From: Paenarthrobacter nicotinovorans
Lineage (GTDB): Bacteria; Actinomycetota; Actinomycetes; Actinomycetales; Micrococcaceae
Assembly (NCBI RefSeq): GCF_021919345.1
Contig: NZ_CP089293.1
Location: 1,612,001 to 1,676,000, forward strand
Direction of reading: 5' to 3'
Length of the DNA: 64,000 nucleotides
Part shown: in pieces, positions 1 through 64,000 of the stretch
Position numbering within the stretch: the stretch's first letter is position 1
Layout: every line of letters begins with the position of its first letter
Translations under genes and position numbers: made by a program
The notes under the pieces: model-generated
Databases searched by the model: none
What the model was told of the DNA's origin: nothing
What the model saw: only the letters and a program-made list of their open reading frames with translations

Positions 1-2
1 CC

Positions 3-59
3 GGCGTCGAATATGTCATCCAGGCCATGCGGCTGCGCGCAGCGGGACGTCGCGCGTGA
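3..59 (+). CDS. pgsA: PgsA-family phosphatidyltransferase, C-terminal end only
   Basis: Only the last 18 codons and the stop lie in the window, so this is a partial gene. The visible tail reads GVEYVIQAMRLR followed by a short basic end, which fits the C-terminus of CDP-diacylglycerol--glycerol-3-phosphate 3-phosphatidyltransferases. These are membrane enzymes that commit CDP-diacylglycerol to phosphatidylglycerol synthesis. The stop codon overlaps the GTG start of cinA by four bases (GTGA), so the two are translationally coupled. A pgsA-cinA-clgR order is typical of Actinobacteria. The assignment rests on the short tail plus this context. Confidence 0.6.
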   Translation, partial: GVEYVIQAMRLRAAGRRA

Positions 60-559
60 AGTCCGTGAGCGGTGCGGCAGAAACCGCGGAGACGGTGGTG
101 GGCGCCGCCGTCCGCAGTGGCCTCACGGTGGCTACGGCTGAGTCCTTGACTGCAGGTCTCGTGGCCGCAACGCTCGCCAACACTCCGGGCGCTTCGGCCA
201 TGCTGCAAGGCGGTGTGGTCGCTTACCAGAACTCGGTCAAGGCCGGCATCCTGGGCGTGCCGGAGGAGCTTCTTGCATCGGTCGGCTCCGTTGACGGCGG
301 TGTCGCCGAGGCAATGGCCGACGGCGCACGCCGGGCTTGCGCTGCCGACGTCGGGATTTCGACGACCGGCGTCGCCGGACCGGAGCCGCACGACGGCAAA
401 GATGTCGGCACCGTGTTCATTGGCGTCGCGTCTGCGCTGGGGGTGGCGTCGTTCGAGTACAGCTTCGACGGCGACCGTCAGTCCATCCGCGAACAGGCCT
501 GCGACGCCGCCCTGGCGCGCCTGCTTGCCGCGCTGGGTGACCTTGGTTACCGTTCGTAA
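56..559 (+). CDS. cinA: CinA C-terminal domain protein, nicotinamide-nucleotide amidohydrolase
   Basis: 167 aa, a single CinA/PncC domain. These enzymes deamidate nicotinamide mononucleotide to nicotinate mononucleotide in the pyridine-nucleotide salvage cycle. The N-terminal motif ATAESLTAGLVAATLAN and the central TTGVAGPEPHDGKDVGTVF segment are family hallmarks. The N-terminal MoCF-like domain found in longer CinA proteins is absent, so this is the short PncC-like form. The GTG start overlaps the end of pgsA by 4 bp. The downstream gene is a ClgR-type regulator. Confidence 0.88.
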   Translation: MKSVSGAAETAETVVGAAVRSGLTVATAESLTAGLVAATLANTPGASAMLQGGVVAYQNSVKAGILGVPEELLASVGSVDGGVAEAMADGARRACAADVGISTTGVAGPEPHDGKDVGTVFIGVASALGVASFEYSFDGDRQSIREQACDAALARLLAALGDLGYRS

Positions 560-789
560 AGTACTCGGGAACAAAAACTCATTGCCAATAGTTGTGTCAT
601 TGTGTCGCTTCGGAAGAGCCGGGGCGCCTAGGATGTAAAAACATACCCGGTCCGCCAGCCAGCGAACCGGATCAACGAGGGAGCATGGCGATACAGATGG
701 TAAAGCAGCCCGTATCCGTAAACGGCGTTGTCCGCTGGAAGGATGTGGGCTTGGCTGATCAGGCACAGAGCGAACAGAAGGAGCGCAAA

Positions 790-1131
790 ATGGTTGTACT
801 ACGCCACGAGATCGGTGATGTACTGCGCGATGTCCGCCAGCGTCAGGGCCGTACCCTTCGCGAGGTTTCGCACAGCGCCCGCGTCTCACTTGGCTACTTG
901 AGCGAAGTGGAACGGGGCCAGAAGGAGGCTTCTTCCGAGCTCCTGTCCTCTATCTGCACAGCCTTGGACGTTCCTTTGTCCCACATGCTTCGCGAAGTCA
1001 GCGACCGCGTGGCCGTCGCAGAAGGTGTTGCTGTCCCGGACACCGTCCCGCAGGAATTCTCACAGCGTTATGGCCGCGATCTGGGCCTCTCGGACGACTT
1101 CCCCCAGGGAATGCTCTCCGGAGCCCGCTAA
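790..1131 (+). CDS. clgR: ClgR-type XRE-family transcriptional activator
   Basis: 113 aa with one Cro/C1-type helix-turn-helix: [19 protein letters not shown], then [14 protein letters not shown] and [16 protein letters not shown]. The helix region closely matches ClgR (Rv2745c in M. tuberculosis), the activator of the clp protease genes and of envelope-stress genes in Actinobacteria. I chose ATG 790 because AAGGAG lies 7 nt upstream and the product length matches the ~112-aa mycobacterial protein. An in-frame ATG at 685 would add 35 codons that also look coding, so that start is possible. The C-terminus lacks the hydrophobic degron-like tail seen in some ClgR proteins. A strong intrinsic terminator follows. 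Confidence 0.85.
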
Positions 1132-1150
1132 ACGGTTCCATAAGTAACGA

Positions 1151-1187
1151 AGAAGGTCCCCAGCCTGAGGCTGGGGACCTTCTTTCT
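1151..1187 (+). terminator. Intrinsic terminator after clgR
   Basis: A perfect 15-bp stem (AGAAGGTCCCCAGCC and its complement) closes a 3-nt loop and is followed by TTCTTT. It sits 20 nt after the clgR stop and before the convergent MarR gene, so it may stop transcription from both sides. Confidence 0.9.
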
Positions 1188-1206
1188 TTAGCGCTGCGGC
1201 GTCGCG

Positions 1207-1755
1207 TCACGCGCCCGGGGGATTGTCCGCGGAATCGGCTCCTGCTTCCTTGGTTCCCAGGTCCCTGAGCGCGCCGTCACCGTAGATGGCATTCAGGCGC
1301 CCCATGTAGTCGGCCAGGGTCTGGACATCTTCCAAGGGCCACTCACCGAGGCGTTCCCTGAAGACCTGGCGCCGGGCATCCTGGACGAGGTGCATCTTCT
1401 CTTCGCCCTTTTCGGTCAGGCGGATGGATTGTGCCCGCCCGTCCTGCGGATCCGCTTCCTTGTAGACCAGGCCGATGCTCTCAAGGAAGGCGATCTGGCG
1501 GCTTACCGATGGCTTGCCGACGCCGATGCAAGTGGCCAACTCGGTGAGGCGGATGGGGCCTTCCCTGCGGATGACGGTGAGCAAACCGTAGGCGGCCGGT
1601 TCCATGTCCGGATGGACCTGGCGGGACAGTTGGTGGGAGATCGAACGGGCGCGGCGCCAGAGCAGGCTCAGCTGGTGTTCCACCTGCTGGAGGGCGTCGT
1701 CGACGTCGTCGCCTGGCACGGCCGGACCTGGCGCGCTCTGGAGAGGATTGCTCAT
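1207..1755 (-). CDS. MarR-family transcriptional regulator
   Basis: 182 aa with a winged-helix MarR core: GLLTVIRREGPIRLTELA, then GVGKPSVSRQIAFLESIGL as the recognition helix region and DGRAQSIRLTEKG as the wing. Such dimers usually repress a neighbouring efflux or stress gene and their own promoter, and respond to phenolic ligands. The natural target is not obvious because the divergent neighbour is a DUF3046 gene. I chose ATG 1755 because a TAGAAT hexamer lies 7 nt upstream (leaderless start). In-frame upstream starts at 1782 and 1806 would run through that promoter. A 7-bp-arm inverted repeat covers the same promoter and suggests autoregulation. Confidence 0.85.
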   Translation of the reverse strand: MSNPLQSAPGPAVPGDDVDDALQQVEHQLSLLWRRARSISHQLSRQVHPDMEPAAYGLLTVIRREGPIRLTELATCIGVGKPSVSRQIAFLESIGLVYKEADPQDGRAQSIRLTEKGEEKMHLVQDARRQVFRERLGEWPLEDVQTLADYMGRLNAIYGDGALRDLGTKEAGADSADNPPGA

Positions 1756-1762
1756 GGCAACC

Positions 1763-1768
1763 ATTCTA
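1763..1768 (-). promoter_or_regulatory. -10 element of leaderless MarR-gene promoter
   Basis: TAGAAT on the minus strand, separated by 7 nt from ATG 1755. This spacing puts the transcription start at or next to the start codon. Confidence 0.5.
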
Positions 1769-1793
1769 GAGTCCACTGCCATGAGAGACTCTA
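1767..1793. promoter_or_regulatory. Inverted repeat, putative MarR operator
   Basis: TAGAGTC and GACTCTA form perfect 7-bp arms around a 13-bp centre. One arm overlaps the -10 of the MarR gene and the other lies 4 bp before the GTG of the DUF3046 gene, so one bound dimer could affect both divergent genes. The operator role is inferred from position only. Confidence 0.45.
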
Positions 1794-1796
1794 TCC

Positions 1797-2021
1797 GTGA
1801 GGGCAAGTGACTTTTGGCGATTGATGGACGATGAATTCGGGGCCGGCTATTCCCGTGTCCTGGCCAACTCGCTGGTACTCGCCGGTGTGGGCGGGCGGAC
1901 GGCCGTGGAGGCCCTGGCGGCCGGATACCATCCCCGTGAGGTCTGGCTGGCCGTGTGCGAGGTCCAGGACGTACCCCCCGAGCGCAGGCTCGGCAGGGAC
2001 ATCAAGCCCGCCTCGAACTGA
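1797..2021 (+). CDS. DUF3046 family protein
   Basis: 74 aa, whole-length DUF3046 (compare Rv2738c, which also lies just upstream of recA). Recognisable segments are FWRLMDDEFGAGYSRVL near the N-terminus and the C-terminal VCEVQDVPPERRLGRDIKP. Function is unknown. Its constant position before recA in Actinobacteria suggests a link to DNA metabolism or just inherited order. The GTG start lies close to the divergent MarR gene, and the two share a very short regulatory region. Confidence 0.85.
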   Translation: MRASDFWRLMDDEFGAGYSRVLANSLVLAGVGGRTAVEALAAGYHPREVWLAVCEVQDVPPERRLGRDIKPASN

Positions 2022-2074
2022 GTCTGCCGCTGGCAGGAACGCCTCGGCGCCGGGAGACACGCCGCACCATTGTT

Positions 2075-2088
2075 CGAATATCTGTTCG
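2075..2088. promoter_or_regulatory. LexA-binding SOS box upstream of recA
   Basis: CGAATATCTGTTCG matches the actinobacterial/Gram-positive SOS box CGAAC-N4-GTTCG at 9 of 10 fixed positions. It lies about 190 bp before the recA start and next to a possible -10 (GATAT at 2095-2099), the usual place for LexA repression. The 2022-2278 gap holds nothing else I can identify. Confidence 0.75.
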
Positions 2089-2278
2089 GATGGGGATATG
2101 CTCCTGTGAGAGGAAAATTGATCCCGTAGGACGCATTCCAACAGCATTCGGCAAGCAGGTTATCCACATAGCCGGAGTCGGCACCTAAAAATGTCAGGCC
2201 GCCGTAATAGCGTCTGGGATGACAGGAAAGCGGCCTATCGGGCCACTCCACAGCGAGAAAGCATCAGAGGTGTGAACC

Positions 2279-3319
2279 ATGGCGGCAACCCCGGATCGTG
2301 AAAAGGCGCTCGAAGCAGCGCTTGCCCAGATCGACAAGCAGTTCGGCAAAGGCTCCATCATGCGTTTGGGTGATGACACCCGTGCGCCCATCGAAGTCAT
2401 TCCCACCGGTTCCATTGCGCTGGACGTGGCCCTCGGCATCGGCGGCCTGCCCCGCGGCCGCGTCGTGGAAATCTACGGTCCTGAATCGTCGGGTAAGACC
2501 ACCGTGGCGCTGCACGCCGTAGCCAACGCACAGCGCGCCGGCGGTATCGCCGCGTTCATTGACGCCGAGCACGCGCTGGACCCGGACTACGCCGCGAAGC
2601 TGGGTGTGGACACCGACGCCCTCCTCGTTTCCCAGCCGGATACGGGTGAGCAGGCCCTGGAAATCATGGACATGCTGGTGGGCTCCGGTTCGCTGGACAT
2701 CATCGTCATCGACTCCGTCGCCGCGTTGGTACCCCGTGCCGAAATCGAAGGCGAAATGGGTGACTCCCACGTTGGCCTCCAGGCGCGCCTTATGAGCCAG
2801 GCGCTGCGTAAGATCACTGGTCGTTTGAGCCAGACCAAGACCACTGCCATCTTCATCAACCAGCTGCGTGAGAAGATCGGCGTCTTCTTTGGCTCGCCGG
2901 AAACCACCACCGGTGGCAAGGCGCTTAAGTTCTACGCTTCGGTCCGCATCGACGTTCGTCGCATCCAGACGCTGAAGGAGGGCGCGGATTCCGTAGGTAA
3001 CCGCACCAAGGCCAAGATCGTCAAGAACAAGATGGCTCCGCCGTTCAAGATCGCCGAGTTCGACATCATCTATGGTCAGGGCATCTCCCGCGAGGGTGGC
3101 ATCATCGACATGGGCGTTGAGCACGGCATCATCAAGAAGTCCGGTTCGTGGTTTACCTACGACGGCGACCAGCTCGGCCAGGGCATGGAAAACTCGCGGC
3201 GGTTCCTGCGGGACAACCCCGAGTTGGCGCAGGAGCTGGAGCGCCTGATCAAGGAAAAGCTTGGCGTTGGCGTCAAGCCGGAGGAAGACTCCCCAAAGCT
3301 GAAGGCCGTTGACGGCTAG
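2279..3319 (+). CDS. recA: Recombinase RecA
   Basis: 346 aa, full length for RecA and without an intein. RecA forms ATP-dependent filaments on single-stranded DNA, drives homologous strand exchange and triggers LexA self-cleavage. Walker A is [13 protein letters not shown] (about residues 66-78). The Walker B region is [12 protein letters not shown], the L2 loop region follows [20 protein letters not shown], and the C-terminal acidic/basic tail is present. A GAGGTG ribosome site precedes the ATG. An SOS box upstream indicates LexA control. recX follows with an 11-bp overlap, forming the classic recA-recX unit. Confidence 0.98.
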
Positions 3320-3851
3320 CACCGGGCCGGACCCGGAGTCTGCCCTGGCTGCAGACTCCGAGCCCGACCCTGAGTCCGTGGCGCGTGCCATCGTCCTGCG
3401 ACAGTTGACGATGGCGCCACGGAGCCGCCTGCAGTTGTCCCGCAAACTGGCGGAACGCAATGTTCCCAAGGACGTTGCCGAGGCGGTACTGGACCGCTTC
3501 GAGGAAGTTCAGCTGATTGATGACGCTGAATTCGCCCGGATGTGGGTGCGGAGCCGTTCACAAAGCAAGAAACTGGCCAAAGGTGCACTTCGTCGCGAAC
3601 TGGCTGATAAGGGCATCGTCCTCGAGGCCGCCGAGGAAGCACTGTCGCAACTCAGTGACCAGGATGAAGAGACAGCCGCGAGGGATCTGGTGCAGCGTAA
3701 GCTTCGGCCGGGCATGAACCTCTCGGACCGTGCCGAGCGGGACAAGTACACGCGCAGGTTGGCCTCCATGTTGGCGCGCAAGGGCTACGCTCCATCGTTG
3801 GCCTTCAGGATCGTCGGTGAGGTGCTGGCAGAAGCCGGTACCCTTGAGTAG
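3309..3851 (+). CDS. recX: Regulatory protein RecX
   Basis: 180 aa. RecX binds and caps RecA filaments, limiting recombinase activity. The protein shows the three-helix repeats of the family, for example [32 protein letters not shown] and [14 protein letters not shown]. The first 20 or so residues are Asp/Glu/Pro-rich and poorly conserved in appearance, so a later GTG start (about 3378) is possible. I kept TTG 3309 because it overlaps the recA stop and gives tight coupling. The stop overlaps the miaB start. Confidence 0.9.
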
Positions 3852-5380
3852 TGAGTTTGACCATTCCCTCCCCAACACCTGCCACCGCTGCTTCGACTGA
3901 GCCCCGGACGTATCAGGTCCGTACTTTCGGTTGCCAGATGAACGTCCATGATTCCGAGCGCATGGCGGGCCTGCTAGAGGACGCCGGCTACGTTCCTGCA
4001 GAGGGCGACGTTGCCGATGTCGTTGTCTTCAACACGTGCGCTGTGCGGGAGAATGCGGACAACAAGCTCTACGGAAACCTTGGGCAATTGCGGCAGGTCA
4101 AGGAATCCCATCCCGGCATGCAGATTGCCGTTGGCGGGTGCCTGGCGCAGAAGGACCGCGAGACCATTGTCCGGAAAGCGCCGTGGGTGGATGCTGTCTT
4201 CGGCACCCACAATGTGGGCGCCCTGCCGGCCCTCCTCAAGCGGGCCCGGCACAACAACGAGGCCCAACTCGAAATCCTGGAATCCCTGGACGTCTTCCCG
4301 TCCACGCTTCCTACCAAGCGTGAGTCTGTGTACTCGGGGTGGGTTTCCATTTCAGTCGGTTGCAACAACACCTGCACGTTTTGCATCGTTCCCTCGCTGC
4401 GCGGCAAGGAAAAGGACCGCCGTCCAGGCGAGATCCTCGCGGAAATCCAGGCCCTCGTCGATGACGGCGTTGTCGAAGTTACGTTGCTGGGCCAGAACGT
4501 GAACTCGTACGGGGTGGAATTCGGCGATCGCCTGGCCTTTTCCAAACTCCTCCGTGCCTGCGGTGACATCGAGGGTCTCGAACGCGTGCGGTTTACCAGC
4601 CCCCACCCCGCGGCCTTCACCGATGACGTCATCGATGCCATGGCTGAAACCCCCAACGTGATGCCGCAGCTTCATATGCCACTGCAGTCGGGATCGGACA
4701 AAGTCCTCAAGGACATGCGTCGTTCCTACCGCTCCAGCCGCTTCCTGGGCATCCTGGACAAAGTGCGTGAGCGGATTCCGCACGCTGCCATCACCACTGA
4801 CATCATTGTTGGATTCCCGGGTGAAACCGAAGAGGATTTCCAGGCGACCTTGGACGTCGTGGAGAAGTCGCGGTTCTCCTCGGCCTTCACGTTCCAGTAC
4901 TCCAAGCGTCCGGGAACACCGGCAGCGGACTTGCCTGATCAGCTGCCTAAAGCGGTGGTCCAGGAGCGCTTCGAACGGCTCACGGCCCTGCAGGACCGTA
5001 TCGCCGCCGAGGAAAACGCCGCGCAGCTTGGCCGGCAGGTCGAGGTCCTGGTGACAGCCCAGGCAGGCAGGAAGGCCGAGGAGACCCATCGGCTTTCCGG
5101 GCGGACCAAGGACCAGCGGCTTGTGCACTTTTCCGTCCCTGACGGTGCGGAAACCCCCCGTCCCGGGGACTTCGTGACGGTGACCATTACGGAAGCAGCC
5201 GCTTTCCACTTGGTAGCCGACCCCGCGACAACCAATGACTACGTCCTGCGGCGTTCCAGGGCCGGAGATGCCTGGGACCGTTCGCAGGCCGACTCCTGCG
5301 GTGTTCCCGCACCAGGCACATCCGGCGGCAAGACCGGGGTGTCCTTGGGCATGCCCGCATTGCCGATCCGCCGCGCGTAG
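3851..5380 (+). CDS. miaB: tRNA-2-methylthio-N6-dimethylallyladenosine synthase MiaB
   Basis: 509 aa. MiaB is a radical-SAM methylthiotransferase that converts i6A37 to ms2i6A37 in tRNAs reading UNN codons. Domain order is the N-terminal UPF0004 domain with three cluster-binding cysteines ([23 protein letters not shown]), the radical-SAM core with [18 protein letters not shown] (CxxxCxxC), and a C-terminal TRAM domain. The last ~45 residues are a variable tail. The GTG start overlaps the recX stop by one base. miaA, which makes the i6A substrate of MiaB, lies directly downstream. Confidence 0.96.
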
Positions 5381-5396
5381 CCGCGTCGTCCATTCC

Positions 5397-6314
5397 ATGT
5401 CGGATTCCCAGCAGGCCCGGCCTGTCATCGCCGTGGTCGGGCCCACAGGTTCGGGCAAATCGGATCTGGGCGTCAACATCGCCCTGGCGCTCGGTGGCGA
5501 AGTCATCAATGCTGACGCGCTGCAGTTCTACCGGGGCATGGACATCGGCACAGCCAAGATCAGCATGGAAGAGCGGAAAGGCGTTCCGCATCATCTCCTG
5601 GACATCATGGATGTCACGCAAGAGGCAAGCGTGGCGGACTTCCAAAGCGAATGCCGCGCAGTCATCGCGGACATCCACTCCAGGGGGAAGCACGCCATTC
5701 TGGTCGGCGGATCCGGACTGTACGTGCGCGCGGCCCTGGACATCCTGGAGTTTCCGGGAACGGATCCCGCTCTGCGCCGAAGCCTCGAGGACGAATACGA
5801 AGCCAAAGGACTGGCTCCGCTCAGGGCCCGCCTGGAGGAAGTGGACCCGGTCTCGGCAGCCCGTCTTGGCGACGCCCGAAGGGTAATTCGTGCTTTGGAG
5901 GTCCACGGACTGACAGGTCGAGCCTTCAGTTCATTCATGCCCCAGAGGGAGTACTATCAACCCGCTGTTCAGATCGGCCTTTCCGTTGACCGCGAAGAAC
6001 TCAGGGAGCGGCTTGCCCGCCGAGTGCACCGCATGGTCGAGACCGGCCTGGAGAACGAGGTCGCGCGACTCGACACCCTGGGATTGCGCCAGGGCAAAAC
6101 AGCATCAAGGGCTCTGGGGTACGCCCAGTTCCTCAAAGTCCTGGACGGTGAGATGGACGTGCCGGCCGCGGCCGAGGAGACCATCGTCGCCACAAGGCAG
6201 TTCGCGCGCCGCCAGCTCACCTGGTTCCGTGCAGACCCACGGATCTCATGGTTGGACTGGAAGGACCCCGGGCTGACATCCCGGGCCGTGTCGGCAATCC
6301 TCGCCCAGGAGTAA
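5397..6314 (+). CDS. miaA: tRNA dimethylallyltransferase MiaA
   Basis: 305 aa. MiaA transfers a dimethylallyl group to N6 of A37 in tRNA, the first step of the modification completed by MiaB. The P-loop is [14 protein letters not shown] near residue 15. The [15 protein letters not shown] motif and the [11 protein letters not shown] segment are family signatures, and the C-terminal [12 protein letters not shown] is the usual tRNA-binding end. ATG 5397 lies 16 nt after miaB and directly before the conserved core; longer in-frame starts would run back into miaB. Confidence 0.95.
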
Positions 6315-6362
6315 CCTTGGGTGATTTCTGGCCGAACACACGTGGAAGGTAGCCTTGGTTCC

Positions 6363-7331
6363 ATGGATGAAACCGCCTCAGTTCCCACCCGCCAGCCCTC
6401 GGCTGCCGGGGCTGCCGAACCCACATCGAGCCTTGCCGGATTGGCGTTCTCTAAAGGGCACGGGACAGGCAACGATTTCGTCCTGATCGCCGATCCCGGC
6501 GACGCCCACGAGATCACTCCCGAACAGGTGGCACACTTGTGCGATCGCCACACGGGCATCGGTGGCGACGGACTTATCCGTGCAGTTCCCTCGCGGTTCC
6601 TCCCGGAAGGGCGGGCACTCCTGGAAGTGGACCCTGCTGCGGAGTGGTTCATGGACTACCGCAACGGCGACGGTTCGCTGTCCGAAATGTGCGGCAACGG
6701 CGTGCGCGTCTTCGTTCACTTCCTCAATGAGCAGGGATTGGTGGACCTTGGTCCCGGCGAAACCCTCACCATCGGCACGCGTGGCGGAGTCAAGAAAGTA
6801 GTCCGTACCGTGAACGGATACGCGGTGGACATGGGCCCTTGGGAGTTCATTTTCCCGGACGAGGCAACCAGCAAGGCCATGGATGCCCTGGTCAGCGCGG
6901 ACGGCCTGGAAGTGGCACGCCCCGGCCTTTCGGTCAGTATGGGCAACCCGCACACAGTCGTTGCCTTGGCCGAACTCAGCGAGCTTTCAGCCACCCAGCT
7001 GTTCAAGGCTCCGGTTGTTGATCCCAAGCCGGTCAACGGCACCAATGTTGAATTCGTTGTACCGGCCGAACCGTTGGTCGAAGACGGCGTCGGAACCATC
7101 ACCATGCGCGTGCACGAGCGGGGAGTGGGGGAGACCCAGTCCTGCGGTACGGGAGCCTGCGCAGCAGCGGTTGCAATCCGTCACTGGGCCGGCAGCACGG
7201 CGCCCAACGACTGGCACGTCAAGGTTCCCGGCGGCGTCGTCGGTGTGAAGTTCTTCCCCGGCGCCGGTGGCCGTGAGCACGTTGAACTCAGCGGCCCCGC
7301 CGTCATAGTGGCTAGCGGGACGCTTTCCTGA
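6363..7331 (+). CDS. dapF: Diaminopimelate epimerase
   Basis: 322 aa. DapF is the PLP-independent racemase that makes meso-diaminopimelate from LL-DAP for lysine and, in many bacteria, cell-wall synthesis. The two catalytic cysteines are visible in [11 protein letters not shown] and in [15 protein letters not shown]. The substrate-binding start is [14 protein letters not shown]. About 30 extra N-terminal residues (Ala/Pro/Thr-rich) precede the core. A GTG at 6321 with an AGGAG 10 nt upstream is an alternative start. This supplies lysine, which is of interest because a predicted lysine-activating NRPS lies at 37-41 kb. Confidence 0.94.
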
Positions 7332-8013
7332 CCCGAATGATCCTGAAGGACTTCGACGTGCTTTCGCGGGAAACGCTGAAAGACGCATCCAGTTCAGAAG
7401 CCAGCCACCGCTGCAAGGAATCTGAACCCAGGTTCTTCTGAACCACCAGCCATGCGTTTCCTCCCGGCGCCAGCCGCGGCAACCAGGTCAGCAACAACGA
7501 GTGGAGTTCATCCTTGCCGATCCGGATGGGCGGATTGGACCAGATGGTGTCGAACTCGACGGCGGGGTCCACCTCATGCGGGAGGCTGGCGGTCACGTTG
7601 TCCAGGCCCAGGGCCGCTGCGTTCTCGTTGGTCAGGGTCACGCAGCGTTCGTTGACGTCGACGGCGTACACGCGGGCGTGCGGGGCCATCAAAGCAAGGG
7701 TGAGGGCTATCGGACCCCAGCCGCAGCCGATGTCCAGCAGATTGCCTTGGGGAGCGGGCGGTGGAACCTCTGAAAGGAGTATTGCCGTTCCCTTGTCCAC
7801 GCCGTCGGGGCTGAAGATGCCGGATGACGTCTGCAGGTGGCGCGTAGCTCCAGCGAGTTCAACTGTGAGTGGCTTGCGGGTGAACGGCCCAGCCGGCTGG
7901 GCGGTGAAATAGTGTGCAGACTCCATAATTTGCCAGATTAGTTGGCTATTGGCGCCTTGGGAAACCGCCACGGTCCCAGGTTCGTTTGACACGGCTGATA
8001 GTGTTGAGGTCAT
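7312..8013 (-). CDS. Class I SAM-dependent methyltransferase, RsmC/RlmG-like
   Basis: 233 aa. The SAM-binding motif I is [17 protein letters not shown], followed by [13 protein letters not shown] and the NPP(I) motif in [13 protein letters not shown]. This combination marks the RsmC/RlmG class that makes m2G in 16S or 23S rRNA. The protein corresponds to the single-domain actinobacterial form. The C-terminal FRIIRVRK ending is also typical. Start is taken at ATG 8013; a start closer to MESAHYF (7923) would fit the shortest relatives. It converges on dapF with a 20-bp overlap of 3' ends and diverges from hflX. Confidence 0.85.
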
Positions 8014-8452
8014 GTTCTTGATCTTTGAGTAATCGGCCGAACCACGCCTGCTTTCCAGGCGTTCCCCGGCACCGCCCGCGACGCAGGTCCGGCCTGGCAC
8101 CATGCCCGGCCCATGGCCTTTCCGCCCGGCAGGTCCCACGGCACATGTCGGCGCCACTTCCTCGTGGCGCCGGACGCACAGAAGATCAAAGCCCCACCCA
8201 TGCCTTCACATGATGGTATTCCCGGAACCGGGCCGTCGTGCGAACCCTGGTGGGCAGCATAACGACTTCAAGCAGGCCAGGACCTCCCTGCGGATCCACC
8301 CGTCAGATCACCGACGCCACGTCCCCGACAGGCCAGTGGCGTTCAGCACACAGGAGGCCACTTTGGCCCAAGCCCGTCAGCCCAGCGCGAAGAGCGCCCC
8401 ATCGAGCGACAAACAGCACTATTCTGGAATTGCCGAACAGTCTAAGGAGACC
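8014..8452. other. Intergenic region between rsmC-like gene and hflX
   Basis: About 440 bp between divergent genes. The hflX reading frame stays open upstream to 8102 without a conserved-looking protein, so I do not count it as coding. I see no tRNA, terminator or clear repeat. It should contain the hflX promoter, but I cannot place it with confidence. Confidence 0.4.
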
Positions 8453-10015
8453 ATGACCACCCAGAAGCACTCCGGATCCGATTCCGACGCCCAGGACATG
8501 AGTCCTGAACAAATCCAGGCCGTCATCGACCGGATTCTTTCCAAGGATGCCCCCGCGCAGGCATCCGAAGACAACGACACCAGTGGTGTGTTCGGCAAGG
8601 CGCAGGCCATCTCGACCCTGGACCAAGAGCACAGTATCTACGACGGCGACCAGGAAGACCTGGCCGAGCGTCGCGCCTTGCGCCGCACCGCGGGGTTGTC
8701 GACTGAACTCGAAGACGTCACAGAGGTCGAATACCGGCAGCTGCGCCTCGAACGCGTTGTGCTGGCTGGTCTGTGGACAGAAGGTACCCTGGCCGACGCC
8801 GAGAACTCGCTGCGCGAACTCGCGGCCCTTGCCGAGACCGCAGGTTCTGAAGTACTTGATGGCCTGGTCCAACGCCGCTCCAAGCCGGACCCGGGAACGT
8901 TCCTTGGATCCGGCAAGGCACAGGAACTCAAGGACATTGTCGCTGCCACAGGCGCGGACACTGTCGTGGTGGACACTGAACTGGCACCGTCACAGCGACG
9001 CGGTCTTGAGGACATCGTGAAGGTCAAGGTCGTTGACCGGACCACGCTGATCCTGGATATCTTCGCCCAGCACGCCAAGAGCCGCGAAGGCAAGGCCCAG
9101 GTGGAGCTCGCGCAGCTGGAATACCTGCTTCCACGCCTGCGTGGTTGGGGTGACTCCATGTCCCGGCAGGCCGGCGGCCAGGTGGGCGGGGCCGGGGCAG
9201 GCATGGGCTCGCGCGGTCCCGGCGAAACCAAGATCGAACTGGACCGCCGCCGAATCCGCACACGCATGGCCAAACTGCGCCGGGAAATCGCCGCGATGAA
9301 GCCGGCCCGTGAGACCAAACGTGCCAACCGCCGTCGTAATGCTGTTCCGTCCGTCGCAATTGCCGGGTACACCAACGCCGGTAAGTCGTCGTTGTTGAAC
9401 CGCCTCACCGACGCAGGTGTCCTTGTGGAGAACGCACTGTTCGCCACTCTGGATCCCACGGTCCGCAAAGCGCAGACTCCTGACGGCATCGGCTACACAC
9501 TGGCCGACACCGTGGGATTCGTGCGCTCACTGCCGACCCAGCTCGTTGAGGCCTTCCGCTCAACGCTCGAGGAAGTGGCCGATGCGGACCTCATCCTCCA
9601 TGTCGTGGATGCATCCCACCCGGACCCCGAAGGTCAGATCGCAGCAGTGCGCACTGTCTTCACCGAGGTCGACGCCCGCAAGGTTCCCGAGATCATTGTC
9701 CTGAACAAGGTTGATGTGGCCGATCCTTTCGTGGTTGAGCGTCTCAACCAGAAGGAACCCCGGCACGCAGTGGTTTCCACCCGCACAGGACAGGGAATCG
9801 CCGAACTGCTGCAGGACATCAGCCGGTCCATACCGCGCCCGGGGGTGCGGCTTGAAGTGCTCATCCCGTACGACCGCGGCGACATGATCAACAAGCTGCA
9901 CAATTCCGATTCCGAGATCCTCAGCCTGGAACACGAGGAAAGCGGGACGCGCGTGGTGGCGATGGTCCGTGAAGGTCTGGCAGCTGAGCTGGAGTCATTC
10001 GTCAGTAATGGTTGA
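8453..10015 (+). CDS. hflX: Ribosome-associated GTPase HflX
   Basis: 520 aa. HflX binds the 50S subunit and can split stalled or hibernating 70S ribosomes under stress. The N-terminal HflX domain includes RRSKPDPGTFLGSGKAQELK and the glycine-rich linker GAGMGSRGPGETKIELDRRR. The G domain follows, with P-loop AGYTNAGKSSLLNRL, DTVGFVRSLP (G3) and LNKVDV (G4). ATG 8453 has a good TAAGGAG site and is preferred to upstream in-frame starts. The first ~100 residues are an acidic, less conserved extension. The helicase gene downstream overlaps the stop by 8 bp. Confidence 0.95.
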   Translation: MTTQKHSGSDSDAQDMSPEQIQAVIDRILSKDAPAQASEDNDTSGVFGKAQAISTLDQEHSIYDGDQEDLAERRALRRTAGLSTELEDVTEVEYRQLRLERVVLAGLWTEGTLADAENSLRELAALAETAGSEVLDGLVQRRSKPDPGTFLGSGKAQELKDIVAATGADTVVVDTELAPSQRRGLEDIVKVKVVDRTTLILDIFAQHAKSREGKAQVELAQLEYLLPRLRGWGDSMSRQAGGQVGGAGAGMGSRGPGETKIELDRRRIRTRMAKLRREIAAMKPARETKRANRRRNAVPSVAIAGYTNAGKSSLLNRLTDAGVLVENALFATLDPTVRKAQTPDGIGYTLADTVGFVRSLPTQLVEAFRSTLEEVADADLILHVVDASHPDPEGQIAAVRTVFTEVDARKVPEIIVLNKVDVADPFVVERLNQKEPRHAVVSTRTGQGIAELLQDISRSIPRPGVRLEVLIPYDRGDMINKLHNSDSEILSLEHEESGTRVVAMVREGLAAELESFVSNG

Positions 10016-12068
10016 GAAGGTGGCGGCGGACGCCGTCGAGTCGGTGGGAGAGAAGACCACCCTGGAATTGTTGGACCGGGCTGTCGCCGGAATGGGCGGC
10101 CAAAGCCGTGCCGGCCAGCACGAAATGGCCAAGCACGTCACCCGGGCCATTGAGACCGGGGAACATCTGCTGGTCCAGGCGGGAACCGGTACGGGTAAGT
10201 CATTGGCGTACCTAATACCGTTGATCGCCCATTCCATGGACAGCGATAAACCGACGCTCGTGTCCACCGCCACCTTGGCTTTGCAGACCCAGATCGTAGG
10301 CAGGGATCTTCCGCGTTTGCTGGAGACCATCAATCCTGCCCTGGACCGTCCGGTCAATGTCGCGCTCGTGAAGGGCAGGGCAAACTACGTCTGCCTGCAA
10401 AAGCTCGAGGGCGGCTTCCCGAGTGAGGAGCCCTCCGAAGGACAACTTTTCTCCCTCGGCGAGGACACGAGCGTGCCGCACTTCGCGGCGTCGGTCGGTG
10501 GCCCGTCGTCCCAGCTGGGCAAGGAGGTTGTCCGGCTCCGGGAGTGGGCCGAAACGACGGCCACCGGCGACCGGGACGAGCTCATGCCAGGGGTCACGGA
10601 CCGTGCCTGGCGGCAGGTCTCCGTGACGTCCATGGAGTGCCTTGGGGCCCAGAAATGTCCGGTTGCCGAGGAGTGCTTCAGCGAGCTGGCACGCGCCCGG
10701 GCAGCCGAAGCCGATGTCGTGGTCACCAACCACGCCATGTTGGCCGTCAGCGCGTTCGAAGGCCTCGCGGTGCTGCCCGAGTACGACGTCGTGGTGGTGG
10801 ACGAGGCCCACGAGCTTCAGGACCGGGTCACAGGGGCAGTGTCAGGGCAACTCTCTGTAGCCATGGTGCACGCCGCGGCATCAAGCGCCCGCAAGCACAC
10901 AGCCATCACCGTTGACGCCCTGAATGCAGCCGCGGATAGGCTGGACATGGCTATTGCGGGAGTACCCAACGGGCTCCTTCCCAGCGGACTCAACGACGAA
11001 CAACTCGATTGCCTGGACCAGCTGCGCGACGCCACACGGGCGGCCCTGTCCGATTCGAAGACTGATTCCTCCAGTGCCGCGGACGGCGGACGGCAGCTGG
11101 CACGTTCGCGGCTGATGCTCATCCTTGAGCTGTGCGAACGGATGCTCGCTGCCAAGGAGAACCGCGAAGTAGTGTGGTTCTCCCGTAACAGCACTTTTGA
11201 TCCCCAGCAGGGATACTCCCAACCTGACGAGACCGCGCCTGCGCTCATCAACATCGCGCCGCTGAGCGTGGCAGGCAGGTTGCGCGAGGGATTGTTCGCC
11301 GGACACACGGTGGTGCTGACCTCGGCCACGCTGGCCATCGGCTCGGCTTTTGAACCCGCGGCCGGAGGCCTCGGCCTGATTGGCGACGGCGCGCCCAGCT
11401 GGACAGGAATCGACGTCGGATCTCCTTTTGATTACCCCAAACAGGGGGTGCTGTACGTAGCGAAGCACCTTCCGAAACCCGGTCGGGGCACGTCGCCGGA
11501 GGCCTTGGACGAATTGGAAGACCTCATCCGGGCATCCGGCGGGGGAGCACTGTGTCTCTTCTCCTCACGGCGGGCCGCCGAGGAAGCTGCGGACGCCATG
11601 CGGCTGCGCCTGGACGTGGATATCCTCTGTCAAGGCGAATCGACCATGGCTGCGTTGGTGAAGCAATTTGCCGACGAGCCGGATACTTGCCTCTTCGGAA
11701 CCATGTCGCTGTGGCAAGGGGTGGACGTACCCGGCGGCTCATGCCGCCTGGTGGTTATTGACCGGATTCCCTTCCCGCGTCCTGACGATCCCCTGATGAC
11801 CGCCCGTTCCCGTGCCGTGGCACAGTCCGGGGGGAACGGGTTCATGGCTGTTTCCGCCACCCACGCAGCCATCCGGCTCGCGCAGGGTGCAGGGCGCCTG
11901 ATCCGGTCCACCGGTGACAAGGGCGTAGTGGCAGTCCTTGATTCACGCCTGTCGACAGAACGTTACGGCGGGTTCCTGCGGGCCGCCCTGCCGCCGTTCT
12001 GGCCGACCACTGACCGCACCGTGGTTCGTGGTGTCCTGGAGCGCTTGGGATCCGCCAGGAAGGCGTAG
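10008..12068 (+). CDS. DinG/XPD-family ATP-dependent DNA helicase
   Basis: 686 aa. An SF2 iron-sulfur helicase of the DinG/YoaA type, expected to unwind DNA in repair or at R-loops. Walker A is QAGTGTGKSLAYLIPL and the DEAH box is VVVDEAHELQDR. Four cysteines between them (NYVCLQK, MECLGAQKC, EECF) are placed as in the XPD Fe-S cluster. Motifs V/VI at the C-terminus include GTMSLWQGVDVPGG and QGAGRLIRS. Its ATG overlaps the end of hflX. The gene lies next to lexA, but I see no SOS box directly before it. Confidence 0.9.
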   Translation: MVEKVAADAVESVGEKTTLELLDRAVAGMGGQSRAGQHEMAKHVTRAIETGEHLLVQAGTGTGKSLAYLIPLIAHSMDSDKPTLVSTATLALQTQIVGRDLPRLLETINPALDRPVNVALVKGRANYVCLQKLEGGFPSEEPSEGQLFSLGEDTSVPHFAASVGGPSSQLGKEVVRLREWAETTATGDRDELMPGVTDRAWRQVSVTSMECLGAQKCPVAEECFSELARARAAEADVVVTNHAMLAVSAFEGLAVLPEYDVVVVDEAHELQDRVTGAVSGQLSVAMVHAAASSARKHTAITVDALNAAADRLDMAIAGVPNGLLPSGLNDEQLDCLDQLRDATRAALSDSKTDSSSAADGGRQLARSRLMLILELCERMLAAKENREVVWFSRNSTFDPQQGYSQPDETAPALINIAPLSVAGRLREGLFAGHTVVLTSATLAIGSAFEPAAGGLGLIGDGAPSWTGIDVGSPFDYPKQGVLYVAKHLPKPGRGTSPEALDELEDLIRASGGGALCLFSSRRAAEEAADAMRLRLDVDILCQGESTMAALVKQFADEPDTCLFGTMSLWQGVDVPGGSCRLVVIDRIPFPRPDDPLMTARSRAVAQSGGNGFMAVSATHAAIRLAQGAGRLIRSTGDKGVVAVLDSRLSTERYGGFLRAALPPFWPTTDRTVVRGVLERLGSARKA

Positions 12069-12107
12069 AGGACAGTCAGCTCCGGGCCCCTTACGGGTCG
12101 GAAAAAG

Positions 12108-12851
12108 CTAGAGGGACCTCAGTACCGAAACGACCTTGCCCATGATGGTTGCCTGGTCGCCGAGAATGGGTTCGTACTGGGTGTTTTGGGGCAGCAGCCA
12201 GGTATGGCCATCGCGCTGTCGGAACGTCTTTACAGTGGCTTCGTCGTCCAGCAAAGCGGCCACGATGTCGCCGTTGATGGCGTCGTTCTGGCGGCGGACA
12301 ACGACCCAGTCGCCGTCGCAGATCGCGGCATCAATCATGGAGTCGCCAGCGACTTTCAACATGAAGAGCTCACCGTGTCCCACCAGTTGCCTGGGCAGGG
12401 GGAGCACGTCCTCAACTGTCTGGTCGGCCAGGATGGGTCCGCCTGCCGCGATGCGGCCAACCAGCGGAACCATGGCGGTGTCGCTTGCACTCGTGAGTTC
12501 TGTCACAGCCAGGCCGCCGGTGCTCCGAAGCGTTGCCGGTGCCTCCACGCCCGGGATGGGGCCGCCGTCCAGGGTCAAGGGCATCAGTACTTCCATTGCG
12601 CGGGGACGCTTGGGGTCCCGGCGAAGGTAGCCGAGTTTTTCCAGCTGGGACAACTGGTGGGTAACGCTGGAAAGGCTGGCCAGTCCAACGGTGTCCCCGA
12701 TTTCGCGCATGCTGGGCGGATAGCCGTTGTCGTTGACTGACCGCTGGATGGTTTCCAGGATCTTTTTCTGGCGCACGGTCAGGCTCTTGGGAGTCTTGGG
12801 AGGCTGTTGGCTCCGCAGGGGTACCCCGCCGCCTGTGGCTTTCGCTGCCAT
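12108..12851 (-). CDS. lexA: LexA repressor
   Basis: 247 aa. LexA represses SOS genes and inactivates itself by RecA-stimulated cleavage. The N-terminal winged helix has [15 protein letters not shown] and [20 protein letters not shown]. The scissile Ala-Gly lies in [12 protein letters not shown]. The catalytic Ser is in [11 protein letters not shown], and the catalytic Lys is in [17 protein letters not shown] 12851 follows a GAAAGG site; longer starts would add 34 unconserved residues. The gene is divergent from a LysM gene across a gap that holds LexA boxes, implying autoregulation. Confidence 0.97.
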
Positions 12852-12982
12852 GTTCGCCAATGCCTTTCGTTCCGCCCCGAAACGAACCGGGGATGCAGGG
12901 ACTGAAAAAATGTCAGACCCTCCTGTTCCACTGAAACAGTGCTGTTCCTTCACTCAAACGTAGGGCAGGCACAGGCGTTTAT

Positions 12983-12996
12983 CAAACATTTGTTCT
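12983..12996. promoter_or_regulatory. LexA box A, lexA side of the gap
   Basis: CAAACATTTGTTCT matches CGAAC-N4-GTTCG at 8 of 10 positions. It lies about 130 bp before the lexA start and just upstream of a minus-strand GATAAA that could be the lexA -10, so it is placed for autorepression. Confidence 0.6.
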
Positions 12997-13049
12997 AGCG
13001 AGTCTCGACACCGTTCGTTGATAAGTGCTAAAAATGTCATAGCAAGGTT

Positions 13050-13063
13050 CGAACATGTGTTCT
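13050..13063. promoter_or_regulatory. LexA box B, LysM-gene side of the gap
   Basis: CGAACATGTGTTCT matches CGAAC-N4-GTTCG at 9 of 10 positions and abuts a TATAAA (13063-13068) that would serve as the -10 of the rightward LysM gene. A third, imperfect element at 13091-13105 (CGAAC, 5 nt, GTTCG) has one extra base in the centre. The rest of the 347-bp gap shows no further structure. Confidence 0.7.
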
Positions 13064-13198
13064 ATAAACCTCGCGCTGAAACTGGATGTTCGAACGAACT
13101 GTTCGAATACCGGCCGCAGTCGGGAGGAGCACACAAAGAATTGGCAGCCTTGCTCCGGAAGCTCCGGAGCAAGGCAATAGCTCAGAAGGGCTCAGCTC

Positions 13199-13558
13199 AT
13201 GTCCGCAATAACTTCGTTCGCTGATTTCCGCACCACGCAGGCCCCCGCCCGCCTGCGCCTGACCCGCCGTGGCCGGGTGGTGTTCTTCTTCATCCCGGCC
13301 ATGCTGCTGGCGGCTGTTCTGCTCAGCCTTGCCGGGTTCATCACTTCCCCTGCCAAGGCTTCCGATTCCCAGGCCGAGCTGCAGCCGCCGGTTGCAGTCT
13401 CTGTGACAGTCCAGCCCGGTCAGTCCCTGTGGGGCATTGCCGGCGCGGCGGCTCCGGAGCGGGACCCGCGTGATGTCATTGCTGAAATCATCCAGTTGAA
13501 CGACCTCCGCGGCGGGCGCATCCTTCCGGGGCAGCAGCTGTTCGTCCCGGCCCACTAA
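13199..13558 (+). CDS. LysM-domain single-TM protein, SOS-linked, Rv2719c-like
   Basis: 119 aa. A short cytoplasmic N-terminus leads into one membrane helix (VVFFFIPAMLLAAVLLSLAGFI, about residues 25-47, given here as two parts of one segment), then an extracytoplasmic LysM domain from about residue 65 with VTVQPGQSLWGIA and the closing GRILPGQQLFVP. LysM binds peptidoglycan. Genes beside lexA with this design include Rv2719c of mycobacteria and, functionally, DivS of corynebacteria, both DNA-damage-induced cell-division or wall factors. The LexA box upstream supports the same role here. The direct effect on division is inference. Confidence 0.8.
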   Translation: MSAITSFADFRTTQAPARLRLTRRGRVVFFFIPAMLLAAVLLSLAGFITSPAKASDSQAELQPPVAVSVTVQPGQSLWGIAGAAAPERDPRDVIAEIIQLNDLRGGRILPGQQLFVPAH

Positions 13559-13625
13559 GGCTGTTAGCCGGTAGCCGGATCCCGCGCCGCGACGTCATAG
13601 TTACTCCGCAGTCCCGCCAGCCCCT

Positions 13626-13631
13626 TAAACT
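13626..13631 (+). promoter_or_regulatory. -10 element of leaderless hisC promoter
   Basis: TAAACT lies 6 nt before GTG 13638, so transcription would start at the initiation codon. No ribosome site is present in the 6 nt, in line with a leaderless mRNA. Confidence 0.5.
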
Positions 13632-13637
13632 GTTCCA

Positions 13638-14756
13638 GTGAGTGAGCAGCTTGAGCGACTTGACCGACTACCCCTCCGGACCAACCTGCGTGGACTGAGC
13701 CCCTACGGCGCACCGCAGCTTGATGTCCCCGTTTTGCTCAACGTTAACGAAAACACCCATGGCGTCCCCGCCGATGTTCAGGCGGCGATTACTGAGGCCG
13801 TGGCAGCAGCAGCCACGGGACTGAACCGCTATCCTGACCGCGAGTTCACCGATCTTCGTGAGGCCCTCGCCGAGTATCTGGGCCACGGCCTTTCAGCAGA
13901 CAACATCTGGGCCGCCAACGGGTCCAACGAGGTCCTGCAACAGATCCTGCAAGCGTTTGGCGGCCCGGGACGCAAGGCCCTTGGCTTCCCGCCCACGTAT
14001 TCCATGTACCCGTTGCTGGCCAGCGGAACGGATACCGAATACATCCGGGGAGTCCGCGCCGATGACTACGGGCTGGATGCCCGGTCGGCGGCTGCGCAGG
14101 TGCGCGAAACCGGAGCCAACATCGTTTTCCTGTGCTCACCGAACAACCCCACAGGGACGGGCCTGGGCCTGGATGTGGTGGAGGCCGTGTATGAAGCCGG
14201 TGAAGCAAGCCAGGCCATCGTGATCGTGGACGAGGCCTACCACGAGTTCGCCCACGACAACACTCCGAGCGCGTTGACGCTCCTGCCCGGCCGTGAGCGA
14301 CTGATCGTTTCGCGCACCATGAGCAAGGCCTTTGCCCTGGCAGGTGCCCGGCTCGGCTACATGGCGGCGGCCCCTGAAGTTACGGACGCCATCAGGTTGG
14401 TCCGCCTGCCTTACCACTTGTCTGCCATCACGCAGGCCACCGCCCTCGCAGCATTGACTCACCGCGAGGCCCTGATGGCCGACGTTGAGGACATCAAGGT
14501 CCAGCGCGATCGGATCGTTACCGAACTTCTCCGCATGGGACTCAAGCCCGCGGCGTCGGACTCGAACTACGTCTTCTTCGGTGGACTCGAGAACCCGCAC
14601 GAGATCTGGCAAGGGCTGCTCGACGCAGGCGTGCTCATACGTGATGTCGGCATTCCGGGTCACTTGCGGGTTACCGCCGGGACCGAACCGGAAACCACCG
14701 CATTCCTTGATGCCCTGGAAGCACTCCTGGAACGCTCAGCGTCACAGCGCGCCTAA
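13638..14756 (+). CDS. hisC: Histidinol-phosphate aminotransferase
   Basis: 372 aa. HisC is a fold-type I PLP aminotransferase that converts imidazole acetol-phosphate to histidinol-phosphate. Visible family features are LNRYPDREFTDLREALA, NGSNEVLQQILQAF, FLCSPNNPTGTGL, IVDEAYHEF and the PLP lysine in SRTMSKAFALAGARLGY. It opens a histidine gene run hisC-hisB-hisH-orf-priA. The GTG start follows a -10 hexamer at the leaderless distance. hisD does not precede it in this window. Confidence 0.94.
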   Translation: MSEQLERLDRLPLRTNLRGLSPYGAPQLDVPVLLNVNENTHGVPADVQAAITEAVAAAATGLNRYPDREFTDLREALAEYLGHGLSADNIWAANGSNEVLQQILQAFGGPGRKALGFPPTYSMYPLLASGTDTEYIRGVRADDYGLDARSAAAQVRETGANIVFLCSPNNPTGTGLGLDVVEAVYEAGEASQAIVIVDEAYHEFAHDNTPSALTLLPGRERLIVSRTMSKAFALAGARLGYMAAAPEVTDAIRLVRLPYHLSAITQATALAALTHREALMADVEDIKVQRDRIVTELLRMGLKPAASDSNYVFFGGLENPHEIWQGLLDAGVLIRDVGIPGHLRVTAGTEPETTAFLDALEALLERSASQRA

Positions 14757-14801
14757 ACTTGTCAATAGACCCAACCTCCCTCCCTGCATAAGGACGTCCC
14801 A

Positions 14802-15428
14802 ATGAGCGAAACCGGCGCCACGCCGTCCGCTGCCCGCACTGCGCGCATGGAGCGCACCACCAGCGAATCTTCCGTATTGGTGGAGATCAACCTGGACGGT
14901 TCCGGAATTTCGGACATCAGCACCTCGGTACCGTTCTACGATCACATGCTGACCGCACTGTGCAAGCACTCCCTGATTGACATGACGGTCAAAGCCACAG
15001 GTGACACGCACATCGATGCCCACCACACGGTGGAAGACGTTGCCATCACGTTCGGTGAGGTGCTCCGGACGGCCTTGGGCGACAAAGCTGGTATTCGTCG
15101 TTTTGGCGAAGCCACGGTGCCTCTGGACGAAGCCCTCGCCCATGCAGTCGTTGATGTTTCCGGACGTCCGTACCTTGTGCACGGTGGTGAACCTGCGGGA
15201 CAGGAGTACCACCTGATCGGTGGCCACTTCACCGGCTCGTTGACCCGCCACGTTTTCGAGGCAATCACGTTGCACGCCGGAATTTGCCTGCACATGAACG
15301 TTCTTGCTGGCCGGGATCCGCACCACATTGTGGAGGCCCAGTTCAAGGCTTTCGCGCGCGCACTGCGTGCCGCCGTAGAGTCCGATCCGCGTGTCGAGGG
15401 CATTCCCTCCACCAAGGGGGCACTGTGA
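14802..15428 (+). CDS. hisB: Imidazoleglycerol-phosphate dehydratase
   Basis: 208 aa. A monofunctional HisB, the Mn-dependent enzyme that dehydrates imidazoleglycerol phosphate to imidazole acetol-phosphate. The metal-binding repeats are seen as [38 protein letters not shown] and [19 protein letters not shown]. There is no N-terminal phosphatase domain, unlike enterobacterial HisB. The stop overlaps the GTG start of hisH by 4 bp. Confidence 0.96.
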
Positions 15429-16168
15429 GTAGCCAGGTCCTGAAGAACGGCGCAGTGGCTGACGCCACGGCATCCGTTAGGCCTGAGTCGCCGGAGGGCA
15501 AGCCGACCGTTACGGTTCTGGACTACGGATCCGGCAACGTCCGGTCCGCCGTCCGCGCGCTCGAGCGGGCGGGTGCCCACGTGGTGCTCAGCGCCAAGCC
15601 TGAGGACGTCCTCAACGCCGACGGCCTGGTTGTCCCCGGTGTTGGCGCCTATGAGACCGTGATGAAAGAACTCAAAGCCGTAGACGCCATCCGCATGATT
15701 GGACGCCGGGTTGCCGGTGGACGTCCGGTGCTGGCTATCTGCGTGGGTCTCCAGGTTCTTTTCGAGGCCGGCGTTGAGCATGGTACCGAGTCCGAAGGCA
15801 TGGCCGAATGGCCCGGCAAAGTCGAACTCCTTCCTGCTCCCGTGGTGCCGCACATGGGATGGAACACAGTGGACGTACCTGAGGGTTCCAAGCTGTTCGC
15901 CGGTGTGGAGCAGGAGCGTTTCTACTTCGTTCACTCCTACGGTGTGCAGGAGTGGAACTTCGACGTCGTGCAGCCCCGCATGGCGCCCCCCATGGTCACG
16001 TGGTCCGAGCACGGCGCACGTTTCATCGCTGCCGTGGAAAACGGCCCGCTGTGCGCCACCCAGTTCCACCCCGAGAAGTCGGGCGACGCCGGGGCCCGCC
16101 TCCTGCGCAACTGGGTGGATAGCCTTCGGAAGCCCGCACCGGAAGCTTCCGGAAACGGTGCTGCCTAG
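15425..16168 (+). CDS. hisH: Imidazole glycerol phosphate synthase, glutaminase subunit
   Basis: 247 aa, with about 30 extra N-terminal residues before the class I glutamine amidotransferase core. HisH hydrolyses glutamine and channels ammonia to HisF. The core begins [18 protein letters not shown]. The nucleophile Cys is in [12 protein letters not shown], and the His/Glu pair is in [12 protein letters not shown]. The GTG start at the hisB stop (GTGA) was chosen because of the overlap. The partner hisF is not in the window. Confidence 0.93.
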
Positions 16169-16327
16169 ATGTGGTCTGTGATCCTCATGGGCCTGGCCGG
16201 CCTCCTGGTGGGCGGTGGGATTTCCTTCCACCAGCAAAAGAAGCCCCGCTGGGTCTCCATTTCTTTCTACGTGTTGGCCGGGATGTCCCTGCTGGCTGCG
16301 TACCTCCTGACACTTCCCGGTAACTGA
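16169..16327 (+). CDS. Small two-helix membrane protein inside the his operon
   Basis: 52 aa, starting directly after the hisH stop (TAG-ATG with no gap). Two hydrophobic segments ([16 protein letters not shown] and [17 protein letters not shown]) flank a basic loop HQQKKPRW, so it should be a small integral membrane hairpin. I do not recognise a named family. Its position between hisH and priA, and its direct coupling to hisH, argue that it is a real gene. Function is unknown; nothing links it to histidine synthesis beyond location. Confidence 0.65.
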
Positions 16328-16371
16328 ACCGCTGGTCCCAAGCCGGCGATCCCTTAACTCCAAGGACACTC

Positions 16372-17115
16372 ATGACCACCTCCTCCCAGTCCGTACTGGA
16401 ACTCCTGCCGGCCGTCGATATCGTCGATGGCCAGGCGGTGCGCCTCCTGCAAGGAGAGGCGGGATCTGAAACCAGCTATGGGACGCCCTTGGAGGCAGCC
16501 CTGAACTGGCAGAACGACGGTGCGGAATGGGTCCATATGGTTGACCTCGACGCCGCCTTTGGCCGTGGCGACAACGCCGCTCTCATCAGCGAGGTCGTGT
16601 CTCAGCTCGACGTCAAGGTGGAGCTTTCGGGCGGCCTGCGGGATGACGAATCACTCGAACGGGCCCTCGGCTTGGGCGTTGCCCGGGTAAACCTTGGGAC
16701 AGCAGCGCTGGAAAACCCGGAGTGGACGCGCCGGGCGATCGAACGCTTCGGTGACAAGATCGCCGTCGGGCTTGATGTCCGCGGTACTACGCTGGCCGGA
16801 CGCGGATGGACCAAGGAAGGCGGGGACCTTTGGGAGGTTCTGGCCCGCCTCGAGGACGCCGGGTGCGCCCGCTACGTAGTCACGGACGTTACCAAGGACG
16901 GAACGCTGCAGGGCCCCAACGTGGATCTGCTGCGTCAGATGGTGGAGAAGACCGGCAAGCCCGTAGTGGCTTCCGGCGGTATCTCCAGCTTGGAAGATCT
17001 TCGCGTGCTGCGTGAACTCGTGCCGCTGGGTGTCGAGGGTGCGATTGTGGGCAAGGCTCTGTATGCCGGTGCCTTCACCCTGCCCGAAGCCCTGGACGTG
17101 GCCGGCCGCCGCTGA
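16372..17115 (+). CDS. priA: Phosphoribosyl isomerase A, bifunctional HisA/TrpF
   Basis: 247 aa TIM barrel. In most Actinobacteria this single enzyme isomerises both ProFAR (histidine) and phosphoribosyl anthranilate (tryptophan). The barrel begins [19 protein letters not shown] with the catalytic Asp in the AVDI strand. Other signatures are [33 protein letters not shown] with the second catalytic Asp, and [15 protein letters not shown]. No separate trpF is seen here. The substrate breadth is a family inference. The stop overlaps the ATG of the SseB gene by one base. Confidence 0.92.
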
Positions 17116-18026
17116 TGGGCCGCCACTCAGCCCACGAGCCGGAGCTTAACCAGCGGGAGAAGCGCGACCTGCCCGGTCACATCGCGGCGGCCTTGGCAGG
17201 CGCCGGGGGAGCCACGGACTCGGCGGGCCAACCCTGGGCAGGTAGAAGTCTCACTGGCGACGACGCAAAAATCCACAACTTCGAAGACGATGATGGAACC
17301 GCAGACGCCGGTTACCTTGCGGCTATTGCGGCGCTGATCGACGGAAGCGGTGGCGAGGCGGAGGTCGTGGCCTCCCTGGCCACGGCACGTGTCTTTGTCC
17401 CGGTGGTTGCCCAATTGGCCGAGGAAGCCGAAGGCGTCGACGGCCTGCATGCAGACAAGCAGGCCGATATGGCATTGGTCACACTGAAGGCCCCCGACGG
17501 CCGCACGGCAATGCCGGTGTTCACCTCGGCGGCAGCCTTGGAAGCGTGGCACCCCCAGGCGCGGCCGGTCGCTGTTTACGCAGCACGCGCAGCACTCTCG
17601 GCGGTGTCGGAAGGGGCCCAACTCCTGGTTTTGGACCCTGGCTCCCAGTTCGCCTTCGTCGTGCGGCGACCCGCCATGTGGGCGCTCGCGCAGCAGAAGG
17701 ACTGGACGCCGTCATACCTTGATGATCAACTGGAGACTGCTCTCGTTTCGACGATTTCAGCCTTCACTGCGGTCCGCCGCCTTGAGACGCACCCCGGCGG
17801 TGGCGTTGCGTCCCTCACGGCGGACGGCCGCCAGGTCCTCGGAGGCGGTCCGGGCCCGGAACTGCGTGTGGTGCTTTTCCTCGAGGACGGTTTGGACGCC
17901 GGGGCCGTGCAGGCGCTTGTCGCGCAACTGAACGATGCGTGGGCACGGATGGATTCCTTTGCCGAGGGTGTTGATTCCATGGAAGTAAAACTGCAGCGTG
18001 CAGCACAGGAGCGCGCGCCGCACTAA
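17115..18026 (+). CDS. SseB-family protein
   Basis: 303 aa. The central part resembles SseB N-terminal domains: AALIDGSGGEAEVVASL, ATARVFVPVVAQ, DGRTAMPVFTSAAALEAW and GAQLLVLDPGSQFAFVV. The C-terminal ~80 residues resemble the SseB C-terminal domain (ELRVVLFLEDGLDAGAV). The protein has no signal peptide or membrane segment. Its molecular function is unknown; the name comes from an E. coli protein tied to serine sensitivity. It follows priA without a gap, so it belongs to the same transcript. Confidence 0.85.
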   Translation: MGRHSAHEPELNQREKRDLPGHIAAALAGAGGATDSAGQPWAGRSLTGDDAKIHNFEDDDGTADAGYLAAIAALIDGSGGEAEVVASLATARVFVPVVAQLAEEAEGVDGLHADKQADMALVTLKAPDGRTAMPVFTSAAALEAWHPQARPVAVYAARAALSAVSEGAQLLVLDPGSQFAFVVRRPAMWALAQQKDWTPSYLDDQLETALVSTISAFTAVRRLETHPGGGVASLTADGRQVLGGGPGPELRVVLFLEDGLDAGAVQALVAQLNDAWARMDSFAEGVDSMEVKLQRAAQERAPH

Positions 18027-18060
18027 TGGCAGGTCCGGTTCCCCGGGACTGCCCGGGGAA

Positions 18061-19380
18061 ATGAGGATTGAGCCAGTGAACTTCGCTCTCTACAAAGAGA
18101 TGCTGTCCATACGCCCTGTCCGGCGGCTGCTGGTTGTCGGGATGGTTGCGCGTATCCCGCATTCGGCCGCGGGAGTGCTCCTTACCTTGCACATTGTCCT
18201 GACGCTTGGCCAGGGATATGCCGCTGCGGGTGCTGCTGCGGCGGTCATGACCATCGGCATTGCCCTGGGCGCACCGTGGCGCGGCCGCAGGGTTGACATG
18301 GTGGGGCTGCGTAAAGCTCTGATCCCGTCAGTTGTCTCCGAAACCGTCATCTGGTCGATCGTCCCGCACGTGTCGTACCAATGGCTGCTACCTCTGGTGT
18401 TCATCGGAGGCCTGTTCACCCTTCCGATCTTCAGTGTCGTCCGCCAATCGTTGGGCGTCATGGTGGACGGTGAGCAGCGGCGTTCGGCCTTTGCCTTGGA
18501 TTCCATAGCCACCGAGCTTGTTTTCATGATCGGTCCGGCCGTCGGAGCTGTGGTGGCGACCAGCGGCTACTCGGCTCTTGGCCTGACCGCCGTTGGTATC
18601 TCGGTATCTGTGGCTGGACTTTTCCTGATGTGGTTCAACCCGCCCACCAGAAGCGAAGCAGCCTGCACACCGGAGGAATCCGCCGATCGGGAGTCGGCCG
18701 ATCTTGCGGCAGCGGAGGCGGCCATGGTGGCTTCGGCTCCTGCGCATGTCCAGGAAGCGGCCTCGGAAATGGCGTCTGCAACCTCGCGCACGGCCGGGCT
18801 CCGGAGCCGAGTGGCCAGGAATTTCACCTGGTTCACCGTTTCTGTTGCTGCGCTCTTCGCAGTAGCCGCTGGTTCGGGCATGGTGCTCAGCGGCTCGGAT
18901 GTCAGCATCGTGGGGCTGCTGGAACGTGGCGGCCACCAAAACGAGATCGGTATTGTCTTCTTCTTCTGGTGCGCCGCGTCGGTAGTCGGCGGTCTCATCT
19001 ACGGTTCGATGAAGCGGTCCATCTCACCCATGCTCCTTCTGCTGGGCATGGCCGCACTGACCATTCCGATGGGATTTGCCCAGGACACCTGGACCCTGGC
19101 GTTCCTCTCACTCCTGCCGGGCTTGTTGTGCGCACCGGTGCTGTCTGCTTCCTCCGAGAAAGTTGCGGACCTTGTGGAGGAGGATCGCCGGGGCGAAGCA
19201 ATGGGCTGGTACGGCTCTGCGCTGACCGCCGGTGTTGCTCTGGGGGCGCCCCTGGCAGGGGTCTTCATCGACACCGTGGGTCCGTCGGGCGGCTTCGCTG
19301 CTGTTGGTATCGCCGGCGTCGTGCTGTGCGCCACCGGCCTGGTGCTCATGTCCATCCGTCGACGGGCTGCCCGGGTCTGA
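18061..19380 (+). CDS. MFS transporter, 12-TM exporter type
   Basis: 439 aa. Two sets of hydrophobic helices are split by a long hydrophilic central loop at about residues 190-250 rich in Ala/Glu/Ser. Motif-A-like loops are seen as GAPWRGRRVDMVGLRKAL. The second half opens FTWFTVSVAALFAVAAGSGMV (reported here only as its start near residue 258). The overall pattern fits major facilitator drug/proton antiporters. The substrate cannot be read from sequence. ATG 18061 and GTG 18076 are both possible starts. It sits 34 nt after the SseB gene. Confidence 0.85.
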   Translation: MRIEPVNFALYKEMLSIRPVRRLLVVGMVARIPHSAAGVLLTLHIVLTLGQGYAAAGAAAAVMTIGIALGAPWRGRRVDMVGLRKALIPSVVSETVIWSIVPHVSYQWLLPLVFIGGLFTLPIFSVVRQSLGVMVDGEQRRSAFALDSIATELVFMIGPAVGAVVATSGYSALGLTAVGISVSVAGLFLMWFNPPTRSEAACTPEESADRESADLAAAEAAMVASAPAHVQEAASEMASATSRTAGLRSRVARNFTWFTVSVAALFAVAAGSGMVLSGSDVSIVGLLERGGHQNEIGIVFFFWCAASVVGGLIYGSMKRSISPMLLLLGMAALTIPMGFAQDTWTLAFLSLLPGLLCAPVLSASSEKVADLVEEDRRGEAMGWYGSALTAGVALGAPLAGVFIDTVGPSGGFAAVGIAGVVLCATGLVLMSIRRRAARV

Positions 19381-19399
19381 GTCAACCGGCACCAGACGA

Positions 19400-19437
19400 C
19401 GACGGCGGGTCGACCACTGATGGTCGGCCCGCCGTCG
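19400..19437. terminator. Bidirectional hairpin between convergent genes
   Basis: A 17-bp stem with one mismatch (arms CGACGGCGGGTCGACCA and its partner) closes a CTGA loop between the MFS gene and the convergent DUF1844 gene. There is no long U tract, so it may act as a weak or Rho-assisted terminator for both. Confidence 0.7.
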
Positions 19438-19459
19438 ATGATTATTCAGGCAGTTGGCG

Positions 19460-19855
19460 TCAGTTCACCGGTCCGGTGAACTTTTCGCCCGGGCCCTTGC
19501 CGGGGGCATCCGGAATGATGGATGCCTCGCGGAACGCGAGTTGCAGGGAGCGCAGGCCGTCGCGCAACGGGCCTGCGTGCTGGGAGCCGATTTCGGGTGC
19601 GGCTGCGGAGACCAAGCCGGCGAGTGCGGTGATCAGCTTGCGGGCTTCGTCCAGGTCCTTGAGATCCTCGGCGTTGGGGTCGTCGGCAAGCCCAACCTTG
19701 ACCGCTGCCGCACTCATGAGGTGCACGGCGCCGGTGGTGATGACTTCCACTGCCGGGACCTCTGCGATGTCACGGATCTGCTGGGAGACTCCGGCGTCGG
19801 CGGCGGGGGCGTCTCCGCCGAAGGAATTGCGGGAATTGCTGTCTTCAGTGCTCAT
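19460..19855 (-). CDS. DUF1844 family protein
   Basis: 131 aa. The family core is AEVPAVEVITTGAVHLMSAAAVKVGL followed by LKDLDEARKLITALAGLV (each cited in part). It is a soluble helical protein of unknown function found next to infC-rpmI-rplT in many Actinobacteria. The C-terminal tail is Pro/Gly-rich. Start at ATG 19855 is chosen; an in-frame ATG at 19906 is also possible. It is divergent from the translation operon. Confidence 0.82.
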   Translation of the reverse strand: MSTEDSNSRNSFGGDAPAADAGVSQQIRDIAEVPAVEVITTGAVHLMSAAAVKVGLADDPNAEDLKDLDEARKLITALAGLVSAAAPEIGSQHAGPLRDGLRSLQLAFREASIIPDAPGKGPGEKFTGPVN

Positions 19856-19988
19856 ACTGGTAAGCTTGTCACAGACCGACTGGAAGTCGTTATTCACCGT
19901 GGACATCTACAGTACTGTGGGCATCGACAGTGAACCATCGCAGTCAACGTCCCGCCGTTCGCAATGTGCGCTTGGCGGGTTGTTTCTG

Positions 19989-20236
19989 TAGAATTGACTT
20001 TCAGTTTGCAAGCGGAGTTCTCTCCCACCCGCGTCAGCCGTTTCCCTTCGGGGACAGGATCCCCTTGATGGGACAAGAGGTTGCCGGGTACCTGGTCGGA
20101 CATTTCAGGGTTGATCCCGGAAGTGCGCGCTTTCCATAGGGGAAGTGGATCCGATCTTCGAGGCCTTCGATTGCGCCAGCAATTGGGGGCCTTCTCTATT
20201 TGCCGGTGACACCACCACAACCACAGGAGCTTTAAC
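19989..20236 (+). promoter_or_regulatory. infC leader with promoter and hairpin, candidate attenuator
   Basis: A TAGAAT at 19989-19994 could start a leader of about 235 nt before infC. Near its end, 20161-20192 folds as AGGCC/GGCCT and ATTGC/GCAAT stems around a GCCA loop, followed by TCTCTATTT, which looks like an attenuator. Long structured infC-rpmI-rplT leaders are known in other bacteria (for example the L20 and IF3 leaders of Firmicutes). I cannot show homology to those, so the regulatory role is inference. Confidence 0.45.
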
Positions 20237-21301
20237 ATTAGCGAGCCAAGAATCAATGAGCGTATCCGCGTCCCCGAGGTGCGGCTGGTCGGCCCTGCCG
20301 GCGAACAGGTAGGAATTGTCCGCATCGAGGACGCACTGCGTCTTGCTGCCGAATCCGATCTCGATCTCGTTGAAGTTGCGCCGCAGGCTAAGCCTCCTGT
20401 TTGCAAGTTGATGGACTTCGGCAAGTACAAGTACGAAGCCGCCGTCAAGGCCCGCGAAGCCCGCAAGAACCAAACCAATACGGTTCTGAAGGAAATCCGC
20501 TTCCGCCTCAAGATCGACAAGCACGACTACGAAACCAAGCGCGGGCACGCTCTGCGCTTCCTCGGAGCCGGTGACAAGGTCAAGGCCATGATCCAGTTCC
20601 GTGGTCGTGAGCAGCAGCGGCCTGAAATGGGCATCCGCTTGCTTCAGCGTTTCGCGGAGGATGTAGCCGAGGTTGGCGTCATCGAGTCCAGCCCCCGCAT
20701 CGATGGCCGCAATATGGTCATGGTGATCGGACCGCTGAAGAACAAGGCCGAAGCGAAGGCTGAAGCCCGTCGTGCCAGCCAGCGTGCAGAAGCCAAGGCC
20801 CAGAATGAGGCCAAGGCCGCAGGACGCGTTGACACCACGGGGGAGCAGGCGCCGCTGACGCAGAGCCTCGCCGATCTTCTGCCCGAAGGCTTCAAGGTTT
20901 CCGAAGAGGAAAGCACGCAGGAAGCTCCCGCAGCAACCGAGGCGCCCGCAGCTGAAGAAGCACCGGTTGTCGAGGAAGCTGCAGCTGAAGCTCCGGTTGC
21001 CGAAGAGGCACCTGAAGCAGCAGAGGAAGCACCCGTTGCTGAGGAAGCTCCGGCTCCCAAGGCGGCTCCGGCACCTAAGGAAGCTCCGGCTCCCAAGGCG
21101 GCTCCGGCACCTAAGGCGGCTCCGGCTCCCAAGGCAGCTCCGGTGGAGGCAGCTCCGAAGCCTGCTGTTCCGGCTGCGGCGCCCAAGCCAGCGGTTCCTT
21201 CGGCCCCGAAGCCTGTCGCCAAGCCGGCAGCTCCCAAGCCGGCTGCCCGGCCCGCGGCCCCCAAAGCCACGCCGAAGCCAGCAACACGTAAGACCAATTA
21301 G
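20237..21301 (+). CDS. infC: Translation initiation factor IF-3 with long Ala/Pro/Lys tail
   Basis: 354 aa. IF-3 binds the 30S subunit and checks start-codon pairing. The start is the rare codon ATT at 20237 (ATT AGC GAG CCA), 8 nt after AGGAGC; translation from here gives the standard IF-3 beginning [18 protein letters not shown]. The near-cognate start is the classic basis of IF-3 autoregulation. The IF-3 core spans about residues 1-180. A further ~170 residues rich in Ala, Pro, Lys and Glu follow, with repeats such as [14 protein letters not shown]. Such tails occur in Micrococcaceae but are far from the ~180-aa norm. rpmI and rplT follow. Confidence 0.95.
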
Positions 21302-21418
21302 TTCAACGCCGCGGAGGCCCTGGCCTCCACCGGCAAGCAACCAGCACGTCGGCCCTGGTGGCCGGCTGCGCGATAGAATCGCGGACTTGTCCGTGGATAC
21401 GTAAGGAGATCGGTTCCC

Positions 21419-21613
21419 ATGCCGAAGATGAAGACCCACAGCGGTGCTAAGAAGCGCTTCAAGCTGACCGGTACCGGCAAGCTGAAGCGTCAGCAGGCCA
21501 ACCGCCGTCACTACCTGGAGCACAAGTCCTCCAGGCTGACCCGTCGCCTCGCCGGCGACAAGCTCGTCTTCAAGGGCGATGCCAAGGTCATCAAGAAGAT
21601 GCTCGGCGTCTAA
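21419..21613 (+). CDS. rpmI: 50S ribosomal protein L35
   Basis: 64 aa, full length. L35 is a small basic protein of the large subunit. The N-terminus [20 protein letters not shown] and the later [13 protein letters not shown] segment are diagnostic. An AAGGAG site lies just before the ATG. It is the middle gene of the conserved infC-rpmI-rplT operon. Confidence 0.98.
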
Positions 21614-21732
21614 GTTCCAAGTTCTTTGGTTACTGCCATCCGGCAGGGACCGACTACACCAAAAGCCTTCTCAGGCCGGCCGGGTTTCCGGCAGTAGCAG
21701 CTTGGGATAAAGATTTCTGAAGGAGTACGCAC

Positions 21733-22398
21733 GTGGCACGTGTGAAGCGGGCGGTAAACGCCCACAAGAAGCGCCGGGTTGTCCTCGAACGCGCCAAGGG
21801 TTACCGCGGTCAGCGTTCGCGCCTGTACCGCAAGGCCAAAGAGCAGCTGCTGCACTCGTTTGTGTACAGCTACGGTGACCGCCGTAAGAAGAAGGGCGAC
21901 TTCCGTCGCCTCTGGATCCAGCGCATCAACGCTGCATCCCGCGCCAACGGCCTCACCTACAACCGTCTGATCCAGGGCCTCAAGGCCGCTGAGGTCGAGG
22001 TTGACCGCCGCATGCTCGCCGAGCTGGCTGTTTCCGACGCCAACGCTTTCGCCGCTCTGGTGAACGTTGCCAAGGCTGCCCTGCCGGCTGACACCTCTGC
22101 TCCGGCTGCCAAGGCTGCTCCGAAGGCCAAGGTTGCTCCGGCTGTCGCTACGGCTCCTGCCGTAAAGGCTGTCGTTTCCGAGAAGCCGGCCATCGATGGC
22201 GCAGTTGCCGCCGACGGTGACGAGGCTCCGGAAGGCTACGCCATCAAGGGCAACGCCGAATCCAAGAAGTACCACGTTCCGGGTTCCACCTGGTACAACA
22301 CCACCGCTGCTGAATACTGGTTCTCCACCGTTGAAGCTGCGAAGGCAGCCGGTTTCGAGCCGGCCGGCGGCGAAGCCCGCCAGCAGATCAAGAACTAG
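21733..22398 (+). CDS. rplT: 50S ribosomal protein L20 fused to a C-terminal sunset-type domain
   Basis: 221 aa, whereas L20 is normally about 115-125. Residues 1-118 are a standard L20 ([39 protein letters not shown]). Residues 119-165 are an Ala/Pro/Lys linker. Residues 168-210 hold a second small domain with [18 protein letters not shown], then TWYNTT, AEYWFST and EAAKAAGF. I recognise the last part as the 'sunset' domain found at the C-termini of various actinobacterial proteins. L20 binds 23S rRNA early in assembly. What the extra domain does on the ribosome is unknown. No frameshift or stop separates the parts. Confidence 0.93.
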
Positions 22399-22411
22399 TC
22401 GCAACTGCCAC

Positions 22412-22417
22412 TAAAGT
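22412..22417 (+). promoter_or_regulatory. -10 element of leaderless rRNA methyltransferase promoter
   Basis: TAAAGT sits 7 nt before ATG 22425, only 14 nt after the rplT stop, so the next gene can have its own leaderless transcript. Confidence 0.45.
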
Positions 22418-22424
22418 TCTTTAT

Positions 22425-23336
22425 ATGAACGAAACCGGGCGCCCGCAAGACTTTCCGATGACCAACCCCCGAGCAGATCGGGTGAGGGATGTCGCAAAGC
22501 TTGCCGGGCGCCCGGCGCGTTTAAAGCGCGGGCGGTTCCTTGCTGAGGGGCCGCAGGCGGTGCGCGAGGCATTGACCCTGCACCGCGACCGGACAACGGC
22601 GGGCGGATCCGCCGTCGTACATGAAGTTTTCGCCAGCGAAGCGTGCCTTGATCGCCTCCCCGAGCTTGCCGACCTGGCGCGGGGGACGCTGCTGCGGCTG
22701 GCGAGCGATGAAGTACTAGCCGCCATGGCTGACACCGTTAACCCGCAAGGGATCGTAGCGGTCTGCAGTTTCGTGGACGTCAGCCTGGACTCGGTGCTCG
22801 ACGCCGGTCCGCAGCTTCTTGCTGTCATGTGCCAGGTGCGTGACCCCGGCAACGCCGGAACCGTGCTCCGCGCCGCCGATGCCGCTGGAGCAGACGCCGT
22901 GGTTCTCACCGGCTCCAGCGTAGACATCTATAACCCTAAAGCGGTGCGGTCCACCGCAGGCTCCCTGTTCCACCTCCCGGTGGTCCTGGGGGCGGACGTC
23001 GAGGAACTGGTTGCGCGGTGCCGGGAGCGGGGAATAGGCATCCTGGCCGCTGATGGCTATGGAACCCTCAATCTGGACAAGCTCCAGGATGAGAACGCTG
23101 CACGAAGGCTCGGCAACGGTTCCGTGGCCTCGGACTATGCCCTGGAGTCGCCTACAGCGTGGCTCTTCGGCAACGAAGCCCAAGGCTTGTCGGAGGACGA
23201 ACTTGCACTGGCCGATCACCGTGTTGCCGTGCCAGTGTACGGGGCGGCCGAGAGCCTGAACCTGGGTACCGCCGCCACTGTGTGTCTTTACGCCAGCGCA
23301 CGTTCGCAGCAGGGCGCCCGAGTGGGGAATGCGTAA
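22425..23336 (+). CDS. TrmH/SpoU-family RNA 2'-O-methyltransferase
   Basis: 303 aa. Trefoil-knot SPOUT methyltransferase with an N-terminal substrate-binding domain (KLAGRPARLKRGRFLAEG). Motif 1 is CQVRDPGNAGTVLRAADAAG, motif 2 is PTAWLFGNEAQGLS, and motif 3 is VPVYGAAESLNLGTAATV. The target is probably 23S rRNA or tRNA 2'-OH, but the exact nucleotide cannot be read. It follows rplT closely, as often seen in bacteria. Confidence 0.92.
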   Translation: MNETGRPQDFPMTNPRADRVRDVAKLAGRPARLKRGRFLAEGPQAVREALTLHRDRTTAGGSAVVHEVFASEACLDRLPELADLARGTLLRLASDEVLAAMADTVNPQGIVAVCSFVDVSLDSVLDAGPQLLAVMCQVRDPGNAGTVLRAADAAGADAVVLTGSSVDIYNPKAVRSTAGSLFHLPVVLGADVEELVARCRERGIGILAADGYGTLNLDKLQDENAARRLGNGSVASDYALESPTAWLFGNEAQGLSEDELALADHRVAVPVYGAAESLNLGTAATVCLYASARSQQGARVGNA

Positions 23337-23436
23337 ACAACGCGCCGCCGGGTACGGTATTGCTTGCAAGATCAGACGATGACGACTCTTCTTGGCCCTT
23401 TCCATTCTTTCCCAAACCCGAAGAGGTGAAGCTTTC

Positions 23437-24360
23437 GTGGCTGCTGGTGGCGGTACCAAAGCGATTGTTGCGGCTCTCGCCGCAAATCTAACGATTGCTG
23501 TTCTGAAGTTCATTGCATTTTTCCTGACAGCGTCATCGTCCATGCTCGCCGAGGCAATCCACTCAGTTGCCGACTCCGGCAACCAGATCCTGCTGCTGGT
23601 GGGCGGGAAGCGGTCCAAACGCGCCGCCAGTCCGGAACATCCGTTCGGCTATGGCCGCGAACGCTACATCTACGCCTTCATCGTGTCCATTGTCCTGTTC
23701 AGCGTCGGTGGCCTGTTTGCCCTTTACGAAGCCTGGGAGAAGTTCCAGCACCCGCACGGCATCGAAGGCGGCTTCTGGTGGGTTCCCTTGGCGGTGCTGG
23801 TGGGAGCGATCATTGCCGAAAGCTTCTCCTTCCGCACGGCGATCATCGAATCGAACCACATCCGCGGCAAGCAGAGCTGGGTCAAGTTTGTCCGCAATGC
23901 CAAGCAGCCCGAGTTGCCGGTCATTCTCCTGGAAGACTTCGGTGCCCTGCTTGGCCTGGTCTTCGCGCTCTTTGGTGTCAGCATGACGCTGGTCACCGGT
24001 AATGGCGTCTGGGACGCCCTCGGAACCGCGATGATCGGCCTGCTCCTGGTCGCAATTGCCGTGGTCCTGGCGATGGAAACCAAGTCCCTGCTGCTGGGCG
24101 AGTCTGCCACCAAGGAGGACGTCCAGCGTATTGCCGACGCCCTGCAGGCTGACGGGACCCGCATCATCCACCTCAAGACCATGCACCTCGGACCCGAAGA
24201 ACTGCTGGTCGCCGCCAAGATCTCCATGGGAGCGTCCGAGACGGGCGAGCAGATCGCCCAGGGTATTGACGACGCCGAGCAGCGGATCCGTGCGGCGGTT
24301 CCCATCGCCCGGGTCATTTACCTTGAACCCGACATCGAACGGGTCCAGGCCCAGGCTTAG
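23437..24360 (+). CDS. Cation diffusion facilitator metal transporter
   Basis: 307 aa. CDF proteins export Zn, Fe, Mn or Co in exchange for protons. TM2 carries the metal-site HSVADSGNQ pattern (HxxxD). The cytoplasmic loop has HPFGYGRERYIYAF, and further helices and a C-terminal cytoplasmic domain (VQRIADALQ, LEPDIERV) follow. The second half of the membrane site includes EDFGALLGLVFALFG, where E and D replace the more common HxxxD of zinc exporters, so the metal may not be zinc. GTG 23437 has an AGAGGTG site. Confidence 0.9.
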   Translation: MAAGGGTKAIVAALAANLTIAVLKFIAFFLTASSSMLAEAIHSVADSGNQILLLVGGKRSKRAASPEHPFGYGRERYIYAFIVSIVLFSVGGLFALYEAWEKFQHPHGIEGGFWWVPLAVLVGAIIAESFSFRTAIIESNHIRGKQSWVKFVRNAKQPELPVILLEDFGALLGLVFALFGVSMTLVTGNGVWDALGTAMIGLLLVAIAVVLAMETKSLLLGESATKEDVQRIADALQADGTRIIHLKTMHLGPEELLVAAKISMGASETGEQIAQGIDDAEQRIRAAVPIARVIYLEPDIERVQAQA

Positions 24361-24390
24361 TCCCGACCGTCAGTCCCGTAGAGGCGACTT

Positions 24391-24428
24391 AAAAGAATGG
24401 CTCCGCATTTGCGGAGCCATTCTTTTTT
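24391..24428 (+). terminator. Intrinsic terminator after the CDF gene
   Basis: A perfect 16-bp stem (AAAAGAATGGCTCCGC and complement) closes an ATTT loop. It has A- and T-runs on both sides, so it can work in both directions between the CDF gene and the convergent MFS gene. Confidence 0.92.
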
Positions 24429-24466
24429 GGGACAGATCGTTTCCCACCAGCCATTCTTCCCTTGGG

Positions 24467-25675
24467 TCAGGCAGCCAGCGCTTTCCTGCGTTCAAGTGCA
24501 CCGCTGATGACGGCTACGACCAGTCCGAGGATGGCCAGGACTGCTCCCACCAGGGCCGGGGCTACGTAGCCCCAACCCCACGCGATGACTGTGCCGCCGA
24601 GGAAAGCACCCAAGGCGTTGGCAATGTTCAGGGCTGAGTGGTTCAGCGAGGATGCCAGCGAGGCCGCCCCCGGTGCTGCGTCGAGAAGCCTGGTCTGCAA
24701 AGCAGGAGTCAGCATGGAACCGATGCCGCCGACGACGAAAGCCATGACGAACGCGGACCACGCCCAATGGGCGGCAATGGCGTAGACCACCAAGGCGGCG
24801 GCAATCCCCGGCATGACCCAATAAATGGTGCCCATGACGGACTTGTCCGCCAGCCGCCCACCGATGATGTTGCCAACCACCATGCCGAGCCCATAGAGGG
24901 CAACAACGGCCGGAATGAGGTTCTCCGGGATGCCGGCCACAGACGTCATCGTGTGGGCGATGTAGGTGTAAACGGCGAAGAATCCTCCGAAGCCGATGAT
25001 CCCGATGAGCAACGCCAGCCATACTTGGAGCCTTTTGAGCGCCCCAAGTTCCCGACGGATGCTGGCATCCGGATGCGCGGCTTCGAAGGGGACGAACTTC
25101 CACACCATGGCAACAGTAAGCAGGCCGATGGCGCCCACTATGACAAACAGGAGCCGCCACCCGAAGGTTTGTCCCACCCAGGTGGCCAGCGGAACACCAA
25201 TGACATTGGAGACCGTGAGTCCGGCCATCACCATTGAAATGGCCCAGCCGCGTTTGGTTGGTGCAACGAGGCCGGCTGCGATGACAGCCGCCACCCCGAA
25301 GAAGGCCCCGTGGGGGAGCCCGGAGGCAAACCGCGACAACAGCATCAAGCCGTAGTCAGGGGCGATGAAAGACGTGAGATTCGCCAGTGCCAGGAACAGC
25401 ATGAGGCCCAAGGCCAGGTTCTTCCTGGGTAGTTTGGCCCCCAAGGCGGCAAAGACGGGTGCGCCGATCACGACACCCAGGGCATACGCCGAGATGAGGT
25501 TTCCCGCTTCGGGGGTGCTGATGCCGAGTCCCTCTTCGACTTCCTTCAGCAGGCCCATCATGGCGAACTCGGTGGTTCCGATGGCAAATCCGCCCATGGC
25601 CAGAGCCAGGATGGCCAGGCCAAGGTGGCGTCGGGATTTTTTGGCGACGACGGGCTGGGACGTGGTGATAGACAT
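24467..25675 (-). CDS. MFS transporter, AraJ/DHA1-type efflux protein
   Basis: 402 aa with 12 predicted helices and no large loop. TM1 and the first loop read GGFAIGTTEFAMMGLL and VEEGLGISTPEAGNLI, which is typical of the DHA1 arabinose-efflux/YdhP group. Motif A is GAKLPRKNLALG. The substrate is not predictable. ATG 25675 begins MSITTSQPVV. The upstream gap to the divergent MutT gene carries four copies of a 16-bp repeat. Confidence 0.87.
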   Translation of the reverse strand: MSITTSQPVVAKKSRRHLGLAILALAMGGFAIGTTEFAMMGLLKEVEEGLGISTPEAGNLISAYALGVVIGAPVFAALGAKLPRKNLALGLMLFLALANLTSFIAPDYGLMLLSRFASGLPHGAFFGVAAVIAAGLVAPTKRGWAISMVMAGLTVSNVIGVPLATWVGQTFGWRLLFVIVGAIGLLTVAMVWKFVPFEAAHPDASIRRELGALKRLQVWLALLIGIIGFGGFFAVYTYIAHTMTSVAGIPENLIPAVVALYGLGMVVGNIIGGRLADKSVMGTIYWVMPGIAAALVVYAIAAHWAWSAFVMAFVVGGIGSMLTPALQTRLLDAAPGAASLASSLNHSALNIANALGAFLGGTVIAWGWGYVAPALVGAVLAILGLVVAVISGALERRKALAA

Positions 25676-25808
25676 AGACCTGCTTCTGGGGGCGTCTTGC
25701 GAGCTGGGAAGAATGGAAGAAAATCCGATAACAAGTCTAGTTCGCCGCCGGGGTAGGGCTTTACTTATGTGACTACGCCCATGTGCGCGGTCCGTGGACC
25801 TGCCGGCT

Positions 25809-25872
25809 CCTGAATCGTGCGGCCTCTGAACCGTGCAGCCTCTGAACCGTGCAGCCTCTGAACCGTGCGGCC
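25809..25872. repeat. Four 16-bp tandem repeats
   Basis: Unit TCTGAACCGTGCAGCC occurs at 25825 and 25841 exactly, with single-base variants at 25857 and about three changes at 25809. They lie between the divergent MFS and MutT genes, directly upstream of the MutT promoter. Whether they bind a regulator or are just slippage products is not known. Confidence 0.85.
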
Positions 25873-25890
25873 TCTTGTACGGTCGGGCCC

Positions 25891-25896
25891 TAGACT
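25891..25896 (+). promoter_or_regulatory. -10 element of leaderless mutT promoter
   Basis: TAGACT lies 6 nt before GTG 25903. Confidence 0.5.
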
Positions 25897-25902
25897 GTTG
25901 CG

Positions 25903-26355
25903 GTGACTGCATTGATAAACGTCGTGGGTGCCGCCGTCGTCGACTCTTTGGAAGCCCCCGGCCGTTTGCTGGTTGCTCGTCGCACCGCCCCGCCTCAATT
26001 TGCCGGCATGTGGGAGTTCCCGGGTGGCAAGGTTGAATCCGGTGAAGCCCCGGAAGCGGCCCTCCACCGCGAACTCACTGAAGAGTTGGGGATCCAGGTC
26101 AAGCTCGGCCGGGAGCTGGAATCGGGCAAGCCGGACGGGTGGACCCTCAATGAACGGGCGTCCATGCGAGTGTGGTTTGCCGAGGTGACCGCTGGGGACC
26201 CGCTACCACTTGAAGACCATGACCAGCTTCAGTGGGTTTCGCTTGCCGACCCTGAGGAAGCGCTCGGCCTGGCGTGGATACCTGCGGATCTTCCGATTGT
26301 CCGTGCGCTCCTGCAACGGGTCTCGATGCCCGCCGAAGGCGTCCGGCCGGTCTAG
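25903..26355 (+). CDS. mutT: MutT-type Nudix hydrolase, probable 8-oxo-dGTP diphosphatase
   Basis: 150 aa. The Nudix box GGKVESGEAPEAALHRELTEE (cited in two parts: GGKVESGEAPEAALHR and ELTEELGI) is complete. Upstream, LLVARRTAPPQFAGMWEFPG is the MutT-type substrate segment, and LQWVSLADPEEALGL fits the C-terminal conserved region. MutT removes oxidised dGTP from the pool. The gene ends with a 4-bp overlap against the convergent radical-SAM gene. Confidence 0.88.
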   Translation: MTALINVVGAAVVDSLEAPGRLLVARRTAPPQFAGMWEFPGGKVESGEAPEAALHRELTEELGIQVKLGRELESGKPDGWTLNERASMRVWFAEVTAGDPLPLEDHDQLQWVSLADPEEALGLAWIPADLPIVRALLQRVSMPAEGVRPV

Positions 26356-27446
26356 AACAGAGTCTGTTGGCCCGGAAGGGGAACGGCAATGCCCGCCGTT
26401 TGGGCGTCAGTGGCGGCAGATGAATGCCGGGCGTTCCGATGGCTGAATCCGGAGCTTCCCGTGAAGCCGTATTTCGCCTTGAAGTGAGTGATTCTGCCGG
26501 TCAACCATGTGCGGTATTCCTTGGAGGCGTACCAGCCGTTGCCGTAGAGGCGCCGGTACTTGCCCACTAATCCGGGGTGCTGGGCGGCAAGCCAGTCCAT
26601 GTACCACTCGCGTGTGCCGGGTTTGAGGTAGAGGGCTCCTGCCGATACTCCTGTGGCGCCGGCCTGGGCCAGTCCGGCGAACAGGGAGTCCAAGGCTTCG
26701 TCGGAATCCGTGAGCCACGGCAGGATGGGCATCGCCATGACACCGCATCCCAAGCCGGCGTCGCGGAGCCGGGCAATAAGTTTCAAACGGGCCCTGGGGG
26801 AGGGAGTGCCGGGCTCGATGAGTGCGGCGAGGTCCTCGTTGGTCATGGCCAGGGAAATGCCCAGATCCACGGGAACCTGGGTGGCAGCATGCTTGAGCAA
26901 GGGGATGTCCCGCGCCAAGAGTGTGCCTTTGGTCAAGATGGAGAACGGCGTGCCCGAATCCGCAAGGGCTCGGATGATCCCGGGCATCAGGGCGTAGCGG
27001 CCCTCCGCCCTCTGATACGGGTCCGTGTTGGTGCCCAGGGCAACCTGATGGTGTCCCCAGGACGGCTTGGCGAGTTCTTTGCGGAGCACCTCGGCAGCAT
27101 TGATCTTGACGACAACCTGGGAGTCGAAGTCCCGGCCCGCATCGAATTCCAGATACGTGTGGCTTTTGCGTGCGAAGCAATAGACACAGGCATGGCTGCA
27201 CCCGCGGTAGGGGTTGACCGTCCATTCGAACGGCATGTTCGAACCGGTGGGCACCTTGTTGAGCACTGACTTTGCGGTGACCTCATGAAAGGTGACCCCG
27301 GAGAATTCGGGTGTGGAGACGGAACGCACAAGCCCGGCCAAGGGCAGCAAGGCATCCATCGCCGGGGCAGGGCGTGGAACGATGCTGCCATCCGCATCCG
27401 GTGCCGGTTCACGCGTCGGTGAAAGTGCTTGTGCGTCCCATCTCAT
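26352..27446 (-). CDS. Rv2578c-family radical-SAM protein, SplB-like
   Basis: 364 aa. The radical-SAM cluster motif is CSHACVYCFAR (CxxxCxxC). The N-terminal MRWDAQAL and the following GVTFHEVTAKSVLNKVP and ALGTNTDPYQRAEG segments match the mycobacterial Rv2578c family, which is distantly related to spore-photoproduct lyases. The substrate is unknown. The start ATG 27446 is supported by a complete promoter just upstream whose predicted transcription start is at this codon. The promoter contains a LexA box, which agrees with my recollection that Rv2578c is a LexA-regulated gene in mycobacteria. Confidence 0.87.
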   Translation of the reverse strand: MRWDAQALSPTREPAPDADGSIVPRPAPAMDALLPLAGLVRSVSTPEFSGVTFHEVTAKSVLNKVPTGSNMPFEWTVNPYRGCSHACVYCFARKSHTYLEFDAGRDFDSQVVVKINAAEVLRKELAKPSWGHHQVALGTNTDPYQRAEGRYALMPGIIRALADSGTPFSILTKGTLLARDIPLLKHAATQVPVDLGISLAMTNEDLAALIEPGTPSPRARLKLIARLRDAGLGCGVMAMPILPWLTDSDEALDSLFAGLAQAGATGVSAGALYLKPGTREWYMDWLAAQHPGLVGKYRRLYGNGWYASKEYRTWLTGRITHFKAKYGFTGSSGFSHRNARHSSAATDAQTAGIAVPLPGQQTLF

Positions 27447-27453
27447 GAACTCC

Positions 27454-27482
27454 ATTCGAATGTATGTTCGAACCAATGTCAA
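27454..27482 (-). promoter_or_regulatory. Leaderless promoter with LexA box in the spacer
   Basis: On the minus strand TTGACA (27482-27477), a 17-bp spacer and TCGAAT (27459-27454) are followed after 7 nt by ATG 27446. The SOS box CGAATGTATGTTCG (27457-27470) covers the spacer and -10, so LexA binding would block RNA polymerase. The box matches CGAAC-N4-GTTCG at 9 of 10 positions, with the same single T change as the recA box. Confidence 0.7.
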
Positions 27483-27524
27483 GGCCTCCGAATATTCGTA
27501 TCCCATGGCCGGGCCCCTCGTTGC

Positions 27525-27530
27525 TAAGGT
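27525..27530 (+). promoter_or_regulatory. -10 element of leaderless pcp promoter
   Basis: TAAGGT lies 6 nt before ATG 27537. Confidence 0.4.
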
Positions 27531-27536
27531 AGGCCC

Positions 27537-28178
27537 ATGATTCTGCTCACGGGTTTCGAACCGTTCGGCCGGGATACGGTCAATCCCTCCTGGCTTGCCG
27601 TCCAGCTCGCCAGGGAGAGCCTCCAGGCAGAGGGGTTCGCCGTGGAGGCCATCGAGTTGCCCTGCGTTTTCGGAGAGTCACTGGACGTCCTCCACCAGGC
27701 CATTTCGCGTCTCACTCCGGAGGTGGTGGTCTGCGTGGGCTTGGCCGGTGGCCGGGACCGGGTATCGCTGGAACGCGTCGCCATCAACTGCGATGATGCC
27801 CGGATCCCGGACAACAAGGGCCAGCGCCCCATTGATGAAGAAGTGATCCCCGGAGGACCTGCAGCATACTTCTCCAGCCTGCCGATCAAGGCCGCGCTCA
27901 GGAACCTGCAGATCGCGGGGATCAAAGGTGAAATCTCCCAGACAGCCGGTACCTACGTGTGCAACCACGTGTTTTTCGGCTTGATGAATGCACTGGCGTC
28001 CCGGCCGGGCGTTCGGGGCGGTTTCGTTCACGTTCCCTATCTTCCGGAACAGGTCACGCCGGAAGGGGCAGCTCCATCAATGCCGTTGGAGCTGACGGCC
28101 GAGGGGATCGCCGTAGTTGTCCGCACTGCGCTCAACACCCCGGTGGATACCAAACTGCCCGCCGGGGCAATCCACTAG
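27537..28178 (+). CDS. pcp: Pyroglutamyl-peptidase I
   Basis: 213 aa, the usual length. Pcp is a C15 cysteine peptidase that removes N-terminal pyroglutamate in the cytoplasm. The N-terminus ILLTGFEPFGRDTVNPSW, the catalytic Cys in TAGTYVCNHVFFGLM and the catalytic His in GFVHVPYLPEQ are all present. The Glu of the triad lies near residue 80 in the SLERVAINCDDARIPD neighbourhood. It is divergent from the radical-SAM gene. Confidence 0.95.
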   Translation: MILLTGFEPFGRDTVNPSWLAVQLARESLQAEGFAVEAIELPCVFGESLDVLHQAISRLTPEVVVCVGLAGGRDRVSLERVAINCDDARIPDNKGQRPIDEEVIPGGPAAYFSSLPIKAALRNLQIAGIKGEISQTAGTYVCNHVFFGLMNALASRPGVRGGFVHVPYLPEQVTPEGAAPSMPLELTAEGIAVVVRTALNTPVDTKLPAGAIH

Positions 28179-28191
28179 CGAGGGCCATCCA

Positions 28192-28821
28192 CTAGATAAG
28201 TTCCCATTCCACCGTGACGCTGGCGGAGATGACAGATTCACCGGCCTCAACCGGCAGGGTCTCTGCGACGTAGGACGCCCGGACCATTCCACCCATGGGA
28301 ACCGGGCCGCTGTGTACCGGTTGCTGGGAGATGGACACCACGGATCCCAGCCGGGCGGAGGCCAGCGCCGCGTACTGTTCGGCCCGGGCCAAGGCATCCT
28401 GCCAGGCGGCTTCCTGGGCTTGTGCCGTGGCGCGGGAGGGGTCGGCCAGTCCTTGCTCCAGGCCGTTGATGCGGATGTCATCGCCGCCGGCTGCGACGGC
28501 TGCAGCAATTGCTGCCGGTGCGTCCCCATACGACCGGATACCGACGTGCAGTGTCGTGGACGCTACGTAAGCCGACACCTTCTGGCCTTGACCTTCAACC
28601 CACATCACATCGGCCCGCAGGTTCAGCCCGCTCGTCCGCAGGTCCCCGTCCCCGATACCCGCTGCTCGCAAGCTTGCCGCGACGGCGGCCGCTGACGTGC
28701 CGGCGTCGTCGTATGCTTTCGCCGCGGTTTCCCGTCGCGTCTCCACGCCCAAAGTCAGCGTCACCAGGTCCGGAGCAGCCGTTGCGCTCCCTGTACCCGT
28801 CACGGTGATGGTTCGCTCCAT
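28192..28821 (-). CDS. SIMPL-domain (DUF541) protein
   Basis: 209 aa, one SIMPL domain along the whole length: ITVTGTGSATAAPDLVTLTL at the start, GLNLRADVMW and YVASTTLHV in the middle, and AWQDALARAEQYAALASA as the conserved helix. Members are often periplasmic, but this one has no signal peptide. Function is unknown; homologues are linked to oxidative-stress or signalling roles. It lies 2 bp after the HEERH gene and is cotranscribed with it. Confidence 0.88.
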   Translation of the reverse strand: MERTITVTGTGSATAAPDLVTLTLGVETRRETAAKAYDDAGTSAAAVAASLRAAGIGDGDLRTSGLNLRADVMWVEGQGQKVSAYVASTTLHVGIRSYGDAPAAIAAAVAAGGDDIRINGLEQGLADPSRATAQAQEAAWQDALARAEQYAALASARLGSVVSISQQPVHSGPVPMGGMVRASYVAETLPVEAGESVISASVTVEWELI

Positions 28822-28823
28822 GG

Positions 28824-29270
28824 CTAAGCCTCGATTCGATCATGGGCAGGATGGTCCTGCCGGCGGTTGGTGGGTTCGATGTAGCCGCCTGCTTCCAGCC
28901 CGGCATGGCGCTCGAACCAGTTACCCAGTCCCGGATTACCGGTCCGGACCATCGACCAGCAGGCCGCAGCCCCGTAAAGGACCAGGAACGGAAGCCCGAG
29001 GCAATACGCATATTGCGTGCTGTGCCGTTCCTCGTGGCCCAGCAGCACAGGGTTGGTTCCGGCAACACCGTACGGAGCCCGGTACACAACCACGTTGCCG
29101 ACGGTAAAGGCCCCGGCAAGGGGGAGCCTCCACTGGTAACCGGACGCAATCAGCAGGCCGCGCGGCCCGCGCGACAACTTCGACCGTGACGTGACGGCCA
29201 CCGCCAGTCCGAGCGGAGTGGACAGGTTCAGGACGTTGGCGATCTGCCGGAGGCGTTGCGCGGGAGTCAT
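28824..29270 (-). CDS. Uncharacterised protein with HEERH motif
   Basis: 148 aa. There is one or two hydrophobic segments (ASGYQWRLPLAGAFTVGNVV and LGLPFLVLYGAAACWSM). Between them LLGHEERHSTQYAY carries an HExxH zinc-site pattern, as in small putative peptidases whose motif is followed by STQ or SRQ. A third ligand cannot be assigned. The C-terminus NWFERHAGLEAGGYIEP is hydrophilic. Without a family I can name, a metalloprotease role is only a suggestion. It forms a two-gene unit with the SIMPL gene. Confidence 0.7.
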   Translation of the reverse strand: MTPAQRLRQIANVLNLSTPLGLAVAVTSRSKLSRGPRGLLIASGYQWRLPLAGAFTVGNVVVYRAPYGVAGTNPVLLGHEERHSTQYAYCLGLPFLVLYGAAACWSMVRTGNPGLGNWFERHAGLEAGGYIEPTNRRQDHPAHDRIEA

Positions 29271-29367
29271 GAAGCCATGCTAGACCCGCGGCGTGTGGCA
29301 GGGCGCGGACGGCAGGGATACGCTGTTCGAGCACTCACTCGTGCAGGGGATGAATGGGGAAAGAAAC

Positions 29368-30303
29368 ATGAACGTAAAACGCGCCATAGGCGTGCTCGGT
29401 GTGCTGATTGCCGTCATGGTGGCCTTGACCGGATGCGTCAAGCTCAACATGTCAGTCAAGGTCAATAACGAGAAAAGCGTCGACTACGAGGTTGTATACG
29501 CGATCCAAAAGTCGGTTCTGGGGGACAAGTCCTTCGACGACTTCATGAAGTCCAATGGCGGCGGCAGCCAGGAGATGGACATTCCTGAGGGTGCCACCGT
29601 GGTGGACTACGAAGACGACAAGTACAAGGGCAAACGGATCACGGCGGTGAACCTTGACCCGGCCAAACTGGCCGAATCGTCCAGCTCCGAGAACCCTTTT
29701 GATCTGAAAAGGGATGGAGATTTCTACGTCATGTCCATGGGAAGTGTTACGGGAGCTGACAGCAGCGATCCCCAGGCATCCGCCATGGCAAAGTCGATGT
29801 TCGACGAAGCGTCCGTCAAGTTCACGTTCCCCGGGAAGATCGTTGAAGCCAACGGTGCAGTCGTTGATGGCAACACGGCAACATTCGACATGCTGTCCAT
29901 CAAGGAGACGGCTGTTCAGGTAAAGGCCGAGGCCAATGCCGGCATCCCGGGGTGGATCATCTGGACCCTCGTGGCCCTGCTGGTGGTTGCTGCGGCGCTG
30001 GTGCTGCTGTTCGTGCTGTTGCGCAGGAAGTCAGCCCGGCAGTCGCCGGCGCTCGCAGGCGCCCCAGTGTACGGCCAGGACGTGAACGGCCCGGGGCAGC
30101 CCGGTTACCCCGCGCCGCAGTCACCATCGGGACAGCCGGGGTACCCTGCGCCGCAGCCTGGCCAACCGGCCCAGCCGCCACAGCAGGACTGGGCCGGTCA
30201 GGGCTACACGCCCGGCGCGCAGTCCACGCCGCAGCACGGGAATGGTCACGACGACGGCCAGGTACCTCCGCCGCCGGCCGCACCACCGGCTTCGGGCGCC
30301 TAA
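29368..30303 (+). CDS. LppM-domain lipoprotein with C-terminal TM and Pro/Gly-rich tail
   Basis: 311 aa. A signal peptide ends in the lipobox VALTGC (Cys 23). The next ~160 residues match the LppM domain seen in mycobacteria (VKLNMSVKVNNEKSVDYEVV, cited in part; FTFPGKIVEANGAVVDGNTA). A membrane helix follows at about residues 194-218, then a basic stop and a Pro/Gln/Gly-rich cytoplasmic tail with repeats such as GQPGYPAPQ. So the domain is anchored twice: by lipid and by helix. Its role is unknown. ATG 29368 has a GGGGAAAG site. Confidence 0.8.
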   Translation: MNVKRAIGVLGVLIAVMVALTGCVKLNMSVKVNNEKSVDYEVVYAIQKSVLGDKSFDDFMKSNGGGSQEMDIPEGATVVDYEDDKYKGKRITAVNLDPAKLAESSSSENPFDLKRDGDFYVMSMGSVTGADSSDPQASAMAKSMFDEASVKFTFPGKIVEANGAVVDGNTATFDMLSIKETAVQVKAEANAGIPGWIIWTLVALLVVAAALVLLFVLLRRKSARQSPALAGAPVYGQDVNGPGQPGYPAPQSPSGQPGYPAPQPGQPAQPPQQDWAGQGYTPGAQSTPQHGNGHDDGQVPPPPAAPPASGA

Positions 30304-30408
30304 GCGCCCGGCTGCGTACCGCCGTCGTGATGAAAAGCGGCGGCTGTTTCACATAGCGGGATGCGCGCGGGCGGGTTAAATCCCGCATGTGCGCTTCAAC
30401 TAGACTGA

Positions 30409-30452
30409 GGGGTAGTGCCCGCCGTCCGCGGCGAGCACTACCCCTTTGTTTT
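30409..30452 (+). terminator. Hairpin plus T-tract before pheS, terminator or attenuator
   Basis: GGGGTAGTGC pairs with GCACTACCCC, with a further CGCCG/CGGCG extension, and is followed by TTTGTTTTG. It sits 105 nt after the lipoprotein gene and 50 nt before pheS. A smaller nested hairpin (GCGGG/CCCGC) lies at 30371-30386. It either ends the upstream transcript or attenuates pheST; I see no Phe-rich leader peptide or T-box. Confidence 0.7.
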
Positions 30453-30500
30453 GCAGGCCTGCATTGCCGGCCGCTCCCAACTCGTAGCTAAGAACAGTAG

Positions 30501-31562
30501 ATGACTGACACTTTGCCAGGCGCCGCCATCCCGAATCCGCTGGATGAAGCCGCCATCAACGCCGCCGTCGAGGACGCCATCGCCGCAATTGCGGCCGCGT
30601 CTTCCCTTGATGAACTCAAGGCTGTCCGCCTCGCCCACACCGGCGAGAAGTCGCCCCTGAGTCTTGCCAACCGCGAAATCGGTGGCTTGGCCAAGGAACA
30701 CAAGGCAGCTGCGGGCAAGCTCATGGGCTCCTCGCGTGGCCGGGTCAATCAAGCGCTCGCGGCAAGGACCCAGGTTCTGGAAGCTGAGAATGATGCCCGC
30801 ATCCTGATCGAGGAAACGGTCGATGTTACAGCGGCCCCGCGTCGTCGCCGCGCCGGTGCCCGCCACCCGCTGTCCACCTTGCAGGACAGGGTGTCGGACA
30901 TCTTCGTTGGCATGGGTTGGGAGATCGCCGAAGGACCCGAGGTGGAGTCCGAGTGGTTCAACTTCGATGCCCTGAACTTCAAGCCGGACCACCCGGCACG
31001 CGAAATGCAGGACACGTTCTTCGTGGAGCCTCCCGAGGCGCACCTGCTCATGCGTACGCACACTTCACCGGTACAGGTTCGTTCCATGCTGGAGCGCGAA
31101 GTGCCTATCTATGTCCTGTGCCCGGGCAAAGTGTTCCGGACCGACGAGCTCGACGCGACGCACACACCGGTGTTCCACCAGTTCGAGGGTCTCGCAATCG
31201 ACAAGAACCTCAGCATGGCTGACCTGCGCGGCACGCTGGAGCATTTCGCACGCCAGATGTTCGGCGACGAAGCCTCCATCCGTCTGCGCCCAAACTACTT
31301 CCCGTTCACCGAGCCGTCGGCAGAACTCGACATCTGGCACCCGGGCGCCAAGGGCGGCCCACGCTGGATCGAGTGGGGCGGCTGCGGCATGGTCAACGCC
31401 AATGTCCTGCGGGCTGCCGGGATCGATCCGGACGTCTATTCAGGTTTTGCTTTCGGTATGGGCATTGAGCGCACGCTCATGTTCCGCAACGAGGTCGGCG
31501 ACATGCGCGACATGATCGAAGGCGATGTACGTTTCAGCGAGCACTTCGGGATGGAGATCTAA
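30501..31562 (+). CDS. pheS: Phenylalanine--tRNA ligase alpha subunit
   Basis: 353 aa, full length. PheS is the catalytic subunit of the (alpha-beta)2 class II synthetase. The N-terminal coiled-coil (VRLAHTGEKSPLSLANREIG) is the tRNA-binding arm. Motif 2 is GKVFRTDELDATHTPVFHQFEG (two parts GKVFRTDELD and THTPVFHQFEG), and motif 3 is GFAFGMGIERTLMFRN. It is 2 bp from pheT. Confidence 0.97.
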   Translation: MTDTLPGAAIPNPLDEAAINAAVEDAIAAIAAASSLDELKAVRLAHTGEKSPLSLANREIGGLAKEHKAAAGKLMGSSRGRVNQALAARTQVLEAENDARILIEETVDVTAAPRRRRAGARHPLSTLQDRVSDIFVGMGWEIAEGPEVESEWFNFDALNFKPDHPAREMQDTFFVEPPEAHLLMRTHTSPVQVRSMLEREVPIYVLCPGKVFRTDELDATHTPVFHQFEGLAIDKNLSMADLRGTLEHFARQMFGDEASIRLRPNYFPFTEPSAELDIWHPGAKGGPRWIEWGGCGMVNANVLRAAGIDPDVYSGFAFGMGIERTLMFRNEVGDMRDMIEGDVRFSEHFGMEI

Positions 31563-31564
31563 CA

Positions 31565-34108
31565 GTGCGTATCCCACTTTCCTGGTTGCGTGAGTTCGCG
31601 CAGGTTCCGGCCGAAGCTACGGCCGAAGATGTCATGGCTGACCTGGTCAAGGTCGGCTTTGAAGAAGAAGATGTCCACCGTCCCACCGATGAGCTGAAGG
31701 GCCCTGTGGTTGTTGGGCAGGTGCTGAGCCTGGTCAAGGAACCGCAGACCAACGGCAAGACCATCAACTGGTGCCAGGTCCGGGTTGTCCCAGAGGGCCA
31801 GGAGCAGACCCTCACCGGCAAGGGCATCGATCCCTCCGGCGTGCAGGGCATCATCTGCGGCGCCCACAACTTTGTTGAGGGCGACAAGGTTGTTGTTACC
31901 TTGCCCGGAGCCGTACTGCCCGGAAACTTCCAGATCTCGGCCCGCAAGACCTATGGCCACCTGTCTGCCGGCATGATCGCATCCGTGCGAGAGCTGGGCA
32001 TCGGCGATGACCACGATGGCATTTTGGTCCTCTCCCGCATCGGCCTCGACCCCGAGATCGGCACTGACGCCATGGAGCTGCTGGGTCTGTACGACCAGGC
32101 AGCCGAAATCAATGTCACTCCGGACCGCGGCTACGCATTCTCCATCCGTGGGGTTGCCCGCGAGTACGCCCACGCCACGGGAACTTCGTTCGTGGATCCG
32201 GCGTCCAAGGTCAACGCGCCTGCTTCCCTGCAGGGTGGCTACGGAGTCAAGCTCAACGACGATGCTCCCATTTACGGCAAGCCGGGCTGCGATCGTTTCG
32301 TTGCGCGCACGGTCCGGGGCGTGGATGCCTCCCGCCCCACCCCGCCGTGGATGTCCTCACGCCTCCGCCTGGCCGGTGTACGTTCCATCTCGTTGCCCGT
32401 GGATATTTCCAACTACGTCATGTTGGAGCTTGGCCAGCCGAACCACTGCTACGACCTCGACAAGCTTTCGGGCGACATCGTTGTCCGCCGCGCGGTCGCG
32501 GGGGAGAAGATCACCACGCTCGATGACAAGGAGCGCACACTCGACGCCGAGGACCTGCTGATCACGGATGATTCGGGTGCGATCGGCATCGCAGGCGTGA
32601 TGGGTGGCGCCTACACCGAGGTTTCCGATTCCACCACGAATATCCTTGTGGAAGCCGCGCACTTCGACGAAGTATCCATTGCCCGCTCACGCCGCCGCCA
32701 CAAGCTGCCGTCCGAGGCGTCCAAGCGCTTCGAACGCGGTGTGGACTGGCATGTCGCCAACGTCGCTGCCCAGCGCGTGGTGGACCTCCTGGTGGAACTC
32801 GCCGGAGGTACCGCGGACGAGACCGGTACCGACGTCGGAACGGCGCCTGACGCCGTCGTGATTGAGCTGCCTGCTGGTTATGCTTCCGCGCGTATCGGCA
32901 TCGACTTCACCGAAGATCAGATCACCACCTCCCTTGAGGACCTGGGGGCCGTGGTGGAGAAGACCTCCTCCGGTTACCGCGTGACTGCACCAAGCTGGCG
33001 CAACGACCTCGAAACCAAGGACGACCTCTCCGAGGAAATCGCCCGTCTTGTGGGCTACGACAACATCCCGGCCACCTTGCCGGTGGCTCCTCCGGGACGC
33101 GGATTGAGCCGCACGCAGCAGCAGAAGCGCCGCGTCGTGCAGGCCCTGGCCGATGCCGGGCTGACCGAGGTGCTGTCCTACCCCTTCGTCACGAAGGCAG
33201 CCAACGACGCCTTCGGAGTGGCGGAGGAAGGCGCTGCCCGTCCGGCGTTGAAGCTCGCCAACCCGATCAGCGAGGAACAGGGGTATCTCCGCACGTCCAT
33301 CCTGCCGGGCCTGATTGAGGTGGCACGCCGCAACCACTCGCGCGGTTTCCGCGATCTTGCACTCTACGAGGCCGGCTCGGTCTTCCTGCCGGGTGACAAG
33401 CTCGGAACGGAGTCCATCCCGCCGTTGGGTGTCAAGCCCTCCGATGAGGTGCTGGATGCACTGTACGACGGCGTCCCCGACCAGCCGCTGCACATCGCCG
33501 CGGTCCTGACCGGTCATGATTCTCCGGCTGCCGCCACGCACAAGCCTCGTGCCTGGGACTGGGCCGACGCCCTGGACGTGGCCCGGCTGATCGCTGACGT
33601 TTTGGGCGTTGAACTGGTTGTCAGCCAAGGCAGCCACCAGGCATTCCATCCCGGGCGCGCGGCGCAGCTCGCACTGCGCAACGGCGACGTGGTTGGATAC
33701 GCAGGGGAACTCCACCCCAAGCTCCTTGCTGCGCACGACATGCCTGCGCGTTCAGTAGCGGTTGAGGTGGATGTCGATGCCTTGTTCGAAGCTGCCGCCG
33801 ACGTGATTGTCGCCAAGCACATCTCCGGGTTCCCGGTGGCGACGCAGGACGTTGCCCTGGTAGTTCCCCTGGACGTGCCGGCCGATCAGGTCCTGTCCGC
33901 ACTCCGTGAGGGTGCAGGTGAGCTCCTTGAGGACGTCTCGTTGTTCGACGTCTACGTGGGCCCGGGCATCGATGACGGTAAGAAGTCGCTCGCCTTCGGC
34001 CTGCGGTTCCGCGCAAACGACCGCACCCTGACGGCGGATGAGGCTTCGGAGGCCCGCGCTGCTGCCGTGGCCGTAGCCGCCGACCGCTTTGGAGCTGTCC
34101 AGCGCTAA
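31565..34108 (+). CDS. pheT: Phenylalanine--tRNA ligase beta subunit
   Basis: 847 aa. PheT carries the tRNA-binding OB domain (residues ~40-150), B3/B4 editing domain, B5, and the C-terminal anticodon-binding FDX-ACB domain (HISGFPVATQDVALVVP). MRIPLSWLREFAQVP at the N-terminus is diagnostic. GTG 31565 follows directly after pheS. The operon ends in a strong terminator. Confidence 0.97.
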   Translation: MRIPLSWLREFAQVPAEATAEDVMADLVKVGFEEEDVHRPTDELKGPVVVGQVLSLVKEPQTNGKTINWCQVRVVPEGQEQTLTGKGIDPSGVQGIICGAHNFVEGDKVVVTLPGAVLPGNFQISARKTYGHLSAGMIASVRELGIGDDHDGILVLSRIGLDPEIGTDAMELLGLYDQAAEINVTPDRGYAFSIRGVAREYAHATGTSFVDPASKVNAPASLQGGYGVKLNDDAPIYGKPGCDRFVARTVRGVDASRPTPPWMSSRLRLAGVRSISLPVDISNYVMLELGQPNHCYDLDKLSGDIVVRRAVAGEKITTLDDKERTLDAEDLLITDDSGAIGIAGVMGGAYTEVSDSTTNILVEAAHFDEVSIARSRRRHKLPSEASKRFERGVDWHVANVAAQRVVDLLVELAGGTADETGTDVGTAPDAVVIELPAGYASARIGIDFTEDQITTSLEDLGAVVEKTSSGYRVTAPSWRNDLETKDDLSEEIARLVGYDNIPATLPVAPPGRGLSRTQQQKRRVVQALADAGLTEVLSYPFVTKAANDAFGVAEEGAARPALKLANPISEEQGYLRTSILPGLIEVARRNHSRGFRDLALYEAGSVFLPGDKLGTESIPPLGVKPSDEVLDALYDGVPDQPLHIAAVLTGHDSPAAATHKPRAWDWADALDVARLIADVLGVELVVSQGSHQAFHPGRAAQLALRNGDVVGYAGELHPKLLAAHDMPARSVAVEVDVDALFEAAADVIVAKHISGFPVATQDVALVVPLDVPADQVLSALREGAGELLEDVSLFDVYVGPGIDDGKKSLAFGLRFRANDRTLTADEASEARAAAVAVAADRFGAVQR

Positions 34109-34118
34109 CTCGAATCAA

Positions 34119-34152
34119 GAAAACCCCGGGACTGCTGTCCCGGGGTTTTCTA
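34119..34152 (+). terminator. Intrinsic terminator after pheT
   Basis: A perfect 14-bp stem (GAAAACCCCGGGAC and complement) closes a TGCT loop and is followed by TATTT. Confidence 0.92.
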
Positions 34153-34178
34153 TTTAACGAGATTCAACTCCCAACATC

Positions 34179-34227
34179 TTGACAGGCTGTTCACATGTGT
34201 ATGACAGTTTTGTCATACACATGTGAA
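34179..34227 (+). promoter_or_regulatory. Promoter with perfect 17-bp palindrome upstream of secreted protease
   Basis: TTGACA at 34179-34184 is a good -35. From 34190 to 34227, TTCACATGTGTATGACA and its exact complement flank GTTT. A further partial half-site ATGTGTATCACA follows at about 34231. The left arm covers the spacer and -10 area of the promoter. It may be a dimeric repressor operator or, if transcribed, a very stable 5' hairpin. No regulator gene is adjacent. Confidence 0.65.
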
Positions 34228-34284
34228 GCATGTGTATCACATCCCTCGAACGGTTCCACGGGAGCCGTCCTTTGAAAGGTACCC

Positions 34285-35151
34285 ATGAAGAAGCAGAACA
34301 TTGCTGTGCTTGTCGGGGCTGCAGTTGTGGCTTTGACGTCCTCGCTTGGTGGAGCTGCGGTAGCGTCAGAGCCGACGCCCCAGGCCGCCATTTCCGGGGT
34401 GCAGCCTGTGTCGCACACGGTGGACAAGACGCAGACGTCAGGGTCCGCGGCATCTCCGCTGGCCGACAAGTACACGCTGGCGATGCCCTCCAAGGGTGGC
34501 GGCGCTTCCACGGACTCAGTCATCGGCGCTGATGGCAGGGTACGGATCACGAACACCACGGCCGCGCCCAACCGCTCGATCGTGCAGATCGAATTCAACG
34601 GAGGCTACATCTGCTCCGGCGCCCTCATTTCGGATGACACCGTGCTGACCGCGGGCCACTGCGTGCACGAAGGTGGCACGGGTTCCACGGCGGATTACTC
34701 CTGGGGTGTGAAAGTGGCTCCCGGCCGGAACGGATCAACTGATCCTTACGGTACCTGTGGAGCTACCCAGCTCCTGACGGATCAGCGCTGGATTGATTCA
34801 GCCAACACCAATGCCGACTGGGGAGTCATCAAGCTCGACTGCACCATCGGCAACACCACCGGCTGGCTGAACTACACCGGAACGACCACCAGCCTGAACG
34901 GAACCACCGCGACGGTCCGGGGCTATCCCGGTGACAAGGCCTTCGGCACCATGTGGTCCATGACCGGTTCCATTGACAGCACCCAGGCCGAGAAGGTCTT
35001 TTACAAGATGGACACCTACGGCGGCCAGAGTGGCGCACCCGTCTACAACAGCTCCAACACCATCGTGGCCATCCACACCAACGGAGGCAGCTCGAACTCA
35101 GGCACGCGCATCACGCCCACCCTGGCGAGCTACCTGAACTCGGTGAAGTAG
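34285..35151 (+). CDS. Secreted V8-like (S1B) serine protease
   Basis: 288 aa. A signal peptide (KKQNIAVLV...GGAAVAS, about residues 1-28) is followed by a ~65-residue propeptide and a chymotrypsin-like domain. The triad is His125 in LTAGHCV, Asp178 in NADWGVIKL and Ser249 in YGGQSGAPV. The pattern matches glutamyl endopeptidases and related trypsin-like secreted proteases of Actinobacteria and Bacillus. Cys pairs (110/126 and 158/186) may form disulfides. AAAGG precedes the ATG. A promoter palindrome and a strong terminator make it a single-gene unit. Confidence 0.9.
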   Translation: MKKQNIAVLVGAAVVALTSSLGGAAVASEPTPQAAISGVQPVSHTVDKTQTSGSAASPLADKYTLAMPSKGGGASTDSVIGADGRVRITNTTAAPNRSIVQIEFNGGYICSGALISDDTVLTAGHCVHEGGTGSTADYSWGVKVAPGRNGSTDPYGTCGATQLLTDQRWIDSANTNADWGVIKLDCTIGNTTGWLNYTGTTTSLNGTTATVRGYPGDKAFGTMWSMTGSIDSTQAEKVFYKMDTYGGQSGAPVYNSSNTIVAIHTNGGSSNSGTRITPTLASYLNSVK

Positions 35152-35170
35152 CGCCGGTGGGTTAACTCAG

Positions 35171-35218
35171 CAACAGTGTTCCCCGCAGCAATCCTGGCTG
35201 CGGGGAACACTGTTGTTT
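35171..35218 (+). terminator. Intrinsic terminator after the protease gene
   Basis: A perfect 19-bp stem (CAACAGTGTTCCCCGCAGC and complement) closes a 7-nt loop and is followed by TTT. Confidence 0.9.
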
Positions 35219-35281
35219 GCCCGGTAAACATCACCACCACGCTACAGTTTGCTGGGGACAAAGCCGCGAAAGGGGGGAGTG

Positions 35282-35917
35282 ATGGACGAGCCTGTACTTG
35301 AGTTGCGCAGGCTGGACGAAGTTCCAGCTGCCGAGCGCTTCACACGACTCGGCAAACCCGCCCAGCAACGTGCGCTCCATTTAGCCAACCCCAAGGACCG
35401 TGAAGAATTCGTCGCTGGCCGGCTGGCCCTGCTGAATTTTGCCGCCTCGCTTCTCGACGTCGATCCCGTACACCTCGGGCCTGATTATCATTGCCCGCAG
35501 TGCGGTCCCGGCCAGGATCACGGCCGCCCCGGCTTCCTTCTCGACGGCGGTCCGGCGCCTCTGCTGCTGAGCGCATCCCGGGCGTCGGGCTGGGTGCTGC
35601 TGGCCGGCGTCGTGCATCCAACAGATGGCTCCCGGCTGGGAGTTGATCTGGAAGCGATAGAGGGGGTTGGCTTCGACGGATTCGATGACGTGGCCCTGAC
35701 TGAAAGCGAGAAGCGTTTCCTGGTGTCCTTCCCGGAACAGGACCAAGCCACGCAGCGGGCCCGGCTCTGGGCACGCAAGGAAGCCTGGCTGAAGATGACA
35801 GGCGAGGGCCTGAGGCATAACCCTGCGGAGCTGGATGTGCTGGGCCTGCCCGGTCTGCACGACATCACCCACATGCAACTACCTGACGGACTGGTGGCCG
35901 CCCTGGCCCTGGGCTAA
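35282..35917 (+). CDS. 4'-phosphopantetheinyl transferase (Sfp-like)
   Basis: 211 aa. PPTases move the phosphopantetheine arm of CoA to the Ser of carrier domains. The signature GVDLEAIE (Mg-binding Asp/Glu) and WARKEAWLKMTGEGL motifs are present. An AAAGGGGGGAG site precedes ATG 35282. The gene converges on, and overlaps by 4 bp, the M1 aminopeptidase gene of the neighbouring NRPS unit. The nearest carrier domain is that NRPS, so it is the probable client. The extra HCPQCGPGQDHG motif is a CxxC-type element in the N-terminal half, whose role is unknown. Confidence 0.87.
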   Translation: MDEPVLELRRLDEVPAAERFTRLGKPAQQRALHLANPKDREEFVAGRLALLNFAASLLDVDPVHLGPDYHCPQCGPGQDHGRPGFLLDGGPAPLLLSASRASGWVLLAGVVHPTDGSRLGVDLEAIEGVGFDGFDDVALTESEKRFLVSFPEQDQATQRARLWARKEAWLKMTGEGLRHNPAELDVLGLPGLHDITHMQLPDGLVAALALG

Positions 35918-37251
35918 CGTGCTGCAGGCAGCGGCGGAAGCGCGGCTTCGTACAGCCAGGGCCGGAGAATTCCAGCAGCACCGATCCCCGGAATGAAGGC
36001 GTCTGCAGCTGCAATGAACGATTCCGTGGATACTGACCCGTGCCGGTTCGAGGCGGTCCACTCCTGCAGGAAGCCAAAGAACGCTTCATCCCCGGCAGCC
36101 ATCCGCAGAGCGTGGACGGCCAGCGCCCCGCGCTTGTAGACACGGTCATCGAACATCAGCTCCGGGCCGGGGTCGCCCACCAGCAGGTCCTGCGGCCCGG
36201 CATCGAGCCTCTTCCATGCAGCCGATGCCCGCGCCGCAACAGTCATGGTGCCGGATTCCTCGGACCACAACCATTCGGCGTAGCAGGCAAATCCCTCATG
36301 AAGCCAAATGTCCTTCCAGTTGCTGACCGTCAGCGAATTCCCAAACCATTGGTGGGAGAGCTCGTGGGCGATCAGCCGCTGGGAATCCCAGGCATCCTTC
36401 ATGTGGTTTCGGCCGAAAATGGAGACCGTCTGGGCTTCCAACGGAATTTCCAGCTCGTCTTCAGTGACCACCGAGGTGTAGTCCGCGAACGGGTACGGGC
36501 CGAAGCAGTCCTCGAATGTCCGCATCATGTCCGGTTGGCGACGCAGGCCCTGAAGGGCGTCCCCGGTCATTTCAGGAGTCACGGCAACGTACTGGGGGAC
36601 CCGGTGGTGTGCGCCGTCCAACTGCAGCGGCACTTTGGCGTAACGGCCTATTTGAACGGTGGCCAGGTAGGTCGCCATCGGCTCAACCTGCTCGTAGACC
36701 CACGTTTCCCGGCTGGATTTGCGGGAATGGGACACGAGCCTGCCGTTGCATACCGGGCGGTAGTTCTCGTCAGTGGTCACGGAAATCAGGAAGCTGGACT
36801 TGTATCGGGGGTGGTCATTGCAGGGGAACCATGAGGCCGCGCCGTTGGGCTGGCCGGCCACCAGTACGCCGTCGTTCAGTTCTTCCCAACCCACGTCGCC
36901 CCACAACCCGCGCCGTGGTTGCGGATTGCCGTCATAGCGGATCTCCAGGGAAAACTGCTGCCCGGTTTTGAGGGCCGAGGCCGGATTGAGGACCAGGTGC
37001 TCGGCACGGTGGCTGAATTTCTGCACCTTCTTGCCGTCCATATGCACCTTCGACGCCCGCAAGCCCACCAGGTCCAGGACAATCTGTGTGCTTGCTTCCA
37101 AAGCTGTGCACTTCAGGACCGCTCTGCCCATCAGCTTGTTGCTGCCCAGCCTGACATCGAGCTCCAGCTCGTATCGGTCCACGCGGTAGCGCGTGCTTCC
37201 GTGGTCCAGGGTGTAGGGGTCGGGACTGGGGGTGCTGATGGGTGCGGTCAT
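35914..37251 (-). CDS. M1-family zinc aminopeptidase, candidate poly-lysine-degrading partner
   Basis: 445 aa, shorter than the ~850-aa standard M1 enzymes and lacking the C-terminal helical domain. The zinc site is HELSH (residues 296-300) with the third ligand Glu319 in WLHEGF, the HExxH-x18-E pattern. The usual GxMEN motif is replaced by IPLEAQT near residue 271, a normal change in this subgroup. There is no signal peptide. It starts 11 nt after the Pls-like NRPS stop with a GGGAG site in the gap, so the two are one operon. In Streptomyces, epsilon-poly-lysine producers carry a zinc exopeptidase (Pld) that degrades the product; I infer this could be its counterpart. Confidence 0.87.
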   Translation of the reverse strand: MTAPISTPSPDPYTLDHGSTRYRVDRYELELDVRLGSNKLMGRAVLKCTALEASTQIVLDLVGLRASKVHMDGKKVQKFSHRAEHLVLNPASALKTGQQFSLEIRYDGNPQPRRGLWGDVGWEELNDGVLVAGQPNGAASWFPCNDHPRYKSSFLISVTTDENYRPVCNGRLVSHSRKSSRETWVYEQVEPMATYLATVQIGRYAKVPLQLDGAHHRVPQYVAVTPEMTGDALQGLRRQPDMMRTFEDCFGPYPFADYTSVVTEDELEIPLEAQTVSIFGRNHMKDAWDSQRLIAHELSHQWFGNSLTVSNWKDIWLHEGFACYAEWLWSEESGTMTVAARASAAWKRLDAGPQDLLVGDPGPELMFDDRVYKRGALAVHALRMAAGDEAFFGFLQEWTASNRHGSVSTESFIAAADAFIPGIGAAGILRPWLYEAALPPLPAAR

Positions 37252-37262
37252 TAGCTCCCAAT

Positions 37263-40200
37263 CTACTTGAGACGGGGAGCTTGTGCTGACGGACCCACCC
37301 ACTGGCTCACCGGGTTACCCATCCAGTACGTCCCCGCGGGGACGGTTTCGCCGCGCATGACCAACGACGCCGGACCAACAGTCCCGCCGTCACCGATACT
37401 GGCCGCGGGGAGGATGACGCCGTGCGGCCCCATCGTGGCCCCATTGCCCAGTGTCACGGTGTCCAGGCTCATGACGCGATCATGGAACAGGTGCGTTTGG
37501 ACGACGCAACCCCGGTTGACGGTGGAGTTCTCGCCCAAGGTTACGAGGTCGGCTTCGGGCAGCCAATAGCTTTCGCACCACGTGCCGCGGCCAATCTTTG
37601 CGCCGAGGCCGCGGAGCCACCACACCAGGGCCGGAGTGCCCGCCGCCGACCTGGCAAACCACGGCGCGCTGACCATTTCGATGAAGGTGTCCACCACCTC
37701 GTTGCGCCAAATGAACGAACTCCACAGGGGGTGTTCGCCGGCCCGGATGGTTCCCACCAGAACCCATTTGGCAACAATGGAGCTGAGCGCTGCCACCGCT
37801 CCAGCGGCCAGCATCACGATGCCGCAGAGCAGGGCGGCAATCCAGTAGCCCCATCCGCGCGCGATCCAGTCCAGGAACACCATGACGGCCACGGCGATGG
37901 AAACAGTGAGGATGACGGGCACCAGCCGGCACAGTTCCCACAACGCCCGTGCCAGTTTGAGTTTGAACGGCGGCTTGAAGGTGCGGCTCTGGTCAGCGTC
38001 GACGGCGGTGCGGCGCAACCTCACAGGCGGGCTGCCCAGCCACGATGTTCCAGACTTCGCTTTGGCCGGGGTGGCTGACAATACCGCGACGAGGGAATTC
38101 TTGGGCACATTGCGTCCGGCAGCAGTCATGCCCGAGTTGCCGAGGAAGGAGCGTTTCCCGATCTTGGCCGGGGCAATCTTCATCCAGCCGCCACCGAGTT
38201 CGTAGGAAGCCACCATGGTGTCGTCGGCGAGGAACGCGCCGTCGCCGATGGTGGTCATCCTGGGGACCAGCAACACCGTCGAGGCTTCCACGTTCTTGCC
38301 CACTTTGGCTCCCAGCAAGCGCAACCAGACAGGTGTGAACAGGCTGGCGTAGATGGGGAAGAGAAGGTCCCGTGCCATGTCCAGGAGGCGTTCAGTTGCC
38401 CACACCTGCCAGCCGATGCGGCTGCGGACGCGGTAATGCCCCTCTTTGAGTCCCACACCCAGGAGCCTGGCCATCAAAAGAATCAGAAGGAGGTTACCGA
38501 GGAACCACACCAGCGCTGCCAACGGTGCGGACAGGGCGATCCCGGGGAGCGCGGTTTCCAAGGAATCGTGTCCTTGGATGAAGGCGAGGATGACCATGGC
38601 ACCGGCGAAGGCAGAGATGTAGGGGATCAGGGCGAGCAGGGCCGACGCGCCAGCAAAAGCAAGGAGCCACAGCCGGTCGACCGCCGAACGACGGATCATC
38701 GCTTCGGGCCAATCGTGTTTGGCCTTGCCGCGCCGTTCCGCCGGTGACCCCGCCACCAGATGGCCGGCCTTGACCTTGCCGAAAACTGCGGAGCCAGGCT
38801 CTACGTGGGCCCCGGCGCCGATGCTGGCTCCAGGCATGAGCGTGCTGCGGGAACCCACAACGGCGCCCGCACCAACATGGACCTGGCCAATGTGGACCGA
38901 ATCGCCATCCACCCACCAGCCGGACAGGTCCACCTCGGGCTCAATATTGGCTCCGCTGCCCAGTGACAGGAGGCCAGTGACGGGCGGAAGTGAGTGAAGG
39001 TGCACGTCCCGGCCGATTTTGGCGCCGAGGGCACGCGCGTAGTAAGGAACGAACGGAGCGCTGGCCAGCCCGATGGCGCCGGACAGGTCCTGGATCTGTT
39101 CGGCCAGCCACAGCCGCAAGTGGGTCTTGCCGGACCTGGGGTAGGTACCGGGCTCGACCCTTCCCAGCAGCAATCGTGCCGCCACCACGGAGATGGCCAT
39201 GCGTCCCAGTGGGCTGACGAAGATCAGCCAGGACAAGCCGATCCACCACCAGGACACGACCGGAGCGGCAGAAAAACCGGCGAAGTCAGCCAGCAACTTG
39301 TTGGCAGCCATGAGATAGGTCAGCCAACGCATTCCCACTAGGATGTGCAACGGAACGCCCATCAGGACTTGGAAGATCTGCGACTTCAAGGCGGTGGGGC
39401 GGACGGTTCGCTCGGCAGCGGGACCCGGGGCGCCGCCGTCGGGAAGTGACTGGCGGGCGGCGTCGATCAGTGCGCCGACGCGCGGTGTCGCGTAAATATC
39501 GGCGACGGTAATGGTGGGGTACCTGACGCGAAGGGCTGAGACGAGCTGGGCCGCTGCCAGGGACCCGCCACCATAGGCGAAGAAATCGGCGTCGAGCGAA
39601 CTCACGGGACTGCCGAGGACCGCTTCCCATTGCTCCACCACCCAGCGGGCGTCATCGGGCAGGTTCAACGGGGCGTTGCTCGCCTCCGTAGCGCCGGCGC
39701 CGGCCAGCGGCCAGGGGAGCGCGTGGCGATCCACCTTGCCGCTGGTCTTGGTGGGCAACGAATCCACCACGGTCAGCAAGGGGATCAACGCAGCCGGAAG
39801 GCTTTCGCCAAGCAACCTGCGGGCTTCGTCCATGCTCAGCTCGTAACCGTCAACGGGAGCCAGGTAGCCCACCAGGATCTGGTTGCCGGCGGCGGTCGTC
39901 TGCACGGCAGCAGCCGCACCGGCGACGCCGGGCAAGGACTGCAACGCTGCATCCACCTCGCCCAGTTCAATCCTGCGCCCGCCGAGTTTGACCTGTTCAT
40001 CGGCCCGGCCCATGAAGATCAGGCCCTCGGCTTCGAACCGCACCAGGTCACCCGAACGGTAGGCCCGGTCCCAGCCCAGCGTGGGCATGGGTGCGTACTT
40101 CTCGGCGTCCTTGGCGGGATCGAGGTAGCGCGCAAGGCCGACGCCGCCGATGATGAGTTCGCCGATGTCACCTTCGGCGACCGGAACACCACTGGAATCG

Positions 40201-41219
40201 ACGACGGCGAGGTCCCACCCGTCCAGCGGAAGCCCGATCCGCACGGGGCCGGGTCCGCCCAAGGGAGCGGCACACGCAACGACGGTGGCTTCCGTGGGGC
40301 CGTAGGTGTTCCAGACTTCGCGACCGTCCACAGCGAGCCGCTCGGCGAGCTCCGGAGGGCAGGCTTCGCCACCGAAAATGAGAAGACGTACGTTTTCCAG
40401 TGCCTCGGCCGGCCACAGGGCGGCGAGCGTCGGCACTGTGGACACCACGGTGATGCCGTGGTTGATCAGCCAGGGACCGAGGTCCATTCCGGTGCGAACC
40501 AGAGCGCGGGGAGCAGGCACCAGACACGCGCCATGGCGCCAGGCCAGCCACATCTCTTCGCACGAGGCGTCGAAGGCCACCGAGAGGCCGGCAAGCACCC
40601 GGTCCTGGGGGCCGATGGGTTCGGCCTGGAGGAAGAGCCTGGCTTCGGCGTCCACGAACGCGGCGGACGAACGGTGCTTGACGGCCACACCCTTGGGAGT
40701 GCCGGTGGAGCCCGAAGTGAAAATGATCCACGAATCATCGTCCAGCCCAGGTCTTGCCGGATTGGAGAGAGGTTCGCGCGAAGCATCGGAAAGCCGGACG
40801 TCCAGCCCCGCACCGATGACTGCCGCCACTTTGGCCTCCCCGAACACCAAGCGTGCCCGTTCCTCGGGATCGTCGGCGTCGACGGGCACGTAGGCGGCCC
40901 CGGCCATCAGGATGCCGAGGATAGCCACGTAGAGCTCATTGGTTCCGGAAGGGATGCGGACACCGATTTTCGCACCAGGGCCCAGACCCGCTGCGTTCAG
41001 GGTCCGGGCAAAAGAGCTGACGGCGGCGAGAAGTTCGGTGTAGCTAAGTGACTTGTGGCCGTCGTCCAGCGCTGAGGACTCCGGAAAGGAAGCCGCGGTG
41101 GCCTCCAGGATGTCCACGAGGGTACGTTCGGCAGGTGCTGCGGTGCCGCCCGGCAGCTGGGGGCGGTACGTGGTCAGGGCAGGCGTCTGCCCGGCCCCCA
41201 CGGAATGTTCTGTGCTCAC
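37263..41219 (-). CDS. Pls/PosA-type membrane NRPS, predicted poly-L-lysine-type synthetase
   Basis: 1318 aa; epsilon-poly-L-lysine synthetase of Streptomyces albulus is 1319 aa. Adenylation domain residues ~30-505 with IFTSGSTGTPKG (A3), NTYGPTEATV (A5), YRSGDLVRF (A7) and KTSGKVDRHALP (A10, Lys495). Carrier domain ~520-590 with FFAYGGGSL (Ser553). No condensation or thioesterase domain follows. Instead there are six hydrophobic segments (about 620-640, 655-690, 848-880, 893-925, 1098-1120, 1125-1150) around three soluble domains with hexapeptide (left-handed beta-helix) features near 730-830, 965-1045 and 1205-1305. This is the Pls layout. Specificity residues D217, A218, E221, S260, I281, G283, T305, V313, V314, K495 suggest lysine. 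GTG 41219 chosen; TTG 41249 lacks a ribosome site. Confidence 0.9.
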   Translation of the reverse strand: MSTEHSVGAGQTPALTTYRPQLPGGTAAPAERTLVDILEATAASFPESSALDDGHKSLSYTELLAAVSSFARTLNAAGLGPGAKIGVRIPSGTNELYVAILGILMAGAAYVPVDADDPEERARLVFGEAKVAAVIGAGLDVRLSDASREPLSNPARPGLDDDSWIIFTSGSTGTPKGVAVKHRSSAAFVDAEARLFLQAEPIGPQDRVLAGLSVAFDASCEEMWLAWRHGACLVPAPRALVRTGMDLGPWLINHGITVVSTVPTLAALWPAEALENVRLLIFGGEACPPELAERLAVDGREVWNTYGPTEATVVACAAPLGGPGPVRIGLPLDGWDLAVVDSSGVPVAEGDIGELIIGGVGLARYLDPAKDAEKYAPMPTLGWDRAYRSGDLVRFEAEGLIFMGRADEQVKLGGRRIELGEVDAALQSLPGVAGAAAAVQTTAAGNQILVGYLAPVDGYELSMDEARRLLGESLPAALIPLLTVVDSLPTKTSGKVDRHALPWPLAGAGATEASNAPLNLPDDARWVVEQWEAVLGSPVSSLDADFFAYGGGSLAAAQLVSALRVRYPTITVADIYATPRVGALIDAARQSLPDGGAPGPAAERTVRPTALKSQIFQVLMGVPLHILVGMRWLTYLMAANKLLADFAGFSAAPVVSWWWIGLSWLIFVSPLGRMAISVVAARLLLGRVEPGTYPRSGKTHLRLWLAEQIQDLSGAIGLASAPFVPYYARALGAKIGRDVHLHSLPPVTGLLSLGSGANIEPEVDLSGWWVDGDSVHIGQVHVGAGAVVGSRSTLMPGASIGAGAHVEPGSAVFGKVKAGHLVAGSPAERRGKAKHDWPEAMIRRSAVDRLWLLAFAGASALLALIPYISAFAGAMVILAFIQGHDSLETALPGIALSAPLAALVWFLGNLLLILLMARLLGVGLKEGHYRVRSRIGWQVWATERLLDMARDLLFPIYASLFTPVWLRLLGAKVGKNVEASTVLLVPRMTTIGDGAFLADDTMVASYELGGGWMKIAPAKIGKRSFLGNSGMTAAGRNVPKNSLVAVLSATPAKAKSGTSWLGSPPVRLRRTAVDADQSRTFKPPFKLKLARALWELCRLVPVILTVSIAVAVMVFLDWIARGWGYWIAALLCGIVMLAAGAVAALSSIVAKWVLVGTIRAGEHPLWSSFIWRNEVVDTFIEMVSAPWFARSAAGTPALVWWLRGLGAKIGRGTWCESYWLPEADLVTLGENSTVNRGCVVQTHLFHDRVMSLDTVTLGNGATMGPHGVILPAASIGDGGTVGPASLVMRGETVPAGTYWMGNPVSQWVGPSAQAPRLK

Positions 41220-41341
41220 GGGCTCAGCTTTTCGCAGGAAGGTGAACAAAAGATGTCGGTGGCTTCTTGCCCGTCACAGTCCGTTGCTGCGATGTTCGCC
41301 GGAACGTCACCGGGAGTTTGGGGCCGGGCGCTGCCCCTACG

Positions 41342-41398
41342 GGACAAGCCGGTCGTCACAGGACAAGCCGGTCGTCATGGGACAAGCCGGCCGTCACG
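41342..41398. repeat. Three 19-bp tandem repeats upstream of the NRPS
   Basis: GGACAAGCCGGTCGTCACA occurs at 41342, 41361 and 41380 with one or two changes, and a decayed fourth copy begins at 41399 inside the end of the qor gene. The array lies 120-180 bp upstream of the NRPS start on its promoter side, so it could hold binding sites. Confidence 0.8.
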
Positions 41399-42359
41399 GG
41401 ACCAGCAGGACCTTGCCGGTGGTCCGGCGTCCCTCCAGGTCCCTGTGGGCCTGGGCCGCTTCGGCCAGGGGGTACGTGGCGCCGACCCTGACAGCAAGAG
41501 TGCCGTTGGCTGCGGCGTCGAAAATTTCGGCCGAGCGCCACCGGCGTTCCTGGGCATTCTGTACAAAGTGCGCCATGGTGGGCCTGGTGAGTGTCAACGA
41601 GCCTGCCGCGTTCAACCGCTGTGGATCAAACGGCGGCACCGGTCCCGAGGCTGCGCCGAACAGCACCATGGCCCCACGGATCCGCAGGCTTCTCAGAGAG
41701 TCATCGAAGGTGTCCTTGCCAACGCCGTCGTAGACGACGTTGACGCCCTCGCCGTCGGTGAGTTCACGGACCTTGTCGGCGAAGCCCTCATAGCGCAGGA
41801 CGTCATCAGCCCCGGCGAGAGTGGACAGATCGGCCTTCTCGTCGGAGGACACGGTGGTGATGACCCGGGCCCCGCGGGCCTTCAGCAGTTGGGTCAACAG
41901 CAGGCCTACTCCGCCGGCTCCGGCGTGCAGAAGCACCGTGTGGCCGGGCTCAACCCGGAAAGAGGAGTTCATCAGGTAGTGGGCCGTTATTCCCTGCAGC
42001 GGCAGGGCGGCGGCGGTGTGGTCATCGACGCCGGCAGGAACCGGGAGCGCCCTGGCGGCGTCCACCAGGGAGTACTCCGCGTAGGTCCTGGTTCCTTCGG
42101 CCGTGGCAATGCGGTCGCCGATGGCAAACTCTTCAACGCCCTCGCCTACTGCCTCCACGACGCCGGCTGCTTCGGCGCCGGGGGTGAAGGGGTAGTCCAC
42201 CTTGTAGGTGCCATTGCGCTGGTAGGTCTCGATGAAGTTGACCCCGGCAGCTGCGACTTTGATCAGCAGCTGCCCGGGGCCCGGTGCCGGTACTTCGACG
42301 GAAGCGAACTCGAGGACCTCCGGTCCTCCGGGCTGCTGTGCAACGATTGCGTGCGTCAT
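41394..42359 (-). CDS. NADPH:quinone oxidoreductase, MDR family
   Basis: 321 aa. A zinc-free medium-chain dehydrogenase/reductase of the QOR type. Features are GVNFIETYQRNGTY near the N-terminus, the Rossmann motif HAGAGGVGLLLTQLLKARGA and the C-terminal EGRRTTGKVLL. No zinc-binding Cys cluster is present. QOR enzymes reduce quinones by one electron with NADPH. An AGGAG site lies 6 nt before the ATG. It lies upstream of the NRPS on the same strand, but the 174-bp gap with repeats argues against tight coupling. Confidence 0.92.
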   Translation of the reverse strand: MTHAIVAQQPGGPEVLEFASVEVPAPGPGQLLIKVAAAGVNFIETYQRNGTYKVDYPFTPGAEAAGVVEAVGEGVEEFAIGDRIATAEGTRTYAEYSLVDAARALPVPAGVDDHTAAALPLQGITAHYLMNSSFRVEPGHTVLLHAGAGGVGLLLTQLLKARGARVITTVSSDEKADLSTLAGADDVLRYEGFADKVRELTDGEGVNVVYDGVGKDTFDDSLRSLRIRGAMVLFGAASGPVPPFDPQRLNAAGSLTLTRPTMAHFVQNAQERRWRSAEIFDAAANGTLAVRVGATYPLAEAAQAHRDLEGRRTTGKVLLVP

Positions 42360-42444
42360 GGTGGCTCCTTACTCCGGGGCGGACCTTCCGGTGCCCGGTT
42401 CCAGAACCCATCCTAGGGAGGTTGGGGCCTCCCGTGTCGAACGC

Positions 42445-43533
42445 CTAGAAGCGTCCGTGCGTCGATGCCACGGGGCAATCGAATCCGCGGCCCGCTGCCA
42501 GGCCGACTTCGTTCAGGTACCGGACCACGATGCCGTAGGACTGCATCAGCGTGGTTTCGGTGTAGGAGATCGAATGCTTGGCGCAGAATTCGCGGACGAT
42601 CTTTGTGGCCTTGTACAAGTGGGGGCGGGCCATGTCCGGGAACAAGTGGTGCTCCACCTGCCGGTTGAGTCCGCCCAGGAGGAAGTCCATGAAGATGCCG
42701 CCGGAGATGTTGCGCGAGGTCAGGATCTGACGGTTGAGGAAGTCCACGCGGCTGTCCTTGGGGAGGACGGGCATGCCCTTGTGGTTCGGCGCAAACGAAG
42801 CTCCCATGTAGAAGCCGTAGACCATGATCTGGACACCGAGGAAGGCAAAAGCCATCCCGATGGGCAGGAAGGTGAAAGCCAGTACGGGAAGGGCCGTGAG
42901 TCTTGCCAGCAGGATGGGTGCCTCTACCCAGCGGTGACGTACGTTCTGCTTGCCGAGCACGAAACGAAGAGAGTCGAACTGAAGGCTCAGGCCAAGCAAC
43001 GTCAGGAGGGGGAAGAAGAACCACCCCTGCTTCTTGGTGAGGAACGCCAGGCGGCCCTTGCGTTCTGCCGCTGCATCCTCGTAGAAGACCAAGGCGTTGT
43101 TCCGGATGTCGGGGTCCTTGGAAATGACGTTGGGGTGGTTGTGGTGGGCGCCGTGTTTCTGTTCCCACCAGGAGTAGCTGATGCCGGCAATGCCTGTGGC
43201 CAGGAGACGGGCTGACCAATCGTTGGCGCGGCGTGAAGCGAAGATCTGCTTGTGTCCGGCCTCATGGGCCAGGAAGCTGAGCTGCGTGCAGAGAATACCG
43301 ACTGCGGCGGCGATGAGGAGTTGGTACCAGGACTCACCCAAGAGGGCGAAGCCGAGCCAGGTGCCGGCCATGAGCAGTATCAGGGCTACGAAAACCCAGA
43401 TGTAGAAGCCGCTGCGGCGCTCAAGGAGCCCTGCGGATTTGACGGTCTTGAGGAGCTCTGAGTAGCTCTGAACGACGGGATTTGGCTGAATTGCGCGTGC
43501 TTTGGGGCGCTCAGCGGTGGACGTGGGTGCCAT
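42445..43533 (-). CDS. Membrane fatty acid desaturase
   Basis: 362 aa with four or so membrane helices. The three His boxes are HEAGH, HGAHHNH and QVEHH (in LNRQVEHHLFP). The Gln in place of the first His of box 3 is typical of front-end or omega-type acyl-lipid desaturases. The enzyme inserts a double bond into membrane acyl chains using O2 and an electron carrier. Regiospecificity cannot be read. ATG 43533 (MAPTSTAERP) is used. Upstream starts would only add low-complexity sequence. Confidence 0.92.
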   Translation of the reverse strand: MAPTSTAERPKARAIQPNPVVQSYSELLKTVKSAGLLERRSGFYIWVFVALILLMAGTWLGFALLGESWYQLLIAAAVGILCTQLSFLAHEAGHKQIFASRRANDWSARLLATGIAGISYSWWEQKHGAHHNHPNVISKDPDIRNNALVFYEDAAAERKGRLAFLTKKQGWFFFPLLTLLGLSLQFDSLRFVLGKQNVRHRWVEAPILLARLTALPVLAFTFLPIGMAFAFLGVQIMVYGFYMGASFAPNHKGMPVLPKDSRVDFLNRQILTSRNISGGIFMDFLLGGLNRQVEHHLFPDMARPHLYKATKIVREFCAKHSISYTETTLMQSYGIVVRYLNEVGLAAGRGFDCPVASTHGRF

Positions 43534-43652
43534 ATATGTGCCCCGTATCGCTAACGGGCAACGCTGCAGCCGACGTTCGGACTGCACGGTCTGGATCACC
43601 CTCCACTAAGCATACGCGCAATGTCCTAACAAATGTGACAGCTCACATTGGG

Positions 43653-45908
<2,256 letters not shown>

Positions 45909-45913
45909 GCGGA

Positions 45914-46876
45914 ATGACGATGACTGCGCACACCCGCGAGAAGACTGCACCGGGCTACGTCTCGGCCGAATCAGCACAGGACAAGGCTGGCACGCTGATC
46001 GAGGCTTTGCCTTGGATCCAGCGTTTCGCCGGCACCACCATGGTGATCAAGTACGGCGGAAACGCCATGGTCAACGATGACCTTCGGCGTGCCTTCGCCG
46101 AGGACATCGTGTTCCTCCACCACGTAGGTATCCACCCGGTGGTGGTCCACGGCGGAGGTCCCCAGATCAACTCAATGCTGGGCCGGCTCGGCATCGAGTC
46201 CGAGTTCAAAGGCGGCCTGCGCGTCACCACCCCCGAAGCCATGGACGTTGTCCGCATGGTCCTCACGGGCCAGGTAGGACGCGAACTCGTTGGCCTCATC
46301 AACTCCCACGGACCGTACGCGGTGGGCATGTCCGGCGAAGACGGTGGACTGCTGCGCGCCGTCCGGACCGGCACCGTGGTGGACGGCGAGGAAGTAGACC
46401 TCGGCCTGGTGGGCGAAGTCGTCGGCGTGGACCCCGCTGGTATCACGGACATCCTCGACGCCGGCCGCATCCCCGTGATTTCTACGGTCGCCCCCGAGAT
46501 CACTGAGGAAGGCAACGGTTTCCAGACCACAGGGCAGGTCCTCAACGTCAACGCGGACACCGCCGCAGCCGCGGTAGCGTCAGCCTTGGGCGCAACCAAG
46601 CTGGTCATCCTCACCGACGTCGAAGGCCTCTACGCCAACTGGCCGGACAAGTCCTCGCTGATCTCCTCCCTGACGGCCTCCGAACTCCGTGAAATGCTGC
46701 CCCGCCTCGAGTCCGGAATGATCCCGAAGATGGCCGCGTGCCTGAAGGCCATCGACGAAGGCGTGGAACGCGCACACATCGTCGACGGCCGCCTGCCGCA
46801 CTCGATGCTGCTGGAAACCTTCACGACGGCGGGCATCGGCACCCAAGTTGTCCCCGACGAGGAAGTGAACGCATGA
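45914..46876 (+). CDS. argB: Acetylglutamate kinase
   Basis: 320 aa. ArgB phosphorylates N-acetylglutamate, usually the arginine-inhibited step. Motifs are [27 protein letters not shown] and [17 protein letters not shown]. The N-terminal ~35 residues include an extra helix of the kind seen in arginine-sensitive enzymes. The stop overlaps argD by 4 bp (ATGA). Confidence 0.97.
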
Positions 46877-48207
46877 GCGAAACTGTTGGCCTCAGCCCGA
46901 CCGGCGATGGACCCCCCGCCCGCTTCGCGGTGCCCGACCACACCCGGGGGTCCATCGCCGGATCGGACGCCAAAGCTTCCGTCATTACTGGAGTGAGTAA
47001 TGGCGCGGACTGGCTTGCCCGGTACTCGTCGTCGCTCATGGGTGTCTTCGGGACCCCGCAGCGGGTTCTTGTCCGTGGCGCCGGCTGCCTTGTGTGGGAC
47101 GCCGACGGCAAGGAATACCTGGACCTCCTGGGCGGTATCGCCGTGAACGCGCTGGGCCACGCCCACCCGTTCGTCACCTCGGTGATTTCCAGCCAGTTGG
47201 CCACGCTGGGCCATGTCTCCAACTTCTTCACCAGCCCCACCCAGATTGCCCTTGCCGAGAAGCTGCTGTCCCTGAGCAAGGCACCGGCCGGGTCCAAGGT
47301 GTTCTTCGCGAACTCCGGCACGGAAGCGAACGAGGCGGCCTTCAAGCTCGCGCGGCGGAACAACGCCGACGGCAAGCGCACCAAGATCATTGCCCTTGAA
47401 GGCGCCTTCCACGGCCGCACCATGGGTGCTTTGGCGCTCACTGCCAAAGAAGCCTACCGTGCGCCCTTCGAGCCACTGCCCGGTGGCGTGGTCCACATCC
47501 CGTTCAACGACATCGACGCCTTGCGCGCCGCCGTCGATGATTCCACCGCGGCCGTATTCCTGGAACCGATCCAGGGCGAAGCAGGCGTCCGGCCCCTCAG
47601 TACCGAATACCTGCGGGCTGCCCGTGAGGCCACCAGCGCCGCGGGCGCGCTGCTGATCCTGGACGAAGTCCAAACAGGCATCGGCCGCACCGGCAAATGG
47701 TTGGCAAGCGAAGACGCGGGCATCGTGCCCGACGCCGTGACCCTCGCCAAGGGACTCGGTGGCGGCTTCCCCGTAGGAGCTCTGGTCACGTTCGGCAGTA
47801 CGACGTCGGCTCTGCTCACCGCCGGGCAGCACGGCACCACTTTCGGCGGAAACCCCGTGCCCACCGCCGCCGCGCTTGCCACGCTTCACGCGATCGAAAG
47901 CCAGGGTGTCCTGCAGAATGTGCTCGCTGTTGGAGCGCACCTGCGCGACGGCCTCGCCGCACATGAGGCTGTGACCGAAGTCCGCGGAGAAGGCCTTCTC
48001 ATCGGCTTTGACGTGGACGCCGACGTAGCACCGGCCATGGTGACAGCGGCCCTGGATGCCGGATTCATTATCAACAGCCCCGGCCCGCGGACCATCCGCC
48101 TGGCGCCCCCGCTGATCCTGACCATCGAACAGGCAGACCGGTTCCTGACCGCCCTGCCGGCATTGATCTCCACGGCCAAGGCCACGACTTCCAAGGACAA
48201 CAAGTGA
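46873..48207 (+). CDS. argD: Acetylornithine aminotransferase
   Basis: 444 aa. PLP aminotransferase class [22 protein letters not shown] and [15 protein letters not shown] are family motifs, and the PLP lysine lies in [18 protein letters not shown]. The first ~45 residues are not part of the conserved fold, so a later start is possible, but ATG 46873 overlaps the argB stop and I kept it. Confidence 0.95.
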
Positions 48208-49205
48208 GCATTTCCACCCGTCACTTCCTCAAAGACACCGACCTGAGCCCGGCTGAGCAGGCCGAGGTTCTGGAACTCGCAGCCCGGATGAAGGCCGCGC
48301 CGTACAGCGTGCAGCCCTTCGCCGGGGAAGGCAACGGCCGGAAGACGGTCGCGGTGATCTTCGACAAGACGTCCACCCGGACACGTGTCTCCTTCGCCAC
48401 GGGCATCGCCGACATGGGTGGCAACGCCTTGATCATCAATCCCGGTGAAGCGCAGATCGGTCACAAGGAATCCGTGGAGGACACCGCGAAGGTCCTGGAG
48501 CGCATGGTCTCCACCATTGTGTGGCGCACCGGAGCCCACTCGGGCCTGGTGGCCATGGCGGAAAACTCCAAGGTCCCCGTCATCAACGCCCTGTGCGACG
48601 ACTACCACCCGTGCCAGCTCCTTGCCGACCTCCTGGCCGTCAAGGAACACAAGGGGGAGCTCGCAGGATTGACCATGGCCTACTTGGGTGATGCTGCGAA
48701 CAACATGGCCAACTCCTACCTCCTGGCGGGAGTTACCGCGGGAATGCACGTCCGCATCTCCGGTCCCGAAGGCTACCTCCCGGCACCGGAAATCGTCGCG
48801 GCCGCGGAAGAGCGCGCCGCTGAAACCGGTGGTTCCGTCCTGATCACCAGCGATGCCGCCGAAGCCCTCAAAGGTGCAGATGTCGTGGCAACGGACACCT
48901 GGGTGTCCATGGGCCAGGAAGCGGAGAAGGAAGCACGCCTGCAACTGTTCCGCGACTACTCCGTGGACGAGGCTGCCATGGCGCAGGCCGCGCCGGACGC
49001 CGTCGTCCTCCACTGCCTCCCGGCATACCGCGGTTACGAGATTTCGGCCGGCGTCATTGACGGACCGCAGTCCATCGTCTGGGATGAGGCAGAGAACCGG
49101 CTCCACGCCCAGAAGGCCCTCATGGCCTGGCTGATGCACCGCTCCGGACTTGCGTTCGTTGAGGGCCTTTCTCCCGTCGAAGGTACTGGGGAGAGCACGT
49201 TCTAG
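48204..49205 (+). CDS. argF: Ornithine carbamoyltransferase
   Basis: 333 aa. The carbamoyl-phosphate motif [12 protein letters not shown], ornithine-site [13 protein letters not shown] and C-terminal [11 protein letters not shown] are complete. It makes citrulline. GTG start overlaps argD; the stop overlaps argR by one base. Confidence 0.97.
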
Positions 49206-49741
49206 TGTCCGCCAACCCGTCCGTGCCGGGCGCAAGCCCGGCCACCAAGACCGCCCGGCAGGCCCGCATCACTGCGATCCTGACGGGTGAGTCCGTGCGC
49301 TCCCAAGCAGAGCTTGCAGCCCTGCTCGCGGACGACGGCGTGCAGGTCACCCAGGCCACACTGTCCCGCGACCTCGTGGAACTGGGCGCGGTGCGCGTCC
49401 GCGGCAAGGATGGAGCATTGGTCTACGCCGTGCCGGGGGAGGGCGGCGACCGCAACGCCAAGAGCGGGGTCACCCAGGAAATTCTCGACGCGCGGCTGAC
49501 CCGGCTCTGCGGCGAACTCCTGGTAACCGCCGAGGCATCGGGCAACATCGTGGTGCTCCGCACCCCGCCGGGGGCAGCGAACTTCCTGGCACTGGCCGTT
49601 GACCACTCCGTGATGCCGTCGGTATTGGGTACGATCGCAGGCGACGATACTTTGCTGCTGGTCGCACGGGATCCCGATGGCGGGGCAGAGCTAGCGGCCA
49701 GATTCCTGCGGATGGCCGAGGAAGCCGGCCCCGGCAACTAA
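49205..49741 (+). CDS. argR: Arginine repressor ArgR
   Basis: 178 aa. An N-terminal winged helix ([39 protein letters not shown]) is joined to the C-terminal arginine-binding oligomerisation domain (ILRTP-like [18 protein letters not shown] and [15 protein letters not shown]). Arginine-bound hexamers repress the arg genes, presumably via the sites at 43653-43688. Confidence 0.96.
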
Positions 49742-49812
49742 CTGCTTTACACCGCACTGATTCACACAGCATTTGATTCGAATGAACCAAGCAACAACAA
49801 AGGAGCACTCTC

Positions 49813-52490
<2,678 letters not shown>

Positions 52491-52504
52491 CCCTCGTCCG
52501 CCGG

Positions 52505-52544
52505 GAGCGGGACGGTGCCTGAAGGCGCCGTCCCGCTCTTCGTT
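52505..52544 (+). terminator. Intrinsic terminator after argH
   Basis: GAGCGGGACGGTGCC pairs with GGCGCCGTCCCGCTC around a TGAA loop, followed by TTCGTTT. Confidence 0.88.
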
Positions 52545-52555
52545 TAACTCTGCGT

Positions 52556-52561
52556 TAGCAT
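52556..52561 (+). promoter_or_regulatory. -10 element of leaderless promoter for the isomerase-like gene
   Basis: TAGCAT lies 6 nt before ATG 52568. Confidence 0.4.
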
Positions 52562-52567
52562 GGCGAT

Positions 52568-53305
52568 ATGACCCGGATCACCCCAGAGACGCTGCCCGCA
52601 GAGCTTCACAAAGCCGCCGGCACCGTCACCCGACTCCTTGCCAAAATGGACGACGCGTCCGTAGCCGAACCCTCGGAACTTCCCGGTTGGACCCGCGGAC
52701 ACGTCCTTGCCCATATCAGGGGCATTGCCGACGCGATGGCACGCCAGCTCGAATATGCACGCCGTGGAGAGACCATCGAACTGTACGACGGCGGCATGGA
52801 GGGACGCACGAAAGCGATTGAACTGGCCGCCGGTCACAGCCTTGCGCAGCACACGGAGTCCGTCACCGCTGCGCTGGATTCCGCCCTCGCCGCATTCGAC
52901 GCCTTGGGTCCTGACGACTGGCAAGCCCGGATTGCCTATCGGGACGGAACAGTCCTCGACGGCGGCCTGGCGCTGTGGCGCGAACTCGCCATCCATGCCG
53001 CGGACCTGCGTCTCGGATTCGGACCGGAGACCTGGAGCCGCCCGTTCTGCGAACACCTCGTGGGTTTCCTGGCCGCGCGCGTGCCCGGGAAATACAAGCT
53101 GGTCCTGCAGCCTACCGGCCTTCCGCAGCTGAGCATCGGCAGCGGTGGCACGTCGATTGCGATCACCGGCATGCTGACGGACATCGCAGCGTGGTTGGCG
53201 GGTCGCGAACCGAGCCTCGGCAGCCTCCGGGCAACTGCGGCCGCCGACGGCGTCGAACTGCCCGAACTTCTGCCCTGGCCGGCCGCCCAACCCGCTGCCC
53301 GTTAG
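52568..53305 (+). CDS. Maleylpyruvate isomerase / DinB_2-family mycothiol-dependent protein
   Basis: 245 aa. The MDMPI N-terminal helix bundle is seen as LPGWTRGHVLAHIRGIADAM, with the metal-type His of the family in HVLAH and WRELAIHAADLRL near residue 145. Members use mycothiol as cofactor, but the true substrate of most is unknown, so a maleylpyruvate role is not implied. It is followed by an array of 32-bp repeats. Confidence 0.85.
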   Translation: MTRITPETLPAELHKAAGTVTRLLAKMDDASVAEPSELPGWTRGHVLAHIRGIADAMARQLEYARRGETIELYDGGMEGRTKAIELAAGHSLAQHTESVTAALDSALAAFDALGPDDWQARIAYRDGTVLDGGLALWRELAIHAADLRLGFGPETWSRPFCEHLVGFLAARVPGKYKLVLQPTGLPQLSIGSGGTSIAITGMLTDIAAWLAGREPSLGSLRATAAADGVELPELLPWPAAQPAAR

Positions 53306-53320
53306 TCCACCGACGCTTCT

Positions 53321-53549
53321 TCACGTTCCGCGTGTTTGGTGCGGTCGCTTCCTCACGTTCCGCGTGTTTGGTGCGGTCGCTTGCTCACGTTCCGTGTGTT
53401 TGGTGCGGTCGCTTGCTCACGTTCCGTGTGTTTGGTGCGGTCGCTTGCTCACGTTCCGCGTGTTTGGTCCGGTCGCTTGCTCACGTTCCGTGTGTTTGGT
53501 GCGGTCGCTTGCTCACGTTCCGCGTGTTTGGTCCGGTCGCTTGCTCACG
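53321..53549. repeat. Seven 32-bp tandem repeats
   Basis: Copies begin at 53321, 53353, 53385, 53417, 53449, 53481 and 53513, plus a 5-bp stub. The unit runs TCACGTTCCGCGTGTTTGGT then GCGGTCGCTTGC, with only C/T and G/C changes. As 32 is not a multiple of 3, the array reads in all three frames and is not coding. It separates the isomerase-like gene from the convergent Ada-AlkA gene and is related to the array at 59778. Confidence 0.93.
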
Positions 53550-53579
53550 CCCAGTCGACTCAACGGCGCGACGCCGGCA

Positions 53580-55106
53580 CTAGGCGTGGGTGCCGACGCC
53601 GGCTGCCGTGCGGGCGGGACGGACCGCAACGGGCTTTGCCGCTGCCCGCCACAAATGCATGGTGGCGTAGGAGCGCCAAGGGCTGACTTCCCGGAAGTCG
53701 GCACTGAGTCCCGCCCCTGACGGAAGGACCTTCAAGCCGTTCCGGACCGCAGCATCGTTGGCCAGCAGAATGTCCGGAGCGCCGAGCACGCGCATCGCGA
53801 CGTATCCCACGGTCCACGGCCCCACCCCGGGCAAGGGGAGCAGCTTGCGTCCAAGGCTTTCGACGTCGTCGCCGTAGTCGAAATCAAGTGTCCCGGTAGC
53901 CATGGCCTCCGCAGCTGACACGATGGAGTCGATGCGACGCCGGGGTCCCCGGATCAGGGCCCGGCCGTGCTCGGCGAGTTCTGCCGCCGTCGGAAACAGT
54001 CGATCCAAACCCGGTCCGCCCACACCGGCGGGGGAGCCGGCGTCCGATAACTGCGTGAGGGCCGTGCGGGCGGCGGCGACGGTGATCTGTTGACCGATCA
54101 TCGCCCGGATCAGTAGTTCCTGGGGATCCACCGCGCCGGGAACCCGGATACCGGGAATGGCCGGGATTCTGCCGGACAGACGGGGGTCTATGGCAAGGGC
54201 GTCATCGATCGCCTGCGGATCGGCGTCGAGGTCGAACAGTCTCCGGACCCGGCTCAACAGTGCGGGGAGGTCGTGGAGATCCAGGGCGTTGACCGTCAGT
54301 TGCAGGGGCTTTCCACGGGATTCGGGGTTGAAGGAGACAGAGAAGGATGCGTTGCCTCGAGGCAGGCGCAGGGTGCGTGCGTAGCTCCGGGTTCCGTCCG
54401 CCGAGGTGTCCGCAGACTCGATGCCGGGAACTGCGCGTACTGCCAGGAAGTCGAAGATTCCGGGGTCGAACGGTTCCCTATAGGGCAGGTTCAGTGTCAG
54501 CGCCGAGGGCGTGGCCTCCGAAACCCCGGCACCACGGCGCAGGCCGGTCTTCGCCCCGGTGGCGCGCAACGCCGTCGGGGTCATGGCGAACACTTCACCG
54601 ATGGTGTCGTTGAATTGGCGCACGCTGTTGAACCCGGAAGCGAATGCGACATCTGCCAAAAGCATGTCCGTAGAGACCAACAGGGTCCTGGCCGTCTGTG
54701 CTCTGCTTGCCCGTGCAAGGGAGAGCGGGCTCGCGCCCAGTTCATCGCTGAGGATGCGGTTGAGATGGCGGGCTGAGTACCCCAAACGGTGCGCCAGGCC
54801 ATCGACGCCTTCGCGGGTTATGACACCGTCGTTGATCAATCGCATGGCGCGGCCGGCGATATCGGAACGGAGGTTCCACGCGGGCGTCCCGGGAACCGCT
54901 TCGGGCAGGCATCGCTTGCAGGCCCGGTAGCCGGCCTCGTGCGCTGCCGCCGATGTTTCATAGAACGTGACGTTCTCGGCCTTGGGTGTCCGGGCGGGAC
55001 ATGATGGCCTGCAATAGATGCCGGTGGACCTGACGGCTGTGAAGAATTGACCGTCGAACCGGGTGTCGCGGGCGTCGATTGCCCGGTAGCGCTGCCAGAA
55101 GTCCAT
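53580..55106 (-). CDS. Ada-AlkA fusion: methylation sensor, AraC HTH and 3-methyladenine DNA glycosylase II
   Basis: 508 aa. Residues ~1-80 are the Ada zinc domain ([14 protein letters not shown] and ACKRCLPEA), whose first Cys accepts methyl from DNA phosphotriesters. Residues ~85-185 are an AraC-type helix-turn-helix ([31 protein letters not shown]). The rest is an AlkA glycosylase with the HhH motif [17 protein letters not shown] and catalytic Asp in [11 protein letters not shown]. It would sense and repair alkylated DNA. It is divergent from mpg. Confidence 0.94.
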
Positions 55107-55177
55107 GGCTTCATCCTGCCAGCCGCCCCGGGTCGGTGCTAGCGGAAATCGGACATGTCCGTTACGGGGGTTGTTGC

Positions 55178-55183
55178 TAGGGT
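55178..55183 (+). promoter_or_regulatory. -10 element of leaderless mpg promoter
   Basis: TAGGGT lies 6 nt before ATG 55190. The gap to the divergent Ada-AlkA gene is only 83 bp, so both genes can be driven from one control region. Confidence 0.4.
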
Positions 55184-55189
55184 CTGGTC

Positions 55190-55858
55190 ATGAGTTCGTC
55201 CATGGAGAATGGTGTCAGCGACCCGGTGGAAGTGCGTAGCTTCCTTGAGGGCGACCCCCGTGTGATCGCCCCGCTGATCCTTGGCGCTGTACTGACCCAC
55301 AACTCGGAAGCGGGCCCGGTTTCCGTCCGCCTGACGGAAGTCGAGGCCTATATGGGTCCCAAGGATTCCGAACACCCCGACCCCGGTTCGCACACCTTCG
55401 GCGGCCCCACGGCCCGGAACGCGCCCATGTTTGGACCGCCGGGATTTCTCTACATCTACTTCACCTATGGCATGCACTATTGCGCCAACATCGTTTGCGG
55501 ACCCGACGGTTCACCCTCGGCTTTGCTCCTGCGGGCGGGAGAAATCGTCGACGGCGAAGGCCTCGCCGCCGTCCGAAGACCGGCCTCGAAAGCACATAAG
55601 GACCTGGCCAGCGGACCAGCCAGGCTCGCCTCCGCACTGGGACTGACGACGTCGGACACCGGCCGTGACGCGCTCGCGGAACCCTTCAGCTTGTGGTTGC
55701 CTGCAGTTCCGGCGGCGGCAGTGGCCAGCGGTCCCCGCGTTGGAGTGGCGGGACCGGGCGGCACCACCGAGTACCCGTGGCGTTTTTGGATCGAGGATGA
55801 CCCGACTGTGTCCAGGTACAAGGCGGCCCGGCCCAGAAAAAGGCCTGCATCCGGGTAA
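55190..55858 (+). CDS. mpg: 3-methyladenine DNA glycosylase, Mpg/AAG family
   Basis: 222 aa. Conserved AAG elements are VRLTEVEAYMGPKD (catalytic Glu), HTFGGPTARNAPMFGPPG and YIYFTYGMHYCANIV. It excises alkylated and deaminated purines. Unlike the AlkA domain next door, it has a different fold, so the two broaden the lesion range. A second ATG at 55202 is possible. Confidence 0.94.
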   Translation: MSSSMENGVSDPVEVRSFLEGDPRVIAPLILGAVLTHNSEAGPVSVRLTEVEAYMGPKDSEHPDPGSHTFGGPTARNAPMFGPPGFLYIYFTYGMHYCANIVCGPDGSPSALLLRAGEIVDGEGLAAVRRPASKAHKDLASGPARLASALGLTTSDTGRDALAEPFSLWLPAVPAAAVASGPRVGVAGPGGTTEYPWRFWIEDDPTVSRYKAARPRKRPASG

Positions 55859-55980
55859 CTTTCCCCTCCGGCAGTACGACTTTCCTGTGACGCAGTCCGA
55901 GGTATGACTTGTACCCCACGCGTTTACCAAAATCGCTGTAGAATGGTAGGTCTGTCTTTTGCGATAGGGGTTACGGTTCG

Positions 55981-58209
55981 ATGCACGACGCTGATTTGGT
56001 CCACGAGCAGGAATACGTTGCCGGGCTTTACGCCCGGCTCGATGAGCTGCGCGCTGAAAAGCGCGCCCAGCTGGCGCAGGTGCGCAAGGCAGGCGCGGTG
56101 GGAACCATGCAGAACGTCTCAGAGCGTGACGCGTTCGCTGCCCTGTACGAGGACCGCCTTGCCCAGCTCGACGCCGTCGACGACCGCTTGGTCTTCGGCC
56201 GCCTCGACCTGGATTCCGGAGAGGCGCAGTACATCGGTCGCATCGGCCTGTCCACGGCCGACCTCCAGCGGCTCATGGTCGACTGGCGTGCGCCCGAAGC
56301 CGGCCACTTCTATCAGGCGACCGCGTTCGACCGCCAAGGTGTGCGCCGCCGTCGTCACTTGATCCTTCAGGGACGCGACGTCAAGGCGATCGAAGATGAC
56401 GTCCTGGACGCGGGGATGCTGGCCGACAACGACTCCCTCCAAGGCGAAGGCGCGCTGCTGGCCGCGCTGAATTCGAAGCGTACGGGCCGGATGTCGGACA
56501 TCGTGGGCACCATCCAGTCCGAACAAGACAGGATCATCCGTTCCTCCATTTCAGGGGCGCTCGTTGTTCAAGGTGGTCCCGGTACGGGTAAGACCGCTGT
56601 TGCCCTGCACCGCGCGGCCTACCTGCTCTACACGCACCGCGACCGGCTCAAGAGCGCCGGCGTCCTGCTGGTGGGACCGTCGTCGTCGTTCATGCACTAC
56701 ATCGAACGCGTGCTCCCGTCCCTCGGTGAGACAGGGGTGGTCATGGCCAGCCTCGGCCGCCTGATGCCCGGCATCAACGCCGTCCCCGAGGAAAACGCCG
56801 ACGTCGATGCCCTCAAGGGCAAGCTCGACATGGCCAAGGTGGTGGCCAACGCTGTGGCGAACCGGCAACGGACACCTGCCGAGGACCGCATCCTGGAAGT
56901 CGATTCACGGAAGCTGACGCTCACCGTGCGCCAAGTGCGCCGTGCCCGCGAAAAGGCTCGCGCCACCGGCAAGCCCCACAACGAAGCACGCCTGACGTTC
57001 GTCAAGATTCTCCTGCGCGAGCTCACCGAGCAGCTGACGGACCTCGTCGAGGAATCGAACATCGGCAACAACGCCGATCGCGCCTACCTTGCCGAGGACG
57101 TTCGCTCTGCCAGGGACGTCCGGATCGCGTTGAACTTGTGCTGGATGCCGATGACGCCGGAGAAGCTCATCTCGGAACTCTTCAGCAAGCCCGCCATCCT
57201 TGAAGCGTGCACGCCGCACCTGACGCCCGAACAGCGTTCGTTGCTCCAGCGGCCTGTCGACGCGCCGTGGACCGAAGCAGACGTTCCGCTCCTGGATGAG
57301 GCCGCCGAACTTCTGGGCGAGCTGGATCCGGCAGCCGGCAGGGGATTGGCCCAGCAGGAAGCTGACCGCGCTCGTGACCTTGCCAATGCCAAGCAGACCC
57401 TGGCCAACATGGAAGCCATGGGCGTCGACGTCCTGGTCACGGCCGAAGAGCTCGCGGAGCAAAACCAAGAGCGCGAAGGCCGGTTGACCGCTGCCGAGCG
57501 CGCCACGAGCGACAGGTCGTGGGCCTTCGGCCACATCGTAGTTGACGAGGCCCAGGAGCTCTCACCCATGCAGTGGCGCCTGTTGGTGCGCCGCTGCCCG
57601 TTGAAGTCCTTCACCATCGTGGGCGACATCGCCCAGACGAGTGCCGCAGCCGGTGCCAATTCGTGGCAGAGCGCATTGGCGCCGTCGTTCGGTGACCGCT
57701 GGACGCTGGAGGAATTGACGGTCAACTACCGCACGCCGTCACAGATCGCAGAAGCTGCCGTCCGCATGGCCAACCGGGCCGGGCTGGTGGTCTCAGCCCC
57801 GAAGGCGGTGCGCGAGGGCAAGTGGTCACCCATCGTTGACCGCGTGGAGCCGGACGGTATTGTGCAGCGCCTGGTGGACGTCCTGCCCGAGGAGGTGGAA
57901 GCGATCGACGGCGGCCTGCTGGCCGTCATTGCCGACGGTCCCTTGCTGCCGCAGGCAACCGCGGCCTTGAAAGAGGTCTACGGACGCCGTATCGGTGCCG
58001 GAGCAGGCAGCTACGAACAGGACATCGTGGTCATCAGCCCCAAGGAAGCGAAGGGGCTGGAATTCGACGGCGTGGTGGTCCTTGAACCGGCGGCGATGCT
58101 CAACCACGAGCACGGCAAGGTAGGCGACCTCTACGTTGCCATGACCCGGGCCACGCAGCGTCTGCGCCTCATCGCGGCCGCGCCGGTGCCTGCCGGTATC
58201 GAGCGCTAG
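55981..58209 (+). CDS. helD: HelD-type UvrD-like ATPase
   Basis: 742 aa. Walker A is VVQGGPGTGKTAVALHRAAY, Walker B is HIVVDEAQELSPMQWRLL, and later SF1 motifs include TVNYRTPSQIAEAA and ISPKEAKGLEFDGVVVLEP. The N-terminal coiled-coil (LDELRAEKRAQLAQVRKAG) is typical of HelD, which enters RNA polymerase channels and frees stalled complexes; actinobacterial members may also give rifampicin tolerance. A TAGAAT at 55942 may be its -10. I do not see a rifampicin-associated element upstream. Confidence 0.88.
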   Translation: MHDADLVHEQEYVAGLYARLDELRAEKRAQLAQVRKAGAVGTMQNVSERDAFAALYEDRLAQLDAVDDRLVFGRLDLDSGEAQYIGRIGLSTADLQRLMVDWRAPEAGHFYQATAFDRQGVRRRRHLILQGRDVKAIEDDVLDAGMLADNDSLQGEGALLAALNSKRTGRMSDIVGTIQSEQDRIIRSSISGALVVQGGPGTGKTAVALHRAAYLLYTHRDRLKSAGVLLVGPSSSFMHYIERVLPSLGETGVVMASLGRLMPGINAVPEENADVDALKGKLDMAKVVANAVANRQRTPAEDRILEVDSRKLTLTVRQVRRAREKARATGKPHNEARLTFVKILLRELTEQLTDLVEESNIGNNADRAYLAEDVRSARDVRIALNLCWMPMTPEKLISELFSKPAILEACTPHLTPEQRSLLQRPVDAPWTEADVPLLDEAAELLGELDPAAGRGLAQQEADRARDLANAKQTLANMEAMGVDVLVTAEELAEQNQEREGRLTAAERATSDRSWAFGHIVVDEAQELSPMQWRLLVRRCPLKSFTIVGDIAQTSAAAGANSWQSALAPSFGDRWTLEELTVNYRTPSQIAEAAVRMANRAGLVVSAPKAVREGKWSPIVDRVEPDGIVQRLVDVLPEEVEAIDGGLLAVIADGPLLPQATAALKEVYGRRIGAGAGSYEQDIVVISPKEAKGLEFDGVVVLEPAAMLNHEHGKVGDLYVAMTRATQRLRLIAAAPVPAGIER

Positions 58210-58233
58210 GCAAAACCGTCCCCGCAACCCTGC

Positions 58234-58239
58234 TAACTT
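58234..58239 (+). promoter_or_regulatory. -10 element of leaderless tyrS promoter
   Basis: TAACTT lies 7 nt before GTG 58247. No T-box or other leader fits in the 37-bp gap after helD. Confidence 0.4.
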
Positions 58240-58246
58240 AGATCTC

Positions 58247-59557
58247 GTGTCACACGTAAACAACCTCGAGTCCCAGCACAACGATCCCGCCTTTGCCAAC
58301 ATCTGGCAGGAACTTACTTGGCGCGGCCTGGTCCACGTTTCCACTGATGAAACGGAACTGGAAAAACTGCTCGCCGGGGACCCGATCACGTATTACTGTG
58401 GCTTCGATCCCACGGCGCCGTCACTGCACTTGGGCAACTTGGTGCAGTTGCTGCTGATGCGTCGCCTGCAGTTGGCCGGCCACAAACCCCTCGGTTTGGT
58501 GGGCGGTTCCACCGGCCTGATCGGCGACCCGCGTCCGACGGCGGAGCGCACCTTGAACACCAAGGACACCGTGGCCGAGTGGGTGGGTTACCTGCAGGGC
58601 CAGGTTCGCCGCTTCCTCAGCTTTGAGGGTGACAACGCTGCCCGCATGGTCAACAACCTTGACTGGACTGCGCCCCTGAGTGCCATCGACTTCCTCCGGG
58701 AAATCGGCAAGCACTTCCGCGTGGGCACCATGCTCCGCAAGGACGCTGTTGCCTCGCGCCTGAATTCCGACGAGGGCATCAGCTACACCGAGTTCAGCTA
58801 CCAGATCCTGCAGGGCATGGACTACCTCCAGCTCTTCCGCGACTACAACTGCGTCCTGCAGACCGGCGGTTCGGACCAGTGGGGCAACCTCACCAGCGGA
58901 ACCGAGCTCATCCGCAAGGTGGAGGGCAAGAGCGTGCACGCCCTGGGTACGCCGTTGATCACCAACTCCGACGGCACCAAGTTCGGCAAGAGCGAAGGCA
59001 ATGCTGTCTGGCTTGACCCGGACATGTGCAGCCCGTACACCTTCTACCAGTTCTGGCTGAACACGGCGGACGCTGATGTCGTGGATCGCCTTAAGGTGTT
59101 CACCTTCCTCTCGCGTGCCGAGATCGAAGCGTTGGGCGAGGCCGTGGCGGAACGTCCGTTTGCCCGCGAAGGCCAGAAGAAGCTTGCCTACGAAGTGACG
59201 TCGTTGGTCCACGGAGTCGACGCCACGGAGAAGGTCATCGCTGCCTCCGCTGCCCTTTTCGGGAACGGCGACCTCACGGTTCTGGACGAGCGCACCCTGG
59301 AGGCGGCCACTGCGGAACTTCCTTCGGCGACGATCAACGCTGACGGCCTCGGCATCATCGATCTCCTGGTTGCGTCCGGACTTTCCGAGAGCAAGTCGGC
59401 TGCCCGACGGACAGTTGGCGAAGGTGGTGCGTACGTGAACAACACCAAGGTGTCCGATCCCGACGCCGTCATTGCCCGGGACGAACTCCTTCACGGCCGC
59501 TACTTGCTGCTCCGCCGGGGCAAGAAGAACCTGGCCACGATCGAGGTCTCGGCCTAG
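58247..59557 (+). CDS. tyrS: Tyrosine--tRNA ligase
   Basis: 436 aa. Class I synthetase with the HIGH-like site TAPSLHLGNLVQ, the KMSKS-like KFGKSEGNAVW and the tyrosine-binding YQILQGMDYLQL. The C-terminal S4 domain (ESKSAARRTVGEGGAYVN) binds tRNA. A strong terminator follows. Confidence 0.97.
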   Translation: MSHVNNLESQHNDPAFANIWQELTWRGLVHVSTDETELEKLLAGDPITYYCGFDPTAPSLHLGNLVQLLLMRRLQLAGHKPLGLVGGSTGLIGDPRPTAERTLNTKDTVAEWVGYLQGQVRRFLSFEGDNAARMVNNLDWTAPLSAIDFLREIGKHFRVGTMLRKDAVASRLNSDEGISYTEFSYQILQGMDYLQLFRDYNCVLQTGGSDQWGNLTSGTELIRKVEGKSVHALGTPLITNSDGTKFGKSEGNAVWLDPDMCSPYTFYQFWLNTADADVVDRLKVFTFLSRAEIEALGEAVAERPFAREGQKKLAYEVTSLVHGVDATEKVIAASAALFGNGDLTVLDERTLEAATAELPSATINADGLGIIDLLVASGLSESKSAARRTVGEGGAYVNNTKVSDPDAVIARDELLHGRYLLLRRGKKNLATIEVSA

Positions 59558-59579
59558 GTTCCTTGGCAACCCAGCTCTG

Positions 59580-59618
59580 AAAGGGCCGGCGACCGTTATG
59601 GTTGCCGGCCCTTTTTGT
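59580..59618 (+). terminator. Intrinsic terminator after tyrS
   Basis: AAGGGCCGGCGACC pairs with GGTTGCCGGCCCTT around GTTAT, with one mismatch, and runs into TTTGTGTTT. Confidence 0.9.
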
Positions 59619-59777
59619 GTTTAAGCGCGGGTTGTTCAGTTCCTCAGGCCGGTGGGGCTTGTCGCGGAGAGGTGGCTGTCGGGGAGGGGTGGCTGTCGCG
59701 GAGGGGGCGGTCATCCTCTGCGCGCTCGGTCGTTCCTCCCTTGGACGCGCGCTGCCGGATAACCGCCGCCTCTTTCC

Positions 59778-59957
59778 GACGCTCGCTCACATCCCTAGCG
59801 CTTGCGTGTGACCCTTGCTCACATCCCTAGGGTTTGAATCGGACGCTCGCTCGCATCCCTCGGGATTGAATCGGACGCTTGCTCATATCCCGCGGGTTTG
59901 AGGCGGTCGCTTGCTCATATCCCGCGGGTTTGAATCGGACGCTTGCTCATTTTCTTC
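59778..59957. repeat. Five to six diverged 32-bp tandem repeats
   Basis: Copies begin at 59778, 59810, 59842, 59874 and 59906, with a partial one at 59938. A typical unit starts GACGCTTGCTCATATCCCGC and ends GGGTTTGAATCG. It matches the 53321 repeat at about 24 of 32 positions when aligned on CGCTTGCTCA. Not coding. It lies upstream of the rrn promoter. Confidence 0.88.
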
Positions 59958-59964
59958 GACGCTC

Positions 59965-60200
59965 TCTCACTTTGGTGGGGGAGCGTTGTTGTTTTGGTGT
60001 CGGGTGTCGTCTTTGGGTGTTCGACGGCGGTTGTTGGGTTGGGTGCGTGGGTGTCCGGGGGTGTGGGTGGGTTGTGATGGGGTTCACGGTGGTTGTTTTG
60101 GTGGGTTTGGGGGTGGTTTGTTGGGTTGGTGGGGTTGTTTGGGTTGTGTTTGCGGGGTTTTTGGGTGGTGTTGGGGTGGATTTGGTGTGGGGGTGGGGCG
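59965..60200 (+). other. G/T-rich tract with extreme strand skew upstream of rrn
   Basis: Over about 230 bp the top strand is almost only G and T, with few A or C. Runs such as GGGTTGGGTGCGTGGGTG and GGTTTGGGGGTGGTTTG have the spacing of potential G-quadruplexes. No gene is supported here. It sits directly upstream of the predicted rrn promoter. Confidence 0.75.
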
Positions 60201-60210
60201 CGTGTAAAGT
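60182..60210 (+). promoter_or_regulatory. Predicted rrn promoter
   Basis: TTGGTG (60182-60187), a 17-bp spacer and TAAAGT (60205-60210) are about 400 bp before the 16S gene. The distance is normal for rrn leaders. A second promoter in the 60250-60400 region cannot be excluded. Confidence 0.5.
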
Positions 60211-60412
60211 TATTCGAGTCGCCGCCGCTGATGCGGAAAGATAGCGACCGACTCCCTTTCAAATCACCGGTTCCGGTTGTGCTTTTGTGTGCTTCTGGTG
60301 GGTGGGGGAGGCCCGGGTTTGGTTTGCTTTATGCGGCCGGTTCGGGTAAGTTTGGAAAGTTGCTCCGGAGCGATCCTGGACCCTGTGGGGTGTGGGTGGT
60401 GCCGGTAGTGTC

Positions 60413-60436
60413 TGTTGTTTGAGAACTCAATAGTGT
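60413..60436 (+). promoter_or_regulatory. rrn leader boxA-like antitermination element
   Basis: TGTTGTTTGAGAACTCAATA followed by GTGT closely matches the element at 62524-62547 in the 16S-23S spacer. This motif recurs in actinobacterial and other Gram-positive rRNA leaders and is thought to help Nus-factor antitermination and processing. Confidence 0.65.
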
Positions 60437-60605
60437 GCCAAGTTTGTTGATACCGATTGTTTTATTGATTGGTTGAAATTTTGCCAGGTTGCTGCGCACC
60501 CCCGTGTGTGGTGGTCTGGTTTTCAGCTGGTTTCGAATTTTGTGCAGCCGCGTTTTGCCGTTATTTCCGGTGGGTGTGGTTGTGTCTGTTTGATTTTGTT
60601 TTACT

Positions 60606-64000
<3,395 letters not shown>

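Follow-up and report, generated by a model that had tools for sequence, protein, structure and literature searches.

A likely epsilon-poly-L-lysine cassette in Paenarthrobacter nicotinovorans, built of three genes that come and go together

Does a member of the Arthrobacter group encode its own route to epsilon-poly-L-lysine, and do the genes beside the synthetase belong to that route? Epsilon-poly-lysine is a commercial antimicrobial obtained by Streptomyces fermentation. We analyzed a 64,000-nt stretch of the P. nicotinovorans genome (the window; NZ_CP089293.1, positions 1,612,001 to 1,676,000), in which a phosphopantetheinyl transferase (PPTase) gene converges on a pair formed by a long synthetase gene (pls) and, after a gap of 11 nt, an M1 peptidase gene. 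The three genes and their borders are as follows:

31565..34108, plus strand: pheT, left border of the cassette (TIGR00472, 606 bits)
35282..35917, plus strand: 4'-phosphopantetheinyl transferase, 211 aa, Sfp/HetI-like (ACPS-superfamily Pfam domain)
35914..37251, minus strand: M1-family metallopeptidase, 445 aa (Peptidase_M1 Pfam match; gene at the pldII position)
37263..41219, minus strand: pls, Pls/PosA-family synthetase, 1318 aa from GTG 41219 (1328 aa from TTG 41249)
37308..39374, minus strand: membrane polymerisation region of pls, C1/C2/C3 (three units of a helix pair and a left-handed beta-helix)
39459..39647, minus strand: thiolation (carrier) domain of pls (PF00550; GGGS motif)
40128..41108, minus strand: AMP-binding A domain of pls (extent of the PF00501 match)
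41394..42359, minus strand: qor, NADPH:quinone reductase-like, right border of the cassette (below NCBIfam cut-offs)

A promoter scan of the locus returned no sites, and a terminator scan returned one site versus 5.1 in shuffled sequences.

The 1318-aa protein is a Pls/PosA-family synthetase. It matches the model of the Pls/PosA terminal membrane domain (TIGR02353) at 710.7 bits against a cut-off of 423.1, and its best solved relative is the epsilon-polylysine synthase structure 7WEW (669–671.9 bits), in agreement with the Pls identity proposed in an earlier note on this DNA. A Pfam scan found a single A-T module and no condensation or thioesterase domain, as that note had read. The six hydrophobic segments and three beta-helix-like domains it described reappear in an AlphaFold model (mean pLDDT 90) as three left-handed beta-helices in the C-terminal half, with a membrane helix pair ahead of every one. 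Ser553, in the carrier motif GGGS, is the expected phosphopantetheine site.

The A domain is 68% identical to 7WEW, a Streptomyces albulus domain, over 463 residues, and the two have the same pocket code, DAESIGTVVK; such codes are predictions and not proof of a monomer. The pocket residues are 217, 218, 221, 260, 281, 283, 305, 313, 314, and 495 in the 1318-aa form, with residue 495 falling beyond the PF00501 match; they were assigned from GrsA motifs and PosA numbering. According to excerpts of the PosA paper (PMC10522769), Ala at pocket position 2 is the lysine residue, and PosA itself prefers ornithine and has modest lysine activity. The shared code and this Ala point to lysine as the most likely monomer. 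By analogy with the Streptomyces and Corynebacterium enzymes, the isopeptide-linked homopolymer envisaged earlier is supported, and epsilon-poly-L-lysine is the likely product of the locus.

In a 64-row tree that left out PosA, the C. variabile Pls, and the named Dap/Dab synthetases, the window Pls and S. albulus-type Streptomyces proteins form sister branches inside one 56-row group (support 90, below the 95 mark). Two Phe-type proteins with the pocket DFECLSVVTK form the root, apart from this group. Also outside it are two lineages, L147 and a DAESIGTVIK clade, whose code nearly equals that of the window protein, so the pocket code does not define one clade. Over its full length, the window Pls is 53% identical to the protein of an S. 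albulus-like locus, L025; the A domain of the L025 protein has 93% identity to 7WEW.

Homologs were called at set thresholds in 101 genomes of the genus, including the window's own. Homologs of Pls, M1, and PPTase are all present in the same 85 genomes and all missing from the same 16, and a close pls copy occurs in 81 of the 101. The block between pheT and qor is missing in every one of the 16 cassette-less genomes; in 13 of them the two border genes are 82–167 nt apart with nothing else between. A pheT tree covering 61 genomes shows at least 10 switches between presence and absence of the cassette. In 76 of the 85 carrying genomes, M1 is found 3' of pheT at a distance of no more than 15 kb. 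In the other nine it is not within 15 kb of pheT, being elsewhere on the same contig (G016, G021) or on another contig (G005, G009, G014, G047, G048, G061, G080), for which contig breaks are a possible cause; these nine leave room for some cassette movement. The 13 nearest genus relatives of the window pls are, compared by hand, also its 13 nearest cassette-carrying relatives by pheT, which favours vertical descent with loss over a horizontal origin of the window copy. An A-T-acyltransferase_3 protein (L214) was rejected as a mutually exclusive partner of the cassette: at a threshold of E 1e-60, with counts made by hand from the table, it occurs in 13 of the 16 cassette-less genomes and also in 42 of the 85 carriers. 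What is modestly new is that the three genes are present or absent as a set, at a single chromosomal site.

The PPTase that the earlier note saw converging on the pls-M1 pair was confirmed by an ACPS-superfamily domain (44.0 bits; gathering threshold 25) in a protein longer than AcpS, scoring far below NCBIfam equivalog cut-offs. The window genome has two PPTases by PF01648, the second a 118-aa AcpS-like frame, and only two carrier domains by PF00550; the larger PPTase therefore most simply serves Pls. In 15 of the 16 cassette-less genomes the only PF01648 match is AcpS-like; the remaining one (G099) has a second match, over which no ORF of at least 150 aa with a common start was listed. All 16 have two or three PF00550 carrier matches, including the L214 type in 13, so a missing Sfp-type PPTase does not mean that other carriers are missing, and an A-T-type carrier can occur apart from a PPTase of the window type.

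The M1 zinc peptidase reported directly downstream of pls is borne out by its Peptidase_M1 match, its motif HELSH-x18-E, and the spacing. An M1 gene comes just after pls in 69 of 80 named loci, the order published for the operons of S. albulus and C. variabile; Kitasatospora loci gave no M1 match, and this genus has a confirmed epsilon-PL synthetase according to parts of PMC8117764. The window M1, the predicted counterpart of pls-adjacent pldII, is 41% identical to the product of the gene at the pldII position in L025. The earlier note's zinc exopeptidase does not fit as the counterpart: in the partial accounts available, pls-adjacent PldII is endo-type and the Zn exo-type enzyme, Pld, is separate. 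A hydrophobic N-terminal export leader was looked for in the window M1 and none was found; among the 117 rows compared, a leader scored above threshold in seven, all Streptomyces. We therefore class the protein as a pldII-position peptidase and not as PldII, and, as it lacks the Tat-like leader that only some Streptomyces counterparts show, it may act in the cytosol. The later trimming proposed in the earlier note may thus mean cytosolic turnover or self-protection.

Taken as a whole, the locus is very probably an epsilon-poly-L-lysine cassette with a PPTase, Pls, and a putative polymer-degrading M1. What was observed, in the window and the genus genomes, is the family, the pocket, the predicted fold, the order of the genes, and their co-occurrence. 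Lysine activation, polymerisation, export, and degradation would proceed as in the Streptomyces and Corynebacterium enzymes. The PPTase would put phosphopantetheine onto Ser553 of the carrier domain, and the A domain would adenylate L-lysine and hand it over to that domain. Joining the lysines via the epsilon-amino group would fall to the triple beta-helix region embedded in the membrane, and the resulting cationic homopolymer would exit at the membrane. M1, probably co-transcribed with pls, may break down the polymer or short unexported forms, as turnover or self-protection. A more specific proposal is doubtful: that the Arthrobacter-group pathway is a self-contained, all-or-none cassette (synthetase, own PPTase, cytosolic peptidase), repeatedly removed whole between pheT and qor, whose peptidase is an intracellular antidote or proofreader against unexported polymer, unlike the exported Streptomyces PldII, so that losing M1 with pls kept would be harmful.

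It is quite unlikely that Pls polymerises another diamino acid (ornithine, diaminobutyrate, or beta-lysine). The family does include PosA (ornithine), Dap/Dab, and beta-lysine synthetases in the source excerpts, and argC, of the ornithine-making pathway, starts 2.4 kb away. However, pheT, qor, and argC are still together at the 16 cassette-less sites, so the nearness of argC is not functional evidence. The pocket is that of 7WEW, with Ala and not Met or Phe at position 2; 7WEW scores above PosA (669 vs 193 bits, the 8G95 chain of PosA being shorter); and the window protein and S. albulus-type Pls share the 56-row group (support 90). A scan of six proteins found no aminomutase.

The locus is unlikely to be a silent or decaying relic from which no polymer is made. 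The window pls is a full open frame with pocket and carrier residues present, and its 13 nearest genus relatives are 90–94% identical over the C-terminal region. Against this stand the 16 of 101 genomes without the block, a C. variabile Pls not detectably expressed under test (PMC8117764, in part), and two genomes that retain M1 and PPTase where pls is reduced to its two ends (G094) or has left no match above 40 bits (G018); both, however, hold a second long Pls-type synthetase elsewhere. That M1 and PPTase stand next to Pls by chance and are unconnected with it is highly improbable: at the thresholds used, presence and absence match exactly across 101 genomes, and in 16 of 16 the whole block is absent from one and the same place. 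This match has to be set against a PPTase homolog in just 6 of the 80 named loci (tblastn, E 1e-8), not convergent in all, four genus genomes with only a 38–42% identical PPTase, and 10 of the 85 carriers that deviate from the full three-gene arrangement.

The earlier note regarded this product type as unexpected in Arthrobacter-like bacteria, which was not upheld. Parts of the literature report Pls homologs in these bacteria in 2021 (Jiang 2021, PMC8117764) and NAPAA (non-alpha poly-amino acids) clusters in each of the nine Micrococcaceae/Dermatophilaceae isolates that a 2024 study covered (PMC11078813); with close pls copies in 81 of 101 genus genomes, the epsilon-poly-lysine enzyme set is not unusual for the group. 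NCBI has a named family for Pls homologs. The literature consulted for the locus reports neither a product nor an activity for an Arthrobacter-group Pls. For those seeking another source of the polymer, this compact cassette of a soil actinobacterium, which brings its own PPTase, is convenient to test, and the joint presence or absence of the three genes offers a clean genetic test of the dependence of Pls on PPTase and peptidase. Close relatives with filled and empty sites provide a way to ask what the natural role of the polymer is.

Among known systems, the antiSMASH class NAPAA, a predicted label, has been assigned in Paenarthrobacter lasiusi as well as in nine Antarctic isolates, Paenarthrobacter among them (PMC11078813, in part); the excerpts show no product for it. 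PosA, the delta-poly-L-ornithine synthetase of Acinetobacter baumannii, has the same family and layout according to the excerpted source (PMC10522769), and both pockets have Asp217, Glu221, one Thr, and one Val; PosA has Met at position 2 versus Ala in the window, and is described as a single-gene operon, whereas the window pls has M1 and PPTase neighbours. The coryneform Pls of C. variabile shares the enzyme type and the pls-peptidase operon, and Arthrobacter is among the genera named (PMC8117764, in part). Placed under an S. albulus promoter in S. coelicolor, it yielded epsilon-PL, and C. variabile itself had no detectable epsilon-PL in culture (same excerpts). The main text of that paper contains none of the words phosphopantetheinyl, PPTase, loss, and signal peptide, and thus describes neither a link to a PPTase nor the all-or-none pattern. 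PldII of S. albulus is likewise a metallopeptidase whose gene adjoins pls in one operon; in partial accounts it lies outside the membrane, whereas the window M1, compared by gene position, has no leader, and S. albulus-type M1 has a Tat-like one. The L025 locus differs in its Pls (53% identity), and only the window has a PPTase beside pls, but in both the M1 gene is directly downstream. S. albulus Pls itself has the same A-T and membrane beta-helix layout and the same pocket code, with an A domain 68% identical to that of the window.

The synthetase cassette lies between pheT and qor and has three genes, with window coordinates that agree with those in the earlier note:

41219-37263, minus strand, pls (1318 aa)
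37251-35914, minus strand, M1 peptidase
35282-35917, plus strand, PPTase

Profile searches identified AMP-binding and PP-binding domains and a TIGR02353 terminal region (710.7 bits, cut-off 423.1) in the pls product; the enzyme had been named correctly as a Pls-type synthetase. Close relatives are named 'Pls/PosA family non-ribosomal peptide synthetase' by NCBI, and the top match there is from Paenarthrobacter nicotinovorans (92%), which makes a Paenarthrobacter the most probable host.

In 101 genomes of the genus, the window's own included, the C-terminal region of Pls was searched for at E 1e-20, the M1 peptidase at E 1e-30, and the PPTase at E 1e-6. All three queries match 85 genomes each, and the sets are identical. 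Counted by hand, 81 of the 85 have the Pls region at ≥71% identity, with 648 or more of its 709 residues covered. It is present in pieces in G052, and three genomes (G018, G072, and G094) have, over most of the region, a second Pls type only, at 42–44% identity. The order pls then M1, on one strand within 2 kb, is found in 82 of the 85 genomes, and 75 also have the convergent PPTase within 2 kb; the PPTase found in G002, G009, G021, and G091 is only 38–42% identical.

The M1 gene is on the 3' side of pheT, within 15 kb, in 76 of the 85 genomes. All 16 cassette-less genomes keep pheT, qor, and argC together, with pheT and qor matches spaced 82–167 nt apart in 13 and 1.5–1.6 kb between the two genes in three (L159, L165, and L167). 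Comparison of these gaps with the window cassette by blastn gave no match longer than 27 nt. A pheT tree covering 61 of the 101 genomes requires at least 10 switches between the filled and the empty state. Because near relatives are concordant between pls and pheT, repeated loss of the cassette from the pheT-qor site is the simpler reading. Two genomes retain M1 and PPTase and have either two ends of pls (G094) or no pls match (G018) left at the site; both carry a synthetase of the second type elsewhere. They show that pls can go first, so loss does not always take the whole block at once. Titles and abstract beginnings in the literature searched do not mention loss of the cassette, and such a report may still exist.

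Other features of the window were recorded. A trypsin-like serine protease is encoded at 34285-35151, between pheT and the PPTase gene, with no match above 35 bits in the stretches around the 16 cassette-less sites. A 19-bp unit (3.6 copies, 41339-41406) spans the qor end and the qor-pls gap. Two arrays of 32-bp tandem repeats (53314-53549, 7.4 copies; 59778-59949, 5.4 copies) have CGCTTGCTCAC in common in their units. A 16S rRNA gene and part of a 23S rRNA gene occupy 60606-64000, a stretch with lower G+C and strong skew.

The best solved relative of the window Pls is the A domain of the Streptomyces albulus epsilon-poly-L-lysine synthase (7WEW; 669 bits, residues 37-517 of a 1328-aa form), and PosA, the Acinetobacter baumannii delta-poly-L-ornithine synthetase, scores 193 bits with its chain 8G95, which is shorter. 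What we take to be the ten pocket positions were located via GrsA motifs. Cross-checked against the numbering and code format of the PosA paper (PMC10522769), they read DAESIGTVVK. This code occurs in 134 of 144 aligned rows, a total in which 7WEW, the window, and the duplicate of the window (L005) are counted. Of the other ten rows, five have DAESIGTVIK and two DFECLSVVTK, and three are without residues at positions one to seven. The PosA paper, in its available portion, pairs lysine with Ala at position 2, ornithine with Met, and Dap/Dab with Phe. A tree of 64 rows, rooted on two Phe-type proteins and built without PosA, the Corynebacterium variabile Pls, and named Dap/Dab synthetases, placed the window Pls among Micrococcaceae in a 43-row branch. 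Its sister is a 13-row branch with S. albulus-type Streptomyces and Kitasatospora (joint support 90, below the 95 mark). L147, which drew a long-branch warning, and the DAESIGTVIK clade fall outside this joined group.

Other synthetase-like proteins occur in the genus and class. The second Pls type (~50% identical, pocket DAESIGTVIK) was seen in G094, G043, G018, and G072 (L139-L142) and in Kocuria polaris (L072), and no M1 homolog was found in the stretches fetched around these genes. Two genomes of the genus (L143 in G014, L144 in G042) encode ~30% identical Pls-like proteins with the pocket DFECLSVVTK, whose second residue, Phe, suggests substrates of the Dap/Dab type under the PosA paper's scheme, as far as its available text goes. 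Frames of 880–1106 aa in three genomes of the class (L105, L115, and L116; G422, G414, and G394) match TIGR02353 very strongly (779–886 bits), and their A-domain pocket columns are without residues in the alignment. A different NRPS-like layout, A-T-acyltransferase_3 (L214:1233-3917 in G065, 894 aa; L216:1371-3899 in G081, 842 aa), is matched in 55 of 101 genus genomes, with no match in the window's genome (E 1e-60).

The window's genome has two PF01648 matches, the cassette PPTase and a 118-aa frame that is AcpS-like by size. Its PF00550 carrier domains also number two, that of Pls and another in a frame of 106 aa, which is ACP-like by size. Under the simplest assignment, the larger PPTase would serve the single NRPS-like carrier, that of Pls. 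The 7WEW query yielded 80 named loci, and tblastn at E 1e-8, a search that would miss more distant PPTases, detected a PPTase homolog in six of them (five Arthrobacter or Pseudarthrobacter, one Humibacillus); it lies upstream of pls in L070 and on the same strand as pls in L094. One paper on epsilon-poly-lysine, in its accessible portion, names PPTases solely as a gene class enriched in its strain.

Surprise at an Arthrobacter-like host, voiced in the earlier note, was unwarranted. According to the accessible parts of two reports, antiSMASH clusters for non-alpha poly-amino acids (NAPAA) occur in every one of nine isolates from Antarctica, of which two are placed within Paenarthrobacter or alongside it (PMC11078813), and one such cluster occurs in Paenarthrobacter lasiusi (PMC11719660). 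The account of the C. variabile gene in S. coelicolor, where it made epsilon-PL under the S. albulus promoter (PMC8117764), is repeated in the consulted portion of PMC8506220.

The window M1 peptidase has the motif HELSH-x18-E. An M1 match lies downstream of pls on the same strand in 69 of the 80 named loci; of the 11 without one, L027, L073, and L080 stop inside pls, and the rest include Kitasatospora and Kocuria. In a simple hydrophobicity test (threshold 1.5 over 12 residues, gene starts unverified), no leader was found in the window M1 (0.38). Of 117 M1 rows, a total that includes three copies of the window's own gene, seven exceed the threshold; every one of these is from Streptomyces and has a twin-arginine-like start, and another Streptomyces (L044) reaches 1.47. 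Two details of the cassette were not found described and merit a short follow-up: its leaderless peptidase, and the way its three genes are present or absent together at a single site. The window M1 occupies the same place relative to pls as pldII of S. albulus, which, in the available text of the reports concerned, overlaps pls by 4 bp and forms one operon with it (PMC4361855). A review, in its accessible portion, states that inactivation of Pld and PldII left production and chain length unchanged (PMC8506220). The S. albulus PldII is described, in the part of the source consulted, as translationally coupled, located outside the membrane, and required for self-protection (PMC9223678).
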